Assembly (NCBI GenBank): GCA_015075305.1
Contig: JABTUS010000001.1
Location: forward strand, 1 to 64,000
Direction: 5' to 3'
Length of the DNA stretch: 64,000 bases
Source: Opitutaceae bacterium
GTDB lineage: Bacteria > Verrucomicrobiota > Verrucomicrobiia > Opitutales > Opitutaceae
Below the pieces are notes generated by a model. That model saw only the letters and a list, made by a program, of their open reading frames with translations. It was not told the origin of the DNA and did no database searches. Both the position numbers and the translations under genes were made by a program. Below are positions 1 to 64,000 of this stretch, piece after piece (within the stretch, counting starts at the first letter, position 1; each line of letters opens with the position of its first letter).

Positions 1-845
1 GTGCGGATCCGACCGTCGCGCGATTCAAACAAATCGTTGTGTTCGGATCCTCGGAGACGGGTGCCCGCAAATCCACTGCCGACCTCAAACCCCTTTGTCG
101 CCGGCAGTGAAAGCATCGCCTTGGCAAGGTCGGCCTCAAGCCGGTCAAACACCGGTTCTCCGAGCCCAGCCGGTACGCCCCGCACACGGCACTCGATCAC
201 ACCCCCAACGGAGTCCCCCTCGCTTCGAACGGCCTTGATCCGTTCAATCATTGCGGCCGCTGTCACCGCATGCGGGCACCGCACTGGCGATGCCTCGACT
301 TCCGCAAGACTGGGAAAATTCAGAATACCATCCGTCGGAACGGAAATATCGTGAATTTGCGTTATGAATGCGCGGATCTCAACCCCATCGGCATTCGCCC
401 CCCGGGGGATCGCCAACAGCTTCTTTGCAATAGCCCCAGCGGCCACCCGGGCAATTGTTTCGCGCGCCGAGCTTCGGCCGCCTCCATTGGGATCACGGAT
501 TCCAAACTTTGTCTGATAGGTGAAGTCCGCATGCGAGGGGCGAAACTTGTCGGCCATCTCGGAGTAGGCGCTCGGGCGGTGGTCCGTGTTTCGCACCCAA
601 AGCGCCAATGGTGCCCCGGTGGTTTTTCCCTCAAACACGCCCGACAGGATCTCCACCGTGTCAGCCTCCTTCCGAGGTGTCACTATGTCGCTCTGCCCCG
701 GGCGCCGCCTGTCGAGGTCACGCTGAATTTCCTGCGGAGTGATTGGAAGGCGCGGTGGACAGCCGTCGATGACCACGCCAATCCCCGGACCATGGCTTTC
801 CCCCCAGGTCGAGATAGTGAATAGCTTTCCGAAACTATTGGGCAT
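1..845 (-). CDS. aroC: chorismate synthase, 5' part (runs off window)
   Basis: Read on the minus strand from ATG at 845, the frame stays open to position 1, so about 281 N-terminal residues are present and the C-terminus lies outside the window. Family motifs appear in order: [20 protein letters not shown] near residues 13-31, [18 protein letters not shown] after it, then [20 protein letters not shown] and [20 protein letters not shown]. The conserved HGP and RSSARE elements bind FMN and substrate in known family members. Chorismate synthase converts EPSP to chorismate, the last common step of aromatic amino acid, folate and quinone synthesis; menA at 29-30 kb fits a menaquinone user of chorismate. 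It is divergent from gspD across 184 bp. Plus-strand ORFs here are shadows. Confidence 0.95.
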
Positions 846-1029
846 TTCAGCGCAAAACCGTGGATTCCGAAATTCCTGCTCGCAAGGGCTAACTCGTGGA
901 AACCATTTTCCTTTCCGCGGTCTCAAACGGGTTACCCGACAACGGCGTTTACATTCCATGGAGTTTTCTTCAATCCCTTTACCTTTACTTTCCCATCGCT
1001 CGACCGATGGCTGACCAATCCCAGTTTGC

Positions 1030-3147
1030 ATGACCTTCCGCCTGCTGCCCATAGCTGCCTTCACCTTCGCCGTGGTCGGGTTTGCCCAGGAAACCACGAC
1101 GAATGCTCCCGCCCAGCACGGAAGTCTGAGTTCATTGGTCATCAACGATGAGTTGTTTGAATCGCTGAAGGTGCCAGACCTGACAATCGAGTCGGCCCTG
1201 CAACTCATTGAGCAATGGACGGGCCGGACGGTGATCCGCCCCGCCGCGCTGCCGACAACACAGATGTCGTTCTCCTTTTCGCGCCCAATGATGAAATCCG
1301 AGGCCTTTCTGGCGCTCGAATCCATCCTCAGCATGAATCAGATCGGCCTGGCTCCGATGGGGGATCGGTTCATCAAGGTTGTTCCCCTGCCCAATGTGCG
1401 GACCGAAGCGCCACGCATGATCGAAGGCCGCGCACTCGATCTGCCCTCGAGCGGCATCATCATGACCAAGCTGTTCCACCTGGATTTTCTGCGGGCATCG
1501 GAGTTCGGTCCCCAACTGACCCAGTTTCTGAACCCACAGCTCGGCGGTCCGGTCATTTTCGACAAGACCAACGCAGTCATGATCACGGATTCGGTGGCGA
1601 CGCTTCAGCGGATCGAAACCCTGCTCGACAAGCTCGACAAACCCGTCACCGAGAACCTCACCCCGAAATTCTACCAACTCCAGTACGCAAAGGCATCGCT
1701 GCTCGTGAACCAGCTCCGCACCATGCTGCAAGGCGTGCTTCAGAATCAGCTTGGAACAGCAACGAGCTATTCCGCGGATGACCGCACCAACCAGGTTATT
1801 GTGATCTCCGATCCGAGGCAGCACGCCTTCTTCGACAGCCTGATCAGGAAACTCGACGTGAAGGCGGATCCGACGACTCGCAACGAGGTCATCCATCTGA
1901 AGCACGCGAACGCCAAGGAGGTTGCCTCGCTGCTCAGCCAGCTCGTCAGCGGACAAAATCAGGCGGCTTCCAAGGCCGGCCAGCAGTCCGTGCGACCCAA
2001 CCAGACCGGCCCCGGTGCCGCGATCGTCGGACCACCCGTCCCCGCCGCCCCGTCCCCGGCAATGCCGACAAACATCACGCTTCCGTCAAACCTTCTCGAG
2101 GGCTCCACCGAGTTCAGCACGCTGGTCACGATTCTCCCGGATGAGCGGTCCAATTCCGTGATCATCTCCGGCACGCTCGGCGACATCCAGCTCATCTCCG
2201 ATCTGGTCGCCAAGATTGACATTCTCCTCGCCCAAGTGCGAATCGAGGTCGTCATCGCAGAGGTCTCCAGCGAAAATTCCGACGCCACCGGCATCAATGC
2301 GCTTGGACTCAAGTTTGAAGGCAACAAGCTCACGGGCTTCGTGACCAACGGCCCCGGCTTCGGCATTGGCGGGGAGGCGGGCACCGACGGCAGCCCCGCC
2401 GGTTTCGCCAGCATCACCCGCGGTGACGGCGGATACAGTCTCGCAGGCATCCTGGCGCTGACCGCCAACAGCGTGAAGTCGAAGGTCACCATCCTCGCCA
2501 ACACAACGCTGGCCACCACGCACAACAAGAAGGCGGAGATTTTTGTGGGGGAATCCCGCCCGGTCTTTGGTCAAATCCAGGCGCTCGACACCATCGGCAC
2601 CGGCACTTCGGCAAACTCGGCCGCGCTTCGCTCGAGCATCACCCAGCAGGAGGCTGGTATCAAGATGGCCATTACACCGCTCATCGGAGCGGACGGCACC
2701 GTGCAGCTCGAAATCGAACAGACCTTCAACGCATTCGGACTCGACGTTCCCCTCGGGGACGGGCTCCAGCAGCCGTCCATCAACAAACGCGAGGCAAAAT
2801 CCTTCCTCAATGTGGGCGACAGGGAGATCGTGGCGCTCGGCGGCTACCAGAACAGCACCATCAGCAAGTCGCGCAGCCGGCTGGGTCCGATCCCGATCCT
2901 CGGCGACCTGCTTGGCCCGCGCTCCGCATCGGTGAAGCGCACCGAATTGATGGTGTTCATTCGTCCGCATGTCATCCGCACAGTCGAGGAGACCACCGAG
3001 GACGCCATGGCCAAGATTCAGACCTCGAGTGATCCCGTTGCCGTCAAGCGTTCCCTCGACCTGCCCACTACCTTGCCCTCAAGTGATTCGAAGACAGGAT
3101 CCGGGTCGACTCCGTCTTCGGGCGATTCGAATCTGCGTCGTCCCTAG
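1030..3147 (+). CDS. gspD: type II secretion / type IV pilus secretin, GspD-like
   Basis: A 705-residue outer-membrane secretin. Residues 1-20 look like a signal peptide ending near VGFAQ. Then come several small secretin N-type domains: about 35-120, 130-205 (containing [21 protein letters not shown]), 215-280 ([15 protein letters not shown]) and 285-400 ([17 protein letters not shown]). A Pro/Ala-rich insert lies at about 318-350. The secretin barrel domain covers about 405-665, with [11 protein letters not shown] at its start and the [13 protein letters not shown] and [10 protein letters not shown] signatures near its end. A low-complexity Ser/Gly/Thr tail follows. In the family this forms the outer-membrane pore. 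gspE and gspF follow on the same strand, so this is the first gene of a gspDEF unit. No pilin or gspG-type gene is adjacent, so the distinction between T2SS and T4P is open. Confidence 0.9.
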
Positions 3148-3208
3148 TCGGTCGGTTGCGTCGCTCGATGGTGGAAACCCAGCGCCTCGTCACCCGGATG
3201 CGTTTGTC

Positions 3209-4945
<1,737 letters not shown>

Positions 4946-4954
4946 CGACCGCGC

Positions 4955-6241
4955 ATGCCCCGTTTCTCCTACATCGCCCGCGACAGAGCCGGCAAATCGA
5001 CCGCGTCAACCATCGATGCGCCGTCTCGCAAGGATGCGCTGCGTCTGCTGACGGCACGCGGCCTGTCACCACTCCGGGTTGAAGAGGATGGCGCCTCCGC
5101 CTCCAATGCGTCGACCGCCGTCAGGACAGGGACACGTGCGAAGGCCACGGTCACCGCGTCCGGCGAGCAAGTCGTGGCCAAGCGCCGTTTCGGTGGCGCA
5201 AAGGGTCCAACACGTCGCGAACGCCTCCCATTCCTCACCGCATTGGAGGATCTGACCTCCTCGGGCCTTTCCGCCGGCGAGGCTGTCCGTCTCCTGTCGG
5301 TCCGCATAAAGGAGCCGCAGCTTCGCGCCCTGAGCAGCGGCCTCTGGGAACGAATTGGCGAGGGCGCATCATTGTCGACCGCCATGCTTTCGTTTCCCGA
5401 TGTCTTCGACACCGCCACAATCAATCTCATTCAGGCTGGCGAGGCGACCGGCTCACTCAACGATGTCCTGAAGCGCATCATCAACCACCTGACCGAGCAG
5501 CGCGAATTGCGCCGGCAACTGGTGTCTGCCCTCGCCTATCCGGTATTCATGATGTTCGTGGCAATCGGCGTCATTTTCTTTTTTCTGTTCTACCTGCTGC
5601 CGAAACTACAGACGCTGCTCTCCGCGCTCGGAGGCGAGCTCCCCACGTCGACCAAGATCCTGGTCGCCACCTCCGATTTCCTGATCAAGTACGGGGTGTT
5701 TCTCATCGTGGGAGCGGTCTTTGCAGTCATCGCATTCTGGCGCTGGTACAAGACTCGCGCCGGACGCGAGGCCATTGACGCCGCCACGCTCCGTCTCCCC
5801 CTGCTGGGACCGTTTGCCGTTTCACGGACGGTTCTTGCCATCTCCCAGACCCTGAGCGTGCTGCTTGAGAACGGGATCACGACAGTCGAGGCGCTTCGCA
5901 TGACCGCAAAGCAGATTTCCAACACGGTTCACCACCGCGCATTTGAGGACGCATCCCACCGTGTGCTCGAGGGCGAGGCACTTTCCCAGGCTCTCGGACG
6001 CACTGATTGCTTTCCGGATCTCGTGCTGGACCAGTTGTCCGTGGGAGAAAACACCGGCAACATCGTGCCCGCGTTGAAAAAGGTGTCTGCCTCCTACCAG
6101 CAGAGGATATCCCAGCAGTTGAACTTGTTCACGAAGATCATCGCGAGCGGTGTGCTCATGAGCGTGTTCGTGTTCGTGGGATTCATCGCCTACGCGATTG
6201 TGAGCGCGGTCTTCCAACTCAGCGCCTCGTTCAAAATGTAG
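4955..6241 (+). CDS. gspF: type II secretion / type IV pilus inner-membrane platform protein, GspF/PilC family
   Basis: A 428-residue membrane protein opening with MPRFSYIARDRAGKS, the usual GspF/PilC start. Two cytoplasmic GspF repeats are visible: about 90-215, with LTSSGLSAGEAVRLLS and GEATGSLNDVL, and about 285-428, with LLENGITTVEALRMTA and GENTGNIVPAL. Hydrophobic segments lie at about 195-220, 245-262 and 395-420. The linker between residues 40 and 85 is unusually basic and Ser/Thr/Ala-rich. The protein anchors the GspE ATPase in the inner membrane. It starts 9 bp after gspE, which implies co-transcription, and it is the last gene of the cluster. Confidence 0.92.
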   Translation: MPRFSYIARDRAGKSTASTIDAPSRKDALRLLTARGLSPLRVEEDGASASNASTAVRTGTRAKATVTASGEQVVAKRRFGGAKGPTRRERLPFLTALEDLTSSGLSAGEAVRLLSVRIKEPQLRALSSGLWERIGEGASLSTAMLSFPDVFDTATINLIQAGEATGSLNDVLKRIINHLTEQRELRRQLVSALAYPVFMMFVAIGVIFFFLFYLLPKLQTLLSALGGELPTSTKILVATSDFLIKYGVFLIVGAVFAVIAFWRWYKTRAGREAIDAATLRLPLLGPFAVSRTVLAISQTLSVLLENGITTVEALRMTAKQISNTVHHRAFEDASHRVLEGEALSQALGRTDCFPDLVLDQLSVGENTGNIVPALKKVSASYQQRISQQLNLFTKIIASGVLMSVFVFVGFIAYAIVSAVFQLSASFKM

Positions 6242-6251
6242 GAGCCTGTTG

Positions 6252-6271
6252 CGTCGCGATTCACCGCGACG
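6252..6271. terminator. inverted repeat between convergent gspF and the cyclophilin-type gene
   Basis: A 7-bp perfect stem, CGTCGCG (6252-6258) and CGCGACG (6265-6271), encloses the loop ATTCAC. It sits 10 bp after the gspF stop, in the short gap between convergent genes. No T-run follows on either strand, so the terminator role is inferred from position and stem stability only. Confidence 0.4.
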
Positions 6272-6306
6272 GTGTCACTTTCCGCCTCCGCGTCCCCCTA
6301 AATCTC

Positions 6307-7713
6307 TCAGGGCAGCGCGTAGACCTCCAGCAGGACAATGCCAGCCGAACCATCGGCCGTCCGCACCTGAGCCGTGTAGCTGCCTGGATCGAGCGCGAGC
6401 ACGAGGGCGGCATCCTTGCTGTTGGTGTCACCGATCTTGAAGGCGCCGACCTTCTCGCAGGCGGCATCTATCGCGGGTGCGCCCCCCCAATTGTCATTGC
6501 CGGCAACTCGCTCGGATCCCCTGAAGATCTCCAGCACCGGATCCTTTGCCACACCCTCCACGCCAAAGGCGGAAAGTCCCGGCCCAGTGGCACGGATCAG
6601 AAGCGTGCGGGCTGATGCTCCACTCAGATTGAAGCCGGCGATCAAGGTCTGTTGCCCAGAGCCTGCGATCGAACGAACCGAGAGATTCCTGAGACGTCCC
6701 CGATCCCCGGCATCAATCGACTGCTCAGCCGCCGTTGCGCCGGTCATGGCGTCCGCGGAGACGGTGAAATTAAAGGAACTCGACACCTCGTTCCCCGCCA
6801 CGCGCGCCTTCACCTGGATCGTTGTCGCGCCAAGGCGTGTGCCTGGATTGATGCTCAGGGTGGATCCGGAAATTGCCACGGAGGCGATTGCCGGATCGGA
6901 GCTCGACGCCGAAAATTCAAGCAGCCCAGGCCCGCTGTTCGGATAGAGGCCGATGCGGTTCACGCTCGAGACAACAATCGTGTTTGTCGCGTCCATGGGA
7001 CGGTCGAAATGGTAGTCGCGGTACGGGAAATCTTGGAAAATGCCGCCGATGTTCATGCGAGGCAGGTTGGCCAGCGCGTCCACGACATCCATGCCGGCAA
7101 TCACCCGCCCAAAAACAGTGTAAGCCGGAGTGACGCTGACTTCATTGCCCGCATCGTCAGTGACGACCGTTCCCAGTGCCCTCGTATTGTCGGACACGTT
7201 AAAATACCATCCCGAGGTCGCGGAATTCACGTCTCCACCCAAGCGGGCTGCTGCCAGCGTGCCTCGCGTGTTCGGCAGCACAGCCTCGAGGGCAACAGGC
7301 GTCAGTTGGTCGACGGGAAGCATTACGGGTGCCGGGAGCTTGAAGCCGCCACCCTGAACAATACCCGCTGTCGTGGACGTGCGATCAAGTGCGGCGGCCC
7401 GGTGAATCACCGTATTTGAATAGGAGCCGCTGTCGACGTAGGAAAGAAAGTTGGCGACATTGAGCGGGGCGGCGTCCGCAAGCATCTCGACAATGACCAC
7501 GCCGCTTGTCGTTGCAAACCGGACAAGCTGCTGCGCAGGCACTTCAGAAACGCTGAAATGATCCTTGAGATCAACGGTGACAGCGGCCCCCGACGGCCGC
7601 GCCGCCTTCGGACTGATTGCATTGGTCGTCGTTGGCGCCGGTTGCGCGCTCAAGGAAGCGACGAATAAACAGAGGAAGGCAATGCGGGCGGCGATTCGGC
7701 AATTCGGTATCAT
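6307..7713 (-). CDS. secreted cyclophilin-type peptidylprolyl isomerase-like protein with C-terminal Opitutaceae-type module
   Basis: The product has 468 residues from ATG 7713, chosen because it directly precedes a signal peptide (hydrophobic core RIAFLCLFVASLSAQ); the open frame extends 50 codons further upstream. Residues about 40-230 form a cyclophilin-like domain: TSGVVIVEMLADAAPLNVANF, a VIHRA motif, GGDVNSATSGWYFNV in place of the usual SQFFI segment, and a YTVFGRVIAGMDVVDAL ending. The region is interrupted by inserts, so isomerase activity is uncertain. A short Ig-like/cadherin-like stretch follows. Residues about 335-468 are a module (LLIRATGPGLSAFGV, DPVLEIFR, NDNWGG, final VLLEVYALP) also present twice in the protein at 34475-36808. 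Likely exported, on the cell surface or in the periplasm. Confidence 0.75.
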   Translation of the reverse strand: MIPNCRIAARIAFLCLFVASLSAQPAPTTTNAISPKAARPSGAAVTVDLKDHFSVSEVPAQQLVRFATTSGVVIVEMLADAAPLNVANFLSYVDSGSYSNTVIHRAAALDRTSTTAGIVQGGGFKLPAPVMLPVDQLTPVALEAVLPNTRGTLAAARLGGDVNSATSGWYFNVSDNTRALGTVVTDDAGNEVSVTPAYTVFGRVIAGMDVVDALANLPRMNIGGIFQDFPYRDYHFDRPMDATNTIVVSSVNRIGLYPNSGPGLLEFSASSSDPAIASVAISGSTLSINPGTRLGATTIQVKARVAGNEVSSSFNFTVSADAMTGATAAEQSIDAGDRGRLRNLSVRSIAGSGQQTLIAGFNLSGASARTLLIRATGPGLSAFGVEGVAKDPVLEIFRGSERVAGNDNWGGAPAIDAACEKVGAFKIGDTNSKDAALVLALDPGSYTAQVRTADGSAGIVLLEVYALP

Positions 7714-7883
7714 GCAGGGGATCAAGGTGGCTCCCAAAGACGCATCCGCCAAGCCGCAAGTTCCAAGGATTTGATGGTACTCGGTCCAATTGTGAAGTCG
7801 GACTGCGGGATCGAACGCCTTCCTGTTGAATACTTGCCGTGATTGTTTCGCTCCGGCATGCATTGTTTTCCCCGCTCAATTCA

Positions 7884-8990
7884 ATGAAAGTCCCGTTCCT
7901 CGAACTCAAGGCCACCTATGACGAGCTAAAGCCTGAGATGGACGCGGCTTATCATCGTGTCATGGATTCCGGGTGGTACATCTTTGGACGGGAGATCGAG
8001 GCGTTCGAGTCCGAATACGCGCAGAGCGTTGGCGTGCGCCATTGCATCGGAGTCGCAAATGGCCTGGAGGCATTGCAACTTTCCCTTCAGGCCGCCGGAA
8101 TCGGCCCCGGAGATGAGGTGATCGTACCATCGCATTCCTACATAGCGAGCTGGCTGGCGGTCTCCCAGGTGGGAGCGACGCTCGTGCCGTCAGAGCCAGT
8201 CGACGGCGAGTACGCGCTGAATCCTGCCAATGTTGAATCCTGTGTGACAGCTCGAAGCCGGGCGATCCTGCCGGTTCACCTGTACGGACACGTCGGCGAC
8301 ATGGACGCTCTGCGCGCCGTCGCGAAAAGGCACAATCTCTTGCTGCTCGAAGACGGCGCCCAGTCCCACGGAGCGCTCTGCCGCGGCCGAAAGGCGGGAT
8401 CGCTGTCCGACATTGCGGGCATCAGCTTTTATCCCTCCAAGAACTTGGGTGCATTTGGGGATGCAGGAGCAGTGCTGACATCGGATGACGCGCTCGCCGA
8501 AAAGATCCGCCACCTGCGAAATTACGGCTCAAAGGTTCGCTACCACAATGAATACAAGGGCATGAATTCCCGGTTGAGCGAGCTTCAGGCTGCCTTTCTG
8601 CGCGCCAAGCTGCCGAAACTTGCGGAATGGAACCAGCGCCGCATTGGACTCGCCACCCGCTACAACAAGGGCCTCATGGGGGTTGGCGATCTCGCCCTGC
8701 ATCCCGTGCCATCGTGGTCAGCCCCCGTCTGGCATCTGTACGTGGTGCGCACCAGGCAACGCGATGCCCTGCAGGCCTTCCTGGCCAGACGCGAAATCGC
8801 CACGCAAATTCACTACCCGATTCCCCCTCATCTTTCGGGCGCCTATCACGATCTCGGCTGGAAACGTGGCACATTCCCAATCGCGGAACGATACGCCGAT
8901 GAACTGCTCAGCCTGCCCATCGGTCCCCATCACACCACAGCCCAGATCGAGCATGTGATCGAAGCAGTTCGGTCATTTTTTGCCAGATAG
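7884..8990 (+). CDS. DegT/DnrJ/EryC1/StrS-family PLP-dependent sugar aminotransferase
   Basis: The product has 368 residues from ATG 7884 ([15 protein letters not shown]); an upstream in-frame start at 7839 would add 15 poorly conserved residues. Family features: [57 protein letters not shown] (cofactor-binding Asp and Gln), and [16 protein letters not shown] carrying the PLP lysine. [14 protein letters not shown] follows, where many members have GR/YN, and then [12 protein letters not shown]. Enzymes of this family transfer an amino group to a keto-sugar nucleotide for surface polysaccharide or glycan synthesis. It stands alone, with no nucleotide-sugar genes beside it, so the substrate cannot be named. 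It is divergent from the cyclophilin-type gene over 170 bp. Confidence 0.88.
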
Positions 8991-9158
8991 GCCCTCGCCG
9001 ACTCGATTTCACCGTAACTTGTTGCGAGCGTCAAAGTGACAGAACCGCCGCAGACCGCGGAAACACCAACATTGGACAAACAACGTGCAGCTACCCCTAC
9101 GCTTGCAGAAAAGGCCCCTTGCCTACCACCCCCGACGAATCCTAGTTTTTGCGGTTTC

Positions 9159-10730
9159 ATGAACAAAGCCGTCAAGATCTATGACACCACCCTGCGCGAT
9201 GGCACGCAGGGCGAAGGCATCAGCTTCTCCGTCACCGACAAACTTCTCATCGCGGAAAAGCTCGATCAGTTTGGTGTCGATTACATTGAGGGCGGCTTTC
9301 CAGGCTCGAATCCTCGGGACATCACGTTCTTTCAGGAAGCCGGAAAGCTGCGGCTGAAGCACGCCCGGTTGGCGGCATTCGGTTCGACACGGCGGGCGAA
9401 TACGAGGCCGACGGAAGACGCCCAGTTGAAGACGCTTATCGAAAGCGGCATGCCGGTCTGCACCATCGTCGGGAAAACCTGGCTCCTGCACGTCACTGAG
9501 ATCCTCCGCACCACAGCAGAGGAAAACCTGGCGATGATCGAGGACTCGGTCCGCCACCTTGTCGCTCACGGTCGAGAGGTCATTTACGACGCCGAACATT
9601 TCTTCGACGGATTCAGATCCAATGCGGATTATTCCCTTCGTACGCTTGCCGCCGCGCTCAAGGGTGGCGCGGCCAATCTCACACTGTGCGACACCAACGG
9701 CGGCACCCTGGTGACCGACTTTGAAACGATTGTGCGCAGAGTGGTGTCCGAATTCGGAGGCGAAAAGGTTGGCGTACACTGCCACAATGACTCCGGCATT
9801 GGTGTCGCCCTCTCCCTCGCAGGCGTGGCCGCGGGGGCGCAACTTGTTCAGGGAACCGTCAATGGCTACGGCGAACGCACCGGCAACGCGAACCTCATCA
9901 CGATCCTCCCCAACCTTTTTCTCAAAATGGGTGCCACCGCCCATTGCGCGCGCAACATCGGTCAGTTGCGCGAACTGTCGCTCTTCCTCGACGAGCTGGC
10001 CAATCTGCGACCGGACACCAAGGCACCCTACGTCGGTGCGTCCGCATTCGCGCACAAGGGTGGTCTGCACGCGAATGCCGCTCAAAAGGTCAAGAGCAGC
10101 TACGAGCACATCGACCCTGCAACCGTCGGCAACCGGACGCGTGTCCTGGTTTCCGATATGGCTGGACGCAGCAGCGTCGCCCTCAAGGCAAAGGAACTTG
10201 GTTTTGATCTCGATGAGAAGTCTCCCGAGATCAAGACCCTGATCGACGAGTTGAAGGACCTCGAGTTCCGCGGCTACGAGTTCGAGGCCGCGGATGCATC
10301 CCTTCAATTGCTCATCTCCCGATCCCTCGGTCGCGACACCTCATTTTTCGACGTTGAGGGCTACCGCGTGATCATGGAGCGGCATGGTGGCGAACTTTGG
10401 GCTGAGGCGACCGTCAAAATCAAGATTGGGGAGAAGGTCTACCACACGGTTGCCGAGTCCACCGGCCCCGTCGGAGCCCTCGACCTGGCGCTCAGGCTCG
10501 CCCTCAAGAACGATTTCCCCCAACTGAGCGAGATGGTGCTGCGCGACTTCAAGGTCCGCATCCTCGAAAGCAACCAGGCAGCCAACAGCCGGACCCGGGT
10601 ACTTATCGAAAGCGGCGACGACACCGGGATCTGGGGAACAGTCGGTGTCAGCGAAAACATTGTCGACGCCAGTTGGGAAGCCCTTCGCGGAGCCGTCGAA
10701 TACAAGCTGCTCAAGTCGGCAAAGGCCTGA
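9159..10730 (+). CDS. cimA: (R)-citramalate synthase, LeuA-like family
   Basis: The product has 523 residues from ATG 9159 (MNKAVKIYDTTLRDGTQGEG); the frame is open upstream to 9036, but that part is low complexity. The HMGL-like TIM barrel shows the catalytic TTLRDGTQ motif, HxH-type metal binding in VGVHCHNDSGIG, and NGYGERTGNANL. A LeuA-type dimer domain follows, with AHKGGLHANAAQK, then a C-terminal allosteric domain with GPVGALDLALR and RTRVLIESGDD. The length and the NADYSLRTLAAALKGGA segment fit the second, longer citramalate synthase subfamily (TIGR00977 type) rather than isopropylmalate synthase. In that role it condenses acetyl-CoA with pyruvate to feed isoleucine synthesis without threonine. 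No other leu or ilv gene is next to it. Confidence 0.82.
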   Translation: MNKAVKIYDTTLRDGTQGEGISFSVTDKLLIAEKLDQFGVDYIEGGFPGSNPRDITFFQEAGKLRLKHARLAAFGSTRRANTRPTEDAQLKTLIESGMPVCTIVGKTWLLHVTEILRTTAEENLAMIEDSVRHLVAHGREVIYDAEHFFDGFRSNADYSLRTLAAALKGGAANLTLCDTNGGTLVTDFETIVRRVVSEFGGEKVGVHCHNDSGIGVALSLAGVAAGAQLVQGTVNGYGERTGNANLITILPNLFLKMGATAHCARNIGQLRELSLFLDELANLRPDTKAPYVGASAFAHKGGLHANAAQKVKSSYEHIDPATVGNRTRVLVSDMAGRSSVALKAKELGFDLDEKSPEIKTLIDELKDLEFRGYEFEAADASLQLLISRSLGRDTSFFDVEGYRVIMERHGGELWAEATVKIKIGEKVYHTVAESTGPVGALDLALRLALKNDFPQLSEMVLRDFKVRILESNQAANSRTRVLIESGDDTGIWGTVGVSENIVDASWEALRGAVEYKLLKSAKA

Positions 10731-10773
10731 TCGTCCCTCACCCGCATCAACCCGCAGTCCACTGCCCATCGCC

Positions 10774-12306
10774 ATGTCACTCTTCATCGGAATCGACTCC
10801 GGCACGCAAAGCACAAAGGCCATCGTGCTGGACCTCGAGTCTCGCGCTGTCATCGCCGAGGCGCGCGCCGCCCATCACCTGATCGAGGGATTGCCAGTCG
10901 GCCACATGGAGCAGAACCCCGCCGACTGGTCGACGGCGCTGGACACGGTGATCCATGAAGTCGTCGCGAAAATAGGATCAGAAAACGCGAAGCGGGTCCA
11001 AGGAATCGGAGTCTCGGGCCAGCAGCACGGCTTCGTTCCTCTCGACGAGAAACGGGAGGTCATCCGCCCGGCGAAGCTCTGGTGCGACACAAGCACCGCC
11101 GACGAGTGCGCGATCATCACCCGAAAGCTGGGAGGTCCAAAGGCCGCCATTCGCAAGACGGGCAACTTGATCCTGCCCGGGTTCACAGCCCCAAAGATTC
11201 TCTGGCTGAAACGAAAGGAGCCCGCAAATTTCCGCCGCCTCCGACACATTTTGCTGCCGCACGACTACCTCAATTTTCACCTCACCGGAAATCTCTTCAT
11301 GGAATTCGGTGATGCCTCCGGCACGGCATTGATGGATGTGAGGCGGCGGCGCTGGAGCACCGACGCGATCAACGCCATCGACCGCAGGATAGCGGGCTGT
11401 CTGCCTCCGCTGTCTCAGTCTCATGAAGCAGCCGGCACACTCCTTGCGGAGAAGGCGGACGCCTACGGACTTCCTCGTGACGTGGTTGTTTCCGCCGGCG
11501 GAGGCGACAACATGATGGGCGCGATCGGCACTGGGAATGTCGAGCCCGGTGTCGTCACCGCTAGCTTTGGAACCAGTGGCACCATCTACGCCCACTCCCG
11601 CCGCCCGGTCATCGATCCTCAGGGCGAGATCGCCGCATTCTGCTCCTCGACCGGAGCCTGGCTGCCGCTGCTCTGCACCATGAACGTCACAACCGTCACG
11701 GAGCAGGTGTGCGCACTCTTCGGCCAGGACCACGGCGCCATGGCCGATTCAGTCTCAAGCGTTGCTCCGGGCGCGGATGGACTGCTCCTCCTTCCCTACC
11801 TCGCGGGCGAGCGCACACCCAACGTTCCATCCGGTTCCGGGGTGCTGTTTGGCCTCACTCCAACCTCCTTCACACGGGCCCACATCGCCCGTGCTGCCAT
11901 GGAGGGTGTAACGCTTGGCATGAACTACGGCCTGCGCCGGCTCGCCAGGCTGAGTGTCAAGGCCAGGGAAATTCGCGTGACCGGTGGCGGCGCGCGCTCG
12001 CCGGTCTGGCGGCAGATCATGGCGGACGTTTTCGGTGTTCCCGTGGTTGCCATGATGGAGGACGAAGGAGCGGCCCTTGGCGGCGCGCTTCAGGCCGCCT
12101 GGTGCGTGGCGTTGAAGGACGGAAAGAAGCACGTGTCTCTCGCCAGCCTGGCCAAAGGCGTCGTTGCCGTGGATTCAGCTTCCCGCTGCACACCCATCGC
12201 GGCAAATGCCGCCCGCTACCGTCACCTGCAGTCCATCCAGGATTCCCTGAGCGAGAACCTGCGTGAACTGTTCGTCGTCCAGCGAAAATTTGCGCTTGGC
12301 GGTTGA
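10774..12306 (+). CDS. xylB: xylulokinase, FGGY family
   Basis: The product has 510 residues from ATG 10774. The N-terminal ATPase fold has GIDSGTQSTKAIVLD at residues 4-18 and a VSGQQHGFVPLDE segment typical of xylulokinases, then LWCDTSTADEC carrying the substrate-binding Asp. The C-terminal half has SAGGGDNMMGAIG, VTASFGTSGTIYAHS and RVTGGGARSPVWRQIMADV. It should phosphorylate D-xylulose to xylulose 5-phosphate, feeding the pentose phosphate pathway. The gap to cimA is 43 bp, so read-through is possible, but the functions are not obviously linked. No xylose isomerase or transporter is adjacent. Another pentulose is possible, but the sequence looks like standard XylB. Confidence 0.88.
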   Translation: MSLFIGIDSGTQSTKAIVLDLESRAVIAEARAAHHLIEGLPVGHMEQNPADWSTALDTVIHEVVAKIGSENAKRVQGIGVSGQQHGFVPLDEKREVIRPAKLWCDTSTADECAIITRKLGGPKAAIRKTGNLILPGFTAPKILWLKRKEPANFRRLRHILLPHDYLNFHLTGNLFMEFGDASGTALMDVRRRRWSTDAINAIDRRIAGCLPPLSQSHEAAGTLLAEKADAYGLPRDVVVSAGGGDNMMGAIGTGNVEPGVVTASFGTSGTIYAHSRRPVIDPQGEIAAFCSSTGAWLPLLCTMNVTTVTEQVCALFGQDHGAMADSVSSVAPGADGLLLLPYLAGERTPNVPSGSGVLFGLTPTSFTRAHIARAAMEGVTLGMNYGLRRLARLSVKAREIRVTGGGARSPVWRQIMADVFGVPVVAMMEDEGAALGGALQAAWCVALKDGKKHVSLASLAKGVVAVDSASRCTPIAANAARYRHLQSIQDSLSENLRELFVVQRKFALGG

Positions 12307-12332
12307 ACCCACGTCTGCCCTGCATTTCGCGT

Positions 12333-14570
12333 TCAGGTCAGATTCGCAGGGTCAACATCGAGGACCTGAGTGATGTCCTCGGGCCAGGGGAAGTCGATTC
12401 GCAGGCGGTTCAATTCTCCGATAACTTTTGAAACACTCGGGGTGAAATACCATAGCTGCCAGCGGTAGAGATCCTTGATCTTTTCAATGGGAGACGCGGC
12501 GGGTCCGCGCAGCTCCAGCCGCCCGCCAAAAACCGACTCCACCTTGCGCGCCCATTGCTCGCTGAAGAATTTCAGCTTCTCTTCACTGGGGCCACGGAAA
12601 AGATGGTGAATCAGGTGTCGATACGGCGGATACTTGAACTGTTCCCGCATGCGCAGCTCCGCTTCGGCAAATCCCTCGAAATCGGCACGACGTGAAAACT
12701 GGATCGTTTCGGCATGCGGTGTGAAGGTCTGCACGACAACCTCCCCCGCCCGATCCCCGCGGCCCGCGCGTCCCGCTACCTGGACCAGCAGTTGAAACGT
12801 GCGCTCATTCGCCCGGAAATCCGGCACATGCATCGAAATGTCCGCATCGATGAGCCCGACCAGCGTGACGTTCGGAAAATCGAGCCCCTTGCCGATCATC
12901 TGTGTGCCGATCAGGATGTCGATCTTCCCGGTCCGGAACTCGCCCAGGATCTGGCGAAACCGGTTCTTCTTCGACATCGTATCCGCGTCCATTCGTTCGA
13001 CGCGGGCCTTCGGCAGCACCCGTCTCACCGCTTCCTCCACACGCTGTGTTCCCAGTCCGCGCCAGCGTATGTCAGGCGCCCCGCACTGCGGGCACCGAAC
13101 CGGCGACGGACGAACGTCACCGCACAGGTGACATCGCAGCGTCTCATCCACCCGGTGATAGGTCATCGCCACGCTGCAGTGTGCGCAGTTCTCAACATGG
13201 CCGCATTTCGTGCAGAGCATCGACGACGAGTAGCCGCGTCTGTTGATGAAGAGTATCGTCTGCTCCCGCTTTTCAAACCGTCCGTACATGGCGTCGACCA
13301 GTCGCCGGGACAGCGCAGCGAGCCCGCGCTGTCGGGCGACCTCCACCCGCATGTCGACCACATCGATGAACGGCAGTTTGCGCGAATCGACTCGCTCGGT
13401 CAAACGGAGCAGCCGGTATCGACCCGCGCGAGCATTGGCGAAACTCTCCAGCGAGGGAGTCGCCGATCCAAGCAGGCATGCGGCGCCGGCAATCCTCGCG
13501 CGCATCACCGCAACATCGCGTCCATGATAGCGGGGCGTCTCATCCTGCTTGTACGCCGGCTCGTGCTCCTCGTCGACAACGACCAGCCGAAGATCACGAA
13601 CCGGTGCGAACACCGCGGATCGTGCACCAACCACCACACGGGCCTCGCCTGAAACGAGTGCAAGCCAGCCATCCAGACGCTCGCCCTCGCTCAAGTGGCT
13701 GTGCCAGACCACACAGCGGTGGTTGGGGGCAATCGCTTCAAGGCGCGACCGGAGCCGGGCCACCGTCTGAGGCGTCAGTGCAACCTCGGGCACGAGGAAG
13801 ATGACCCCGCCATCTGACTTCAATGCCGCCTCGATGGCATGGAGATACACCTCCGTTTTTCCGGACCCCGTGACGCCATGCAGAAGGGAGACTTGGAACC
13901 TCCGCTCCGCAATGCATGAAACCATTGCCGCCGTCGCGTCGAGCTGCTCCCTGTTCAAACGCGGCGGAATCGAGGCGACCCTTTCGCCTTCGGCAAACTC
14001 GTCGGAGTAGGCGACGCGTTCAACGCGCCTCACTTCCTCCTTGATCAATCCGCGCTTTATCAGCGCACCGGCCACCGCGGGGGTCACTTGCAGGCGCTGC
14101 AGGACGAGCCGCTTCTTCAACGGAAACACCTGCGAGAGCAGAAAACGGTACAGCCGCGCCTGCTGCGGCGCCCGTCGCTCCAGCACGGCCAGTTCCTCCA
14201 CGGGCAGGTGCTCGCCCGCAGACAGCCATCGCTCCTCCTTCAACGACGCCCCCGAGCGCACTGGCGCCGGCACCATCGCCTCGATGACGTCCTCCATCGG
14301 CGACGCGTAATAGGTTGCCATCCAGCGGGCCAATTCGAGAAGGTCCGGCGGCATGACCGAAAACGGGTAGACCGACTGAACGACGTTCTTGAGCTTTTCC
14401 GCCGGGTAGTCGGTCGGCGCACCAAAACTCCCGACAATTCCAAGCACCAGCCGTTTGCCCAGTGGAATTCGCACCATCGACCCAAGGCTGACCATTGCAC
14501 GCAGACCTTCCGGCACAGTGTAGTGCAGAATCCTGTCGAAACCGGCCAGAGGGTGGACTCCCACGATCAT
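12333..14570 (-). CDS. priA: primosomal protein N', replication restart helicase
   Basis: The product has 745 residues from ATG 14570 ([20 protein letters not shown]); a GTG 42 bp upstream is possible but less likely. The N-terminal 3'-DNA-binding domain ends near residue 110. The helicase core has Walker [11 protein letters not shown] near 226, the DEEH box [12 protein letters not shown] near 330, and GSATPSLES. Eight zinc-binding cysteines lie between about 455 and 500 ([25 protein letters not shown]). Motifs V-VI include [17 protein letters not shown] and [15 protein letters not shown]. PriA reloads the replisome at stalled forks. It is convergent with xylB and divergent from the Fur-family gene. 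Confidence 0.96.
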
Positions 14571-14710
14571 CCTATGTTGAAAGGATAAAGCGACGGGAGC
14601 TTGCAACCACACAAATCACCGATTCCCGGCTCCCGGAGCAGAGTAGAGCCATCCCCAGTCCCTGCCACGGGTTGTTTCATGCGATTGACAGCTTGCGAAG
14701 AGCGAAGAAC

Positions 14711-15184
14711 ATGACGTCAGTGAGCAACGACGCGACGAAGGAACAGTTCAAATCGTACCTGGTGAGGAAGGGGCTGCGCGTCACCAACCAGCGCCTGGCG
14801 ATTTTCGATGCAGCCTTTGCCCAGTCCAAGCACTTCACCGCGGAGGACCTTCTCGATCAGGCCAGGCGGATCGACGATTCCGTTTCCCGCGCAACCGTCT
14901 ACCGCACCCTTCCCATAATGACGGAAAGCGCGTTGCTTCGCGAGGTCGACATTGGCAAGGGTGAGAAGTTCTATCTGCGCAACCCGAACGAGAACACGCA
15001 AATGGCCCAGGTCATCTGCCTGGACTGTGATCGTATTTTCGAAATCAGCGCTCCCTTCATGGAGTGGTACGGAAACACCGTGTCATCCAAGCTCGGCCTG
15101 ACCCCGGTGACCCAGCGCCTTCAGGTCAGCGCGCGCTGCAATGCCCTGCGGGAAACCGGAGCCTGCAAGAACAAGATTTCCTGA
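14711..15184 (+). CDS. Fur-family transcriptional regulator
   Basis: The product has 157 residues from ATG 14711. A winged-helix N-terminal part includes [15 protein letters not shown] and the recognition helix region [18 protein letters not shown]. The C-terminal dimerisation domain has one CxxC ([11 protein letters not shown]). The usual second pair is altered to C followed by a longer spacing and another C ([12 protein letters not shown]), and the expected His-rich metal site (HHHDHxxC) is absent. It therefore probably senses something other than Fe2+ in the classic way, or uses a reduced metal site. The TPR gene starts 3 bp after its stop, so the two are probably co-transcribed. Confidence 0.82.
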
Positions 15185-15187
15185 TCG

Positions 15188-15562
15188 ATGTCGAAGACCA
15201 AGTCGTCCGACCCCGCATTCGAAACCTCCTTTTTTGAATCCGTCCTCCGACGCGATCCCGACTTCAGCGAGGTCGTTGAGCTGCTGGGAGGGCTCTATAC
15301 CAAGCAGGGGCGCATTGCTGATGGCCTGAGGATGGACCGCCGACTCGTAAAGCTTCAGCCGGCGAATCCCACGGCCCACTACAATCTCGCTTGCAGCCTC
15401 GCGCTGTCGAAACGCAAGGGCGACGCACTGCGTGCGCTGAAGCAGGCGGTGGAACTCGGCTACAAGGATTCGGAGTGGCTGTCCCAGGACCCCGACCTCG
15501 AGGTTCTCCAGAACCACCCGGAGTTCAAGAAACTCGTCGATCACCTTCAGACTCAGTCCTGA
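15188..15562 (+). CDS. small TPR-repeat protein
   Basis: The product has 124 residues from ATG 15188, 3 bp after the Fur-family gene. About three tetratricopeptide-like helices can be seen: FSEVVELLGGLYTKQGRIAD (residues about 26-46), the following ADGLRMDRRLVKLQPANP, and AHYNLACSLALSKRKGDALR (about 61-80). The C-terminus, ending LQNHPEFKKLVDHL, resembles the end of many small TPR proteins. There is no signal peptide, so it is cytoplasmic. Its likely role is protein-protein interaction; the partner is unknown. Confidence 0.75.
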   Translation: MSKTKSSDPAFETSFFESVLRRDPDFSEVVELLGGLYTKQGRIADGLRMDRRLVKLQPANPTAHYNLACSLALSKRKGDALRALKQAVELGYKDSEWLSQDPDLEVLQNHPEFKKLVDHLQTQS

Positions 15563-15647
15563 CCTCACAAAGTTCCGTTGGGATGGGGCGCGCGAGCCGA
15601 TTGGTGGTCAGGGTTGCCTTTCCAGAAGCCACTTTTAGCTTTCGGGC

Positions 15648-16628
15648 ATGTCTGCAGTCCTGAATTATGAACCCATTGTTGCGTCGCCACGGCGCGGCCC
15701 GGTGCGCCTGACTCCGATTCAGGAGGAGGTGCTTGCGCTCAAGAGGGAGCGAAACGCCGTGATTCTCGCCCACAACTACCAGGTTGAGGCCATTCAGGAT
15801 GTCGCCGATTTCGTGGGCGACTCACTTGGTCTGTCGTTCAAGGCCCAGGCGGTGAAAAGTGACGTGATCCTCTTCTGCGGTGTTCACTTCATGGCAGAGA
15901 CCGCCAAGATAGTGAACCCGCAAAGAACAGTCCTGCTGCCTGATCCCAACGCCGGCTGTTCGCTTTCCGATTCCTGCCCCGCGGAACGGCTGGCCGCGTA
16001 CAAACGCGACAATCCGAACCTCTACGTGGTCGCCTACATCAACTGCTCGGCGGCCGTCAAGGCACTCAGCGACGTGATCTGCACCAGTGGAAATGCCGCG
16101 CGGATCGTGAGTCGCGTGCCACAGGACCGCGAAATCCTCTTTGTTCCCGACCAGAATCTGGGGCAATGGGTTGCTCAGCAGACCAATCGAAGCATGCGCC
16201 TCTGGCCAGGCAACTGCTATGCGCACGTCCAGTTTACCGTCGACTCGATCGAAAAGGTGCGCGCACGTTTTCCCGGCACCCCCGTGGTCGCCCATCCGGA
16301 GTGCGTGCAGACGGTGCGTGATCTGGCCGACGAGGTGTGCAGCACGGAAATGATGGTGAAGTTCTCGAGGGAGCACCCCGCCAGTCACATCATCGTGGTG
16401 ACGGAAAGCGGCATGCTCAACCGCCTCCGCAGGGAGGTTCCTGAAAAGACCTTTGTGGCGGGTCCAACCGAGTCCTGCGCCTGCAATGACTGCCGCTTCA
16501 TGAAATTGAACACGATTGAAAAGGTGCGCGATGCGCTCGTGAACATGTCGCCGGAAATCCTTGTTCCCGAGCCGACCCGTTCAGCCGCCCTCGTTCCGAT
16601 TCAACGGATGCTCGACTGGAGCCGATGA
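15648..16628 (+). CDS. nadA: quinolinate synthase
   Basis: The product has 326 residues from ATG 15648. NadA signatures include AVILAHNYQVEAIQDVADFV, GDSLGLSFKAQ, VILFCGVHFMAETAKI, LLPDPNAGCSLSDSCPAERL, INCSAAVKALSDVICTSGNA, HPEC followed by ADEVCST, and a C-terminal CACNDCRFMKLNTIEKV. The three conserved cluster cysteines (in FCGVHF, after HPEC, and in the CNDC region) fit a [4Fe-4S] enzyme. It condenses iminoaspartate with dihydroxyacetone phosphate to quinolinate for NAD synthesis. nadB and nadC are not in the window. It is convergent with the coiled-coil gene. Confidence 0.95.
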   Translation: MSAVLNYEPIVASPRRGPVRLTPIQEEVLALKRERNAVILAHNYQVEAIQDVADFVGDSLGLSFKAQAVKSDVILFCGVHFMAETAKIVNPQRTVLLPDPNAGCSLSDSCPAERLAAYKRDNPNLYVVAYINCSAAVKALSDVICTSGNAARIVSRVPQDREILFVPDQNLGQWVAQQTNRSMRLWPGNCYAHVQFTVDSIEKVRARFPGTPVVAHPECVQTVRDLADEVCSTEMMVKFSREHPASHIIVVTESGMLNRLRREVPEKTFVAGPTESCACNDCRFMKLNTIEKVRDALVNMSPEILVPEPTRSAALVPIQRMLDWSR

Positions 16629-16642
16629 GCATCCGGATGCTC
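16627..16642. terminator. 16-bp perfect palindrome at the nadA end
   Basis: GAGCATCCGGATGCTC overlaps the last bases of the nadA stop and lies between two convergent genes. It could act as a bidirectional terminator stem or a protein-binding site. A stem without loop bases and without a T-run makes the terminator reading uncertain. Confidence 0.3.
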
Positions 16643-16655
16643 GTGCCAGGCGCCG

Positions 16656-17345
16656 CTATTCGTTGAGTTTCTGCAGTCGCCGGGCTTCCTCCGCGCGAAG
16701 CTGTTCAAGCATCACCGGATCACCGGAAGCGATCGCCTCGCGCAACCGCCGTTCCCTGGCAAGCAATTCGTCCTCCCACTGCTCCAGACGGATCTCCCGC
16801 TCCTGCTGGTCCTGCACCTTCTCGAAGAGTCGAATTTCACTTTCATCGAGAAACTTCTCCCTTTCCAGCATCACCGCCTTGGTTTCCCGCAGCGAAGCTT
16901 CGCGACGGTCGAGCTCCAGACGAACACGGTCGATGGCCACCTGTTCCTCCGGCGATGCCACGCGGCGGGACAGCGTCTGACTCTTCTTGTTTTCGGCAAG
17001 ATACGCCTCGCGCGCGGCAACCAAGGCTTCATTCTCAGCCAGCTCGCGAAGTCGCTCGGCGACCAGGGACTCTTGCTCGGCTATTTCCGTTTCCCGTTCA
17101 GCCAGCTTTGCCTCCAGCGCGCGCAGCCTGTTCTCGAGTTCGGCCGCCGAGCGGGTCACCGACTCGGGAACTTCAATTCCACCCAGCAGACTCTGCGGGG
17201 AAGGCGCAGTCTCCTGTCCATGACCGGAATCGGATGCAGCCAGCGCACGCACCAGCTTTCCCCGCGGGAGCTTCAACGGTGCGTCTCCGATGCGCCGGGC
17301 CGGGAACCGCACCTTTACGGATGAGGTCGGAACGGCCTCGTTCAT
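16656..17345 (-). CDS. long coiled-coil protein, third gene of ParA-like operon
   Basis: The product has 229 residues from ATG 17345. A Pro/Arg-containing head of about 60 residues precedes an almost continuous charged heptad region from about 65 to 228, rich in Glu, Arg, Leu and Ala with no prolines for long stretches, e.g. ELENRLRALEAKLAERETEI and REKFLDESEIRLFEKVQDQQ. There is no signal peptide or membrane segment. It starts 6 bp after the stop of the unknown gene, which itself follows the ParA-like ATPase, so the three form one transcription unit. A scaffold or adaptor role is inferred; I recognise no named family. Confidence 0.72.
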   Translation of the reverse strand: MNEAVPTSSVKVRFPARRIGDAPLKLPRGKLVRALAASDSGHGQETAPSPQSLLGGIEVPESVTRSAAELENRLRALEAKLAERETEIAEQESLVAERLRELAENEALVAAREAYLAENKKSQTLSRRVASPEEQVAIDRVRLELDRREASLRETKAVMLEREKFLDESEIRLFEKVQDQQEREIRLEQWEDELLARERRLREAIASGDPVMLEQLRAEEARRLQKLNE

Positions 17346-17351
17346 CGGCGT

Positions 17352-18239
17352 CTACCTCGCAAAAAGCCGATTGAACCAGCTTCTCTTCTTTGGCGCGATC
17401 TCGACGGGAGCGTCGGACTTTACGTGGGGAAGGATGAGCGCCGCAACCAGCGACTCTATCGCGGGGTCATTGATGACCACCAGCGATCGGGAGAGCGCCG
17501 ATCCTGACGCGATCTGCGTGCGTATCGCCATGCGATCCGTCGAGAAATAGGTGGCCAGGCGCGATGCCGCTTCACGGATCGAAGGATTGACGAAGGCCGG
17601 TTTCGTGAGAAGCAGCGTGCGTTGGTCCGCCGGTATTGTCCTCGCCTGCTGTGCCAATGCCTCGATCAGGTGCAGCCCCTTGTGGCCCTGGCGAAAAGGC
17701 AGGTATTTCGCCAGCGCTGTTTCATCGACATGGGACAATGCGTTGAGCAGACCGCGAAAATCTCCGCCGACGATCACCGCCTGGGAGAGTCCTTGGGCAA
17801 AGATCGCAAACTGCCCGAGAGTCGAGATCTTTTCGAGCCGGCAAAAATCCAGCGTGGAGGGCTGCAGGGCCGTGAATTCGATCGGGAAGCCTTCGGAAAT
17901 TTCCAGCCGCGCCATGTTCTTCAGGAGCGGATTGTCGCGCTCAGAGGTTGCAGCCGCCTGCTCCACCATGTCGCCAAACGGATTGTCGAATGCCAGCGTC
18001 TCCTTGAGGATGTCGACCAACTGGTCAAAACGCTCCATGGGCTGCCCCTTCGATGCAAGCAGCTCCTGGGCTTCGCTGAACGTCAGATCAATGTATCCCG
18101 CAGGAGTCTCGCGCTTGTCCTTGATCGGCCAGTCGGGGCCCTCGAGATTCTGGGCCAGGCTGTGGATCGGGGTGTCGACCATGATGGAAGTCGAGAACGA
18201 GCCACGGATCTCGTCCCATTGTTTTGAAGTATACCTCAT
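17352..18239 (-). CDS. unknown protein, second gene of ParA-like operon
   Basis: The product has 295 residues from ATG 18239 (MRYTSKQWDEIRG); an ATG 36 bp upstream at 18275 is also possible. Neither start has a clear Shine-Dalgarno. A 7-bp hairpin (GCGCTCG, CGAGCGC; 18256-18273) lies between the two starts. The protein appears soluble, alpha-rich, without recognised motifs. Its last residues are strongly basic and aromatic (PKKRSWFNRLFAR), reminiscent of a short amphipathic membrane-binding tail. Placement between a ParA-like ATPase and a coiled-coil protein suggests a partner in intracellular positioning, an inference only. Confidence 0.7.
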   Translation of the reverse strand: MRYTSKQWDEIRGSFSTSIMVDTPIHSLAQNLEGPDWPIKDKRETPAGYIDLTFSEAQELLASKGQPMERFDQLVDILKETLAFDNPFGDMVEQAAATSERDNPLLKNMARLEISEGFPIEFTALQPSTLDFCRLEKISTLGQFAIFAQGLSQAVIVGGDFRGLLNALSHVDETALAKYLPFRQGHKGLHLIEALAQQARTIPADQRTLLLTKPAFVNPSIREAASRLATYFSTDRMAIRTQIASGSALSRSLVVINDPAIESLVAALILPHVKSDAPVEIAPKKRSWFNRLFAR

Positions 18240-18285
18240 AGCAAGTTGGTGAAATGCGCTCGTACGCGAGCGCATCAGTAATCGG

Positions 18286-19176
18286 TCAAGCGGGAGCCTG
18301 ATTAAGGAGCTCCTGCGTAAGCTTCCGGTAATCGCCGATCACATTGTCCTGTCCACTGTCCGCCGCATCCTGCCCCACAAGAAGAACCGGAAGTCCAAGT
18401 GTCACCGCACGCCTCACAACCATCGCATCGCGAATCTGGGTATCGAGTATCTTCGCGTTCGGGGCCACGCGTTTGGCCGCACGAAATTGATTCAGGCGCA
18501 ACTGCATGCGCATCTTGGGCACCTCAATGTCCACTCCGGTCTTGATGGCGTTGAAGACAATGCTCGTCACCTGCGCTGGCGGTCCCATTGCGGAACGCCG
18601 AAAGCTCGCAGAAAGCATGTGAAATTTCTGTAATTTTTCGACGAGCAGCGTGAATCCGATCAGGCTGAGCGCATCGGGATTGGCCGGCACACAGATTTCG
18701 TTTGCCGAGAATACGCCGCATTGGGACGCACGCAGGATGTTCGGCGGGCAGTCAAACAGGACAAAATCATAGTCCGCCTCAAGGCTTGCGAGCTGCTCCT
18801 GGAAAATCAGGTAAGGCGGACGCTTGGGGTCGCCCGTGTATTCGTTTTCCAGGTCCACGAGATTGAATGTGGTCGGCACGAGATCCAGGCCGGGAAGCAG
18901 CTTTTCGCCGCCTTTCCCCTCGACCACGTTGCGTATGATCAGATCACGCAGATGGGCCTTGTTTTCGAAAATCGAAAAGACGGAACCGCCATTGGCTGCG
19001 TTGATCGTGTTCCATCGATCAAGCTTGAGCAGCCAGATGCTGGCGTTCGACTGGGTGTCGAAATCACAAAGTAGCACACGCTTGCCAGCTTTCACCAGGG
19101 CCGCCGCCGTATTCACGATCAACGACGTCTTGCCGACGCCACCCTTGTAGTTAAGGAAAGCAATTTTTCGCGCCAT
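18286..19176 (-). CDS. ParA/MinD-family ATPase (not next to parB)
   Basis: The product has 296 residues from ATG 19176. It begins ARKIAFLNYKGGVGKTSLIV, the deviant Walker A of ParA/MinD proteins with the signature lysine in KGGVGKT at about residues 11-17. CDFDTQSNASIWLL is the A' motif, and DFVLFDCPPNI the Walker B region. No N-terminal DNA-binding helix-turn-helix is present, so it is the small ParA type. The operon partners are not ParB-like: an unknown protein and a coiled-coil protein follow. The chromosomal parB is 33 kb away on the same strand. It could position a cellular cargo rather than chromosomes; alternatively it could be the chromosomal ParA displaced from parB. Confidence 0.88.
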   Translation of the reverse strand: MARKIAFLNYKGGVGKTSLIVNTAAALVKAGKRVLLCDFDTQSNASIWLLKLDRWNTINAANGGSVFSIFENKAHLRDLIIRNVVEGKGGEKLLPGLDLVPTTFNLVDLENEYTGDPKRPPYLIFQEQLASLEADYDFVLFDCPPNILRASQCGVFSANEICVPANPDALSLIGFTLLVEKLQKFHMLSASFRRSAMGPPAQVTSIVFNAIKTGVDIEVPKMRMQLRLNQFRAAKRVAPNAKILDTQIRDAMVVRRAVTLGLPVLLVGQDAADSGQDNVIGDYRKLTQELLNQAPA

Positions 19177-19453
19177 TACGGGAGAGTTGTTCGGTTCGAT
19201 TCGCCACAGACTTGAGCCACCTTACAAACGGTGCGAACCACCGGCGACGAGGCGCAAAAACAGGGATATCGGGGTTTGACGGATTTTTTGCGGCATCTCC
19301 TCCGCACGGCTCCGCAATCCATTCGGTGAGTGCAAGTGGAAGGAGAAAACGGAATCGGACATGCGCCAGCAGCATCGCCTTCCACCCGGAACAACGAAAT
19401 TCACAGCGCACTTACACTCGCTCAATGACTTTGCGCTCTGCTACAATCGCCTC

Positions 19454-19936
19454 GTGGACAAATCCGCCATTCGCACCGCGATCCTTCGCCAGTTGGAGTC
19501 AGATCTGGCCATGCAGACTCAGGCAGCATTGACATCACGTGACGAGGCGACGCACGAGGAGAGCAAGGCCGACAACAAGTACGACACGCACGCCCAGGAA
19601 GCCGCCTATCTCGCGGAGGGTCAGGCAAGGATCGTCGCTGAACTCAGGGAGAGCATCAGCCAGTTTGCGATCCTGCCCATGACGCCGCATCACCCTTCGG
19701 ATCACATTTCACTCGGAGCGATTGTCACGCTTCAGGATCCGAACGGCGGTCTTTCCAGCCTTTTGCTCGGCCCTCGCGCAGGAGGACTCGAGGTGGAGCA
19801 CGAAGGTGTGCGCATCATGGTCGTGACACCCGCTTCGCCGCTCGGCCGCCAGCTTCTTGGACGAAAAGTTGGCGAGACGGTCGACGCCATGGAGAACAGG
19901 GTCAGTAGAACGCTCCGCATAGTCGCAGTCAATTGA
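19454..19936 (+). CDS. GreA/GreB C-terminal-domain-like protein
   Basis: The product has 160 residues if it starts at GTG 19454 (VDKSAIRTAILRQLESDL); an ATG at 19361 would add 31 residues that look less conserved. No good Shine-Dalgarno precedes either; a TACAAT hexamer at 19441-19446 just upstream could be a -10 element for a nearly leaderless message. Residues about 1-75 form a charged helical region with ATHEESKADNKYDTHAQEAAYL, as in the coiled-coil arm of Gre-type proteins. Residues about 95-160 resemble the GreA C-terminal FKBP-like domain (ISLGAIVTLQ; VVTPASPLGRQLLGRKVGET). It probably binds RNA polymerase in the secondary channel, or acts as a Rnk-like factor. Confidence 0.7.
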   Translation: MDKSAIRTAILRQLESDLAMQTQAALTSRDEATHEESKADNKYDTHAQEAAYLAEGQARIVAELRESISQFAILPMTPHHPSDHISLGAIVTLQDPNGGLSSLLLGPRAGGLEVEHEGVRIMVVTPASPLGRQLLGRKVGETVDAMENRVSRTLRIVAVN

Positions 19937-20089
19937 AGCACCGGAGCCGAACCGGAGGAGTCCGTTGGCTGTTGGCGTGGTCTCCACCCTGAACAGCATG
20001 CAAACTCAACAAATGCCCGCTTGCGTCGGAAAATTGGTTGCTGCTCCTTTTGCTCGCACGGCCGGCCTTGCACGCTAGAAATCTGAGTC

Positions 20090-21658
20090 ATGAGCATGAC
20101 CTGGCTTGCCAACGGGGACAAGAGCGCCGCATGGGCTCACCACACCTGGGAGGAATTCGCCACGCTCCAGGACAAGCATTGCCACCTCGTGATTCTTCCA
20201 CTGCACGGCCTGGCGGATCACGGCATGGCGCTGCCCCTGGACATCGAGGAAGTCGTTGGAAGCGAGCTGCTGCGGCGCGCAATCACAACGACCGCCCCAT
20301 CGCTTCGGCTTCGTGTGCTCCCGCCACTGCGATTCGTGCTCGCCCCCACACCCGCCAGCTTTCTCGGCATTGATCCCGAAACTGCGCACGATCTTGTCCA
20401 CGAGATCGCCTCGGGTGTCCAAGCGGCGGGTTTCCGCAAGCTTGTTTTCTGGAATACAAGTCCTTGGAACGAGGAGTTCATCGATGTCGCTTCGCGCGAC
20501 GTTCGCATCGCTCTGGACCTTCAGACCTTCGTCATCAACCTGAACGGTCTCGGACTGGATTTCCACCCCTCCGGAACGGGGCGCACCGCACTTCAGGCAA
20601 TCGGAGCCAGTCTGTGCGGCATTTCTCCGGCCAGTGAATCACGGCCAGCCGATGTCACGGATCCGGATTTTCGTCCCGGCCAATGGCGGCAGCCTCCTCC
20701 CGTCGATCCCGATCCCTCGCAGGATGCTCCCGCTTTGATCGGGAAGGCGGCTGGGCACCTTGCGCGACTGCTTGCCGAGATCGATTCAAAGTGTCCGCCC
20801 GGGCGGATCGTCTTTGGCCCGCAGCCTGTCAAGGCCCCGTCCGCGTCCTTGCATGCGGCTTCTGCAATGCGTTTCGATCAGCCCTGGCCAGCCCATCGCA
20901 GACACTATCTTCCCGCGCTGACGCGGGCGGGGCTTGAGGCATGGCCGGAGAAGGCGGCCACCCTGGTGATCCTTCCAACGGGCGCGATTGAGCAGCATGG
21001 CCTTCATCTACCAGTGGGCGTGGATGCGATCCTTGGCCAGGCCTGGCTCGACGCAGCGCTTCCCAAGCTGGATCCTGGCACGCGCGTTCTCGTTGCCCCG
21101 CCAATCACCTTTGGGAAGAGCAATGAACACATTGGTTTCCCCGGCACCGTCTCAGTCTCCGCCAGGACATTCCGGCGACTTCTCCTCGCCACGACCAGGA
21201 ATCTGCATGCTCTCGGGTTCCGGTTTTTCGGCGTGCTGAATACGCACGGAGGCAACAGTGCGGTGATTGTCTACACCCTCCGGGAAATTCAATCGATGCC
21301 CGAGGTTCGCGCGGGGATGATCAGCAGCGGATACACTCCCGTGCAGTCGGAGGTCGAGCGCGAATTCGGATTCCATGCCGGGGAATGGGAGACCTCGCTC
21401 ATGATGGCGGTGACCGAAGGTCTCGTGAAACCTGAACGGGCGGTCTGCGAATACCCGGCGCGACCCGAGGACCCAGGCGAACTGCGACCCGAGAACGCCC
21501 CCGCGATCTTCTCCTGGTTGACCAGCGACATTTCCCGAAGCGGAACGATGGGCGATGCCACGGCAGCGAATGAGGAGAAGGGACGCCGCTGGCTCGCTGA
21601 GTCATCGTCGGCCCTCGCCCGGCGAATTTCAGAACTGGCTCGTTCCGCGCAGGACTGA
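20090..21658 (+). CDS. tandem creatininase-fold protein, N-terminal half apparently inactive
   Basis: The product has 522 residues. The C-terminal half is a recognisable creatininase-family amidohydrolase domain: TLVILPTGAIEQHGLHLPVG near 290-310 with the metal-binding Glu, His and Asp, ITFGKSNEHIGFPGTVS, NTHGGNSAVI near 385, and FHAGEWETSLMM. Residues about 10-190 repeat the same order in degenerate form: VILPLHGLADHGMALPLDIE replaces the EQHGLHLP motif, and NTSPWN replaces NTHGGN, so the metal ligands are largely lost. A linker rich in Pro and Asp joins them. Known family members hydrolyse creatinine or open cyclic amides and formamides; the substrate here is unknown. It ends 2 bp from the convergent glgB stop. 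Confidence 0.85.
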   Translation: MSMTWLANGDKSAAWAHHTWEEFATLQDKHCHLVILPLHGLADHGMALPLDIEEVVGSELLRRAITTTAPSLRLRVLPPLRFVLAPTPASFLGIDPETAHDLVHEIASGVQAAGFRKLVFWNTSPWNEEFIDVASRDVRIALDLQTFVINLNGLGLDFHPSGTGRTALQAIGASLCGISPASESRPADVTDPDFRPGQWRQPPPVDPDPSQDAPALIGKAAGHLARLLAEIDSKCPPGRIVFGPQPVKAPSASLHAASAMRFDQPWPAHRRHYLPALTRAGLEAWPEKAATLVILPTGAIEQHGLHLPVGVDAILGQAWLDAALPKLDPGTRVLVAPPITFGKSNEHIGFPGTVSVSARTFRRLLLATTRNLHALGFRFFGVLNTHGGNSAVIVYTLREIQSMPEVRAGMISSGYTPVQSEVEREFGFHAGEWETSLMMAVTEGLVKPERAVCEYPARPEDPGELRPENAPAIFSWLTSDISRSGTMGDATAANEEKGRRWLAESSSALARRISELARSAQD

Positions 21659-21660
21659 AG

Positions 21661-23973
21661 TCAATTGGCTGCCGTCCATTTCAGGATCGTCGTGCTCAGA
21701 GGTGGCAGCGTGAGACAGAGGCTCTGGCTCATTCCGTCCGAAGCGACATCCTCTGTCTGACGCCCGCCATCGTTGCCCAATCCGCTGCCACCATAGAAAT
21801 TGCTGTTGCTGTTGATCACCTCCCGCCAGAAGCCGCGCCGCGGGACACCGATGCGGTAGTCTCGTCGAATCACGGGCGTAAAGTGGCCAACCACGGCAAA
21901 CAAAGTCTGCTCAAACGGATCGCACCTGAGAAATGCCAGCACACTTGCCTCCGCATCCTGACAGGCCAGCCAGCGGAAACCATGGGCATTCAGATCATTG
22001 CAGCCCAACACGGGTTCTGAACGGTAAAGGTGATTGAGGTCCCGAACGAGCAGGCGGATGCCCTCGTGATCGAGATACTGCGTGAGATGCCAGTCGAGGG
22101 AGCCGGTGTAGGCCCATTCAGAACTCTGGCCAAATTCACTTCCCATGAAGAGAAGCTTCTTCCCCGGCCATCCCCACATGTGCGCGTAGAGCGCACGCAG
22201 GTTCGCCGCCTTTTCCGGAATGTGCCAGGCTCCCATCTTCATCAGCATCGAGCCTTTTCCGTGGACCACCTCATCATGCGAAAACACCGACACGAAGTTC
22301 TCCGCGTATTGATAGAGCATGCCGAATGTCAGGTCATTCTGATGCCACTTCCGATGAATCGAATCCTTGGAGAAGTACTTCAGCGTGTCGTGCATCCATC
22401 CCATGTTCCACTTGAAGTCGAAGCCGATGCCTCCGTCCTTCGTGGGTTTCGAGATTCCGGCAAATGAGGTGCTTTCCTCCGCGATGGTCAGTACGCCGGG
22501 ATAGTGCTGATGAACCAGATCATTGGTGACGCGCAGGAAATCGATGGCCTCCAGATTCTCGCGTCCACCCTGACGATTGGGAACCCATTCGCCCGCCTTG
22601 CGCGAATAGTCGAGGTAGAGCATCGAGGCCACGGCATCCACTCGCAGTCCGTCAATGTGATAGCGATCCAGCCATGACAGCGCATTGGCGATCAGGAAGC
22701 AGCGCACCTCATTGCGGCTGTAATTGAAGATCAGCGTCCCCCAATCCATGTGCGCGCCCTGGCGCGGATCCGCGTGCTCGTACAGGTGCGTTCCGTCAAA
22801 TTCCGCAAGTGCAAAGCTGTCCCGGGGAAAATGCGCAGGCACCCAGTCGAGAATCACTCCGATGCCCTGTTGATGCAGGTAGTCAACAAACCAGGCAAAG
22901 TCGTCAGGACTCCCAAAGCGTCGCGTCGGAGCGAAAAATCCCGTCACCTGATAGCCCCAGGAACCATCAAAGGGATGTTCAGCCAGGGGCATCACCTCGA
23001 TGTGTGTGAAGCCCATCTGTTTCACGTAGTCCGCCAGTTCCGGAGCCAGTTCACGATAACTCAGCGGACGATTTGCATCCTCGGGCTTGCGCTTCCATGA
23101 CCCCAGATGAACCTCATAGACGGAGATGGGGCGATCGAGCCGCGCCGCATCCGCCTCCCTCCGCTTGATCCATTCGGAGTCACCCCAGACATGCGTTCGC
23201 ACGTCGTGCACAATGGCTGCGTTTCCCGGAGGAGCTTCAAAATAGGCGCCAAACGGGTCGGTCTTGATGCGGATGTGGCCGCGCACATCCCACAATTCGA
23301 ACTTGTACAATTCCCCCCCCTCAATGCCAGGAATGAACAGCTCCCAGACGCCCGAGACACCCAGCGGGCGCATCGGATGATAGCGGCCATCCCATCCATT
23401 GAAATTGCCCACCACAGACACCCGCCTCGCATTGGGGGCCCAGACGGCAAAGGAAACGCCCACGATGCCGTTGATGGTGCGCCGATGCGCCCCCAGCTTT
23501 TCATACAGGCGCAGCTCATTCCCTTCGTTGAACAAGTACAGATCCTGATCTCCCAGTGTCGGCAGAAATGAATAGGGATCAAAAAACTGCCGCATCTCTC
23601 CATTCCCGCGGGTCGCCCGCAACTGGTAACGGAAAACTTCCGTGCGCTTTGGAATGAAAACCTCGAAGAAACCCGTCTCATCCAATCTGGTCATCGGCCA
23701 GGACTGACCGCCAGCGGCATCCATCACCGCACAGTCAATGGCGTCCCTCAGGAACGCCCGAACCACAACTCCCTGGCTGCGTCCCTTCCTGTGGGGATGC
23801 ATGCCGAGAAAATCATGGGGATGGCTCGCGGTGGCGTGGAGGAAATGGTCCAGTGTCTCTTTTGGTATGATCACACGTGAGAGGGCTGACCCAGTCTCCG
23901 CGATGAAAAGCTCATTTACAAGCCCTTGGAAACGTCGCCATTGCCAGCACGGCCCCCGCCAGACGCGGAGCAT
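21661..23973 (-). CDS. glgB: 1,4-alpha-glucan branching enzyme
   Basis: The product has 770 residues from ATG 23973; a GTG at 23919 preceded by AAGGG would give 752 residues and is a reasonable alternative. N-terminal glycogen-branching modules begin with ASHPHDFLGMHP. The CBM48-type part has GVSFAVWAPNARRVSVVGNF and NGWDGRYHPM. The GH13 barrel has VYEVHLGSWKR, EVMPLAEHPFDGSWGYQVTG, the nucleophile Asp in DGLRVDAVASMLYLDYSR (near residue 444) and the acid Glu in TIAEESTSFAGIS (near 497). FVSVFSHDEVVHGKGS carries the transition-state His-Asp. It adds alpha-1,6 branches to glycogen. No other glg gene is in the window. Confidence 0.96.
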   Translation of the reverse strand: MLRVWRGPCWQWRRFQGLVNELFIAETGSALSRVIIPKETLDHFLHATASHPHDFLGMHPHRKGRSQGVVVRAFLRDAIDCAVMDAAGGQSWPMTRLDETGFFEVFIPKRTEVFRYQLRATRGNGEMRQFFDPYSFLPTLGDQDLYLFNEGNELRLYEKLGAHRRTINGIVGVSFAVWAPNARRVSVVGNFNGWDGRYHPMRPLGVSGVWELFIPGIEGGELYKFELWDVRGHIRIKTDPFGAYFEAPPGNAAIVHDVRTHVWGDSEWIKRREADAARLDRPISVYEVHLGSWKRKPEDANRPLSYRELAPELADYVKQMGFTHIEVMPLAEHPFDGSWGYQVTGFFAPTRRFGSPDDFAWFVDYLHQQGIGVILDWVPAHFPRDSFALAEFDGTHLYEHADPRQGAHMDWGTLIFNYSRNEVRCFLIANALSWLDRYHIDGLRVDAVASMLYLDYSRKAGEWVPNRQGGRENLEAIDFLRVTNDLVHQHYPGVLTIAEESTSFAGISKPTKDGGIGFDFKWNMGWMHDTLKYFSKDSIHRKWHQNDLTFGMLYQYAENFVSVFSHDEVVHGKGSMLMKMGAWHIPEKAANLRALYAHMWGWPGKKLLFMGSEFGQSSEWAYTGSLDWHLTQYLDHEGIRLLVRDLNHLYRSEPVLGCNDLNAHGFRWLACQDAEASVLAFLRCDPFEQTLFAVVGHFTPVIRRDYRIGVPRRGFWREVINSNSNFYGGSGLGNDGGRQTEDVASDGMSQSLCLTLPPLSTTILKWTAAN

Positions 23974-24059
23974 TCTGGTCACGCAACGGCTGGGCAAAGC
24001 ATTTTCACAGGCAAGGCCTTGATGCCCCGCTGCCTTCGAGGCATCAGCGGGAGCTCCTC

Positions 24060-26204
24060 GTGAGTCAGTCTTGCCTGCCCGACCGCGCCCGGGTTCGATG
24101 CGGCGTGCGTGTCTCTCTCCCTACGATGCTCTGGGTGCTGCTGATGGCCGTGCCGGCGCTGGCACCCGCCGCCGACGTTCCGTTGGAGGCGTTCAAGGCC
24201 GAGACAACCGAATTTGATCTCGACACCAGGGAATGGATTGGACGCGGAATGGCATCTCTTTCCTACAAGGATGTTTCGCTGACCGCATCCGAGATTCGTT
24301 TCCGCACGACCACCGGCGTGGCTGTTGCCCGCGGCAATGTGATCCTCCAGCAGGGCCCGCAGCGTCTCCTGGCGGATGAAGTCACCTTTGACACCGGCAC
24401 ACGCGGCATCGATGTGAGAAATCTTCGTGTCGGCTCGGATCCCATCTATGTTTCAGGCACCCATCTCCATGGCACCCGCGAGGAATTGATCGTTGAAAAT
24501 GCACAGGCCACTTTCAGGGAACCGGGATTCTGGTCGCCAACAATCAAGGCGGACCGCTTGACGCTGCACGGCGGGGAGACTGTCAGCGTGGAGCGAGGCC
24601 GCGTTGGCATCGGACGGATCCTGCCGCTGCCCCTGCCTGGTTTTCCAATTCCCGTGGACCAGGCGTTCCTCCGCTATCTGACCGTTGGCGCGGGTTATCG
24701 CGCCTCTCTGGGCGCATTCTTCGAGCTGGGTGTGCACGTTCCGGTCGCCCGCGGAGTGGAGGCCGGCGTCGACACCGGCTTCTATTCCAGCCGTGGATTC
24801 CTCGCAGGCCCTTCCGGCAAATACGAGTTTTCCAAGGGTGACCACCGGCTCTCCGGTTCCCTGCGCACGGGATTCATCCACGACAGCGGCGACAAACTGC
24901 GCGACATCATTGGCAGGCCGATCCAGGAGGATCGCGGCTTTGCGCAATGGTCGCACCACCAGACTCTCGGCCGAAACCTTTCCCTCAATGCCGAGATGAA
25001 TTTCTGGAGCGATTCCGACATTCTTCGTGATTTTCAACCCGACAGATATTTTCCCGTCCAGCAGCCGGACAACTTCATCGAGGCAACCTACGTCAACGAT
25101 GCCGTGGTGATCGGCGCCTTTGTTCGACCAAACCTCAATCGCTATTTCCGGATCCAGGAGCGCCTGCCTGAAATTCGCGCCGAGCTCCTGCCGCGCCTCA
25201 TTTCAGGTCCCGGCCTGCGCATCTATCAGCGCGGCCATGCCAGCCTCGTGCGACTGACCGAGGACGAGCCGCTGCAGGGACCGACACTCAAGAGCGATCG
25301 TCTGGACGCCTACTATGCGCTCTCCCGTCCGATCACTCCGCGGGACTGGCTGTCAATCAACCCCGTCGTCGGCGGCGAGGTCACACATTACGCGGATGTC
25401 AGTCCCTCTCCTGATCGCGGGAGCCATACGCGCGTTCTCGGCGAACTTGGCGTCGACGCGGAATTGCGCGCAAGCGGCACATACGCCTACCAGAACAAGG
25501 CATGGAAAATCGACGGCCTTCGCCACCTGATCACGCCGCGCCTCAGCTACCGCTTCATCGAGGGCGGAAAAAGCGCCAGGGACTACATTCCACAGATTGA
25601 TCGGAGTTCCTTCTCAACATACCTGCAGCCGCTCGGCCTCGGGGAACGGCGCGATGTCGATGACCTTGGCGACAGCCATGCCCTCCGCCTTGAGGTCGAC
25701 AACGCCCTCCAGACGCGCGACGCAACCTACGGTTCGCGGGACCTTCTCCGCCTCAATCTGGCCGCGGATCTGCGCTTCGACAAGGAGGCGGGCATGTCCA
25801 CACTCTCAGACCTGCATGCCTCGTTCGCACTCACTCCCGCGCGCTGGCTGAATTTCAGCCTCTATCAGCGGTATTCGACGCGCGATCAAACCCTCGAGGA
25901 GCTCAACACCAGCGTCATGATCGCGAATTCCGAATGGTGGTCCCTTCGACTCGGCACGCACTACCTTCGGAATGACATCGAGGAGTATGTCATGGAAACC
26001 CGGATCCGGATGAACGAGGTCTTTGAGGCGTTCGGACGACTTCACTACGACGCACCCCGCTCCCGCTTTGTCCAGCAGACCTACGGCATTCGCCAGACCC
26101 TCGACAACCTCTGGGTGCTCCAGTACGGGATCAATTTCTACGAGGGCCGGCGGCGCGAAAGCTCGTTCGGCTTCGTGGTCGAGCTCGAGACGCTGCGCTT
26201 CTGA
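24060..26204 (+). CDS. lptD: LptD/OstA-like outer-membrane beta-barrel protein
   Basis: The product has 714 residues from GTG 24060, which has GGGAG six bases upstream; ATG 24126 is an alternative. A signal peptide (MLWVLLMAVPALAPAADV) ends near residue 40. An OstA-like jelly-roll part follows (FKAETTEFDLDTREWIGRGM, ARGNVILQQGPQRLLADEVT). The remaining 550 residues alternate polar and aromatic strands, as in an outer-membrane barrel. The C-terminus SSFGFVVELETLRF ends with Phe, typical of Bam-inserted proteins. LptD inserts lipopolysaccharide into the outer leaflet. Residues are divergent from proteobacterial LptD, and the cysteines used there are not evident, so the exact role is inferred. 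rsmB begins 11 bp downstream. Confidence 0.75.
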   Translation: MSQSCLPDRARVRCGVRVSLPTMLWVLLMAVPALAPAADVPLEAFKAETTEFDLDTREWIGRGMASLSYKDVSLTASEIRFRTTTGVAVARGNVILQQGPQRLLADEVTFDTGTRGIDVRNLRVGSDPIYVSGTHLHGTREELIVENAQATFREPGFWSPTIKADRLTLHGGETVSVERGRVGIGRILPLPLPGFPIPVDQAFLRYLTVGAGYRASLGAFFELGVHVPVARGVEAGVDTGFYSSRGFLAGPSGKYEFSKGDHRLSGSLRTGFIHDSGDKLRDIIGRPIQEDRGFAQWSHHQTLGRNLSLNAEMNFWSDSDILRDFQPDRYFPVQQPDNFIEATYVNDAVVIGAFVRPNLNRYFRIQERLPEIRAELLPRLISGPGLRIYQRGHASLVRLTEDEPLQGPTLKSDRLDAYYALSRPITPRDWLSINPVVGGEVTHYADVSPSPDRGSHTRVLGELGVDAELRASGTYAYQNKAWKIDGLRHLITPRLSYRFIEGGKSARDYIPQIDRSSFSTYLQPLGLGERRDVDDLGDSHALRLEVDNALQTRDATYGSRDLLRLNLAADLRFDKEAGMSTLSDLHASFALTPARWLNFSLYQRYSTRDQTLEELNTSVMIANSEWWSLRLGTHYLRNDIEEYVMETRIRMNEVFEAFGRLHYDAPRSRFVQQTYGIRQTLDNLWVLQYGINFYEGRRRESSFGFVVELETLRF

Positions 26205-26215
26205 ACGCCGTCACC

Positions 26216-27484
26216 ATGTCCGGCGCACCGCCATCCATCGCCGACAACCAGACGCGCACGTTTCTCCGGCTCTGGGCAACCCTCGCGCCCGCCCTGTCGA
26301 CGGATCGCGACATCCCGGAGCGCCTGAATCAGCTCCTGAAACGGAATCGCTCGTTCGGCTCGAGGGATCGCCGCCTGTATCGGGAACTTGCCTACACGGG
26401 CTTCCGCTATCACGCATGGCTGGCGGGAGGACTTGCCTCCGGAGGTGAAGATGCGATCCGCGCCCTCGCCTGGCTCGCCGCCGACATTCCGGCGGCCCGA
26501 CAACTGAAATTGCGCTGGTGCCACGACTGGCCTGCACCGCCTGACAGTCTCGAGGCAAAGCGGGGCATTCTCAGAATCAGAGCGCGCGGGCTCAACCTCG
26601 ACGCATCCGTCATGCCTGCATGGCTTGCCGATGAATGCCCGGAGGCGAACCATTCGCCCCTCCTTGACACCCTGAACACTCGAAGCCCGCTCTGGATTCG
26701 CCTTCAGTCGGACGACCTCCCGGCCATTCGTTCGGAATTTTACCATCGCGGCTGGCTCGCCACACCCTCTCCGGTGCTGGACCACGCCTGGCGCATCGAC
26801 GCCCGGGACGCAGATGTCACGCAGTCGAGCGCCTTCCGCTCCGGCGGATTCGAGATCCAGGATCTTGGATCACAGATTGTCGCTGCAGCTCCGCCCATTC
26901 GGAAGGGGAGTCGCTGGCTCGATGCCTGCGCCGGAGCCGGCGGGAAAACGCTGGCGATCGCCCGGCGCGTGGGAACCGCCGGAAGCGTGACTGCATGGGA
27001 TGTGCGCACCTCAGCCCTGGAGGAATTGCAAACTCGCGCAGAGCGGGCGCGTCTCAGGAACATAGAGGTCCGCAGACCGGGCTCCTCAGAGGCTTTCGAC
27101 GGCGTCTTCATTGACACGCCCTGCACGGGATCGGGGACCTGGCGCCGAGCGCCCCATTTGAAACACTCAACCACCCTCGCGACAATCCGCGATGCCGCAC
27201 GCAGGCAGCTGGAGCTGCTCAACACACTCTCATCACACGTTCGACCGGGCGGAACACTGGTGTACGCGACCTGCTCGTTGTGCCGCAGCGAAAATTCGGA
27301 TGTCACAACCGCCTTTCTCTCAGCCAACCCCGAATTCAGACGCCTGGCGCTCCTGGAATCCTTTGGGTACCCCGCCACACCCGGCTCCGGGGAGCTTCAC
27401 ATAAGGCCTGATGTCCATGATACAGACGGATTCTATCTCGCATGCTTTGTCCGATCCCAGGACCCAGGCCTGTCGTGCACCTGA
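26216..27484 (+). CDS. rsmB: RsmB-type RNA (cytosine-C5) methyltransferase
   Basis: The product has 422 residues from ATG 26216. An N-terminal NusB-like helical part includes LNQLLKRNRSFGSRDRRLYR. The methyltransferase core has DLGSQIVAAAPP, the SAM-binding LDACAGAGGKTLAIARR, FIDTPCTGSGTWRRAPH with one catalytic Cys, and LVYATCSLCRSEN with the second. In the family this modifies C967 of 16S rRNA; members are also called NOL1/NOP2/sun. It follows the LptD-like gene by 11 bp. It might belong to a related subfamily with a different target base. Confidence 0.86.
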   Translation: MSGAPPSIADNQTRTFLRLWATLAPALSTDRDIPERLNQLLKRNRSFGSRDRRLYRELAYTGFRYHAWLAGGLASGGEDAIRALAWLAADIPAARQLKLRWCHDWPAPPDSLEAKRGILRIRARGLNLDASVMPAWLADECPEANHSPLLDTLNTRSPLWIRLQSDDLPAIRSEFYHRGWLATPSPVLDHAWRIDARDADVTQSSAFRSGGFEIQDLGSQIVAAAPPIRKGSRWLDACAGAGGKTLAIARRVGTAGSVTAWDVRTSALEELQTRAERARLRNIEVRRPGSSEAFDGVFIDTPCTGSGTWRRAPHLKHSTTLATIRDAARRQLELLNTLSSHVRPGGTLVYATCSLCRSENSDVTTAFLSANPEFRRLALLESFGYPATPGSGELHIRPDVHDTDGFYLACFVRSQDPGLSCT

Positions 27485-27521
27485 CGTTCCTCCAGTTTTT
27501 CATTGCCGTCGCTACGGGTGA

Positions 27522-28349
27522 TTGAAGCATGAACCGGTCGTGGTTCCCGGCACTGAATATCGCATCAAGCTCCCAGCCTTTGAAGGTCCCCTGGACCTCC
27601 TGCTGTTCCTCATACGCAAGAACGAGCTCGACATCTATGACATTCCGATCGTCGCAGTGACGAGGCAGTACATCGATGTGCTGCGCTCCATGCAGAGCCT
27701 GGACCTGGAAATCGCCGGAGAGTTTTTCGTCATGGCGGCCACGCTGATGGAGATCAAGAGCCGGATGCTTCTGCCAAAGGGACAGGCCGCGGTCGGACTG
27801 GATGATGACGAGGATGCCATGGACCCGCGCTGGGAACTCGTCCACCAACTGCTCCAGTACAAGAAATTCAAGGAGGCCGCGGCGGGGCTCAACACGCTCG
27901 CGCAGTTTGAGCAGGACAAGCTTCCCCGACGCGTCATTGAGGCCCGCCTGGCAGAAGGGGACCGCCCGCTCAGGAGCGTCGACCGCATCGAGCTCTGGAA
28001 CGCCTTCAACATCGTGCTCCGGCGTCTGGCCGAAAAGCTCGTGGTCGGGGAGATCAGGGATGAGCAGGTCACAGTGGCCGACCAGATGGAAATGCTTCTG
28101 TCCCGCATCCAGTCGGAAAGATCATTCGTTTTCTCCGATCTCTTTCCGGACAAGGTCACGCTGCGTGTCCTCGTCGCCACCTTTCTCGCCGTTCTCGAAC
28201 TGACCCGCCTGCGCAGGATCAAGATACGCCAGAACGAGGCATACAGCGACATCCTTTGCACCGCGGTCGAGAACTCCCCGCTGGATCCCGGCATTACCGC
28301 CGAAATGTCACTTGAAACCGGCTTCGAAGCCGGCAGCGTTACGGTGTGA
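27522..28349 (+). CDS. scpA: segregation and condensation protein A
   Basis: The product has 275 residues from TTG 27522; no in-frame ATG precedes the conserved start (YRIKLPAFEGPLDLLLFLIR). ScpA hallmarks: FEGPLDLLLFLIRKNELDIY, AGEFFVMAATLMEIKSRMLL, LVHQLLQYKKFKEAAAGL, and a C-terminal winged-helix part VTLRVLVATFLAVLELTRLR followed by KIRQNEAYSDI. As the kleisin of the bacterial SMC complex it links the SMC head domains in chromosome condensation. The next small gene overlaps its stop by 4 bp (GTGA). scpB is not adjacent in the window. Confidence 0.94.
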   Translation: MKHEPVVVPGTEYRIKLPAFEGPLDLLLFLIRKNELDIYDIPIVAVTRQYIDVLRSMQSLDLEIAGEFFVMAATLMEIKSRMLLPKGQAAVGLDDDEDAMDPRWELVHQLLQYKKFKEAAAGLNTLAQFEQDKLPRRVIEARLAEGDRPLRSVDRIELWNAFNIVLRRLAEKLVVGEIRDEQVTVADQMEMLLSRIQSERSFVFSDLFPDKVTLRVLVATFLAVLELTRLRRIKIRQNEAYSDILCTAVENSPLDPGITAEMSLETGFEAGSVTV

Positions 28350-28621
28350 GCAACAAGCCATCCAGACGTTCCAACTCGAACAAGAGCAAGCGACACTCCG
28401 TTCACGGCATTTTGGGAGTGGGCTTGGACAATCAGGACGGACATCGACGCATCACCACGGGTGAACAATTCACCCTCGTCGGCGGATCCGAAAAGACGCA
28501 CGACCAGATGACGGAAACCATGATGAAGACGTTTGAGGAGTTGAAGCGCCGGGACCGTCGCCTTGAGAACGTCGACCCCAGGGAACTGGCGGAAATTCTC
28601 CACAAATCCACCCCTGAGTAG
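28346..28621 (+). CDS. small unknown protein coupled to scpA
   Basis: The product has 91 residues from GTG 28346, in a GTGA overlap with the scpA stop, implying translational coupling. The N-terminal 20 residues are Ser/Lys/Arg/Asn-rich and basic; the rest is charged with a helical, Glu/Lys-rich stretch (TETMMKTFEELKRRDRRLEN). No cysteine pair, signal peptide or known domain is visible. It sits where scpB often lies but is far too short and unlike ScpB. Function unknown. Confidence 0.65.
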   Translation: MSNKPSRRSNSNKSKRHSVHGILGVGLDNQDGHRRITTGEQFTLVGGSEKTHDQMTETMMKTFEELKRRDRRLENVDPRELAEILHKSTPE

Positions 28622-28638
28622 CTTTCAGGACAGGCGTT

Positions 28639-28666
28639 TTGACTTTTCCCCTGTCAGCAATAGGTT
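28639..28666 (+). promoter_or_regulatory. possible promoter of trxA
   Basis: TTGACT at 28639-28644 is a good -35 hexamer; 16 bp later comes TAGGTT (28661-28666), a weak -10. The pair ends 20 bp before the trxA ATG. It supports trxA having its own promoter apart from the scpA unit, but the -10 match is poor. Confidence 0.35.
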
Positions 28667-28685
28667 AACTTCACACCATCCAATC

Positions 28686-29009
28686 ATGTCCGCCAACACC
28701 ACCGAACTTAATTCGTCCAACTTCAAGAGCTCGATCGATTCCGCGACACCAACCCTGGTCGATTTCTGGGCGCCTTGGTGCGGCCCGTGCAAAGCGATAT
28801 CTCCGATTCTCGAGGAGCTTGGCGCCGAGTTAAAAGGCAGGATCACCATCGGCAAGCTGAACGTCGACGACAACGGTGCGATATCGAGCGAGTACAATGT
28901 GCGCGCCATTCCCACCCTCATACTTTTCAAGGCCGGCAAGGTGGTGGACACCTATGTCGGCATGAAATCCAAGGCATTCCTCAAGGAACAGCTCATCGCA
29001 AAGGTCTGA
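28686..29009 (+). CDS. trxA: thioredoxin
   Basis: The product has 107 residues from ATG 28686. The catalytic WCGPC motif lies in LVDFWAPWCGPCKAISPILE near residue 33, followed by NVDDNGAISSEYNVRAIPTL with the conserved cis-Pro, and LFKAGKVVDTYVG. Standard thioredoxin length and order, with no signal peptide, so it is the cytoplasmic disulfide reductant. It is convergent with menA. Confidence 0.96.
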   Translation: MSANTTELNSSNFKSSIDSATPTLVDFWAPWCGPCKAISPILEELGAELKGRITIGKLNVDDNGAISSEYNVRAIPTLILFKAGKVVDTYVGMKSKAFLKEQLIAKV

Positions 29010-29048
29010 CAGGCCGTCGCAATCAGGCCGCGTCTGGCGATCAGCGAC

Positions 29049-29939
29049 TCAGTTGAAAACGACGCCGACGCTCAGGGTGAGCGAATAGATGGCGAGGTAT
29101 CGCCCGGTTTCGCCCAGCAGCACGATCAGGTCTCCGGGTGTTCGAGCCTTCCGAAGCCGCACGCCTTGGCGCACGGCCTCGGGCGTAAGTACGAGTGGCA
29201 GCAGCACCCAGCCGAACCGTCCTGAACGAGCTGCAAGGACCATCGGAACGAGCAGCGCAGCCAGGTGCGTGATTGCAAACTGCCAGCGTGCGAAACCGCG
29301 GCCAAGACGCACGATCAACGTGCGTTTCCCCGCCCTGGCATCGGTCTCAACATCGCGATAATTGTTCACGAGCAGAATGTTCACCGCAAGCAGGCCGACC
29401 GCCGCAGCGGCAAGCCACACTTCCAGAGACGGACATCCGGCCTGCACGAAGTAGGTCGCTCCCACCGCCACGAGCCCAAAGAAGATGAAGACAAAAAGGT
29501 CTCCCAGTCCATTGTACGCCAGCGGAAACGGTCCGCCGGTGTAGGCATAACCGCAGGCGATGCTGGTTACCCCGATGACCAGCATCGGCCAGCCGCCGTA
29601 TCGGAGGAGCGTGAGGCCCGTCATGAACGCCACGGCAAAAACAATTCCGGCGGCGCGTTTCATCGCCTGAGGGCGAATCAAACCGCTGGCCACCGCACGT
29701 ATCGGTCCGACCCGCTCCGCGGTGTCCGCCCCCTTGGCGTGATCGTAATAGTCATTCGCGAAATTTGTGCCGATTTGAACCAACACGGCAAAGGCGAGGC
29801 ACGCCGCCGCGGCAGGCCAGACCGCCGTCCCCTTTTGAAGCGCAAACGCCGTGCCAACAATCACCGGCGCAACCGCGGCGGGAAGGGTGCGCGGCCGGGT
29901 GGCCGAAATCCAGACGGCTGGGCGGGAATCACTGGCCAT
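29049..29939 (-). CDS. menA: 1,4-dihydroxy-2-naphthoate polyprenyltransferase
   Basis: The product has 296 residues from ATG 29939. It has the UbiA-family topology of about nine hydrophobic segments. The first aspartate-rich motif is IGTNFANDYYDHAKGAD (residues about 56-72), and the second is NNYRDVETDARAGKRTL (about 190-206), which bind Mg-diphosphate of the prenyl donor. The start WISATRPRTLPAAVAPVIVG is typical of MenA. It attaches the prenyl chain to dihydroxynaphthoate in the inner membrane during menaquinone synthesis. Other men genes are absent from the window. Confidence 0.92.
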   Translation of the reverse strand: MASDSRPAVWISATRPRTLPAAVAPVIVGTAFALQKGTAVWPAAAACLAFAVLVQIGTNFANDYYDHAKGADTAERVGPIRAVASGLIRPQAMKRAAGIVFAVAFMTGLTLLRYGGWPMLVIGVTSIACGYAYTGGPFPLAYNGLGDLFVFIFFGLVAVGATYFVQAGCPSLEVWLAAAAVGLLAVNILLVNNYRDVETDARAGKRTLIVRLGRGFARWQFAITHLAALLVPMVLAARSGRFGWVLLPLVLTPEAVRQGVRLRKARTPGDLIVLLGETGRYLAIYSLTLSVGVVFN

Positions 29940-30000
29940 GCGGCAGACCCATCAGGATGAACGGACTTCCCGATCGCGCGCCGCCTCACCCCAGCGTCCT

Positions 30001-31188
30001 TCAAAGTCCGGCGCAGAAACGGGCAAGTCGGGACAATCCCTTGGAGATGGTTTCGTCACTGGTCGCATAACTGAGCCGGAGGTAGCCCTCCGCACCGAAT
30101 GCGCTGCCGGGCACCGCCGCCACCTTCTCCTTTTCCAGCAGGCGCGCGCAGAATTCCTGGTCGCTGAGTCCGAATTTCGAGATGTTCGGAAACAGATAGA
30201 ACGCTCCGTGCGCCAGCAGGCAGTTGATCCCCTTGATTTCATTCAAGCCCCGGTGCAGCAGGCGACGCCGGCGATCGAACGCCGTCAGCATCTGGGAAAG
30301 CGCCGCCACAGTCTTCTCCCGCTGTTCGAGTGCCGCCAGCGCGCCATACTGGGCGAAAGTCGTCACATTTGAGGTCGTCTGACTCTGGAGCTCGGCAATG
30401 GCCTTGGCGATCGGAGCGGGCGCGACCGTTGTCCCAATGCGCCACCCCGTCATCGAGTATGTCTTTGAGAATCCCGCAACCGTGATCGTTCTTGCCTCCG
30501 CCTCCCTGCTGAGCGTCGCGACACAGGTCGGTCGCGCATCATCATACACCAGGTGCTCGTACATCTCATCCGACAGGATGTAGAGATTGTTCCGCACGGC
30601 GATTTCCACGAGCGCGGCGAGCTCCTCGCGGGAATACACGGCACCCGTCGGATTCGAAGGCGAATTCAGGACCAGCAGTTTCGTGCGCGGGCCGATCGCT
30701 GCAGTGAGCTGCGCGGGCGTGAGCTTGAATCCCGTGCGGTCATCCGCGAGGACGAGCTTGGGTGTGGCACCGGCGAGTTTCACCATCTCCGGATAACTCA
30801 CCCAGAAGGGTGCCGGAATGATGACCTCATCACCAGGTGAGCATGTGGCCAGCACGCCCAGATAACAGGAAAACTTTCCGCCCGGCGAGACTATGACCTG
30901 CGACGGCAGAATCTTGAATCCATATTCAACGCCGTACTGGGCCGCTATCGCCTTTCGGAGCGGCTCGATGCCGGGCGTGGGCGCATATTTCGTTTTTCCC
31001 GCCTTCAGCGCCTCGATGCAGGCGTCCTTGATGTGCTGCGGCGTGTCAAAGTCGGGTTCGCCTGCGGCGAAACCACAGACATCTTCACCGGCGGCCTGCA
31101 GGGCCTTCGCCTTGGCGTCGATCGCAAGCGTCGGTGACGGCGATATGTTTCTGGCCCAGACGGAGAGTGGCGCGGTTGTTTGGCTCAT
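30001..31188 (-). CDS. class I/II PLP-dependent aminotransferase, AspC/AspAT-like
   Basis: The product has 395 residues from ATG 31188 ([20 protein letters not shown]); an upstream ATG-like start adds 8 residues. Fold-type I features: [71 protein letters not shown], and the PLP-lysine motif [15 protein letters not shown]. This resembles the bacterial aspartate/prephenate aminotransferase (subgroup I-gamma), which makes oxaloacetate/glutamate or arogenate. It is separated by 72 bp from the upstream double RHH gene on the same strand, so the regulator could be co-transcribed. A second enzyme of the same fold is at 56048-57238. Confidence 0.88.
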
Positions 31189-31260
31189 GGACAGTCCAAG
31201 CCACCCAAACAAAGCACCCTCTCGAAGGCAAGGCCGCGCTTTTGCGCCGGATTTGTCCGC

Positions 31261-31581
31261 TCAAGCTTTCGCCGAACGCAGCCGGCTCACCGGCAGGGCG
31301 TCGACCGCCGCGCGAAGAATCTCCCCGGCGCTCACGCGCCGGAGCTTCGCCTGCCGCTGCAGGGTCTTCTTGATTCCCTGGGGAAGGCGCACGGATATCT
31401 GTCGATACTCGGCGCGGTCGGCCTGAAACTGGCTGTAGTCAAACTCTTCAAGCGCAACACGAATGACTTCGCTCACCGATCGGGCTCCATTGGAAGAGAG
31501 GGTTGCTTCAATTTTCTCAACGAGAGACAACGGAAGCTCAAAAGTAACGGGGTTGGCGACGGGGGGATTCTTTTTTGCCAT
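31261..31581 (-). CDS. protein with two tandem ribbon-helix-helix motifs
   Basis: The product has 106 residues from ATG 31581; the open frame reaches 20 codons further. Residues 13-47 read as one ribbon-helix-helix unit (TFELPLSLVEKIEATL then SVSEVIRVALEEF), and residues 61-96 as a second (QISVRLPQGIKKTLQRQAKL then VSAGEILRAAVDAL). RHH proteins normally dimerise to make one DNA-binding unit, so two in one chain could fold as an internal pseudodimer. No toxin gene is beside it, so an antitoxin role is not supported. A transcriptional regulator of the neighbouring aminotransferase or ABC ATPase gene is possible. Confidence 0.6.
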   Translation of the reverse strand: MAKKNPPVANPVTFELPLSLVEKIEATLSSNGARSVSEVIRVALEEFDYSQFQADRAEYRQISVRLPQGIKKTLQRQAKLRRVSAGEILRAAVDALPVSRLRSAKA

Positions 31582-31733
31582 GGGTGGACGTGCGGAAAAT
31601 GACGCCAGCATCTCCTTGCCTGTGCAAGAGGTCCGCGGCAATGCAAATCTTCGAGTTTCCTTGTCCAGGATTGGTCCGCGCCCTTGACGCGTGATCTCCA
31701 GATTTCACGCTCCAGCCATCCCCGGAACAAGCA

Positions 31734-32861
31734 ATGGCCAACGTCTCGATTGAAAACCTGGTCAAAATCTACCCGGAAAAGGGTGGGCCGGGCATGAGAG
31801 TGATCCATGGCATCAACCTCGAAGTCCGCGACGGCGAATTCACCGTGCTGGTCGGGCCCTCCGGTTGCGGAAAATCAACAATCCTGCGCATGATTGCGGG
31901 GCTTGAGGAAATCTCCGGAGGCACGATTTCCATTGACGGACGCGTCGTGAACAACCTGCCGCCCCGGGACCGGGATATCGCCATGGTGTTCCAAAATTAC
32001 GCGCTCTATCCCCACATGACGGTCTATGACAACATGGCGTTCGGGCTCAAGCTGCGCAAACTTCCCAAGGCGGAGATTGACGCGCGCGTACGCGAGGCCG
32101 CGACCATGCTTGGACTGGAGCCCTACCTCGCACGCAGGCCCAAGGCGCTCTCCGGGGGGCAGCGCCAGCGCGTCGCGGTCGGACGGGCCATCGTGCGCAA
32201 CCCGAAAGTCTTCCTGTTCGACGAACCCCTTTCGAATCTCGATGCGAGAATGCGCGTCTCGACGCGCACCGACATCTCAAAGCTGCACGCCCGCCTGGGT
32301 GCGACCATGATTTACGTCACTCACGATCAGGCGGAAGCCATGACAATGGGCGACCGCATCTGCGTGCTCAAGGATGGCCGCATCCAGCAGGTCGCCGCGC
32401 CGCTCGATCTCTATAATCGCCCTGACAATTTGTTCGTTGCGGGATTCATCGGCAGCCCACCCATGAATTTTTTCAATGGTGCCGTCCAGAAGGCAGGCGA
32501 CAGCCTTTGCTTCGTGGCCGGCGGCGCAACGGGCGCATCCCTCCGCATTTCCTTGAACGCCGACATGGCAAGGCGCGTTTCTTCGCACATCGGCAAACCC
32601 ATAGTACTTGGCATTCGCCCCGAGGACGTGAGCACGACCTCGGCCACACCCTTCCCGCCCCAATGGAACGCCGAAGCCCGTGTGGATGTTGCCGAGCACA
32701 TGGGGTCTGAAACCCTGCTCTACCTGACGACGGGAGACACAGCGTTCATCGCACGCATGCGCCCGACGGAGCATTACTCTTCCGGTCAGAAGCTCACCGT
32801 GACATTCGATCCCGAAAAGATTCACTTCTTCGACGCGGTCACCGAACAGGTTTTCAGGTAG
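31734..32861 (+). CDS. MalK/UgpC-type sugar ABC transporter ATP-binding protein
   Basis: The product has 375 residues. The Walker A motif GPSGCGKST is near residue 40, [20 protein letters not shown] carries the Q-loop, the signature [19 protein letters not shown] starts near 138, the Walker B is [12 protein letters not shown] near 160, and [11 protein letters not shown] carries the H-loop His. The C-terminal 130 residues form an OB-type TOBE domain ([23 protein letters not shown]). Proteins of this group energise ABC importers of di- and oligosaccharides or glycerol-3-phosphate, and often serve several permeases. No permease or binding protein is nearby, so it may be a shared ATPase. Confidence 0.93.
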
Positions 32862-32903
32862 CGTGGCGATTGGAAGCACCGCGCCTCCGCAACATTATTC
32901 ACG

Positions 32904-33809
32904 TCAGTTCTCCACCGCGACGAGCCCCTGGGTTGGTCGTTGCACCGGATGCGCGAGCTCCTCCGGCGCAAACAGAACGGGTGAAAAATCCTGATCCATT
33001 GCGGCTGCAGTGACAACAAAGCGCGTTTTGTTGCGCGTCGTCTCGTCCCTGAGATCGATGGACTTCACAATCCAGTGTTCACCGACCTTTTTCAAATCGA
33101 GCACCGACATGGATTTCAGCACACTGCCGTCTTCGCCAATCTGGTCGGCCTGCACCAGTGCATTGAACTGCGTGTCGAGAAAAACCCTCACTCCCGTCAA
33201 AGCCGGATGCCGCGAGACAAATGCCGGCGGCGGATAGAACAGGAATGAATTGGCGGGGCGACCTCTGACCTTGCGAATACCCTCGAAGAGGACGTCCTCC
33301 CACCAGAGGAATGGCATCTGAAGGTCGAACGGAGTGAGATTCGTTTCACCCAGCGGACTGAACAAGCTGTCCACCGCCAGCACGGCAACTTCTCCCGGCT
33401 TTGTTGCGTCCCATCTCCAGACCGCAGAATGGACCCCGCCCTTCAGAAGCAGTCTGAGGCTCGAGGAATGATTTTGATCGAGTGAATCATCGCCAATGAG
33501 TTCCACTCGGCTGATCGGACCATCCTCGCGCAGATCATTCCATAGTTTTCCCGCCCGCACCTTCTCTGGTCCGCGGCGGGGCATCACGCGAAGCTTGAAC
33601 TCTAGGTACCCGCGAAATCCCCTTTGCCGAAAATCGGCGAGAAATGCGCGGCCCTCCTCCTGATTCGGCTTTGAAAGCTGGACGTAGTCGGGCGGTGGAC
33701 GGTAACGCTTGTGCTGCGACCAGGCGGTGGACGCGGCAACGGCCAGGATGCAACTGATGCAGGCGGGGATCCTGCTTCGCACCCACCTGACCTGCCTGAG
33801 GGAGGTCAT
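32904..33809 (-). CDS. exported protein of outer-membrane lipoprotein-sorting type (unknown function)
   Basis: The product has 301 residues. A signal peptide (ACISCILAVAASTAWSQ) ends near residue 32. The mature part has alternating strands and segments such as RVELIGDDSLDQNHSSSLRL, MPFLWWEDVLFEGIRKVRGR, NSFLFYPPPAF and HWIVKSIDLRDETTRNKTRF, matching the pattern of LolA-like outer-membrane lipoprotein-sorting proteins found in Verrucomicrobia and Planctomycetes. That fold binds lipids or lipoprotein acyl chains, so a periplasmic lipid-handling role is inferred. The 20-bp gap to secG on the same strand suggests co-transcription after secG. Confidence 0.65.
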   Translation of the reverse strand: MTSLRQVRWVRSRIPACISCILAVAASTAWSQHKRYRPPPDYVQLSKPNQEEGRAFLADFRQRGFRGYLEFKLRVMPRRGPEKVRAGKLWNDLREDGPISRVELIGDDSLDQNHSSSLRLLLKGGVHSAVWRWDATKPGEVAVLAVDSLFSPLGETNLTPFDLQMPFLWWEDVLFEGIRKVRGRPANSFLFYPPPAFVSRHPALTGVRVFLDTQFNALVQADQIGEDGSVLKSMSVLDLKKVGEHWIVKSIDLRDETTRNKTRFVVTAAAMDQDFSPVLFAPEELAHPVQRPTQGLVAVEN

Positions 33810-33829
33810 GGGCTGGGGATCCGCCGCCT

Positions 33830-34246
33830 CTACGGATTGGGTTTCGGCTGGTCCGCCCTGGGTGCCGCTGGCGTCGCCTCAACCGGAGCCGGAGTGGAGG
33901 CGGTCGTTTCCGGTGCCGGCGCAGGCACGGCAGTGGAAGCAGCAGCCGGAGCGACAGCGGGCGCGGCAATAGTGGGCAGAGCACCGCCGGCCGCCGCCGC
34001 ATGCTTGCGCTGATAAATGTGCCCCAGATAGAGAATGAACGAGAGCACAAAAAATGCGATTGCCGCATTGATCGTCGCCTTTGAAAGCACGGTGTTCGTC
34101 TCGGCGCCAAACGCCGCCTCCGCAGCCCCTCCCCCCATGGCCGCCCCCACCCCGCCGTCCTTCGATTTCTGGGCCAGCACAACCAGCGACAGAAAAAGCG
34201 CGATCAGGATCAGGACAAATGTGAGAATACCGATGACGATGCTCAT
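33830..34246 (-). CDS. secG: preprotein translocase subunit SecG
   Basis: The product has 138 residues from ATG 34246 ([20 protein letters not shown]). Two membrane helices lie at about 3-24 and 53-76, linked by the cytoplasmic loop [20 protein letters not shown], with the SecG-type FG region shortened to [14 protein letters not shown]. The chain then extends about 60 residues with an Ala/Pro/Thr-rich low-complexity tail (about 85-138), longer than typical SecG. It forms part of the SecYEG channel and helps SecA-driven export. Confidence 0.85.
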
Positions 34247-34474
34247 TTGAATCGGACACGAAAACCCCTCTGCCCGCTCATTGTCAATGTTTGTCTCCAA
34301 CGCGGCGATTGACGACTTCAGTCGCCCCCGGAGCATCCCCGATTATACGTGGGTTGGCAGGCAAAGTACATTCATGTAGGTTCAAGCGAACCGCGATTCC
34401 TGTGCCCCCATCGGCCTCGCTCACATGCCGACCGAAGCCGGTTCGTTGGCGGATTGATTCCTTAACAACTGCAC

Positions 34475-36808
34475 ATGCCCCGCTCTCGCCAGTCCACCTC
34501 GGAAAATGCACTTCGCACGCCGGGCATCCTCCCATCGCACTTGATGACGCTTGGCCTGCTTGTGGTGGTCAGCCTCATACCCATGACTGCAGCCCGCGCG
34601 CAGTCCGACTATCTCCTTGTCCCAGGACACGGTCTCACCAACAGAACGGATGGCCGGGCTTCGAATGCCATCACCATCGACGATCTCATACGAGAATGTC
34701 AGGCCACCGGCCCGTGGATGCGCTTCATCGAGCGCGAGTATGACTGGGACGAACTGCAGGGGAGCGGACCGGGCAACACCCCGGGAGAATTCAAGCTGGG
34801 CAACCCGGGAATCGGCCGGATTGTCGCCGAGGCCATCGCCTGCAAGAATGCGGGTTTGAAGCTGCGTGTCATGCTCACGCACAAGTTTTCCGCCCTGCCC
34901 CAGTTCCTGACGCGCGGATGGAAGTACGCAACCGGCGACCAGACAACCGAGCCCAGGGAGACCTCAAACATCAAACTGGATATGCCCGAGGTTCTCCAGT
35001 TTTTGGAAAACCTGTACACGGCCGTCATTTCAGAACTGAAGAAATCCGCCGAAGCTCGCGACGCCTTCTACGGCTTCGTGATCCAGGAGCATGAAGTGGG
35101 GACAAGCAGCTACTGGACCACAGGCACGAGAGGGGCCTGGATCGAAAACCTGAAGGCCTTTCACCTCTGGCTGGCAGGCCGGGAATGGAATCCCGGCTCG
35201 AAGGAATGGACTTGGGCGGACGGGCGGCTGCGCAACTTCAACCCAGGCGCCAGCAGTCCGCACCGGCTCTTCTGGCAGATGGTCAACTCACCAACAACGG
35301 AGGTGAAGACAATCATCGCCCACCTGCTTGACACGAAGACGATCGGCATGGGCGGCGGTATTTGCGGACCGGATACATTTCCCCGCGAGCCCGGACCCAC
35401 GCCATCCCACGGAGGCCCTCGCGGCGCCCTCTACCGGTGCTACGAGGAAATGAGATCCGTGCGGAACGTGCTGCCGATGTCGCTTCATGTCTATCACCTG
35501 AACTATTGGAACCCCTATGTTCACGCGGCGAAGAACGATGTGAACATGAACGCGCCCGAGAAGGACATGGATCCATTGATCGGGCCCCAGGCCATCTGGG
35601 GGCGCCAGCCCGAACTCCCTTCAATCAACGGCGGACCGAACGGCAACGCCGGGATCGGCATCGCCAACTTCCTCGGGTGCGTGCCAGAGGATCAGCAGGA
35701 TCCCGACAATCTCCGCGTCAACAATGTCGTGTGGAGTTTCGTCAAGAGCATCCCTCCCGAGGCCAGGTATCAGAATCCCCAGGTTAAGGAATACGGCTGG
35801 CCGGATGTCAGGGCATGGATGACAAACACGGGCAGGTACGCCCAAGGACAGTCGGAGGACAGCACAAACCAGTTTGCCAGGGGGGCTGATGATCTCGGCA
35901 ATTTCACAGGAGGATGCAATCGCATCACGCCCTCATCCATTCGCAGCGCTCCGCTGCCGCCATCCCGGCTGATCAACCTCTCCACGCGCGGCTCCGTGCT
36001 GACAGGGGACAATGTCATGATACTCGGCTTCGTCGTCCAGGGAAGCGCCGGCAAGCGGTTGCTCATCCGCGCCGTCGGACCCGGCCTCGGCAATCTCGGC
36101 GTTGCAAATTTTCTCCGCGACCCGGTCCTGACACTCAATCGCCAGGTTGGCAATGTCATGAGCGACATCGCCTCGAACGACAACTGGAGCGAAAGCGCGG
36201 ACGCCGAAGCCATCAGGCTGACCGCAACCACCGTCGGCGCATTTCCACTGTCTGAACATGGTGCCGACGCCGCACTGCTGGCCACTCTCCAGCCGGGTCT
36301 CTACACCGCCGTTGTCAGGGGCCGCGGCTCGCTCACGGGAATCGGAATCGTTGAGCTTTACGACGCGGACGACACATCGGTCGATGCGAATCTCGTCAAC
36401 ATCTCCACGCGAGGATTCTGCGGTGTTGGCGAGGAAATCATCATTCCAGGGTTCATCATTTCACCCGGCGCTCCCAAGAAACTCCTGATCCGCGTGGTCG
36501 GGCCGACGCTCGCCGGTGCGCCCTACAATGTGGCCGGGACAATGCGCGATCCGCGACTCACCTTGATCCGAACGCTAAGTGACAGTTCAAACACTGTGAT
36601 CCAAACGCAGGATGACTGGGGCGACACTGCCGATGCAGCAGCGGTCATGCAGGCGGCGCAGCTTGCCGGCGCATTCCCGCTCGCGCCCGGCAGCGGAGAC
36701 GCAGCAATCGTTGCCACGCTCGATCCGGGGGTCTATACCGTTCACGGCTCTGCGGAGGACGGCGTGAGTACTGGAGTCGTGCTCGTGGAGGTCTACGCCG
36801 TGCCCTAG
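34475..36808 (+). CDS. large secreted protein, TIM-barrel-like catalytic-type domain plus two C-terminal modules
   Basis: The product has 777 residues. A signal peptide (LMTLGLLVVVSLIPMTAARA) ends near residue 43. Residues about 45-480 look like a TIM-barrel carbohydrate-active domain: GPWMRFIEREYDWDELQGSG, VIQEHEVGTSSYWTTGTRGA with a possible catalytic Glu in EHE, and SLHVYHLNYWNPY. No GH family can be named with confidence. Residues about 498-635 and 638-777 are two copies of a module that begins LINLSTRG or LVNISTRG, continues LLIRAVGPGLGNLGV and LLIRVVGPTLAG, then NDNWSES / DDWGDTA, and ends VEVYAVP. The same module closes the protein at 6307-7713. The copies likely form surface-exposed beta domains. 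Confidence 0.75.
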   Translation: MPRSRQSTSENALRTPGILPSHLMTLGLLVVVSLIPMTAARAQSDYLLVPGHGLTNRTDGRASNAITIDDLIRECQATGPWMRFIEREYDWDELQGSGPGNTPGEFKLGNPGIGRIVAEAIACKNAGLKLRVMLTHKFSALPQFLTRGWKYATGDQTTEPRETSNIKLDMPEVLQFLENLYTAVISELKKSAEARDAFYGFVIQEHEVGTSSYWTTGTRGAWIENLKAFHLWLAGREWNPGSKEWTWADGRLRNFNPGASSPHRLFWQMVNSPTTEVKTIIAHLLDTKTIGMGGGICGPDTFPREPGPTPSHGGPRGALYRCYEEMRSVRNVLPMSLHVYHLNYWNPYVHAAKNDVNMNAPEKDMDPLIGPQAIWGRQPELPSINGGPNGNAGIGIANFLGCVPEDQQDPDNLRVNNVVWSFVKSIPPEARYQNPQVKEYGWPDVRAWMTNTGRYAQGQSEDSTNQFARGADDLGNFTGGCNRITPSSIRSAPLPPSRLINLSTRGSVLTGDNVMILGFVVQGSAGKRLLIRAVGPGLGNLGVANFLRDPVLTLNRQVGNVMSDIASNDNWSESADAEAIRLTATTVGAFPLSEHGADAALLATLQPGLYTAVVRGRGSLTGIGIVELYDADDTSVDANLVNISTRGFCGVGEEIIIPGFIISPGAPKKLLIRVVGPTLAGAPYNVAGTMRDPRLTLIRTLSDSSNTVIQTQDDWGDTADAAAVMQAAQLAGAFPLAPGSGDAAIVATLDPGVYTVHGSAEDGVSTGVVLVEVYAVP

Positions 36809-37215
36809 CAAGACGTGATTTGCCACCAGACTCCAGCAACATGAATCACCGCCGGTGCCAGGCCCTGTATTCTGGCTGCTGCGCTGCCCAATGCACCGCG
36901 CAGCCTTCGCGAAAATCCAAATCCGCGCCAAAACAATGGAGGGGCGCGCTCTGTCGTGCCCAGGCGACGCCGATTACAAGACGACGCCGGTTCAATTCCC
37001 CATCGGCATCGCACATTGTGACCTCAAGTTGTACTGACATGCCTCAGCCCCAACGGGGCGATACAACCCCTGCCCATGGCGAAGCGATGGATTCGAGGTG
37101 AGCGGCTGAGTCGGAACCGGGCGCCCCAACGGGGCGATACATCCCCAGCCCATGGCAACGCCATGGGTTCACGGGTGAACCAAAAACAGAGAGCCCTGAA
37201 GGGGCGGCACATTTC
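36809..37215. repeat. intergenic region with palindromic repeats and a ~90-bp dispersed element
   Basis: No gene is supported between 36809 and 37215. At 36935-37020, read on the minus strand, is an approximately 90-bp element (core CGTCTTGTAATCGGCGTC, then GGGCACGACAGAGCGCGC) that recurs in opposite orientation at 51354-51443. From about 37045 to 37215 are GC-rich repeat units: GCCCCAACGGGGCGATACA (37123-37141), a palindrome CCCATGGCAACGCCATGGG at 37149-37167, and AGCCCTGAAGGGGCGGCACA ending near 37212. The same units recur at 43106-43262 and 51510-51680. Confidence 0.75.
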
Positions 37216-37475
37216 TCTCGAGTTTGCTTCGTCGCGCAGCCCACTGACTCCGGTGCTGTTGGACCACTGCCGGTTGCCGATCGAATCGTAGGCGCAATGT
37301 CAGCGACCCGGCAGCGACGCGGTCTGGCTCGTCGCATTCGAGCCCGGGTAGCCGATGCCCGCGGTCAATTCCCCGCGTCCATTGTAGGCAAACTGGCGGT
37401 TTGTGGCGTCGCCATAATCCGCATAGGCGGAGCCCTCCTGTAGCATTCATGGCTATCTCAAATACCACAAACGTT
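37216..37475 (-). pseudogene. RHS/YD-repeat gene fragment (copy 1)
   Basis: On the minus strand from about 37425 the frame reads YADYGDATNRQFAYNGRGE, then LTAGIGYPGSNAT, a stop codon, and AYDSIGNRQWSNSTGVSGL. YD-repeat (RHS) proteins carry the AYDxxGNRxxS pattern, so this is a decayed piece of such a gene. The frame is broken by an internal stop and by a one-base shift upstream. Similar fragments lie at 43262-43537 and 51190-51335. The fragment runs directly into palindromic repeats on one side and into a methyltransferase frame on the other. Confidence 0.7.
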
Positions 37476-37633
37476 AGGGGCCGACCCCGTGGAAATGGCT
37501 CTTCACGCCACTGCAGTCGGCGCAGATTGAAATCGAGGCATCCGGCAAGGTTCGACTCCGGGAGAAGGTTGTCGCACAGGCACCCGCATCAAGCAGCGAA
37601 ACCCACGACCGCGAAAAACGGCACCTAGTTCCC

Positions 37634-38455
37634 TTGAACGCGCGCTGGCTCCATGCGCTCGGAGTGACCAATGCGGCGGGGCGGCCGCGCGAAGGCATGT
37701 CCGCAAAACTGCGCCAGATCCAGAAATTTACGGAAGTGCTGTGCAGTCTCCTCATCGAGGCCGGACTGATCGCCCCTTCGATGGAAGATATGGAGGCCGA
37801 CTCTCCCCCACCATTCACCATTGCGGACATGGGATGCGGCAAGGGATATCTGACCTTTGCCACGGCCAGCGTCCTGGGACCGCGAGCACGGGTCGTGGGT
37901 GTGGAAACCAGAGCGGACTTGGTGAAACTCTGTTCAGAAGTCGCCCGGCAGGCTGGGATGGAATCGTTGAGTTTTGTGCAGGGAGACATCGCCTCGACGG
38001 AATTGCCTCGAAACAACGGATGCGAAGTTCTGATCGCGCTGCATGCCTGCGACACCGCGACCGACGATGCGCTCGCGCGCGGCGTAGCTGCCGGCGCGCG
38101 GCTCCTGGTTGTCTCTCCGTGCTGCCAGAAGGAACTGCGCCCGCAGATGCAGCCTCCCGCCATTCTTGCGGATGCCCTGAGACACGGAATCTTTCTCGAA
38201 CGCCAGGCCGAGTTTGTCACCGACGCCCTGCGCGCCCAGCTTCTCGAATGGGCCGGCTACCGTACCAAGGTGTTTGAATTCGTCAGCACAGAGCACACCG
38301 CGCGAAACATCATGATTGCGGCGATCAAGGATCACCCTCCAGGACAGCAGGGGCGATTGCATCGCTTGCGAAACTTCGCACGATTCTACGGCGTGCGGTC
38401 TCAAGCGTTGGCAAGGCATCTTGGCGTAGACCTGGCGGCGGAGGAAGAGTCGTGA
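37634..38455 (+). CDS. SAM-dependent methyltransferase, probably 5'-truncated
   Basis: The product has 273 residues if it starts at TTG 37634; ATG 37697 is another option. The SAM fold is clear: TIADMGCGKGYLTFATASVL (about residues 62-81), VVGVETRADLVKLCSEVARQ, ALHACDTATDDALARG, and VVSPCCQKELRPQMQP, matching class I methyltransferases of the CCQ/METTL25-like type. The reading frame continues without a stop upstream to 37478, encoding plausible protein (LQSAQIEIEASGKVRLREKV), but no ATG or GTG start is in frame and the repeat/RHS junction begins just before. An N-terminal domain has therefore probably been lost. It overlaps the next gene by 4 bp (GTGA). It may be a pseudogene. Confidence 0.7.
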   Translation: MNARWLHALGVTNAAGRPREGMSAKLRQIQKFTEVLCSLLIEAGLIAPSMEDMEADSPPPFTIADMGCGKGYLTFATASVLGPRARVVGVETRADLVKLCSEVARQAGMESLSFVQGDIASTELPRNNGCEVLIALHACDTATDDALARGVAAGARLLVVSPCCQKELRPQMQPPAILADALRHGIFLERQAEFVTDALRAQLLEWAGYRTKVFEFVSTEHTARNIMIAAIKDHPPGQQGRLHRLRNFARFYGVRSQALARHLGVDLAAEEES

Positions 38456-39444
38456 CCTGGGATTCACTCGACTGGAGCATTCTGGATCGCCTGCGGACAC
38501 AGTTCCTGGACCGCACCATTTCGTCAGGAGCCTACTGGCGGACTTCCGACGATCTTGCAGCCTACGACCTGACCTATGGTGAACGCATAGGATGGAAATG
38601 GGATGCGGTTCTCGCTGAATTGCGCCTGCGCCAATGGAAACCAACGAGAAAGAGCGCATTGCGGGTGATGGACTGGGGATGCGGCTCCGGTATCGCTGGG
38701 AGGCGAGTCACCGAGTGGCTGGGAACAGCAGCCGTGGGTTCCCTCTCGGTGTGGGATCATTCTGAGATTGCCCGCCGTTTCGCCGCCGAAAGAGCACGGG
38801 AACAATTTCCTGGCCTCGATGTTCGCGAATCCGCGCAAGGCGAGGAAGCCAGTGATATCCTTGTTGTCAGCCATGTCCTGAACGAGTTGTCGCCTGACGC
38901 AGAAGCGTCTCTGTTCCGCTGCATGGCAAAGGCCTCTGCAATTCTCTGGGTGGAGCCGGGAACTCATGCCGTTGCGCGCGCCCTGCAACGACACCACGAC
39001 AAGCTGCTGGGCGCTTTCCTGGTCGTGGCCCCCTGTACACATCAGGCCGGCTGCGGCCTCAACTCAACGGAGAACGAACAGCATTGGTGTCACCACTTCG
39101 CGCCTCCCCCTGCCGGAATCCATTCCGACGGCAACTGGGTGCGGTTCGGTCAGCGCGCGGGAATCGACCTCCGCAGTCTTCCCTACTCCCTCCTGGTCCT
39201 AGACAGAACTCCGCCGGCAGAATCATCCGCAACGCCCACCGCGCGCGTGATCGGTCGACCGGAGGCCTTCAAGCCCTATGTGCGACTGCTTGGATGCGAG
39301 CAGGATGGCGTGCGTGAACTCAGCGTGCACAAACGCGACTGCCCCGACCTGTTCAGGCAACTGCAGAAGAACAAGGGGCCGCTGCTCTACACCTGGCGCC
39401 GCCAGGAGGCCAGAATCGTTTCGGGCACGACCTTCATCCCGTAG
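38452..39444 (+). CDS. Rsm22-like (METTL17-type) methyltransferase-fold protein
   Basis: The product has 330 residues from GTG 38452, overlapping the previous stop by 4 bp, which suggests translational coupling. The SAM motif RVMDWGCGSGIAGRRVTEWL lies near residue 70, then VSHVLNELSPDAEASLF and ILWVEPGTHAVARALQ. A cysteine cluster at about 194-215, VVAPCTHQAGCGLNS then HWCHHFAPPP, matches the metal-binding site of Rsm22/METTL17 proteins, which associate with the small ribosomal subunit. A ribosome-assembly role is inferred. The paired methyltransferase gene upstream suggests both act on related RNA targets. Confidence 0.78.
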   Translation: MTWDSLDWSILDRLRTQFLDRTISSGAYWRTSDDLAAYDLTYGERIGWKWDAVLAELRLRQWKPTRKSALRVMDWGCGSGIAGRRVTEWLGTAAVGSLSVWDHSEIARRFAAERAREQFPGLDVRESAQGEEASDILVVSHVLNELSPDAEASLFRCMAKASAILWVEPGTHAVARALQRHHDKLLGAFLVVAPCTHQAGCGLNSTENEQHWCHHFAPPPAGIHSDGNWVRFGQRAGIDLRSLPYSLLVLDRTPPAESSATPTARVIGRPEAFKPYVRLLGCEQDGVRELSVHKRDCPDLFRQLQKNKGPLLYTWRRQEARIVSGTTFIP

Positions 39445-39593
39445 CGTAGTTTCCTGGGAAGAATCATCGGGCGAACGAAAACCCGCTATTGTGTTTGCGC
39501 CGCAAATGCCCAAGCTCCACGCAAAAGTAGGCCATATTGAATACTGTGATGAGAATCCAGACGCCATCCCTTCGATCGCCTTCGCCAGGACGC

Positions 39594-39824
39594 ATGAAGG
39601 TCATCGCCTGTCTGCTTGTAGCGATGACAGCGATGGCGGCCTTTGCGGCAGATGTCGGCGCAGCCAAGGACGCATCCGGCCGCACAGAACGAAAGCGCAG
39701 GGAAGAAGCCTCTGCGAAACGCGCCGCGAAGCCCGACAGCGGGGAGAACGCCTCGCGCGGACAGTCAAAAGATCGATCAGAAACGGACCCCTCATCCTCC
39801 CGCGCTCGCGTCTGGCTCACCTGA
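39594..39824 (+). CDS. small exported basic protein, unknown
   Basis: The product has 76 residues from ATG 39594. Residues 1-18 form a signal peptide (MKVIACLLVAMTAMAAFA). The mature part is highly charged and Lys/Arg/Glu/Ser-rich (RTERKRREEASAKRAAKPDS), without cysteines, and probably disordered. The hydrophobic leader followed by an abrupt charged change argues for a real gene, but length and composition leave doubt. Confidence 0.45.
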   Translation: MKVIACLLVAMTAMAAFAADVGAAKDASGRTERKRREEASAKRAAKPDSGENASRGQSKDRSETDPSSSRARVWLT

Positions 39825-39971
39825 GCGGACAGTGCGGATGGACGATTTCCCAATCCCGTCTGTTTGAACCAGAGCGAAGGCTGCGCATTGTCGTGGCACG
39901 TTCGAAGGTTCGATTCCGAGATGTAAACCCTCAAAACACCGGGTTGTCTGCAGCCGGACATTCGGATTGAA

Positions 39972-39992
39972 TTATATCGTCAACCGATATAA
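39972..39992. promoter_or_regulatory. perfect inverted repeat upstream of ClC channel gene
   Basis: TTATATCG (39972-39979) and CGATATAA (39985-39992) are exact inverted copies separated by TCAAC. The site is AT-rich in a GC-rich setting and ends 12 bp before the ATG at 40005. It could be an operator or a 5'-end stem; the regulator is unknown. Confidence 0.45.
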
Positions 39993-40004
39993 GCCTCGTC
40001 CCTT

Positions 40005-41816
40005 ATGCCCGCGCCTTCGATCGCGTCAGAGTCTTCCGCGCATTCCGTTCCCGACCGTCTGTCGGACTTCAGCACGAACCGCCGCGTGCTGCTGCTCTGC
40101 GCACTCGCCGTCCCCATCGGAATCATCGGCGCCTTCGTGGCCAAGGTGCTGCTCTGGCTGATCGCGGTTTTCACCAATGCGGCTTTCTTCCTGCGTTTCT
40201 CCAGTGAACCGGTGACCCTGGATAGCCACCATTTCGGATGGTGGGGCGTTGCGGTGCCCGTCCTTGGGGGGCTCATCATCGGCCTGATGGCGCGCTATGG
40301 CTCGGAAAAGATTCGCGGGCACGGCATACCCGAGGCGCTGGAGGCAATTCTTCTCGGTCGCAGCCTCATCGATCCGAAAGTCGCCGTGCTCAAACCCGTT
40401 TCATCCGCAGTATCGATCGGAACCGGCGGGCCCTTTGGCGCGGAGGGGCCCATCATAATGACCGGTGGGGCATTCGGCTCCATGTTCGCCCAGCTCTTCA
40501 ATCTGACCGCTGCGGAACGCAAGACATTGCTGGTTGCCGGCGCAGCTGCGGGCATGGCTGCGGTGTTCGCCACACCAATCGCGGCGGTCCTGCTCGCCGT
40601 GGAACTGCTCCTTTTTGAATGGAAACCGCGCAGCTTCATTCCCGTTGCCGTTGCCGCCGCGGTGGCCTCGGTCATGCGCGTGCCATTGCTCGGTGGCGGG
40701 CCGATATTTCCCGTTGCCCTTCACGATCCTCTCGGAGCGGAGGCGCTCGGTCTCTCACTGGTCGTGGGTGTCGGCGCCGGACTCCTCTCGGGCGGCCTCA
40801 CCGCTCTGGTTTATTTCTGGGAAGACTTGTTTGAGCGCCTGCCCCTTCACTGGATGTGGTGGCCGGCACTCGGCGGACTGGCCATCGGGCTCGGCGGACT
40901 GATCGATCCCCGGGTGCTCGGCGTGGGCTATGAAACCATCCACGGCCTGATGCGCGGCAACGTGCTGATGGGGGCCCTCGTAAGCCTGCTCGTTGCCAAG
41001 AGCCTCGTGTGGGCCATAGCCCTGGGCTCCGGCACTTCTGGCGGAGTTCTGGCCCCGCTGCTCATGATGGGCGGCGCTCTCGGCGCGATGATCGGCCTGC
41101 TGACCGGCATCGGCGATCCCGGACTGTGGAGCATGGTCGGCATGGCCGCGATCATGGGCGGCACCATGCGTTCGCCGCTCACCGGCATGATTTTCATCCT
41201 CGAGCTGACACACGATCTCAACGCCCTGCCCGCCCTGATGATCGGCAGCGTGGCCGCACTCTGCGTAACCGTTCTTCTTCTCCGGCGTTCCATCCTCACG
41301 GAAAAACTTGCGCGTCGCGGCCAGCACATCGCCCGCGAGTACAGCGTGGATGTCTTTGAACTCATGCGCGTGAGCGACGTCATGGACCGCAAGCCGCCCA
41401 TTGTATCCGCCGACACCACCGTCGCCACCCTCGCCGATCGCATTGCCCGCGGCGATCCCGCCGTCGCCACACGCCAGGGGACCCTCATCATCGACGCGGG
41501 TGGATCGCTCGCCGGCATCATTACGCGCAGCGATCTAATGAAAGTCATCCAGAAGGGCACCGCCAGCCGAACCACTGTGCTCGAAGCAAGCAGCAAGGAC
41601 CTCGCCATCACGCACGCGGACGTCACCTTGCAGGATGCCATCGGTCTCATGCTCAAGCGGGGAATCGGCCGGCTGCCGGTTGTCGATCGCGATCACCCCT
41701 CGCGACTCGTTGGATATCTCGGTCGGGCGGACATCCTTGCAGCCAGACTTCGACGTCAGGAGGAGGAAGAGCGGCGCGAACGCGGGCCGATACTCGGCCG
41801 CGACCGACAGACCTAG
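40005..41816 (+). CDS. ClC-family chloride channel/transporter with CBS pair
   Basis: The product has 603 residues from ATG 40005. ClC selectivity motifs: GGPFGAEGPIIMTGGAFGSM (GxEGP-type, with the gating Glu position) near 145-165, and GSGTSGGVLAPLLMMGGALG near 345-365. About ten or more hydrophobic helices cover residues 28-430. Two CBS domains follow at about 455-510 and 530-590 (VSDVMDRKPPIVSADTTV; GLMLKRGIGRLPVVDRDHPS), with a charged tail. ClC proteins exchange Cl- for H+ or conduct Cl-; CBS pairs usually sense nucleotides. It may have its own promoter, given the inverted repeat just upstream. Confidence 0.92.
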   Translation: MPAPSIASESSAHSVPDRLSDFSTNRRVLLLCALAVPIGIIGAFVAKVLLWLIAVFTNAAFFLRFSSEPVTLDSHHFGWWGVAVPVLGGLIIGLMARYGSEKIRGHGIPEALEAILLGRSLIDPKVAVLKPVSSAVSIGTGGPFGAEGPIIMTGGAFGSMFAQLFNLTAAERKTLLVAGAAAGMAAVFATPIAAVLLAVELLLFEWKPRSFIPVAVAAAVASVMRVPLLGGGPIFPVALHDPLGAEALGLSLVVGVGAGLLSGGLTALVYFWEDLFERLPLHWMWWPALGGLAIGLGGLIDPRVLGVGYETIHGLMRGNVLMGALVSLLVAKSLVWAIALGSGTSGGVLAPLLMMGGALGAMIGLLTGIGDPGLWSMVGMAAIMGGTMRSPLTGMIFILELTHDLNALPALMIGSVAALCVTVLLLRRSILTEKLARRGQHIAREYSVDVFELMRVSDVMDRKPPIVSADTTVATLADRIARGDPAVATRQGTLIIDAGGSLAGIITRSDLMKVIQKGTASRTTVLEASSKDLAITHADVTLQDAIGLMLKRGIGRLPVVDRDHPSRLVGYLGRADILAARLRRQEEEERRERGPILGRDRQT

Positions 41817-42030
41817 CCTTTTGATTTCCAGTTCCGTCCAAACACCCACGATTGCGCCCGCACTTCTGTCAGCGTCATGCTGAAGATTCCTCCAACCATG
41901 GCCATCATGCGCGAAATTCCCCACGGATTGAAGCCACTTTGATACCCCATGTCCTCACCTGATAGTTTCAGAAAAGCGCTGACATCCTCTTTCCCGACAG
42001 ATTCTCATTCACACCGACCCTCTCAGATTC

Positions 42031-42954
42031 ATGTCCAGCCCCGACTTTACCCGTCGCGAATTCATGACGATGTCCGCCTCATGGCTCGGTGTCGCCGCAG
42101 TCGCGCGAGCCGCATCACCGGTCGCCGAGCCCATCATCGACATTCACCAGCACCTTCCCTACAGCGGCCGCACCGCGAAACAACTGCTCGCCCATCAAGC
42201 CGCAATGGGGATCTCGTTCACCATCCTGCTGCCCGCGGGATCCCGCTTCGGACTTGCCGCGGGTGTGAACCCCTTTCCGGAAACCAAAGCCCTGGCCGAA
42301 CAGTACCCTGACCGCTTCCGTTGGTTCGCCAATGAGGTGAGCGACCAGCCCGACGCCATCGAGGTCATGCGCAGTCAACTGGAAGCGGGCGCCATCGGCA
42401 TTGGCGAGCAGAAGTTTGACGTCGACTGCGACTCCGTAGCGATCGAGCGCGTAGCCGCTCTTGCCCGGGAGTTCGGTGTCCCCGTCCTCCTTCACTTCCA
42501 GCAGGGAACCTACAATCATCATCTCGAGCGTTTCCCGCGCATTCTGAAAAAGTTCCCGACCGTCGATTTCATCGGGCACGCGCAAACATTCTGGGGAAAC
42601 ATCTCGAAGGACTACGATGAATCGGTTCTTTATCCCAAGGGCCCCGTCAAGCCGGGCGGCCTCACCGATCGGCTGCTCTCGGAGCACCCCAACATGTATG
42701 CGGATCTCTCGGCCGGCTCCGGTTATCAGGCCATTATCCGCGATGAAGATCACGCGCGCGCTTTCTTTGCGCGGCATCAGGACAAGCTGCTGTATGGGAG
42801 TGACTGCTCCGACCCCGTCGGCCGCGGACCGGCATGCTCGGGTTCACGACAGATACTTTCGGTGAAGCGATTCGCACCGGACAAAGCGGCCGAGCGAAAG
42901 ATCCTCTACGGCAATGCGCGCCGCGTGCTGAAGCTGACACACCTGCCAGCCTGA
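42031..42954 (+). CDS. exported amidohydrolase (amidohydrolase_2 type)
   Basis: The product has 307 residues from ATG 42031. A twin-arginine-type leader begins with TRREFMTMSASWLGVAAVAR, suggesting export in folded form with metal. The metal-binding HxH motif is IIDIHQHLPYSG near residue 37, followed by LLHFQQGTYNHH, VDFIGHAQTFWGN and the distal Asp in LLYGSDCSDPVGR. The barrel and motif spacing fit the amidohydrolase_2 superfamily (e.g. 2-amino-3-carboxymuconate decarboxylase-like). The substrate is unknown. It stands alone, downstream of the ClC gene by 214 bp in which I see no gene. Confidence 0.82.
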   Translation: MSSPDFTRREFMTMSASWLGVAAVARAASPVAEPIIDIHQHLPYSGRTAKQLLAHQAAMGISFTILLPAGSRFGLAAGVNPFPETKALAEQYPDRFRWFANEVSDQPDAIEVMRSQLEAGAIGIGEQKFDVDCDSVAIERVAALAREFGVPVLLHFQQGTYNHHLERFPRILKKFPTVDFIGHAQTFWGNISKDYDESVLYPKGPVKPGGLTDRLLSEHPNMYADLSAGSGYQAIIRDEDHARAFFARHQDKLLYGSDCSDPVGRGPACSGSRQILSVKRFAPDKAAERKILYGNARRVLKLTHLPA

Positions 42955-43105
42955 GCGCACCAGCCCGCGAAGGTCGCGCAGCGTGCGAAACCTGTCCAGC
43001 TTCCCCATTCCGCAATAGAGGTTCTCGCTAATCCACTTCAACTGGAATCCAGCAACCGGAATGCTGAATTGACGATTGATGTTGATGCATCAGCGCCTGA
43101 AAGCC

Positions 43106-43262
43106 CCAGCGGGGCGAAACAACCCCAGCCCATGGCAACGCCTTGGATGTTGAATGGAAAAACAAGCTCAAGCCCTGAAAGGGCGCAGTATCCCCAGCCC
43201 ATGGCAACGCCGTGGGTTCATAGGTGAACCGAAAATAAAGAGCCCTGAAGGGGCGGCACAAT
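43106..43262. repeat. palindromic GC-rich repeat array (copy 2)
   Basis: Units seen: AGCCCCAGCGGGGCGAAACA at about 43102-43121; a palindrome-like CCCATGGCAACGCCTTGGA at 43129-43147; GCCCTGAAAGGGCGCAG; CCCATGGCAACGCCGTGGG at 43198-43216; and AGCCCTGAAGGGGCGGCACA at about 43242-43261. The order and spacing match the array at 37045-37215. It runs directly into the RHS fragment at its 3' side. 42955-43105 holds nothing I recognise. Confidence 0.75.
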
Positions 43263-43537
43263 TCTCTCAAATTTCCCTTGTTGCCCAGCCCGCTGACACC
43301 GGTGCTGTTGGACCACTGGCGGTTCCTGATGGAATCGTAGGCGTATTCATGGCGGCGACCCGGCAGCGGCGCAGCCTGGATCGCCACATTCGTACCGAGG
43401 TAGCCGATCCCCGCGGTCATTTCGCCACGTCCATTGTAGGCTTACTGGCGGTACGTGGCGTCGCCATAGTCGGCACAGGCCGTGCCCCTCTTGGAGTATT
43501 CGAGGTCATCTCGAATACCACAAAAGTTAGGGACTGA
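43262..43537 (-). pseudogene. RHS/YD-repeat gene fragment (copy 2), 5' exon of the group II intron
   Basis: On the minus strand: EYSKRGTACADYGDATYRQ, an in-frame TAA, then AYNGRGEMTAGIGYLGTNV, RRHEYAYDSIRNRQWSN and STGVSGL. It shares most of its sequence with copies 1 and 3 and keeps a longer intact frame in the AYDS region. Its 5' end on this strand is at 43537, exactly where the group II intron begins. Confidence 0.7.
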
Positions 43538-45465
43538 GTGCGTCCATGAAAACCAACAACCATGAGTGAAAGTCTCATCCGGCCAATTACGTCATTTAGC
43601 CGGCAACAACCGGAAACTGCGTTCCCGTGAGGGAAGGTGGAAAGCAACCGGACAATGAAAAGGACAGCCCGTAACGACAGTGAAGCTCATCCAATGAGCC
43701 CCGATAAACATAGTTACCCGCGCAGCCGAACCACTTCAGTCTTGGTGAAGGCTGACAGGGTTGGACGCTGGCAAACCCGATGAACAGTTGGAGAGGCCAA
43801 AATGACGATGGGTCCAATCAACCGCGCGGCGGGGTCGGCGAGCACGGGATGTCCGGAAGGTTGGGGGAAATAAGTGGAGAGAGCTCCGCGGGTGGATGTA
43901 CATCCAACGCCCGGACCAACCTCGCGCCCGCGGGGAAGGCCGACGCGGCTCGTGGAGCAGTCAGATCGGTCCATAGTAGCGAAGAAGGTCGTAACGAGAC
44001 CGGAGCGAAGGGACCGAACTTGAACGCAGGGAACAGCGTGGCAAGGGACGAGGCGATGGCTCCAATGCTGGGGATAAAAACGCCGATCAAAGTCCAAGCG
44101 CTACAACGAACCCTATATCGCAAAGCGAAGGAGAACAAACGGTGGCGGGCGTGGAGTCTCTATGGAGACTTGTGCCGCTGCGACGTGTTGGAAACCGCCA
44201 TGAATGCAGTGGTGGCCAAGGCAGGAGCGGCAGGAATTGACGGGATAACGACCGGGCAGGTGAAGGCCAGCGCGGGAAAATTCCTTGAAGACCTGCAAGC
44301 GCAACTGAAGGACGGGGGCTATCGACCCGGTCCGGTTAAACGCGTCTGGATCGACAAGGCCGATGGAAAACAAAGGCCGCTGGGAATCCCCAACGTAATC
44401 GACCGGATCGTGCAGATGGCGCTGCTGATCGTGTTACAACCGATCGTTGAGGCTGACTTCGATGAAGGCAGCTTTGGGTATCGGCCGGGGCGCAAGGCCC
44501 ATGAGGCGCTTGACGCCATCCGAAATCAACTGCGGCAGGGAAGAACGGAGGTCGTGGATGCAGATTTAAGCAGCTACTTCGATACGATCGACCATGCTGG
44601 ATTGCTCCGGTTGGTGGCGCGGCGCGTGAGCGACGGCAGCATCCTGAGATTGGTGAAGCTGTTCCTTAAGGCCCCCATTGTGGAGGAAAAGAATGGCAGG
44701 AGTAGATATCACAAGAATGACCGGGGCACGCCGCAAGGCGGAGTCCTTTCACCGCTGCTGGCCAACCTGTATCTAAACAGTTTGGACCACGGAGTGAACG
44801 GCCATCCGGAGCTGGATGCGAAGCTTGTCCGCTACGCGGACGACTTCGTGTTGTTGTGTCGCCCCGGAAAGGGCGGCGCAATGTTGGAGCGACTGAAGCA
44901 GTATCTGCATGCCAAGCGACTGAGGCTAAACGAAGCGAAAACCCGGCTGGTCAACTTCCAGCAGGAGCCCTTCCGCTTCCTTGGCTTCAATTTCGCAAGG
45001 CGACGCAGTCCGCGCACGGGCAACTACTTCGTGCATGTGGAACCCAGCCCGAAAGCCAGGCAGCATCTGCGCGATGCCGTCCGTGATGAACTCAATCACT
45101 GGACGAAACATCGTAGCTGCGCCGAGGTGATCAGACGGGTGAATCGGATCACCCGAGGTTGGTCCAACTACTACCATTACGGACACTCCACCCATGTGTT
45201 TGGCAGCCAGCAACTCTGGCTGCGAAATCGCGTGCGACGGTGGCTATGGCGGAAGTATGACTGCAAGCATGGCCTGTTCAGTTTCTTCACCGACGCGCGG
45301 CTGGTCGGACAATATCAACTCTGGTCACTGCCGCTCACCTGTGCATGGCGCCGATAGCTTTGCGACGTATGTTCCCGGAAAGCCGGATGCGGCAAATCCG
45401 CACGTCCGGTTTGATGAGGGGCGGAAGCTGGCCGACTCTTTTCGGTCAGCTTCTGCCTACTCTAC
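43538..45465 (+). mobile_element. group II intron with reverse transcriptase
   Basis: The 5' end GTGCG (43538-43542) fits the group II GUGYG consensus. The 3' end is CTACTCTAC ending at 45465. Domain V is readable at about 45380-45413 (AAAGCCGGATGCGG, then CCGCACGTCCGGTTT). Domain VI follows, with GAAGCTGGCCGA and TCGGTCAGCTTC pairing and a branch-type A at 45459, seven bases from the end. The ORF lies within domain IV. Joining the flanks gives GGACTGA/CCCCGTGGG, matching the uninterrupted GGCCGACCCCGTGGA at 37478-37492, which supports both boundaries. Total length 1928 nt. An in-trans relic of the same end is at 49405-49442. Confidence 0.92.
44056..45357 (+). CDS. ltrA: group II intron reverse transcriptase/maturase
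   Basis: The product has 433 residues if it begins at ATG 44056, which has AAGGGA/GAGG just upstream; the frame is open back to 43780 but that part is structural intron RNA. RT blocks are present: AGAAGIDGITTGQVKA, RVWIDKADGKQRPLGIPNVI, GSFGYRPGRKAHEALDAIRN, VDADLSSYFDTIDH, GTPQGGVLSPLLANLYLNSL, and the catalytic RYADDFVLL near residue 260. The maturase (X) part is RGWSNYYHYGHSTHVF. No HNH endonuclease domain follows, so target-primed mobility would use another primer source. Intact, so the element may be active. Confidence 0.95.
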   Translation: MAPMLGIKTPIKVQALQRTLYRKAKENKRWRAWSLYGDLCRCDVLETAMNAVVAKAGAAGIDGITTGQVKASAGKFLEDLQAQLKDGGYRPGPVKRVWIDKADGKQRPLGIPNVIDRIVQMALLIVLQPIVEADFDEGSFGYRPGRKAHEALDAIRNQLRQGRTEVVDADLSSYFDTIDHAGLLRLVARRVSDGSILRLVKLFLKAPIVEEKNGRSRYHKNDRGTPQGGVLSPLLANLYLNSLDHGVNGHPELDAKLVRYADDFVLLCRPGKGGAMLERLKQYLHAKRLRLNEAKTRLVNFQQEPFRFLGFNFARRRSPRTGNYFVHVEPSPKARQHLRDAVRDELNHWTKHRSCAEVIRRVNRITRGWSNYYHYGHSTHVFGSQQLWLRNRVRRWLWRKYDCKHGLFSFFTDARLVGQYQLWSLPLTCAWRR

Positions 45466-45760
45466 CCCCGTGGGTATGACTGCTGGAGGGGCATGCTTTT
45501 TCATGCCCACGGATCGCGCGTTGCGCCACGACGCCGGTGCATATTCTCATCGGCCCATTCCACTCTTCCCTTTCCGCGTGTCTCTGCGGTCAAGCGCTCC
45601 GATTCCATGCAATCCGTGGAATCCGCGCCATCCGTGGTCACAACGTTCGATTCCGAGCAACACGCGCCACCGGCGCACACGACGAGAGCCCAAGGCAACG
45701 CCTTGGGAACTCAAAACGTTCACAAGACCAAGCCTGGTGAGGAGCGAGGAATTCCTCGTG
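45466..45760. other. 3' exon and gene-free stretch before the TonB receptor gene
   Basis: About 295 bp with no supported gene. It starts with CCCCGTGGGTATGAC, the 3' exon of the intron. A 7-bp stem (GGGCATG 45489-45495, CATGCCC 45502-45508, loop CTTTTT) follows. Text rich in ATCCGTGGAATCCGCG-type near-repeats covers about 45600-45645. At 45689-45707 is CCCAAGGCAACGCCTTGGG, a variant of the palindromic repeat seen elsewhere. Confidence 0.55.
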
Positions 45761-48700
45761 TCAGAACTTGAACGTGTTGGTGAGTATCACCTGCCGCTCG
45801 GGGGGAAGCCGGGCCGCCTGAATCTCACCGAGTGGATTCGCGGAAATCGGGATGAGCTGGTCAGGATCGCCGCCGATGAGATTGCGGACGTTCAACTGGA
45901 TCGACCATTGATAGCGCTTGAAGATCCTCCGCTGGTAGGAGGCGAAGACATCCAGATTGAACTCCGTCGGCCCAAAGTAGGGATGCGCGATGTCGCTGAC
46001 AATGTCGCCCGTCGCATTGTAGATGTACGGATAGCCGATGGCCACCTTGTCCTGCCAGCGAGCGGACGCACCGACCTTGACGCCCGACAGCGGACCCGTC
46101 CGGAAATCGTAGCGGGTCGTCACGTTCCAGCGCCATTTGCGCTGCTCCGCCGATACCACCCCCTCAAATCCGCGCTGATTGCGCAGCGGGGAGAGCACAT
46201 TGTTTTCCCACCGCTCGCCGAAAGTGGTGGCGGCGCCACCGGAGACCGGGGCGTCCACGACATTGTAGAGGCCGGCCTCCCTGAGTCGCGCCTCCACTCC
46301 TTCGGCGAATTCGAGCACGCCGGGCTGGATGCGGGTTTGAACCGCCTCCTGCTTTGCGAGGTTGATCGCAATGTTCCAATTTGGGGTCAGCGATCCCGAG
46401 ATCTCCAATTCCATGCCCTTGGTCACGACGTCGGCGGTGGAAGTGAGACCGGAAATGCCAGGGACCGAGACGAGCCCGGTCGTGCGGTTCAGCGAGGTGC
46501 CGGTGATGCCGGCGGCGCTGCGATAGGATTCGGGCGTGAGCGTGAGGACGGCATTGAAAATCTGATCGTAGGTTGTGATGCCGGCAGCCGCGGCGCCAGG
46601 GATGTCGGCAACAGCCAGGCCCGCGCGTTCGGCTTGCGACATGCGAGTGAGCCATTGCTCGTTTACCCAGCTTTCGAGGACGTTGAGCTGATTGCCCGCC
46701 CTGGCGTTGAGAGCACCAGTGTCAAAGAAGCTGCCCCGCAGCGCCAGCCGCTGATCGAGCAGTTCGAGAATGACACCATACTCCCTGGTCGATCCGGTGG
46801 GGCTGCTCAACTCGCTGCCATCCAGGCTCCGGCCGGTCGATACCGGCTGAAACGTGTCCGAATCGAAATAGGTGAATCGGAGATCCGCCCCCAAGGGGAG
46901 TTTCAAAAGTTTTTCGGGAAACCTCGCGACGAGGCTCTTGGTGTTGGTCCGGGCGCTGGTTTCTAGATTCGGCGTGGAATCCAACCGGCGATTGACCAAG
47001 TCGAACGTGCCGTCGGGATTGGCGATCAATCCGCCCGGTATGATCGAAAAGTTCGCCACCTTGTCCAGTCGGGTGGCCACGATCGTGACAATATGATCCT
47101 GCAGCCAGCGGCTCTGCAGAATAAACGCGTCAGAATCGATATTCTGGCGAACAGTCCCTATGCCCGAGTTCATCCACTCCGTCGTCGCGCTGATCGCCTT
47201 CATCTGCCTGGCGGTGCGATCGTAAATCGCATATTCTCCGGTCTGGCCCGCGTAGGGCACGACGGACTTCGCCAGCGGGAAGTTTAACCGCACTTGTTCA
47301 GGTCCAGTCGTGTTCTGCACCGAATCCCCGACATAGACGATGCTGCTGACCTGCATTGTCTGGGAGTTGAAGGTGCCGCCAAGGAGATTGGCGTCGCGCA
47401 AATTGACATCGTTGCTCTTCCAGTTGAGACGCTGGCTCAACCCTTGGCTGTCGGTCTTCGAACTCTGGAGCAAAGCGCTGAGCGTGTGCGCGCCCAGCAG
47501 CGCACCCCAGCGCGCTTTGGTGTCATTTCTGAAATCGTGCGTCGCATACATGGTGGCGCGCAGGGTTTCGGCGCGGACCTCGTTGAAAGACTGGTCAAAA
47601 GCGGCGATCGCCATCATCGGATGATAAAGATTGGGGTTGGCCAACACCGCCGCCTGGCCATTGCCCGCTTGCGACGGCAGCTGCGCCGTGACCGACAGTT
47701 CCTCCGAAATGTCGACGCCCAAGCGGCGTCCGCGCTGGCTGGAATAGGGCGTGTAACGATAGGCGTCGGTGTCCTGGAGATTGTAGCTTGCCTCGAAGCC
47801 GATGGTTCGGTTCAGGAAACTCTGCTCCAGCGTGAGTTCCTTGACGTTGAACCGATCCTTGATGGTGTCCGTGTCCCCGTAATAAAGATGGTTGGCGTAG
47901 TCGAAGACGTCACGATTGCTCAAGGTCGAGAGGGTGAATCCAGAAAGGTTATTCCAATTGCCACTGGTCATCTTGGGGTCCTGACTGTTGCGCGGTGCGG
48001 GCCAGCTGACGCGGCCAATCCCGCCGGCGAGGCCGCCGACCACTCCGCCGGGTCCCGCCGCCTGGGGGTTCACGTAGACTTGGGAGAGGCTGATGAACTG
48101 CGGGGTCAGTTGGATGGTATGATTGTAGGTGTTCCGATTCGTATTCTTGATCGTGGCTTTCGGAATCCAGACTCCGCCGTTCGCAACCGTCTTGTATGCC
48201 GCCGGTATGTCCTCCATGGAGTTGATCCCGGGATACTTTCCAATCAACTGGTAGAACCGATCCAGCGAATACCACCAATCCCAACCGGTTGAAGGAGGGA
48301 TCGGATCGGGGTTGATGCGGTTGATGTGCCCTGCCTCGAAATAACCGCGCAAGAGCGTCTCCCCCAGAACCGCATCCCGCTTGTGCTTTCGGATCCGATA
48401 GTCGGCGGCGAGGTAAAACCGACGGTCCCGGCGAAAGGCCTCCTCCTGCCGATACCGGCGATCCTCGTCGAGCGCAGCCATACGCATCATCAGGCGATCC
48501 TTCACCAGGACCTGGTTGACATCGATGACCGCACGGAGACCGCCGTTGTCGCTGGTTCCAACCTGGGCCTGGTAGGCGTTCCTGCCCAGCGGGCGATTCA
48601 GCGAATTCTCGATCACGCCGCCGGCCGTGCCGAGGCCGAACAGCACGGAATTCGGTCCGCGGTTCACGGTGACACGCGAAGTGTTGTAAGCGTCGAACGG

Positions 48701-49228
48701 AACAGAGGTCGTGAAATAGTTGCGCGTGTTCGTCGCGGACACCAAGCCGCGCACGCGGGTGGAGCTCGTGGAGCCGGTGCGCGAACCCCTGGCATCAAAC
48801 GTCCCGGAATCGGTGTTGGAACCCGCGGACGAAAAGTTTCCCTGCTCGCCCGCAACCTCGACGTTGGGTACGATGCTCAAGAGCGATCCTGCATCCGTAG
48901 CCCCGATGTCGGACATCATCTGGCTGGTGAGGATCGACATCGAGGCGCCCACATCTCGAACGTCCGTGCTGATGCGCGTGCCAGACAGCGTGGAGGTTGC
49001 CACCCATGTGTCGTCGGTGGCTGTGACCTCGAACGGACTCAATTGGACGACCGCTTCATCCGCCGCGTGTTTGGGTGCGACCGGACCCGATGGGGCTGGG
49101 GGCGGCGATTGCAGTTCCTTGGGGGGCGGTTCGGCGGCAACCCCGGAGAGAAGACAGGCGACGCCAAAAATCTGGCATTGCGCGAGCAGTCGGAAGGCTG
49201 CCGAGTAGGGGGCGAATCGAGGATTCAT
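45761..49228 (-). CDS. TonB-dependent outer-membrane receptor
   Basis: The product has 1155 residues from ATG 49228. A signal peptide (cleaved near SGVAA, residue 32) and a Pro-rich spacer precede VVQLSPFEVTATDDTWVATS, the TonB-box/plug start common in Opitutaceae. The plug domain has GTRISTDVRDVGASMSILTS, DIGATDAGSLLSIVPNVEVA and VTVNRGPNSVLFGLGTAGGV. The rest is a 22-strand-type barrel ending with the aromatic TNTFKF. Such receptors import siderophores, cobalamin or glycans with energy from TonB-ExbBD; no partner gene is nearby, so the substrate is unknown. It is much longer than the 700-residue siderophore receptors. It is flanked by the group II intron and an intron relic. Confidence 0.93.
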   Translation of the reverse strand: MNPRFAPYSAAFRLLAQCQIFGVACLLSGVAAEPPPKELQSPPPAPSGPVAPKHAADEAVVQLSPFEVTATDDTWVATSTLSGTRISTDVRDVGASMSILTSQMMSDIGATDAGSLLSIVPNVEVAGEQGNFSSAGSNTDSGTFDARGSRTGSTSSTRVRGLVSATNTRNYFTTSVPFDAYNTSRVTVNRGPNSVLFGLGTAGGVIENSLNRPLGRNAYQAQVGTSDNGGLRAVIDVNQVLVKDRLMMRMAALDEDRRYRQEEAFRRDRRFYLAADYRIRKHKRDAVLGETLLRGYFEAGHINRINPDPIPPSTGWDWWYSLDRFYQLIGKYPGINSMEDIPAAYKTVANGGVWIPKATIKNTNRNTYNHTIQLTPQFISLSQVYVNPQAAGPGGVVGGLAGGIGRVSWPAPRNSQDPKMTSGNWNNLSGFTLSTLSNRDVFDYANHLYYGDTDTIKDRFNVKELTLEQSFLNRTIGFEASYNLQDTDAYRYTPYSSQRGRRLGVDISEELSVTAQLPSQAGNGQAAVLANPNLYHPMMAIAAFDQSFNEVRAETLRATMYATHDFRNDTKARWGALLGAHTLSALLQSSKTDSQGLSQRLNWKSNDVNLRDANLLGGTFNSQTMQVSSIVYVGDSVQNTTGPEQVRLNFPLAKSVVPYAGQTGEYAIYDRTARQMKAISATTEWMNSGIGTVRQNIDSDAFILQSRWLQDHIVTIVATRLDKVANFSIIPGGLIANPDGTFDLVNRRLDSTPNLETSARTNTKSLVARFPEKLLKLPLGADLRFTYFDSDTFQPVSTGRSLDGSELSSPTGSTREYGVILELLDQRLALRGSFFDTGALNARAGNQLNVLESWVNEQWLTRMSQAERAGLAVADIPGAAAAGITTYDQIFNAVLTLTPESYRSAAGITGTSLNRTTGLVSVPGISGLTSTADVVTKGMELEISGSLTPNWNIAINLAKQEAVQTRIQPGVLEFAEGVEARLREAGLYNVVDAPVSGGAATTFGERWENNVLSPLRNQRGFEGVVSAEQRKWRWNVTTRYDFRTGPLSGVKVGASARWQDKVAIGYPYIYNATGDIVSDIAHPYFGPTEFNLDVFASYQRRIFKRYQWSIQLNVRNLIGGDPDQLIPISANPLGEIQAARLPPERQVILTNTFKF

Positions 49229-49656
49229 AGGGCGGGGGAGGAAAAATCACGTGCAGCGATTTGCGGGATGGAGGACCGACTCAAACATCAGCACGCAGTC
49301 GACGGAACTCTCTATGAGATCAGATATCGCGCGTGCCAAGCGCCACGGCGCTGACACCGTTCAGAAGAATCGGCCGTCAACCACTCCATTGAGCATTTCC
49401 ACGAGGTAGAGTAGGCAGAAGCTGACCGAGAAGAGTCGGCAAGCCTCAGATTGCTCCACTCGATCAAAAATCTTGGTCTTGGAGTAGAAACTTCTCTGAC
49501 TCTCTCATTGGCACTCTCCAACGTTGCTACTCCTCGCACGTCCGCGGTCACGACGGAGCGTGCTCCTCCATTTGACCGCTTCTGACGGATCTTCCCCGAT
49601 TTCGGCGAATTAAACCTTAGATTTATAGGTATGATCCGGAGACATAGGTAACAAAC
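49229..49656. other. gene-free region with inverted intron relic and partial IS end
   Basis: No gene is supported. At 49405-49442, read on the minus strand, is a 38-base copy of the intron domain VI/3' end (36 of 38 identical by my alignment), followed by CTCGTGGAAATG, the same 3' exon type. Near 49635-49653 is TCCGGAGACATAGGTAACA, a degenerate copy of the IS terminal repeat beginning four bases before the IS proper. Upstream of the TonB gene I see no clear promoter. Confidence 0.6.
49405..49442 (-). mobile_element. relic of group II intron 3' end (domain VI)
   Basis: On the minus strand it reads GCCGACTCTTCTCGGTCAGC then TTCTGCCTACTCTACC, the same as 45429-45466 except for two bases. The 3' flank (CTCGTGGAAATGCTC) also matches the 3' exon type of the full intron. 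Only about 38 nt remain, so it is inactive. Confidence 0.75.
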
Positions 49657-50927
49657 TGTCCGGGGACATGGGTTACACTTTCAGGCTATGGCCTGGAACG
49701 AAGAAACCCTCATGGAACAGAAGCATCGGTTTGTCAGTCTCGCGGCCACGGGCCGCTTCACGTTTACCGAATTGTGCGCGGACTTTCACGTCAGTCGGAA
49801 GACCGGCCACAAGTGGTGGAAGCGTTACCGTCGGGAAGGCACCGCGGGATTGCGCGAGCGCAGCCGCCGTCCGCAAGGATGCTCGCACCAGACCGCTGGG
49901 CAGATCCAGGGGCTGATCGTGCGGTTGCGCCGCAGGCACCGGACGTGGGGGCCGAAGAAGCTGCGCAAACTGTTGCGCCGCGACCACGGCATCCGGCGGC
50001 CGCCGGCATGCAGCACCATAGCAGCGATCCTGCGGCGTCACGGCTTGAGTCAGCGTCCGCGACGCAAGCCGGGCCTCTACACGGTGCCGCGCCGTGCACT
50101 GACGACACCGACGCATCCGAACCATGTCTGGACGGTGGACTTCAAAGGCTGGTTCACTCTGGGCAACGGGCAGCGCTGCGATCCCCTGACGGTGTGTGAT
50201 CTGTTCAGCCGCTACTATCTGGCCTGCCGAGCCCAACCCAATCAGCAGTTTGCCGGAACACTGCGGACCTTCCGCAAGATCATGCGCTTGCATGGGTTGC
50301 CCGAGATCATCCGGGTGGACAACGGCACGCCCTTCGCCTCTCTTGCCTTGGGCCGGCTCTCCGCCCTGAGCGTGTGGTGGATCAACCAGGGCATCGTCGT
50401 CGAGTTCATCCAACCGGCTTCACCGCAACAAAACGGTTCTCACGAACGCGCTCACCGCGATCTGAAGGCCGAGGCCACGCAACCGCCGTCCCCAACCTGG
50501 TCCGCCCAGCAGCGGCGATTTGATCGCTGGCAGCACCTGCGAAACCATGTCCGGCCACATGAAGCGCTGGGCATGCTCTGCCCGGCTCAAATCTACCGTC
50601 GCAGTCCCCGCCGCCTGCGCGAGAACGACACCGCGGTGCGCTACCCGAAGGACTGGCTGGTGCGGCGCGTTTCCGCAACAGGCAAGCTGTGGCATGACGG
50701 ACACGACTACGCTCTTGGTGAAATCTTCGCTCATTGCCGGGTGGCGTTGCGCAAGGATTCCACCGGCCGCACCGAGCTGCACTTTGCCAACGTACATCTC
50801 GGCTACCTCGTCTTTGATCCGGCAGCGCGATTCCGGCCTGCGGCCTACATCGCGCTGCCGGATCAAAAACCTCTCGCCAAATCACACACAAAAACTAAAC
50901 AAAAAGTGTAACCTATGTCCCCGGACA
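49657..50927 (+). mobile_element. IS481-family insertion sequence
   Basis: The ends carry 25-bp inverted repeats: left TGTCCGGGGACATGGGTTAC.. at 49657-49681, right (inverted) at 50903-50927, with one mismatch. Between them a single transposase gene fills almost the whole element (1271 bp). Outside both ends are further partial copies of the repeat (49635-49653 and 50928-50945), so the element sits in a nested arrangement; a clean target duplication is not obvious. Confidence 0.88.
49688..50911 (+). CDS. IS481-family transposase, DDE type
   Basis: The product has 407 residues from ATG 49688. An N-terminal helix-turn-helix (FTELCADFHVSRKTGHKWWK) binds the ends. The integrase core has WTVDFKGWF with the first catalytic Asp at about 151, RVDNGTPFASLALG with the second Asp at about 211, and NGSHERAHRDLKAEA with the Glu at about 253. 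The chain is intact, so the element may still move. The C-terminal tail is Lys-rich. Confidence 0.93.
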   Translation: MAWNEETLMEQKHRFVSLAATGRFTFTELCADFHVSRKTGHKWWKRYRREGTAGLRERSRRPQGCSHQTAGQIQGLIVRLRRRHRTWGPKKLRKLLRRDHGIRRPPACSTIAAILRRHGLSQRPRRKPGLYTVPRRALTTPTHPNHVWTVDFKGWFTLGNGQRCDPLTVCDLFSRYYLACRAQPNQQFAGTLRTFRKIMRLHGLPEIIRVDNGTPFASLALGRLSALSVWWINQGIVVEFIQPASPQQNGSHERAHRDLKAEATQPPSPTWSAQQRRFDRWQHLRNHVRPHEALGMLCPAQIYRRSPRRLRENDTAVRYPKDWLVRRVSATGKLWHDGHDYALGEIFAHCRVALRKDSTGRTELHFANVHLGYLVFDPAARFRPAAYIALPDQKPLAKSHTKTKQKV

Positions 50928-51751
50928 AAGTGTAACCCATGTCCGAATCAAACCATAAGGGTAAATCAGCTCAGCCGAAGGGGTCAAACCTCACTTTTCG
51001 CACTTTTCGCACTTTTGAAGACCAAACGACGATCAGCAATCTTACCGGCATGGAAGAATTGCGAGTGTCGATTCGCCGGCGTCATTAAAGCGGGAACTCG
51101 CTGAGGAAGCGCATCGGAAAAGATGATTCGAGGCAAACAGAGCCAGCCCGACGAATGACTGTCTGCGGTCGTCCAAAATTCAACGGGCATTTCCATGCGG
51201 TCGACCCCGAAACCTTTGTGGTGTTCGAGATGACCATGAGTACTCGAAGAGGGCGTCGCCAATGCGGACTATGGCTGCGCCACGTACCGGCAGTTTGCCT
51301 ACAATGGACGCGGGGAATTCACCGTATTTGTGTGCATCGACAGATGTGATCAGATTGTGCGATGCATAGGGGAGATTGAGCTGGCGGCGTCTTGTAATCG
51401 GCGTCCTCTGGGCACGACAGAGCGCGCCCCTCCATTGGCTTGGGCAAGTGCGGGTATCGACTATCGCGAGCGGTGTACGGTGGCTAGGGTATTGGAGGAA
51501 ATTCGAGAAAATTGTACCGCCCCTTCAGGGCTCTCTATTTTCGGTTCACCTCTGAACCCATGGCGTTGCCGTGGGCTGGGCTTGAATCGCCCCGTTGGGG
51601 CTGAGGCATCCTCCGGCGAGCGGCACAGCCTGTCCCTATCGGCCGTTCACGCCTGAACCCATTGCGTTGCGATGGGCTGAGGTTGGAACGCGCTGTTGGG
51701 GCTGGTGGAGATGACCCTCTGCCGAACGCACCCTTGCCGACTCCGGCGCGC
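50928..51751. repeat. gene-free region with RHS fragment and palindromic repeats (copy 3)
   Basis: No gene is supported. A three-fold 9-base repeat (ACTTTTCGC-type) lies near 50990-51015. The RHS fragment occupies 51190-51335. The dispersed 90-bp element (CGTCTTGTAATCGGCGTC) is at 51354-51443. Palindromic repeats follow in opposite orientation to arrays 1 and 2: CCGCCCCTTCAGGGCTC near 51518-51535, CCCATGGCGTTGCCGTGGG at 51557-51575, CGCCCCGTTGGGGCTGAGGC near 51588-51607, and CCCATTGCGTTGCGATGGG at 51658-51676. Confidence 0.75.
51190..51335 (+). pseudogene. RHS/YD-repeat gene fragment (copy 3)
   Basis: On the plus strand: RDDHEYSKR, a one-base shift, then NADYGCATYRQFAYNGRGEF. It matches the ADYGDATYRQ/AYNGRGE region of copies 1 and 2 but is in the opposite orientation and stops after the GRGEF segment. 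Confidence 0.6.
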
Positions 51752-52702
51752 TCAGGCCTCTATGCCGAGTTTTTCGAGAATTCGGTGAAGATCGTCGTTC
51801 CCTGCGTAGTTGATGACGATCCTTCCCTTCTTCGGCGAATGACGCAGGGAAACACGTGCGCCGAGTCTCGTGATCAGCTTCTTTTCAATCGCCGCAATCG
51901 CATCCGCCTCCAGCGGAGCGACTGAACGTCCCTTGTTCACGTGCGCAGGCGTCGTCGCAGCGGTCTTCCTTCCCTGCACCCATTGCTCGGTGGCTCGCAC
52001 ACTCATGCCTTCCTCAATGACGCGGCGCGCAAGGACGGCTCGCTGCGCTGCATCTTCAATTCCGAGGAGCACCTTCGCATGACCGACTGAAATCAGTCCT
52101 TTGGCCAGATAGCCCTGCAGCTCTCCATCGAGCGAAAGCAGTCGGAGTGAGTTGGCGACCGTCGCTCGTCCCTTCCCCACTCGTTCAGAAGCGGCCTCCT
52201 GTGTAAGGTCAAAATCCCGGATCAGGCTCGCGTACCCATAGGCCTCTTCAACCGGATTCAGGCCCTCACGCTGAAGATTCTCGATGAGCCCGAGCGCCGC
52301 CGAGGATGCGTTGCTGGCGTCGACCAGGCGCGCGGGGATCGTCTTGATCTTGAGCAGTTGAAAGGCGCGCCAGCGCCGCTCACCGGCTATCAACTGGTAC
52401 TTCTCGCCCTTCTTTCTGACCACGATCGGTTGAAGCAGTCCCTCATTGCGGATGCTCTCGGCGAGTTCCTGCAACTGCGCGGGCGCAATCTCCCGTCGGA
52501 ACTGATACGGACTCGGCTCAATGAGGGTGACATTGATTTCCTGAAATCCAGGCACCAAGGATGCAGTCGATGCCGCCGGGGAAGCGCCCTCGCCCACACT
52601 TGCCGAGTGGCCAGGCTGAGTTTTCGTTTCCGCGGATTTTGGAGCCGCGGAGGCGATAAGTCCTCCCAGGCCGCGACCCAGACGAGATTTTGATGGAGCC
52701 AT
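51752..52702 (-). CDS. parB: chromosome-partitioning protein ParB
   Basis: The product has 316 residues. The N-terminal CTP-binding ParB domain has INVTLIEPSPYQFRREIAPA, LAESIRNEGLLQPIVVRKKG and the GERRWRAFQLL box. The central helix-turn-helix includes YGYASLIRDFDLTQEAASER and GKGRATVANSLRLLSL. The C-terminal dimer region ends with IVINYAGNDDLHRILEKLGI. ParB loads at parS sites and with ParA segregates the chromosome origin. A partner parA is not adjacent: downstream is the repeat region, upstream a LysM gene. No parS-like site was found by eye. Confidence 0.95.
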   Translation of the reverse strand: MAPSKSRLGRGLGGLIASAAPKSAETKTQPGHSASVGEGASPAASTASLVPGFQEINVTLIEPSPYQFRREIAPAQLQELAESIRNEGLLQPIVVRKKGEKYQLIAGERRWRAFQLLKIKTIPARLVDASNASSAALGLIENLQREGLNPVEEAYGYASLIRDFDLTQEAASERVGKGRATVANSLRLLSLDGELQGYLAKGLISVGHAKVLLGIEDAAQRAVLARRVIEEGMSVRATEQWVQGRKTAATTPAHVNKGRSVAPLEADAIAAIEKKLITRLGARVSLRHSPKKGRIVINYAGNDDLHRILEKLGIEA

Positions 52703-52707
52703 GTTTC

Positions 52708-53265
52708 CTATTTTCCGCCGGGAACAAACAGAACCTGTCCCGGGATGATTGTCGACGATTCGGAGAGATTGTTTGCAGCGAGAATATCCTGAAGCCTCAC
52801 GCCCGTCTTTCGGGCAATCTGTGAAAGTGTATCCCCTTTTTCCACGGTATAGCTGATGCCCTTGGTCGATGCATCGACAGTCCGCGGCGGCGGCGAGGTG
52901 CGCGTACCGGCTGACCTCGTCACCGCGGCTATGGCCCTGTCGGTCTGCTGTGCGAGCTGCTCGATTCGCCGGTTGATGAGCTCGGTGGATTCAGCCTTTG
53001 AGGCGGCCAGCATGGCCTTCACCGATCGGTTGATGTCCGCCAGCATCTCATTCACCTGCGCGACGGTGGCAAACCCTCGCGCAGCACCATCGGCCTGCTG
53101 CCGGAGCTCCGAATTCTCGCGCTCAAGCTGCTCAATCCGCAGGGACAACTCCCCGACCCGCTGGTTCAACAGCCGCACGTCCTCACGGAGATTGGCAAAG
53201 TCCACGTTTGATTGCCCCCACACCGGGATCAGCCCGAGAAACAGAATGAGCACGAGGGATCGCAT
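52708..53265 (-). CDS. exported LysM protein with coiled coil
   Basis: The product has 185 residues from ATG 53265. A signal peptide (MRSLVLILFLGLIPVWGQ) precedes a coiled coil at about 25-100 (LREDVRLLNQRVGELSLRIE and following heptads). A LysM domain of about 45 residues closes the chain (YTVEKGDTLSQIARKTGVRL, then AANNLSESSTIIPGQVLFVP). It should bind peptidoglycan in the periplasm. It lies 5 bp before parB on the same strand, so the two are likely co-transcribed. Confidence 0.87.
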   Translation of the reverse strand: MRSLVLILFLGLIPVWGQSNVDFANLREDVRLLNQRVGELSLRIEQLERENSELRQQADGAARGFATVAQVNEMLADINRSVKAMLAASKAESTELINRRIEQLAQQTDRAIAAVTRSAGTRTSPPPRTVDASTKGISYTVEKGDTLSQIARKTGVRLQDILAANNLSESSTIIPGQVLFVPGGK

Positions 53266-53316
53266 GATGGGGAGACTGTGGAACGCGCGCTGAAAAACAA
53301 GGGAGCTTTTGCCGGA

Positions 53317-54324
53317 TCAGGTGGAAGGAGACCGATGGGGAAATGGTCGCGAAGCCACGAGGGGCGGCATGGCCCTGCTGGGCATGATTGCCCCCTCCAC
53401 GACAGGAAAGCCCCTGAGAAACTCCGCTGCCGGCAGCATCCGCCCGCCGGGGCGCTGCAGCCTGCGGAGCCGCACCATGCCATCACCGGTCGCAATCCGG
53501 AGACCGGCGGCATCCGCTCCGAGAACGGTGCCGGCCATTGCTCTGGAATCCGATGGGATCGCGTCGGCCAGGCCCACTTTGATCAGAACTCCGCCAACTT
53601 CGATGCTGCAGCCCGGCCAGGGAAACAGGCCGCGAATCCGGGCGGCGATCTCCCTCGCCGGGCGGGTGAAATCCAGCGCCCCGTCATCCTTGACCAGGCG
53701 GCGGCAGTACGTCGCGGCATCGTGCTCTTGCTCCACAAACTCCAACCGGCCGCCTGCCAGGCGTGGCAGCGTCGCCCCAAGCAGCGGGCCGCACACTGAC
53801 GCAAGTTTGGATTCGATCTCCAATGCCGTGTCCAGTGGCTCGATGGCAATCGATGCTGTCTCCGCCACGGGACCGGCATCCAGCGCGCGCACGATCCGCA
53901 TCAACGAGACACCCGTCGTGGCATCGCCCTCAGCGATCGCGGTCTGAATCGGGGACGCTCCGCGGTATTTCGGAAGCAGCGAGGCATGCAGATTGAGTGT
54001 CCCCAGCCGCGGAGCTGCAATGAAGTCGTCCTTGAGAATGTGCCCATAGGCCATGACAAGCGCCAGGTCAGCATCGAGCGACTGCAAGTGCGCAAGGGCT
54101 TCCGCTCCAATCCTGTCCGGCTGCAGGACGGGGAGCGACCTCGCCGATGCCCACAACTTGATGGCATTCGGCGCGGCTTTCTGACCACGTCCGGCCGCCC
54201 TGTCGGGCTGAGTGAAAACGCCGACCACCCGGGCGATGTCACGGCCGTTGGTTTCAATCCAATCCAACCCCGGCAGTGCAATCGGGTCGGACCCGAGGAA
54301 AACGATGCGAAGTGGCTCAGGCAC
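53317..54324 (-). CDS. fmt: methionyl-tRNA formyltransferase
   Basis: The product has 335 residues from GTG 54324. It begins EPLRIVFLGSDPIALPGLDW, shows VFTQPDRAAGRGQKAAPNAI, and the formyltransferase signature LNLHASLLPKYRGASPIQTA with TGVSLMRIVRALDAGP. The C-terminal OB-type domain has ALDFTRPAREIAARIRGLFP and WPGCSIEVGGVLIKV. It formylates initiator Met-tRNA. It lies 110 bp after der in a minus-strand unit. Confidence 0.95.
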   Translation of the reverse strand: MPEPLRIVFLGSDPIALPGLDWIETNGRDIARVVGVFTQPDRAAGRGQKAAPNAIKLWASARSLPVLQPDRIGAEALAHLQSLDADLALVMAYGHILKDDFIAAPRLGTLNLHASLLPKYRGASPIQTAIAEGDATTGVSLMRIVRALDAGPVAETASIAIEPLDTALEIESKLASVCGPLLGATLPRLAGGRLEFVEQEHDAATYCRRLVKDDGALDFTRPAREIAARIRGLFPWPGCSIEVGGVLIKVGLADAIPSDSRAMAGTVLGADAAGLRIATGDGMVRLRRLQRPGGRMLPAAEFLRGFPVVEGAIMPSRAMPPLVASRPFPHRSPST

Positions 54325-54434
54325 GCGTTGCGCGGATTGCCGTCAACATTGGATTGTCGAGTTCCTCAGCCCTTCCATTGATGCGCCGAGCGGCTTCATC
54401 GATTCCTGCGCGTAGGTTTGCGCCAGCGCGCACT

Positions 54435-55937
54435 CTAGTCCTCGAGCGTTTCATTCTGCGGCAGTTTCTCCAGTGACTTCTGGCGGTTCCTCGGACTTCG
54501 CCGCTCCGCCCGGCCATCCTTCGGCGACACCTGTGCCGCAAAGTTTCGGGGTTCCCGCTCCTTGCCCACCAAATCGAAGAGAATCGGACATCCCTTAAGT
54601 TCAAACGCATCGACAATGCCCGCCTCAAGGTAACGCCGGTAGCTCTCAGTGAGTTTTTCCTCGCGGTTGCAGAAGAGCCGGATCCGAAACGGCCGATTGC
54701 CGGTCTGCGTGGCATAGTAGATGCGGAAGCGGCGTCCACCGATGGCGGGCGGGGGATTTCTCTCCGCGAGATAACCGAGCACTTCGTTGAGTTTCGCCGT
54801 CGGCAGCTTGCGATCGAGTTCACGGTGAAGGCGAACCGCCGAATTGAGCATGCGATCGACCTCGTAGCCGCTGACGGCCGACACGAACACCAGAGGCGAT
54901 CCCGGAGTAAAGAACAGGCGTTCGAAAACCGCGTGTTCATATTTTTCCCGATAGTCGCGCTCGCTTTGAAAGCCCTGAATCCCCTGTTCCTCCCTGAAGG
55001 CCTTGTGCACGAGATCCCACTTGTTGACCACGACCACGATCGGTTTGTGCTCCTTGACCGCCTCACCCGCGATTGCCTTGTCCTGCTGAGTCACACCATC
55101 GACTGCATCGAGCACAATGAACACGACATCCGTGTCCTTGATCGCATCGAGCGAGCGAAGTCGGGAAAAGTATTCAACCGGCGAGGACAGCTTGGTCTGC
55201 GCGCGAATGCCGGCGGTGTCGATCAATCGAAACGGATGCAGCCTGCCGTCGCGTCCCTTGAATTGAAATGGAATCTCCACGGCATCCCGGGTCGTGCCGG
55301 GCACCGCGCTGACAATCAGCCGGTCACTCTGCAGGAGGCGATTGCTGAGCGAGGACTTGCCCACGTTGGGACGACCGATGAAACACACGCACAACGGATC
55401 CGCAGCAGTGCGTTCATGGGAGCCATCGGCATTTGTGTTCGGGCCAAGGTGCTGAAGAATCGCCTCGCGCAGGCTGTCCTCACCCCGGCCATGCTCGGCC
55501 GAAACGAACACGGGTTCCCCAAGACCCAGGCGATGCGCCTGGCCGACCTCGATCTTCTCCTCGCCGAAATCCGCCTTGTTGACGGCGAGCACGATTGGCT
55601 TGCGCGTCTTTCTCAGGCGTTGCGCGATTGTCTCATCCAGGGACGTGACGCCCTCGACTCCATCAAGCACAAACACGATGACGTCGGCGGCCTCAATGGC
55701 GAAATCCACCTGCTGCTCCGAGGCGGCCACAAGCTGACGCGGCGTTTCGCCCCCCTTCAGTCCGAGTCCTCCCGTGTCGAGCAGCATGTAGTCGCCGTCG
55801 GTTATCCTGGCACTGATGACATCGCGCGTCACGCCGGGCTGGTCATGCACAATCGAGATGCGCTTGCGGGCAAGGCGATTGAACAGCCGACTCTTGCCGA
55901 CGTTGGGTCGGCCGACAATGGCAACGGTACGGGACAT
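54435..55937 (-). CDS. der: ribosome-associated GTPase Der (EngA)
   Basis: The product has 500 residues from ATG 55937 (MSRTVAIVGRPNVGKSRLFN). Two GTPase domains are seen: G1 motifs GRPNVGKSRL near 9 and GRPNVGKSSL near 190, with VLAVNKADF and VVVNKWDLVHKA as G4 motifs, and DTGGLGLKGG / IDTAGIRAQTKLSSPVEYFS as switch regions. A KH-like C-terminal domain contains GGRRFRIYYATQTGNRPFRI. The last 45 residues form a basic tail. Der acts in 50S subunit assembly. Confidence 0.97.
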   Translation of the reverse strand: MSRTVAIVGRPNVGKSRLFNRLARKRISIVHDQPGVTRDVISARITDGDYMLLDTGGLGLKGGETPRQLVAASEQQVDFAIEAADVIVFVLDGVEGVTSLDETIAQRLRKTRKPIVLAVNKADFGEEKIEVGQAHRLGLGEPVFVSAEHGRGEDSLREAILQHLGPNTNADGSHERTAADPLCVCFIGRPNVGKSSLSNRLLQSDRLIVSAVPGTTRDAVEIPFQFKGRDGRLHPFRLIDTAGIRAQTKLSSPVEYFSRLRSLDAIKDTDVVFIVLDAVDGVTQQDKAIAGEAVKEHKPIVVVVNKWDLVHKAFREEQGIQGFQSERDYREKYEHAVFERLFFTPGSPLVFVSAVSGYEVDRMLNSAVRLHRELDRKLPTAKLNEVLGYLAERNPPPAIGGRRFRIYYATQTGNRPFRIRLFCNREEKLTESYRRYLEAGIVDAFELKGCPILFDLVGKEREPRNFAAQVSPKDGRAERRSPRNRQKSLEKLPQNETLED

Positions 55938-56047
55938 GCAGGCCTTCGAGTAGGGTCGATGCTTGGCGAAAACACCAGCCTTGACCACAAAACCCCGGCG
56001 TTGAGGGGCCCAGGCTTTGTGGGGACACCCAGCCTCGTGTGGCGTGG

Positions 56048-57238
56048 CTAGCTCGCCTTGCGGCTGGAGCCCTCCACGAAGCGACCGATCCGGTCGCAGG
56101 CCACGCCAATCTGCTCGTAACCGGTGGCAAAACAGGCGCGAACATGGCCCGAACCATTCTCCCCAAATGCCGTTCCAGGCACCACTGCGACCTTCTCCTG
56201 CTGGAGCAATCCGACGGCGAAGTCCTTTTCGGTCATTCCGGTTGAGCGAACATTCGGGAACGCATAGAAGGACCCTCTGGGGGAATGGCAGGTCAGGCCC
56301 AGTTCGTTGAAGCGACGGACGATCAGATCCCTGCGGCGGTGATACTGCTCGCGCATGCGAAGCACATTGTCCCAGCCGTGCGTGAGGGCCTCGAGCGCGC
56401 CTTCCTGTGCGATGATCGACGCACACATCATGGCGTATTGATGCACTTTCATCATGGCATCAATGAGGACCGCTGGTCCGCAGGCGTAACCGATGCGCCA
56501 GCCTGTCATCGCAAACGCCTTCGAGAAGCCATGCAGAAATATGGTCCGTTCAGCCATGCCGGGAAAGCTGGCGATGCTTGTGTGCTGTCCCTCGAAGGTG
56601 AGTTCCGAGTAAATCTCATCACTCAAAACGAGGAGATCCTTCTCCCGGCAGAAGTCGGCGATCTTCTGCAGCTGCTCGCGGCTGCAGGTGCCGCCTGTCG
56701 GATTGCACGGCAGGTTGAGCATCAGGATCTTTGCACCGGGCCGCCACGCGGCGCGCAGGGCCTCGGCTGTGAGTGCAAAATTGTCCTTCGCAAACGTGGG
56801 AACGGCAATGCCCACTCCATGCACCAGCGTGATGCTCGGGTGGTAGGACACGTAGCAGGGCTGATGAAACATGACCTTGTCGCCTGGATTGCAGAACGCC
56901 CGGAACGCAAGATCCAAGGCTTCACTCACCCCCACAGTCACCAGTATCTGGTCCTCGGGGCGATAGCCCACGGTGAAATGTTCGGCGACATACGTGGAAA
57001 TCGCACGTCGCAGCTCGATCGTGCCAAGATTGGACGTGTAGTAGGTTTTCCCCCGTTCGAGCGCAAAAATGGCCGCTTCGCGCACGTGCCACGGAGTGAC
57101 AAAATCAGGCTCGCCCACGCCCAGGGAAATAACGTCCTGTCCCTTCATCTTCGCCACCAGTTCAAAGAAGTCGCGAATGCCGCTTTTTGGCAGCGTCGCG
57201 ATGTGGCTCGCCACCCACCGTTTGGAATCGTCGCTCAT
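56048..57238 (-). CDS. class I/II PLP-dependent aminotransferase
   Basis: The product has 396 residues from ATG 57238. Motifs: ISLGVGEPDFVTPWHVREAA, YTSNLGTIELRRAISTYVAE, LNLPCNPTGGTCSREQLQKI, DEIYSELTFEGQHTSI and the PLP-lysine site HGFSKAFAMTGWRIGYACG. It belongs to the aspartate aminotransferase superfamily; the exact substrate is not clear. The Lrp/AsnC gene lies 14 bp upstream on the same strand, a pairing common for amino acid transaminases. Confidence 0.9.
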   Translation of the reverse strand: MSDDSKRWVASHIATLPKSGIRDFFELVAKMKGQDVISLGVGEPDFVTPWHVREAAIFALERGKTYYTSNLGTIELRRAISTYVAEHFTVGYRPEDQILVTVGVSEALDLAFRAFCNPGDKVMFHQPCYVSYHPSITLVHGVGIAVPTFAKDNFALTAEALRAAWRPGAKILMLNLPCNPTGGTCSREQLQKIADFCREKDLLVLSDEIYSELTFEGQHTSIASFPGMAERTIFLHGFSKAFAMTGWRIGYACGPAVLIDAMMKVHQYAMMCASIIAQEGALEALTHGWDNVLRMREQYHRRRDLIVRRFNELGLTCHSPRGSFYAFPNVRSTGMTEKDFAVGLLQQEKVAVVPGTAFGENGSGHVRACFATGYEQIGVACDRIGRFVEGSSRKAS

Positions 57239-57252
57239 GGTAGGAAGTGGGA

Positions 57253-57741
57253 TCAGGGAGTCACCGTCAGGCGCGATGCCTGCGCCTCGCCCGCATCGAG
57301 CAGGAATCCCTGCTCCTTGTAGCAGCGCAGCATGAAATGGGTGGATGTCGACAGCACGCCCTCGATGGTCGAGAGTTTCTCGGACACAAACGCTGCAACC
57401 TTCTGCAGTGAACCGCCCCGGACAAACACGAGCAGGTCGTATCCCCCGGACATCAGGTAGGCCGACTCGACCTCGTCGAAGCGGCTGATGCGTTCTGCGA
57501 GCCGGTTGAAGCCGCCCCCGCGCTCCGGGGTGATCTTCACCTCGATGACCGCCCGCACGGCTGCGGCTTCGGCGGCTTCATTGGAAAGATCGAGCACCGG
57601 ACGCCAGCCAAGGAAGATCCTTTCCTTCCTCAACTGTTCCAATTGCCGATCAACCTCCTCCGCCGAGAGCCCCAGGATCTGCGCCATCTGCGCGGTCGTG
57701 AGACTGCCGCCTTCCGTCAAGAGCTTGAGAACCGGATTCAT
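57253..57741 (-). CDS. Lrp/AsnC-family transcriptional regulator
   Basis: The product has 162 residues from ATG 57741. An N-terminal helix-turn-helix appears in GGSLTTAQMAQILGLSAEEV, and the RAM ligand-binding part in VRAVIEVKITPERGGGFNRL, VESAYLMSGGYDLLVFVRGG and STSTHFMLRCYKEQGFLLDA. It probably senses an amino acid and controls the aminotransferase gene 14 bp downstream. It is divergent from argA. Confidence 0.88.
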   Translation of the reverse strand: MNPVLKLLTEGGSLTTAQMAQILGLSAEEVDRQLEQLRKERIFLGWRPVLDLSNEAAEAAAVRAVIEVKITPERGGGFNRLAERISRFDEVESAYLMSGGYDLLVFVRGGSLQKVAAFVSEKLSTIEGVLSTSTHFMLRCYKEQGFLLDAGEAQASRLTVTP

Positions 57742-57905
57742 AAGTGGGCTTCCAGAATCGCAGACATCGAAAGGGAGAATCCACACAAATATTCAGTTGG
57801 AGCGCCGGTTTCAGGCGGAAACGGCATCGGCCACACCGGCGGGAGCGGTCAATCCATGCATTGACGCTAGCCAGTTCTCTGCATGAGGATGGCGCACCTT
57901 CATCG

Positions 57906-59258
57906 ATGAGCTCTGGTTCCGCACCGGCCACTCCCTCAACAACCGCCGCCTCCGTTTCGCCCGCAACCGCGGCGGTGATCAAGCCGACCGACCTGAGGGG
58001 AATACTGAAGTATGTTCCCCGCTTTCAAGGGCAGATCTTCGTCCTCGCCTTGGATGGCTCGATTGTTGCCGACGACAATTTCGGCAATCTGCTGGTGGAT
58101 GTCGCCGTGCTTCGTTCGCTCGGCATCCAGGTGGTGCTGGTTCATGGAATCGGCAAGCAGTTGCGCGACCTGGCCGAGCTCCGCGGCGTCGCCATTTCCA
58201 ACAACGATGGCACGGGTGTGACGGATGCAGCCACGCTCGACCTGGCGATCCGCGCGTCCGCCCGGGTCTCGCACATCATCCTGGAGGGCCTGACGCAGAA
58301 CTCGTTGAAGGCCGCCATCACGAACGCCGTCCGGGCGCTCCCCATCGGAATCATTCGCGGCCTGGACCATCAGTTCTCAGGCAAGGTGGAGCGCGTGGAC
58401 CGGGACTTCATCTCTCATCTGCTCAAGGAGGACATCGTTCCCATCATGCCGCCCATCGGCTACGGGCCGGATGGAAAATCGATGCGAATAAACTCCGATC
58501 TTCTCGCCGCAGAGATTGCCGAGGCACTTCAGGCCACAAAGATCATCTACCTAGCGCCCGTGACCGGACTTGAGATAGACAATGAGATCCGGCGTGAAAT
58601 CGCGATCGAGGCGCTGCGCGACATTCTAAAGACCAAGCCGGAGCGGATCGATGACCTCGTTCGAAGCAAGGCGACGCACGCGGTCAAGGCCATCGAGACG
58701 GGAACCCCCCGCGTTCACATCGTGGACGGGCGCGTCTTTGATGCACTGCTCAATGAGATCTTCTCGAGCGAGGGTGTTGGCTCGTTGATCTACGGCAACG
58801 ACTACCAGCAGATCCGGCGAGCCACGCGACGCGACGTGCGGGCGTTGTATTCCCTGGTTCGCGGGGGCGTGAAGCGGGAGGAGCTTCTCCACCGCACGCA
58901 GCAGGCCATCGAGAGAAACATCGACCACTTCTTTGTCTTCGAGGTGGACGAAAACATCGTGGCCTGCGTCACGCTCATCTCCTATGCCGACAACCCGAAG
59001 CTCGCTGAGGTCGGATCGCTCTACGTCCTGCCTTTCTATCACAATCGAGGCATCGGCAAGAAGATGGTCGAATTTGCCTGCATGCGTGCAAAGGAAAAGG
59101 GAGCGGAGAGCGTCGTCGCGCTTTCAACCCAAAGCTTCAGCTTCTTCACCGGTGTGCTGGGCTTCGAGGAATCGGACAAGAGCATCCTTCCCGAGGCGCG
59201 TCTCAAGCTGTACGACGACAGCGGACGTTTCCCCCGCGTGCTGGTCAGGAAACTCTGA
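57906..59258 (+). CDS. argA: amino-acid N-acetyltransferase (N-acetylglutamate synthase), ArgA type
   Basis: The product has 450 residues from ATG 57906. An N-terminal amino-acid-kinase fold covers about 25-300 (FVLALDGSIVADDNFGNLLV, VLVHGIGKQLRDLAEL, DIVPIMPPIGYGPDGKSMRI). A C-terminal GNAT domain covers about 305-450 (RRATRRDVRALYSLVRGGVK; EVGSLYVLPFYHNRGIGKKM with the CoA-binding loop RGIGKK). The order AAK-GNAT is that of bacterial ArgA. It makes N-acetylglutamate, the first step of arginine synthesis. Start region is Ser/Thr/Ala-rich, so the true start could be somewhat later. Confidence 0.92.
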   Translation: MSSGSAPATPSTTAASVSPATAAVIKPTDLRGILKYVPRFQGQIFVLALDGSIVADDNFGNLLVDVAVLRSLGIQVVLVHGIGKQLRDLAELRGVAISNNDGTGVTDAATLDLAIRASARVSHIILEGLTQNSLKAAITNAVRALPIGIIRGLDHQFSGKVERVDRDFISHLLKEDIVPIMPPIGYGPDGKSMRINSDLLAAEIAEALQATKIIYLAPVTGLEIDNEIRREIAIEALRDILKTKPERIDDLVRSKATHAVKAIETGTPRVHIVDGRVFDALLNEIFSSEGVGSLIYGNDYQQIRRATRRDVRALYSLVRGGVKREELLHRTQQAIERNIDHFFVFEVDENIVACVTLISYADNPKLAEVGSLYVLPFYHNRGIGKKMVEFACMRAKEKGAESVVALSTQSFSFFTGVLGFEESDKSILPEARLKLYDDSGRFPRVLVRKL

Positions 59259-59291
59259 TCTGCTGAAGTTGCACTTTTGAGAACGCCTGAA

Positions 59292-59753
59292 CTACGCCTT
59301 CGCTTCAACTATGACCTGGATCTCCGTAGTTGCGTTCTTTGGCAGCCCGGCAACCGCCACGGCGGCGCGTGAGTGTCTTCCCGCGTCGCCGAACAGCGCG
59401 ACAAATAGATCGCTGGCGCCATTGATGACGGCGGAACTATCCGCGAATCCGCTGATCGCATTGACGTAGCCGCCGACGTAGACGATGCGGGCAACCCTGT
59501 CGAGGGACCCCAGTGCCACCTTCACATTGGTCAGCGTGGCCAGGGCGCAGATCTTTGCCGACTCGTAGCCGGACTGCACCGTCTGCTCCCGCCCAACCTG
59601 TCCGGTGTGCGTCATCTCTCCGTTGAACGAACAAATCGTCCCTGCGCAAAAGAGCAGATTTCCCGTTTGCACTGTGGGAACATAGCTTCCCGCAGCAGCG
59701 GGGGGATTTGGCAGCGTGAGGCCCATTCCGGCCAGTTTGGCTTCAATACTCAT
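59292..59753 (-). CDS. RidA/YjgF/UK114-family protein
   Basis: The product has 153 residues from ATG 59753. Family motifs are GSYVPTVQTGNLLFCAGTIC, ESAKICALATLTNVKVALGS, VARIVYVGGYVNAISGF and SRAAVAVAGLPKNATTEIQV. This longer RidA subgroup includes imine/enamine deaminases and related binders; it is not the short canonical RidA. The function here is unclear. It is convergent with argA. Confidence 0.85.
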   Translation of the reverse strand: MSIEAKLAGMGLTLPNPPAAAGSYVPTVQTGNLLFCAGTICSFNGEMTHTGQVGREQTVQSGYESAKICALATLTNVKVALGSLDRVARIVYVGGYVNAISGFADSSAVINGASDLFVALFGDAGRHSRAAVAVAGLPKNATTEIQVIVEAKA

Positions 59754-59851
59754 GCCGGCGTTTATCGCCCGCCACGGCGATCAATGCCAGCCGTTTTCTC
59801 GCTCAACGAAGTCAATTGCCGCCGTTTCAGACATTTCCATACTGCACGATC

Positions 59852-61114
59852 ATGTCGTTCACCGAATGGATTCAGCTTGCGCGATCCGGTCCCGATTCAG
59901 CCGCCAGGGAGGTCCGCCGCCGCCTCGAGTCGCTTTCCATCGAACAACAACGCGCGATCGTTTCGTGGATGCCCTCGATCGAGACTCTGGCCGGATCGAT
60001 CGAGGTCGGACTGCGTTCCGGAGGTGGTCTCTCCGGGATCCCCTACCTGCTGAAGGATCTGTTCCCGGTGCGCGGTGTGCCGTTGCGGGCGGGCTCATCC
60101 TTTCTTCACGAAGTGCACCCCGCCGCCGGGGGCGATTGTTCGCTTGTCAAGGGGCTCTCGCGCGAGGGTGCCGCAATCGCCGGCACAACCCACCTTCACG
60201 AGTTTGCCTACGGATTGACCGGTGAAAACCCGCACTACGGCGATGTGGATCATCCACGGGTTCCCGGGCGCACCGCCGGTGGATCCAGCAGCGGTTCGGC
60301 CGCCGCGGTCGCAGCCGGAATCGTTCCGCTTGCCATTGGCACCGATACCGGCGGCTCGATCCGCGTGCCCGCTGCATTCTGCGGCATCTACGGCATGCGC
60401 CTCACGCCACGACATCCATGGATCGACGACGCGTTTCCGCTTTCACGCAGCTTCGACACCGCCGGCTGGTTCACCGCGACACCGGAGGACATGCTGACGA
60501 CAATCTCGTCGCTTGTCGGAATCGCGAGGAGCCACCGCGCATTGAATGGGGTCTATCTCGGATTCGACGGATGGATCGAGGCGGACCGCGACGTTGCGCA
60601 GTCACTTGACGCAGCGGCGTCGGCTCATGCGGCAAGGGCGGACCGCGCGACTCGGGATGAACTGCTCGCCGGCTTTCACGGATCCTCCCAAGCCTATGCC
60701 GTCCTGCAAAGTGTGGATGCCTTTGAGGTTCATCGCGAATGGCTCGATTCCTGGAAGCAACGATACGGCCCGGATGTGTGGCATCGCATCGACCGCGGCC
60801 GTCACTGGCGACAGGATGAAATTGAGGCGGCGCGGATCAAGCTGACGGCATTGCGGCTCATGTGGAGCAGTTTCTTCCTGACCTTTGACTATCTTGTCAT
60901 GCCGGCGACTCCATTTCCGGCACTTCGCAAGGTCGATTGTACGCTGGAGCACCGAAAACGTCTGCTCGAGCTCACCACGCCGGCAAGTCTTGGCGGCCTG
61001 CCGGTGCTGACCATACCTGTCCCCCTTGCATCCGGACTTTCAAGCGGCCTCCAAATCGTGGTCAGCTCTGCTTTAAGTCCCGTGATATCAAGCATCCTTT
61101 CACTGGGAAGCTGA
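59852..61114 (+). CDS. amidase-signature hydrolase
   Basis: The product has 420 residues from ATG 59852. The Ser-cisSer-Lys triad is visible: the Lys in [11 protein letters not shown] near residue 65, the cis-Ser in [14 protein letters not shown] near 148, and the nucleophile Ser in [14 protein letters not shown] near 170. The C-terminal part is shorter than in GatA, and no gatB/gatC is adjacent, so this is a stand-alone amidase rather than GatA. Substrate unknown (small amides or urea derivatives are possible). Confidence 0.88.
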
Positions 61115-61177
61115 GGCTATTTTTAAGAGGGAATCCTTTTACTTTATCAAAATCAGCGGAGAGATTCAAACGACGCC

Positions 61178-62755
61178 ATGGCCACGATTCTTACATTCCC
61201 CCAGACACCAGAAAAGGCGAAGGCACCGGATTTCAGCGACCTTGTGCGCCAGCTCCAGCATCAGGCCGGGTCGGCATTGTCACTGGCTGGCAGCGAAGAT
61301 CGTCCCCTGTACGGACGAACGCTCTACATCGCAAACTGCCCGCTGGACACGCGGTATGGTCCGTTTCGCGCGTATATTTTCCAGGATATCATCGACAAGC
61401 ATTACATCGTCGCCCTGGCCCATGGTGACATCGTTGGCGCCAAGACGCTCTACACGCGGCTGCATTCGTCCTGCGTGACCAGCGAGACGCTTCGCGGCTG
61501 CGACTGTGACTGCGTGCAGCAACTTGAAGGCGCATTCCAAGTCATCGCCAGAAAGGGCAACGGCATCCTTTTCTATCTCCTGCAGGAAGGCCGGGGTGTG
61601 GGTTATGTAGGCAAGGCAAGGGATCGCATGCTCGTCCAGGCATCGCTGGACCAACTGTCCACTTTCGCCGCCTATCATGCCATGGGCCTCGAGAAGGATC
61701 ATCGCAATTACGACAACATCTCGCAGATCTGTCACCTTCTCGGAATCACCGCATCGTGGATCGTCCTCACCAACAATCCGGACAAGGTGAAGGCGTTGAA
61801 ATCGCAGGGCCTCGTGGTGACGGGAACCGAGTCTCTGGAGTTCGAGCCATCCCCGTTCAACCTGGCGTATCTGACCTCCAAGGCCGCTGGAGGGCACATC
61901 CTGAAAAGACCCGCGGCTACATTGGTGAAAAGTGCGCTTCCCCCGGAGCCGGTGATTCCCTTTCGGCCGCACGCGCTTCCCGATGCGCGGCGATTCATCT
62001 ATTCGGCAAGCTACTATCTCCCCATGAAGCCGGTGGACAACAACGTGCTTCTGACCGAGGCCCAGTTCACCTCGCTTTTCCAGAAAAAGACCATCGACCG
62101 CTACATGTCGGGCGCACAACCCCTGGTTCGCGGTTATCAACTGATTCGCGGCAACCGTTTCTTCGTCAGGATTGACTCCGACAATCTGACCGCATTTCGA
62201 CGTGAAAACGCCGCGGATCCCATCGTCGCGCTTCTGACGACCCCCTACTGGTTTCGAGTGCATGTCTACTATGACATCGTGACCAGTCAGGACATTGTCG
62301 TCCTGACCCACGGGCAGGCGCAGCCCACTGACATCCCCGTCGTGCGCCTTCACTCGGAGTCACTCTTCAACCGATTCCCCCTTCGCTCGGTGGACAACCG
62401 CGACAAGTTCAAGGCCTCGGTCAAGCACATCGTCACCTACGGCGTCGGAGCCATTCAACTCATCCACAACGACGGACGCGGAGCCGGGTTTGGCGCACAT
62501 GCGACAGATCTCATGATGACTGAGACCGCTGAGGTGGCTTCCAGCGATGAGGCGTACCGCAAGAGTGGAGTCGACTACGACAGCCGCGACTATGATGCCG
62601 CGCTTCGCCTGCTGCGGCACCATATTCCGAACGAGAAGATCCAGATGGTCATGAATTCGCCTGGCAGTCTTGTGAAGAAACCCGAGTATGCCATGGCTCT
62701 CAATGCCCACAGGATCGACGTTGAGAAATGGATATTCCTCGACGATCAGGCCTGA
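61178..62755 (+). CDS. tandem GTP-cyclohydrolase-II-fold protein (RibA/Urc1-like)
   Basis: The product has 525 residues from ATG 61178. The first half (about 45-240) is GTP-cyclohydrolase-II-like: zinc-type cysteines C99, C110 and C112 with an extra C108 in SSCVTSETLRGCDCDC, LLQEGRGVGYVGKA, and LTNNPDKVKALKSQGL. The Tyr that follows the zinc region in RibA (RAYALQ) is replaced here by Arg (RDRMLV). The second half (about 290-520) has the fold order (FFVRIDSDNL, HTVT-like strands, IQLIHNDGRGAGFGA) but lacks the cysteines. A catalytic role in riboflavin synthesis is therefore doubtful; Urc1-type uracil-catabolism proteins, which are GTP-cyclohydrolase-II-like, are an alternative. The gene is next to a SIS-domain gene. 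Confidence 0.85.
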   Translation: MATILTFPQTPEKAKAPDFSDLVRQLQHQAGSALSLAGSEDRPLYGRTLYIANCPLDTRYGPFRAYIFQDIIDKHYIVALAHGDIVGAKTLYTRLHSSCVTSETLRGCDCDCVQQLEGAFQVIARKGNGILFYLLQEGRGVGYVGKARDRMLVQASLDQLSTFAAYHAMGLEKDHRNYDNISQICHLLGITASWIVLTNNPDKVKALKSQGLVVTGTESLEFEPSPFNLAYLTSKAAGGHILKRPAATLVKSALPPEPVIPFRPHALPDARRFIYSASYYLPMKPVDNNVLLTEAQFTSLFQKKTIDRYMSGAQPLVRGYQLIRGNRFFVRIDSDNLTAFRRENAADPIVALLTTPYWFRVHVYYDIVTSQDIVVLTHGQAQPTDIPVVRLHSESLFNRFPLRSVDNRDKFKASVKHIVTYGVGAIQLIHNDGRGAGFGAHATDLMMTETAEVASSDEAYRKSGVDYDSRDYDAALRLLRHHIPNEKIQMVMNSPGSLVKKPEYAMALNAHRIDVEKWIFLDDQA

Positions 62756-62772
62756 CCGCCTCCGGACCAGCC

Positions 62773-63834
62773 ATGACTGACGAGCTGGGGCACGAACTCC
62801 TGCGGGAGCGCCTGGAGCGGATACCTGCAATTCTGGGGGCAATGCTCTCCAGCAGCCCGGCCTCATTGAAACCGGCGACGCTCTCCACCAGACGATTCGT
62901 GATAACCGGCACGGGCAGCTCCGAAGCTCATGCGCGCTACCTCTCGATGCTTCTCAATCTCCACTGCGATCGGGCGGCGATGTATCTCCCGCTTTCCGGA
63001 TTCACCACGGCGAACGGCAGCTCATTCAAGGGGAAAACACTCGTGGTATTCTCCCAGGGCATTTCGCCCAACGCGCAGATAGCGATCAACCGGAGAAGGG
63101 ACTTCTCCCATGTCATTATTTTCACGGCAACCACGCCGGAGACGGCCGCGCTGGCCGGAAAGCGGGATCGGGCCCTCCTGCTGCAACGGGTGATCGACGA
63201 CGGCGGCGAACTCATCGAGTTCCCCCTCGCCGAGGAATACACGACGCTCATCCGTTTTGTCGGACCCATGGCCGGCTTTCTCGCGGCACTTCAGTTTGCC
63301 GCCCGCTTTCCGTGCTGCCGGTACGCGATGCCCACGCACGACGGCATACTGCCACTGCTCAATGCGAAACCCCCGGACGAACTTCTTGAGGCCATGCTGT
63401 CCCGCCCGGAGGAGTTTTCACAGGGCTTCAACCTGATCACGGCGGCTCCGATCTCCGACTTTGCACAGAACCTTGCGTGCAAGTTCATGGAGGGGCTGTA
63501 CTGGCCCTGCCCTCCCATTTCCGACTTCCTTCAGTTCGCCCACGGCCCGTTCCAGCAGATGAACGCGCATCCGAAGCCCGTCGTGATTCTGCAGGGCGAC
63601 AACCTCATGGAGGCGGAGATGGTGCAGCGAAGCGTCGCCATGCTTCGCGAAGTCGGACTCGGCGCCTACGTCATTCAGGTGAACGCGGGTGCTCTGAATT
63701 CGATTTTTGGATTCGAGGCTGCGTTGAATCGCCTGGTGTTTCCGGTCATGAAGCGCCTGCGGATCAACCAGGTGAGATGGCCGGGAAAGGGCCGCGATGA
63801 TCTGCTGTACGGCTTCTGCCCCGACCCCGCCTGA
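62773..63834 (+). CDS. SIS-domain (sugar isomerase-like) protein
   Basis: The product has 353 residues from ATG 62773; ATG 62728 would add 15 residues that overlap the previous gene's end. Two SIS-type halves: FVITGTGSSEAHARYLSMLL with LVVFSQGISPNAQIAINRRR, then ISDFLQFAHGPFQQMNAHPK with VVILQGDNLMEAEMVQRSVA. It resembles the isomerase part of glucosamine-6-phosphate synthase-like proteins without the glutaminase part. The substrate is unknown. It follows the double GTP-cyclohydrolase-fold gene by 17 bp and is probably co-transcribed. Confidence 0.82.
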   Translation: MTDELGHELLRERLERIPAILGAMLSSSPASLKPATLSTRRFVITGTGSSEAHARYLSMLLNLHCDRAAMYLPLSGFTTANGSSFKGKTLVVFSQGISPNAQIAINRRRDFSHVIIFTATTPETAALAGKRDRALLLQRVIDDGGELIEFPLAEEYTTLIRFVGPMAGFLAALQFAARFPCCRYAMPTHDGILPLLNAKPPDELLEAMLSRPEEFSQGFNLITAAPISDFAQNLACKFMEGLYWPCPPISDFLQFAHGPFQQMNAHPKPVVILQGDNLMEAEMVQRSVAMLREVGLGAYVIQVNAGALNSIFGFEAALNRLVFPVMKRLRINQVRWPGKGRDDLLYGFCPDPA

Positions 63835-63843
63835 AGAAACCCG

Positions 63844-64000
63844 TTAGGCGGCGTCCTGCTTGGCTTCCGCCTTCGACGCACGCCGGAGTATCGGGCGGCG
63901 TCTTCCCGCGACGACGGACGCATCAATGGAAACCTCGGCAATGTCGTCCCTCTGCGGGAGATCAAACATCACTTCAAGCATCAGCGCCTCGATGATCGAA
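63844..64000 (-). CDS. clpX: ATP-dependent Clp protease ATP-binding subunit ClpX, C-terminus (partial)
   Basis: Minus strand, stop TAA at 63844-63846; the gene continues beyond the window. The 51 visible residues read SIIEALMLEVMFDLPQRDDI, then AEVSIDASVVAGRRRPILRR and a short Ala/Lys tail. The SI(I/M)E..ML..MFDLP pattern followed by V.ID..VV is the end of ClpX. ClpX unfolds substrates for ClpP. It is convergent with the SIS gene. Confidence 0.9.
   Translation of the reverse strand, partial: SIIEALMLEVMFDLPQRDDIAEVSIDASVVAGRRRPILRRASKAEAKQDAA

Follow-up and report, generated by a model that had tools for sequence, protein, structure and literature searches.

Group II intron remains beside a TonB receptor gene

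The window, i.e. the whole 64,000-nucleotide stretch of DNA that was analysed, carries a group II intron and, on the opposite strand and on the other side of a TonB receptor gene, a short piece that resembles the 3' end of this intron. The question raised by this locus is whether the piece, hereafter the relic, is what remains of a second intron insertion at the same kind of site, as a sequence-only reading had proposed, or whether it came from another source.

The resident intron and its copies in the genome

The intron, its protein and the two further pieces found in the genome are:

43538..45465, plus strand: main group II intron, 1928 nt, GTGCG...CTACTCTAC, matching Rfam RF02005 and RF00029
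43780..45357, plus strand: intron-encoded reverse transcriptase/maturase, 525 aa, matching TIGR04416 and Pfam RVT_1 and GIIM
C8:211089-211579: 5'-truncated intron copy, 99% identity to the intron
49406..49447, minus strand: relic, comprising the loop, the 3' arm, the upper 5' arm and the terminal CTACTCTAC of intron domain VI (D6)

The conserved ribozyme domains of group II introns are present in the main copy (43538-45465), with RF02005 scoring 54.9 bits at 43569-43844 (cut-off 49) and RF00029 48.8 bits at 45378-45465 (cut-off 40), and the minimum free energy fold of its D6 shows a single unpaired, bulged A seven bases before the end. The encoded protein scored 371.7 bits against TIGR04416 (cut-off 300), and Pfam listed no endonuclease domain for it. 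The ends of the intron were set by an uninterrupted copy of the repeat in which it lies and by a full copy in the relative G005 (82%). Sequences of relatives part right after CTACTCTAC; the intron therefore ends there and the exon starts with the next base, which in the relic gives an exon starting CTCGTGGAAATG.

When the whole intron was used to query the genome (E <= 0.01), five matches appeared: the main copy; the C8 copy, whose 5' side is cut off by an IS481-like element; the relic; and two short matches to domain V that belong to more distant introns.

A fragment of domain VI on the minus strand

The relic had been described as domain VI plus the intron end, with 36 of 38 bases of the minus strand at 49442-49405 identical to 45429-45466. 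Direct comparison confirmed this count, and extending it to 49447-49405 against 45424-45466 gave 40 of 43 identical bases, with a longest identical run of 25. The repeat search of the window returned the same arms for the relic and the main intron end (93% complementary). Against the whole 4.87-Mb genome the relic was matched with E = 1.3e-11 (121-nt query) and E = 2.1e-10 (1941-nt query), so that its likeness to the intron end is not due to chance and its description as domain VI plus intron end stands.

The likeness ends at 49447, with no clear likeness left beyond, and the relic lacks the lower foot of the 5' arm as well as everything upstream. Its hairpin still forms, although more weakly than in the main copy (-15.3 versus -35.6 kcal/mol). 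With the whole intron as query, no further piece of domains I-V or of the ORF of this copy was found in the genome; the relic is thus a fragment and not an intron, and its homology, the exact intron 3' end and an exon from the same target place it among group II intron fragments. The border between intron and exon proposed earlier was right in recognizing the 3' end of the intron family, but reading it as CTACTCTACC followed by CTCGTGG counts one C twice. Simple scans of 49200-49660 detected no promoter-like or terminator-like sites, and the relic shows no sign of function now.

Exons and the target repeat

The exon of the relic can be compared with two copies of the target repeat in the window that carry no intron:

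37433..37500, plus strand: uninterrupted copy of the target repeat, ACCACAAACGTTAGGGGCCGA / CCCCGTGGAAATGGCT
49389..49405, minus strand: relic 3' exon, CTCGTGGAAATGCTCAA, resembling the downstream half of the target repeat
51185..51324, minus strand: third copy of the target repeat, diverged and uninterrupted, on the far side of the IS element

The insertion point of the intron corresponds to 37484/37485 in the uninterrupted copy, and the repeat search of the window gave the direct repeat 37433-37484 / 43486-43537. The target is a palindrome of the form CCAC...GGGG-loop-CCCC-GTGG, with the intron inserted at the junction of the loop and its 3' foot. A query with 37440-37520 listed 21 genome matches at E <= 10, weak ones included, many of which had the same form when read. 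The target repeats form the end of a larger repeat whose reverse frame, as read from the ORFs, is a putative RHS/YD-repeat remnant.

The exons start with CCCCGTGGGTATG in the main copy, CCCCGTGGGAATG in the C8 copy and CTCGTGGAAATG in the relic, the last differing from both others; read further, they are CCCCGTGGGTATGAC, CCCCGTGGGAATGAC and CTCGTGGAAATGCTC, respectively. Scored against the half-site 37485-37500, the relic exon reached 8, the main exon 10 and the C8 exon 12, and a score of 8 was reached by 8 of 29,985 sampled window positions. The window holds the motif CGTGGRWATG at the three named sites and nowhere else (3 found versus 0.63 expected; 1 of 100 shuffles reached 3). The likeness of the relic exon to the target half-site is above chance. 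The exon had earlier been likened to 37488-37500; it does resemble the target half-site, but the matching CCCGTGGAAATGG begins at 37486 and not at 37488. Against an intron insertion speaks that the relic exon is one base shorter than the target (CTCGTGG versus CCCCGTGG). Neither the 5' half of the target repeat nor a 5' exon lies directly beside the relic, where the sequence is unrelated. The repeat copy at 51185-51324 was considered as the 5' half of the relic site, with the IS481-like element replacing the intron body, and was rejected: that copy is uninterrupted.

Surroundings of the relic

The IS element next to the relic has several full and broken copies in the genome:

49628 to about 50958: IS481-like element, also at C2:454724, C8:211580 and C8:257109

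Its assignment as IS481-like scored 208.3 bits, which is below the cut-off of 224. On C8 a copy of this IS directly adjoins the truncated intron copy, with the relative orientation seen at the relic. That the IS made the relic was nevertheless rejected, as it has other copies and fragments and as the 180 bp between IS and relic are unlike the C8 locus. A short repeat beside the relic (about 49517-49579) has at least 45 further matches in the genome, often clustered, a lower bound obtained from 40 scored of 105 candidates.

The receptor gene (Plug domain) is located between inverted intron ends, as the sequence-only reading had stated, and is surrounded by inverted repeats of up to 119 nt. The bracketing is correct as geometry, but nothing was found that gives it meaning, and it looks incidental. 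Relatives of the receptor exist (best 48%, in G008), but upstream of the receptor gene conservation was seen in none of six relatives, where no match was better than E 0.5. Of the checks that had been proposed, the genome search for more truncated intron ends returned the C8 copy and the relic.

Palindromic elements made of domain VI in related genomes

Related genomes contain palindromes of 53-82 bp that consist of D6 alone, with its 5' foot replaced by a mirror of the intron 3' terminus, and that seem to have spread independently. Their layout is GTAGAGTAGGC, D6 body, GCCTACTCTAC: where the intron has the 5' foot GAGGGGC (GAGGGGT in G145), the palindromes have GTAGAGTAGGC, which mirrors the 11 terminal bases of the intron. 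The RNA folds into a long closed hairpin, and no D5 was found directly upstream in the flanks inspected. The elements are:

L155-L171, L172, L173, L179, L180, L185, L186, L191, L198 and L252: D6 palindromes
L164:6275-6342, L162:567-633 and L252:1501-1553: examples of these palindromes

The 13-base pattern CTGCCTACTCTAC gave 26 matches in 11 of 141 genomes, the window's own included. Its reversed control gave 17 matches, one each in 17 of the 141 genomes, so that single matches mean little without their context. Read singly, the 26 matches comprised 11 with D5 upstream (that of G021 being split by extra bases), one with a broken D5 (G011), two tails only (G074:C12 and the relic), nine in palindromes (eight in G073, one in G039) and three unrelated ones (G136, G094 and G048). 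Of the eight in G073, one element accounts for two with its two ends, and another two are truncated by the end of a contig. G001:C370 was discarded as a chance match within an unrelated stretch, and G009:C85, like G136, G094 and G048, showed no intron end by eye. At G021:C1:2135132-2135202 (L055 and L122) lies an intron end whose domain V has extra bases between its strands; the remaining intron was not recognised.

Scanning the genome collection for the palindrome frame gave 17 stretches, of which 13 carry a Verrucomicrobiota name in their title, three are named 'bacterium' only and one is from Hydrogenedentes; L156-L159 are the G073 elements again. One stretch, L167 (CAMAWP010000047.1, from G144), is titled Akkermansia muciniphila, a label that may be wrong; G144 is listed with 7.3 Mb, which we take to be far above the size of that species' genome. 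The palindromes are patchy in distribution, since a scan of the phylum with GTAGAGTAG N34-64 CTACTCTAC matched a single one of 387 sampled genomes (G091), whose palindrome is built from another D6 subfamily. Among viral contigs, the long palindrome frame had 0 matches, an 18-base frame gave eight stretches, none with a D6-like body by eye, and no relative of the intron protein was found. One palindrome compared with plasmids gave no match, and Rfam recognised two tRNAs only on 16 loci. No literature on D6 palindromes was found in titles and the beginnings of abstracts, a body of text in which subscription papers are mostly uncovered and whose silence is weak evidence.

The bodies of 26 elements were compared with 20 of the 22 intron D6 sequences at hand. 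Palindrome bodies of six genomes match introns of their own genome at 83-100%: both elements of G141 are identical to the D6 of a same-genome intron over 50 of 50 bases, four of the six G145 elements match own introns at 92-98% (the other two match best with a G146 intron, at 96%), and the best same-genome matches are 93% in G144, 94% in G091, 92% in G146 and 83% in G039. Three G143 elements match a G145 intron at 96-98% and the G142 element a G146 intron at 91%, no intron D6 having been read in G143 or G142; two Gx485 elements match a G011 intron at 85%. Body matches are weak for five G073 elements (70-74%), two of G147 (65%) and the one of Hydrogenedentes (70%), and for these eight elements descent from D6 rests on ends and form, because their bodies match at 65-74% only. 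We regard it as very probable that a class of D6-only mobile inserts exists in the relatives. The sequence-only reading had counted the occurrence of the piece in a relative without any link to the intron as evidence against an intron origin; this applies only in part, for at least the terminal 13 bases do occur in palindromes that are not introns, but these palindromes are themselves made of D6.

Borders of the palindromes and their mode of movement

Direct repeats (8-9 bp, or TNA) border many of the palindromes, though not all. A direct repeat of at least 7 bp flanks six of the eight Opitutaceae-type elements (G039, G073, Gx485), which was reached in 0 of 20,000 shuffles; these repeats are 8-10 bp long. 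The 16 other elements have TNA on the left in 15 cases and on the right in 14, and identical border triplets in nine (on average 4.4 in shuffles, with nine reached in 184 of 20,000). Thirteen elements have TNA on both sides; the two N agree in nine of them and are complementary in none. These border tests took in 8 + 16 of the 26 elements, the Hydrogenedentes and G091 elements being left out. Target-site duplications as made by transposase-driven miniature elements are therefore present, though not at every element.

TNA also follows 12 of 15 intron ends in G047, G141, G144, G145 and G146 (counted by eye); introns of the window's own group are mostly followed by C. The 5' exons of introns in the TNA-flank genomes were not found, the copies there being truncated or ending at contig ends. 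Every exact GTAGAGTAGGC in 10 genomes belonged to a palindrome arm or an intron end or was one of a few isolated sites; nowhere in them did two lie 1-3 kb apart (these drafts break at repeats, and ends may vary), and no transposon with the same exact ends as the palindromes and a gene between them was seen. Transposition is suggested by the short target duplications, whereas the lack of a visible partner and the shared flank preference point to movement by the intron. That the flanks stem from snap-back copying of exon bases is contradicted in the TNA group by the same counts of identical and complementary N; only G091, with flanks GACCA / TGGTC, fits it.

The rewritten 5' foot could arise if reverse transcription stopped near the D5/D6 border and the D6 cDNA folded back on itself; the resulting inserts might then be moved by the intron's machinery or by an unknown transposase. 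Both ends of such D6 inserts would resemble the intron 3' end, and they would be inserted, with short target duplications, at flanks like the introns' own 3' exons.

Origin of the relic

Group II introns join DNA by their 3' end and are then copied from there, so that an insertion that failed early, or one whose 5' side was deleted, keeps the last hairpin joined to the 3' exon. Our preferred reading, with a probability of about 0.75, is that the resident intron inserted separately into a further copy of the target repeat, and that the relic is the D6 of this insertion together with the exon bases next to it. Its insertion would be a separate one, rather than a duplication of the main junction, because its exon differs from those of both the main and C8 copies. 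What is observed is the identity with the intron end, the position of that end, the target-like exon and the lack of further intron parts; the insertion itself is what we infer, and in it the 3' end would have been joined first, after which the process may have failed early or the 5' side may have been deleted later. Since the intron protein shows no endonuclease domain, it cannot be presumed that a cut bottom strand served as primer. Truncated 3' ends of introns also exist in relatives:

G074:C12: 5'-truncated intron end, only D6, starting at the D5/D6 border
G011:C11: 5'-truncated intron end, 73 nt, broken within D5
G145:C79: 5'-truncated intron end, part of D6, starting inside D6
G074:C72: 5'-truncated intron end, about 545 nt, starting in the ORF

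Because of these, a copy that was short from the start accounts for the relic as well as one that was shortened later. Of the proposed second insertion at the same kind of site, the target-like and distinct 3' exon is retained; that the copy was "later almost fully lost" goes beyond the evidence, as no other piece of it is found in the genome and no 5' half-repeat lies directly beside it. Together with the two other copies, the relic points to three entries of the intron into this kind of repeat in the genome.

The palindromic D6-only elements of the relatives count against an origin by direct insertion, as a D6 fragment may have another source. In Verrucomicrobiota, D6 may repeatedly give rise to D6-only mobile inserts from different resident introns, with the relic as an unfinished or decayed member; we consider this membership unlikely, a judgement that concerns the relic and not the class, which was rated apart. 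It is likewise unlikely that the relic is a decayed D6 palindrome, hence a miniature element rather than an intron copy. Such palindromes do occur in the same family, and the 5' arm of the relic agrees with the mirrored arm at 12 of 19 ungapped positions, with a semi-global score reached by about 1.6% of shuffles; yet the normal intron arm, aligned with gaps, fits it about equally well (about 1.8% of shuffles at 24 nt, 6.7% at 19 nt). Moreover, neither a direct repeat of 8 bp nor a TNA pair was seen by eye at the relic borders, its exon is that of the intron's target, and its genome holds no intact palindrome, GTAGAGTAGGC being present only at the main intron end and the relic. The relic is not demonstrably one of the D6 palindromes.

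Copying from another intron junction by recombination or template switching would have produced the relic without an insertion of its own, and the window is rich in direct and inverted repeats; as the relic exon is unlike those of the main and C8 copies, we hold this to be improbable. A chance likeness, for which only the shortness of the relic speaks, is practically ruled out by the genome searches (E = 1.3e-11 and 2.1e-10) together with the likeness of the exon.

Comparison with known systems

The majority of bacterial group II intron copies are truncated or inactivated according to PMC4424553, and in PMC5894124 loss of the 3' end is the general course, FRE652 being a 5' fragment. Like the truncated introns of these two accounts, the relic is an incomplete, inactive copy near other mobile DNA; it keeps the 3' end only, which is the opposite of the course given in PMC5894124. 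For retrohoming of linear intron RNA, PMC3280974 describes 5'-intron truncations at integration junctions and template switching by the reverse transcriptase. These products share the 5' truncation with the relic, but they come from experiments with Ll.LtrB, whereas the event behind the relic is deduced from sequence, with about 42 nt left.

By itself the relic is ordinary, one more truncated group II intron copy; the D6 palindromes of the relatives are the more unusual part and worth following. Miniature inverted-repeat elements are short, dispersed and palindromic, and many are bordered by direct repeats. The D6 palindromes have all of this in common with them, many showing border direct repeats, and differ in being built, body and ends, from intron D6, which in several genomes is that of resident introns. 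Should intron ends regularly yield such palindromes, a retroelement would be able to found another class of small mobile repeats, and it would become possible to test how some palindromic repeats of bacteria originated, because parent intron and daughter palindrome share one genome.
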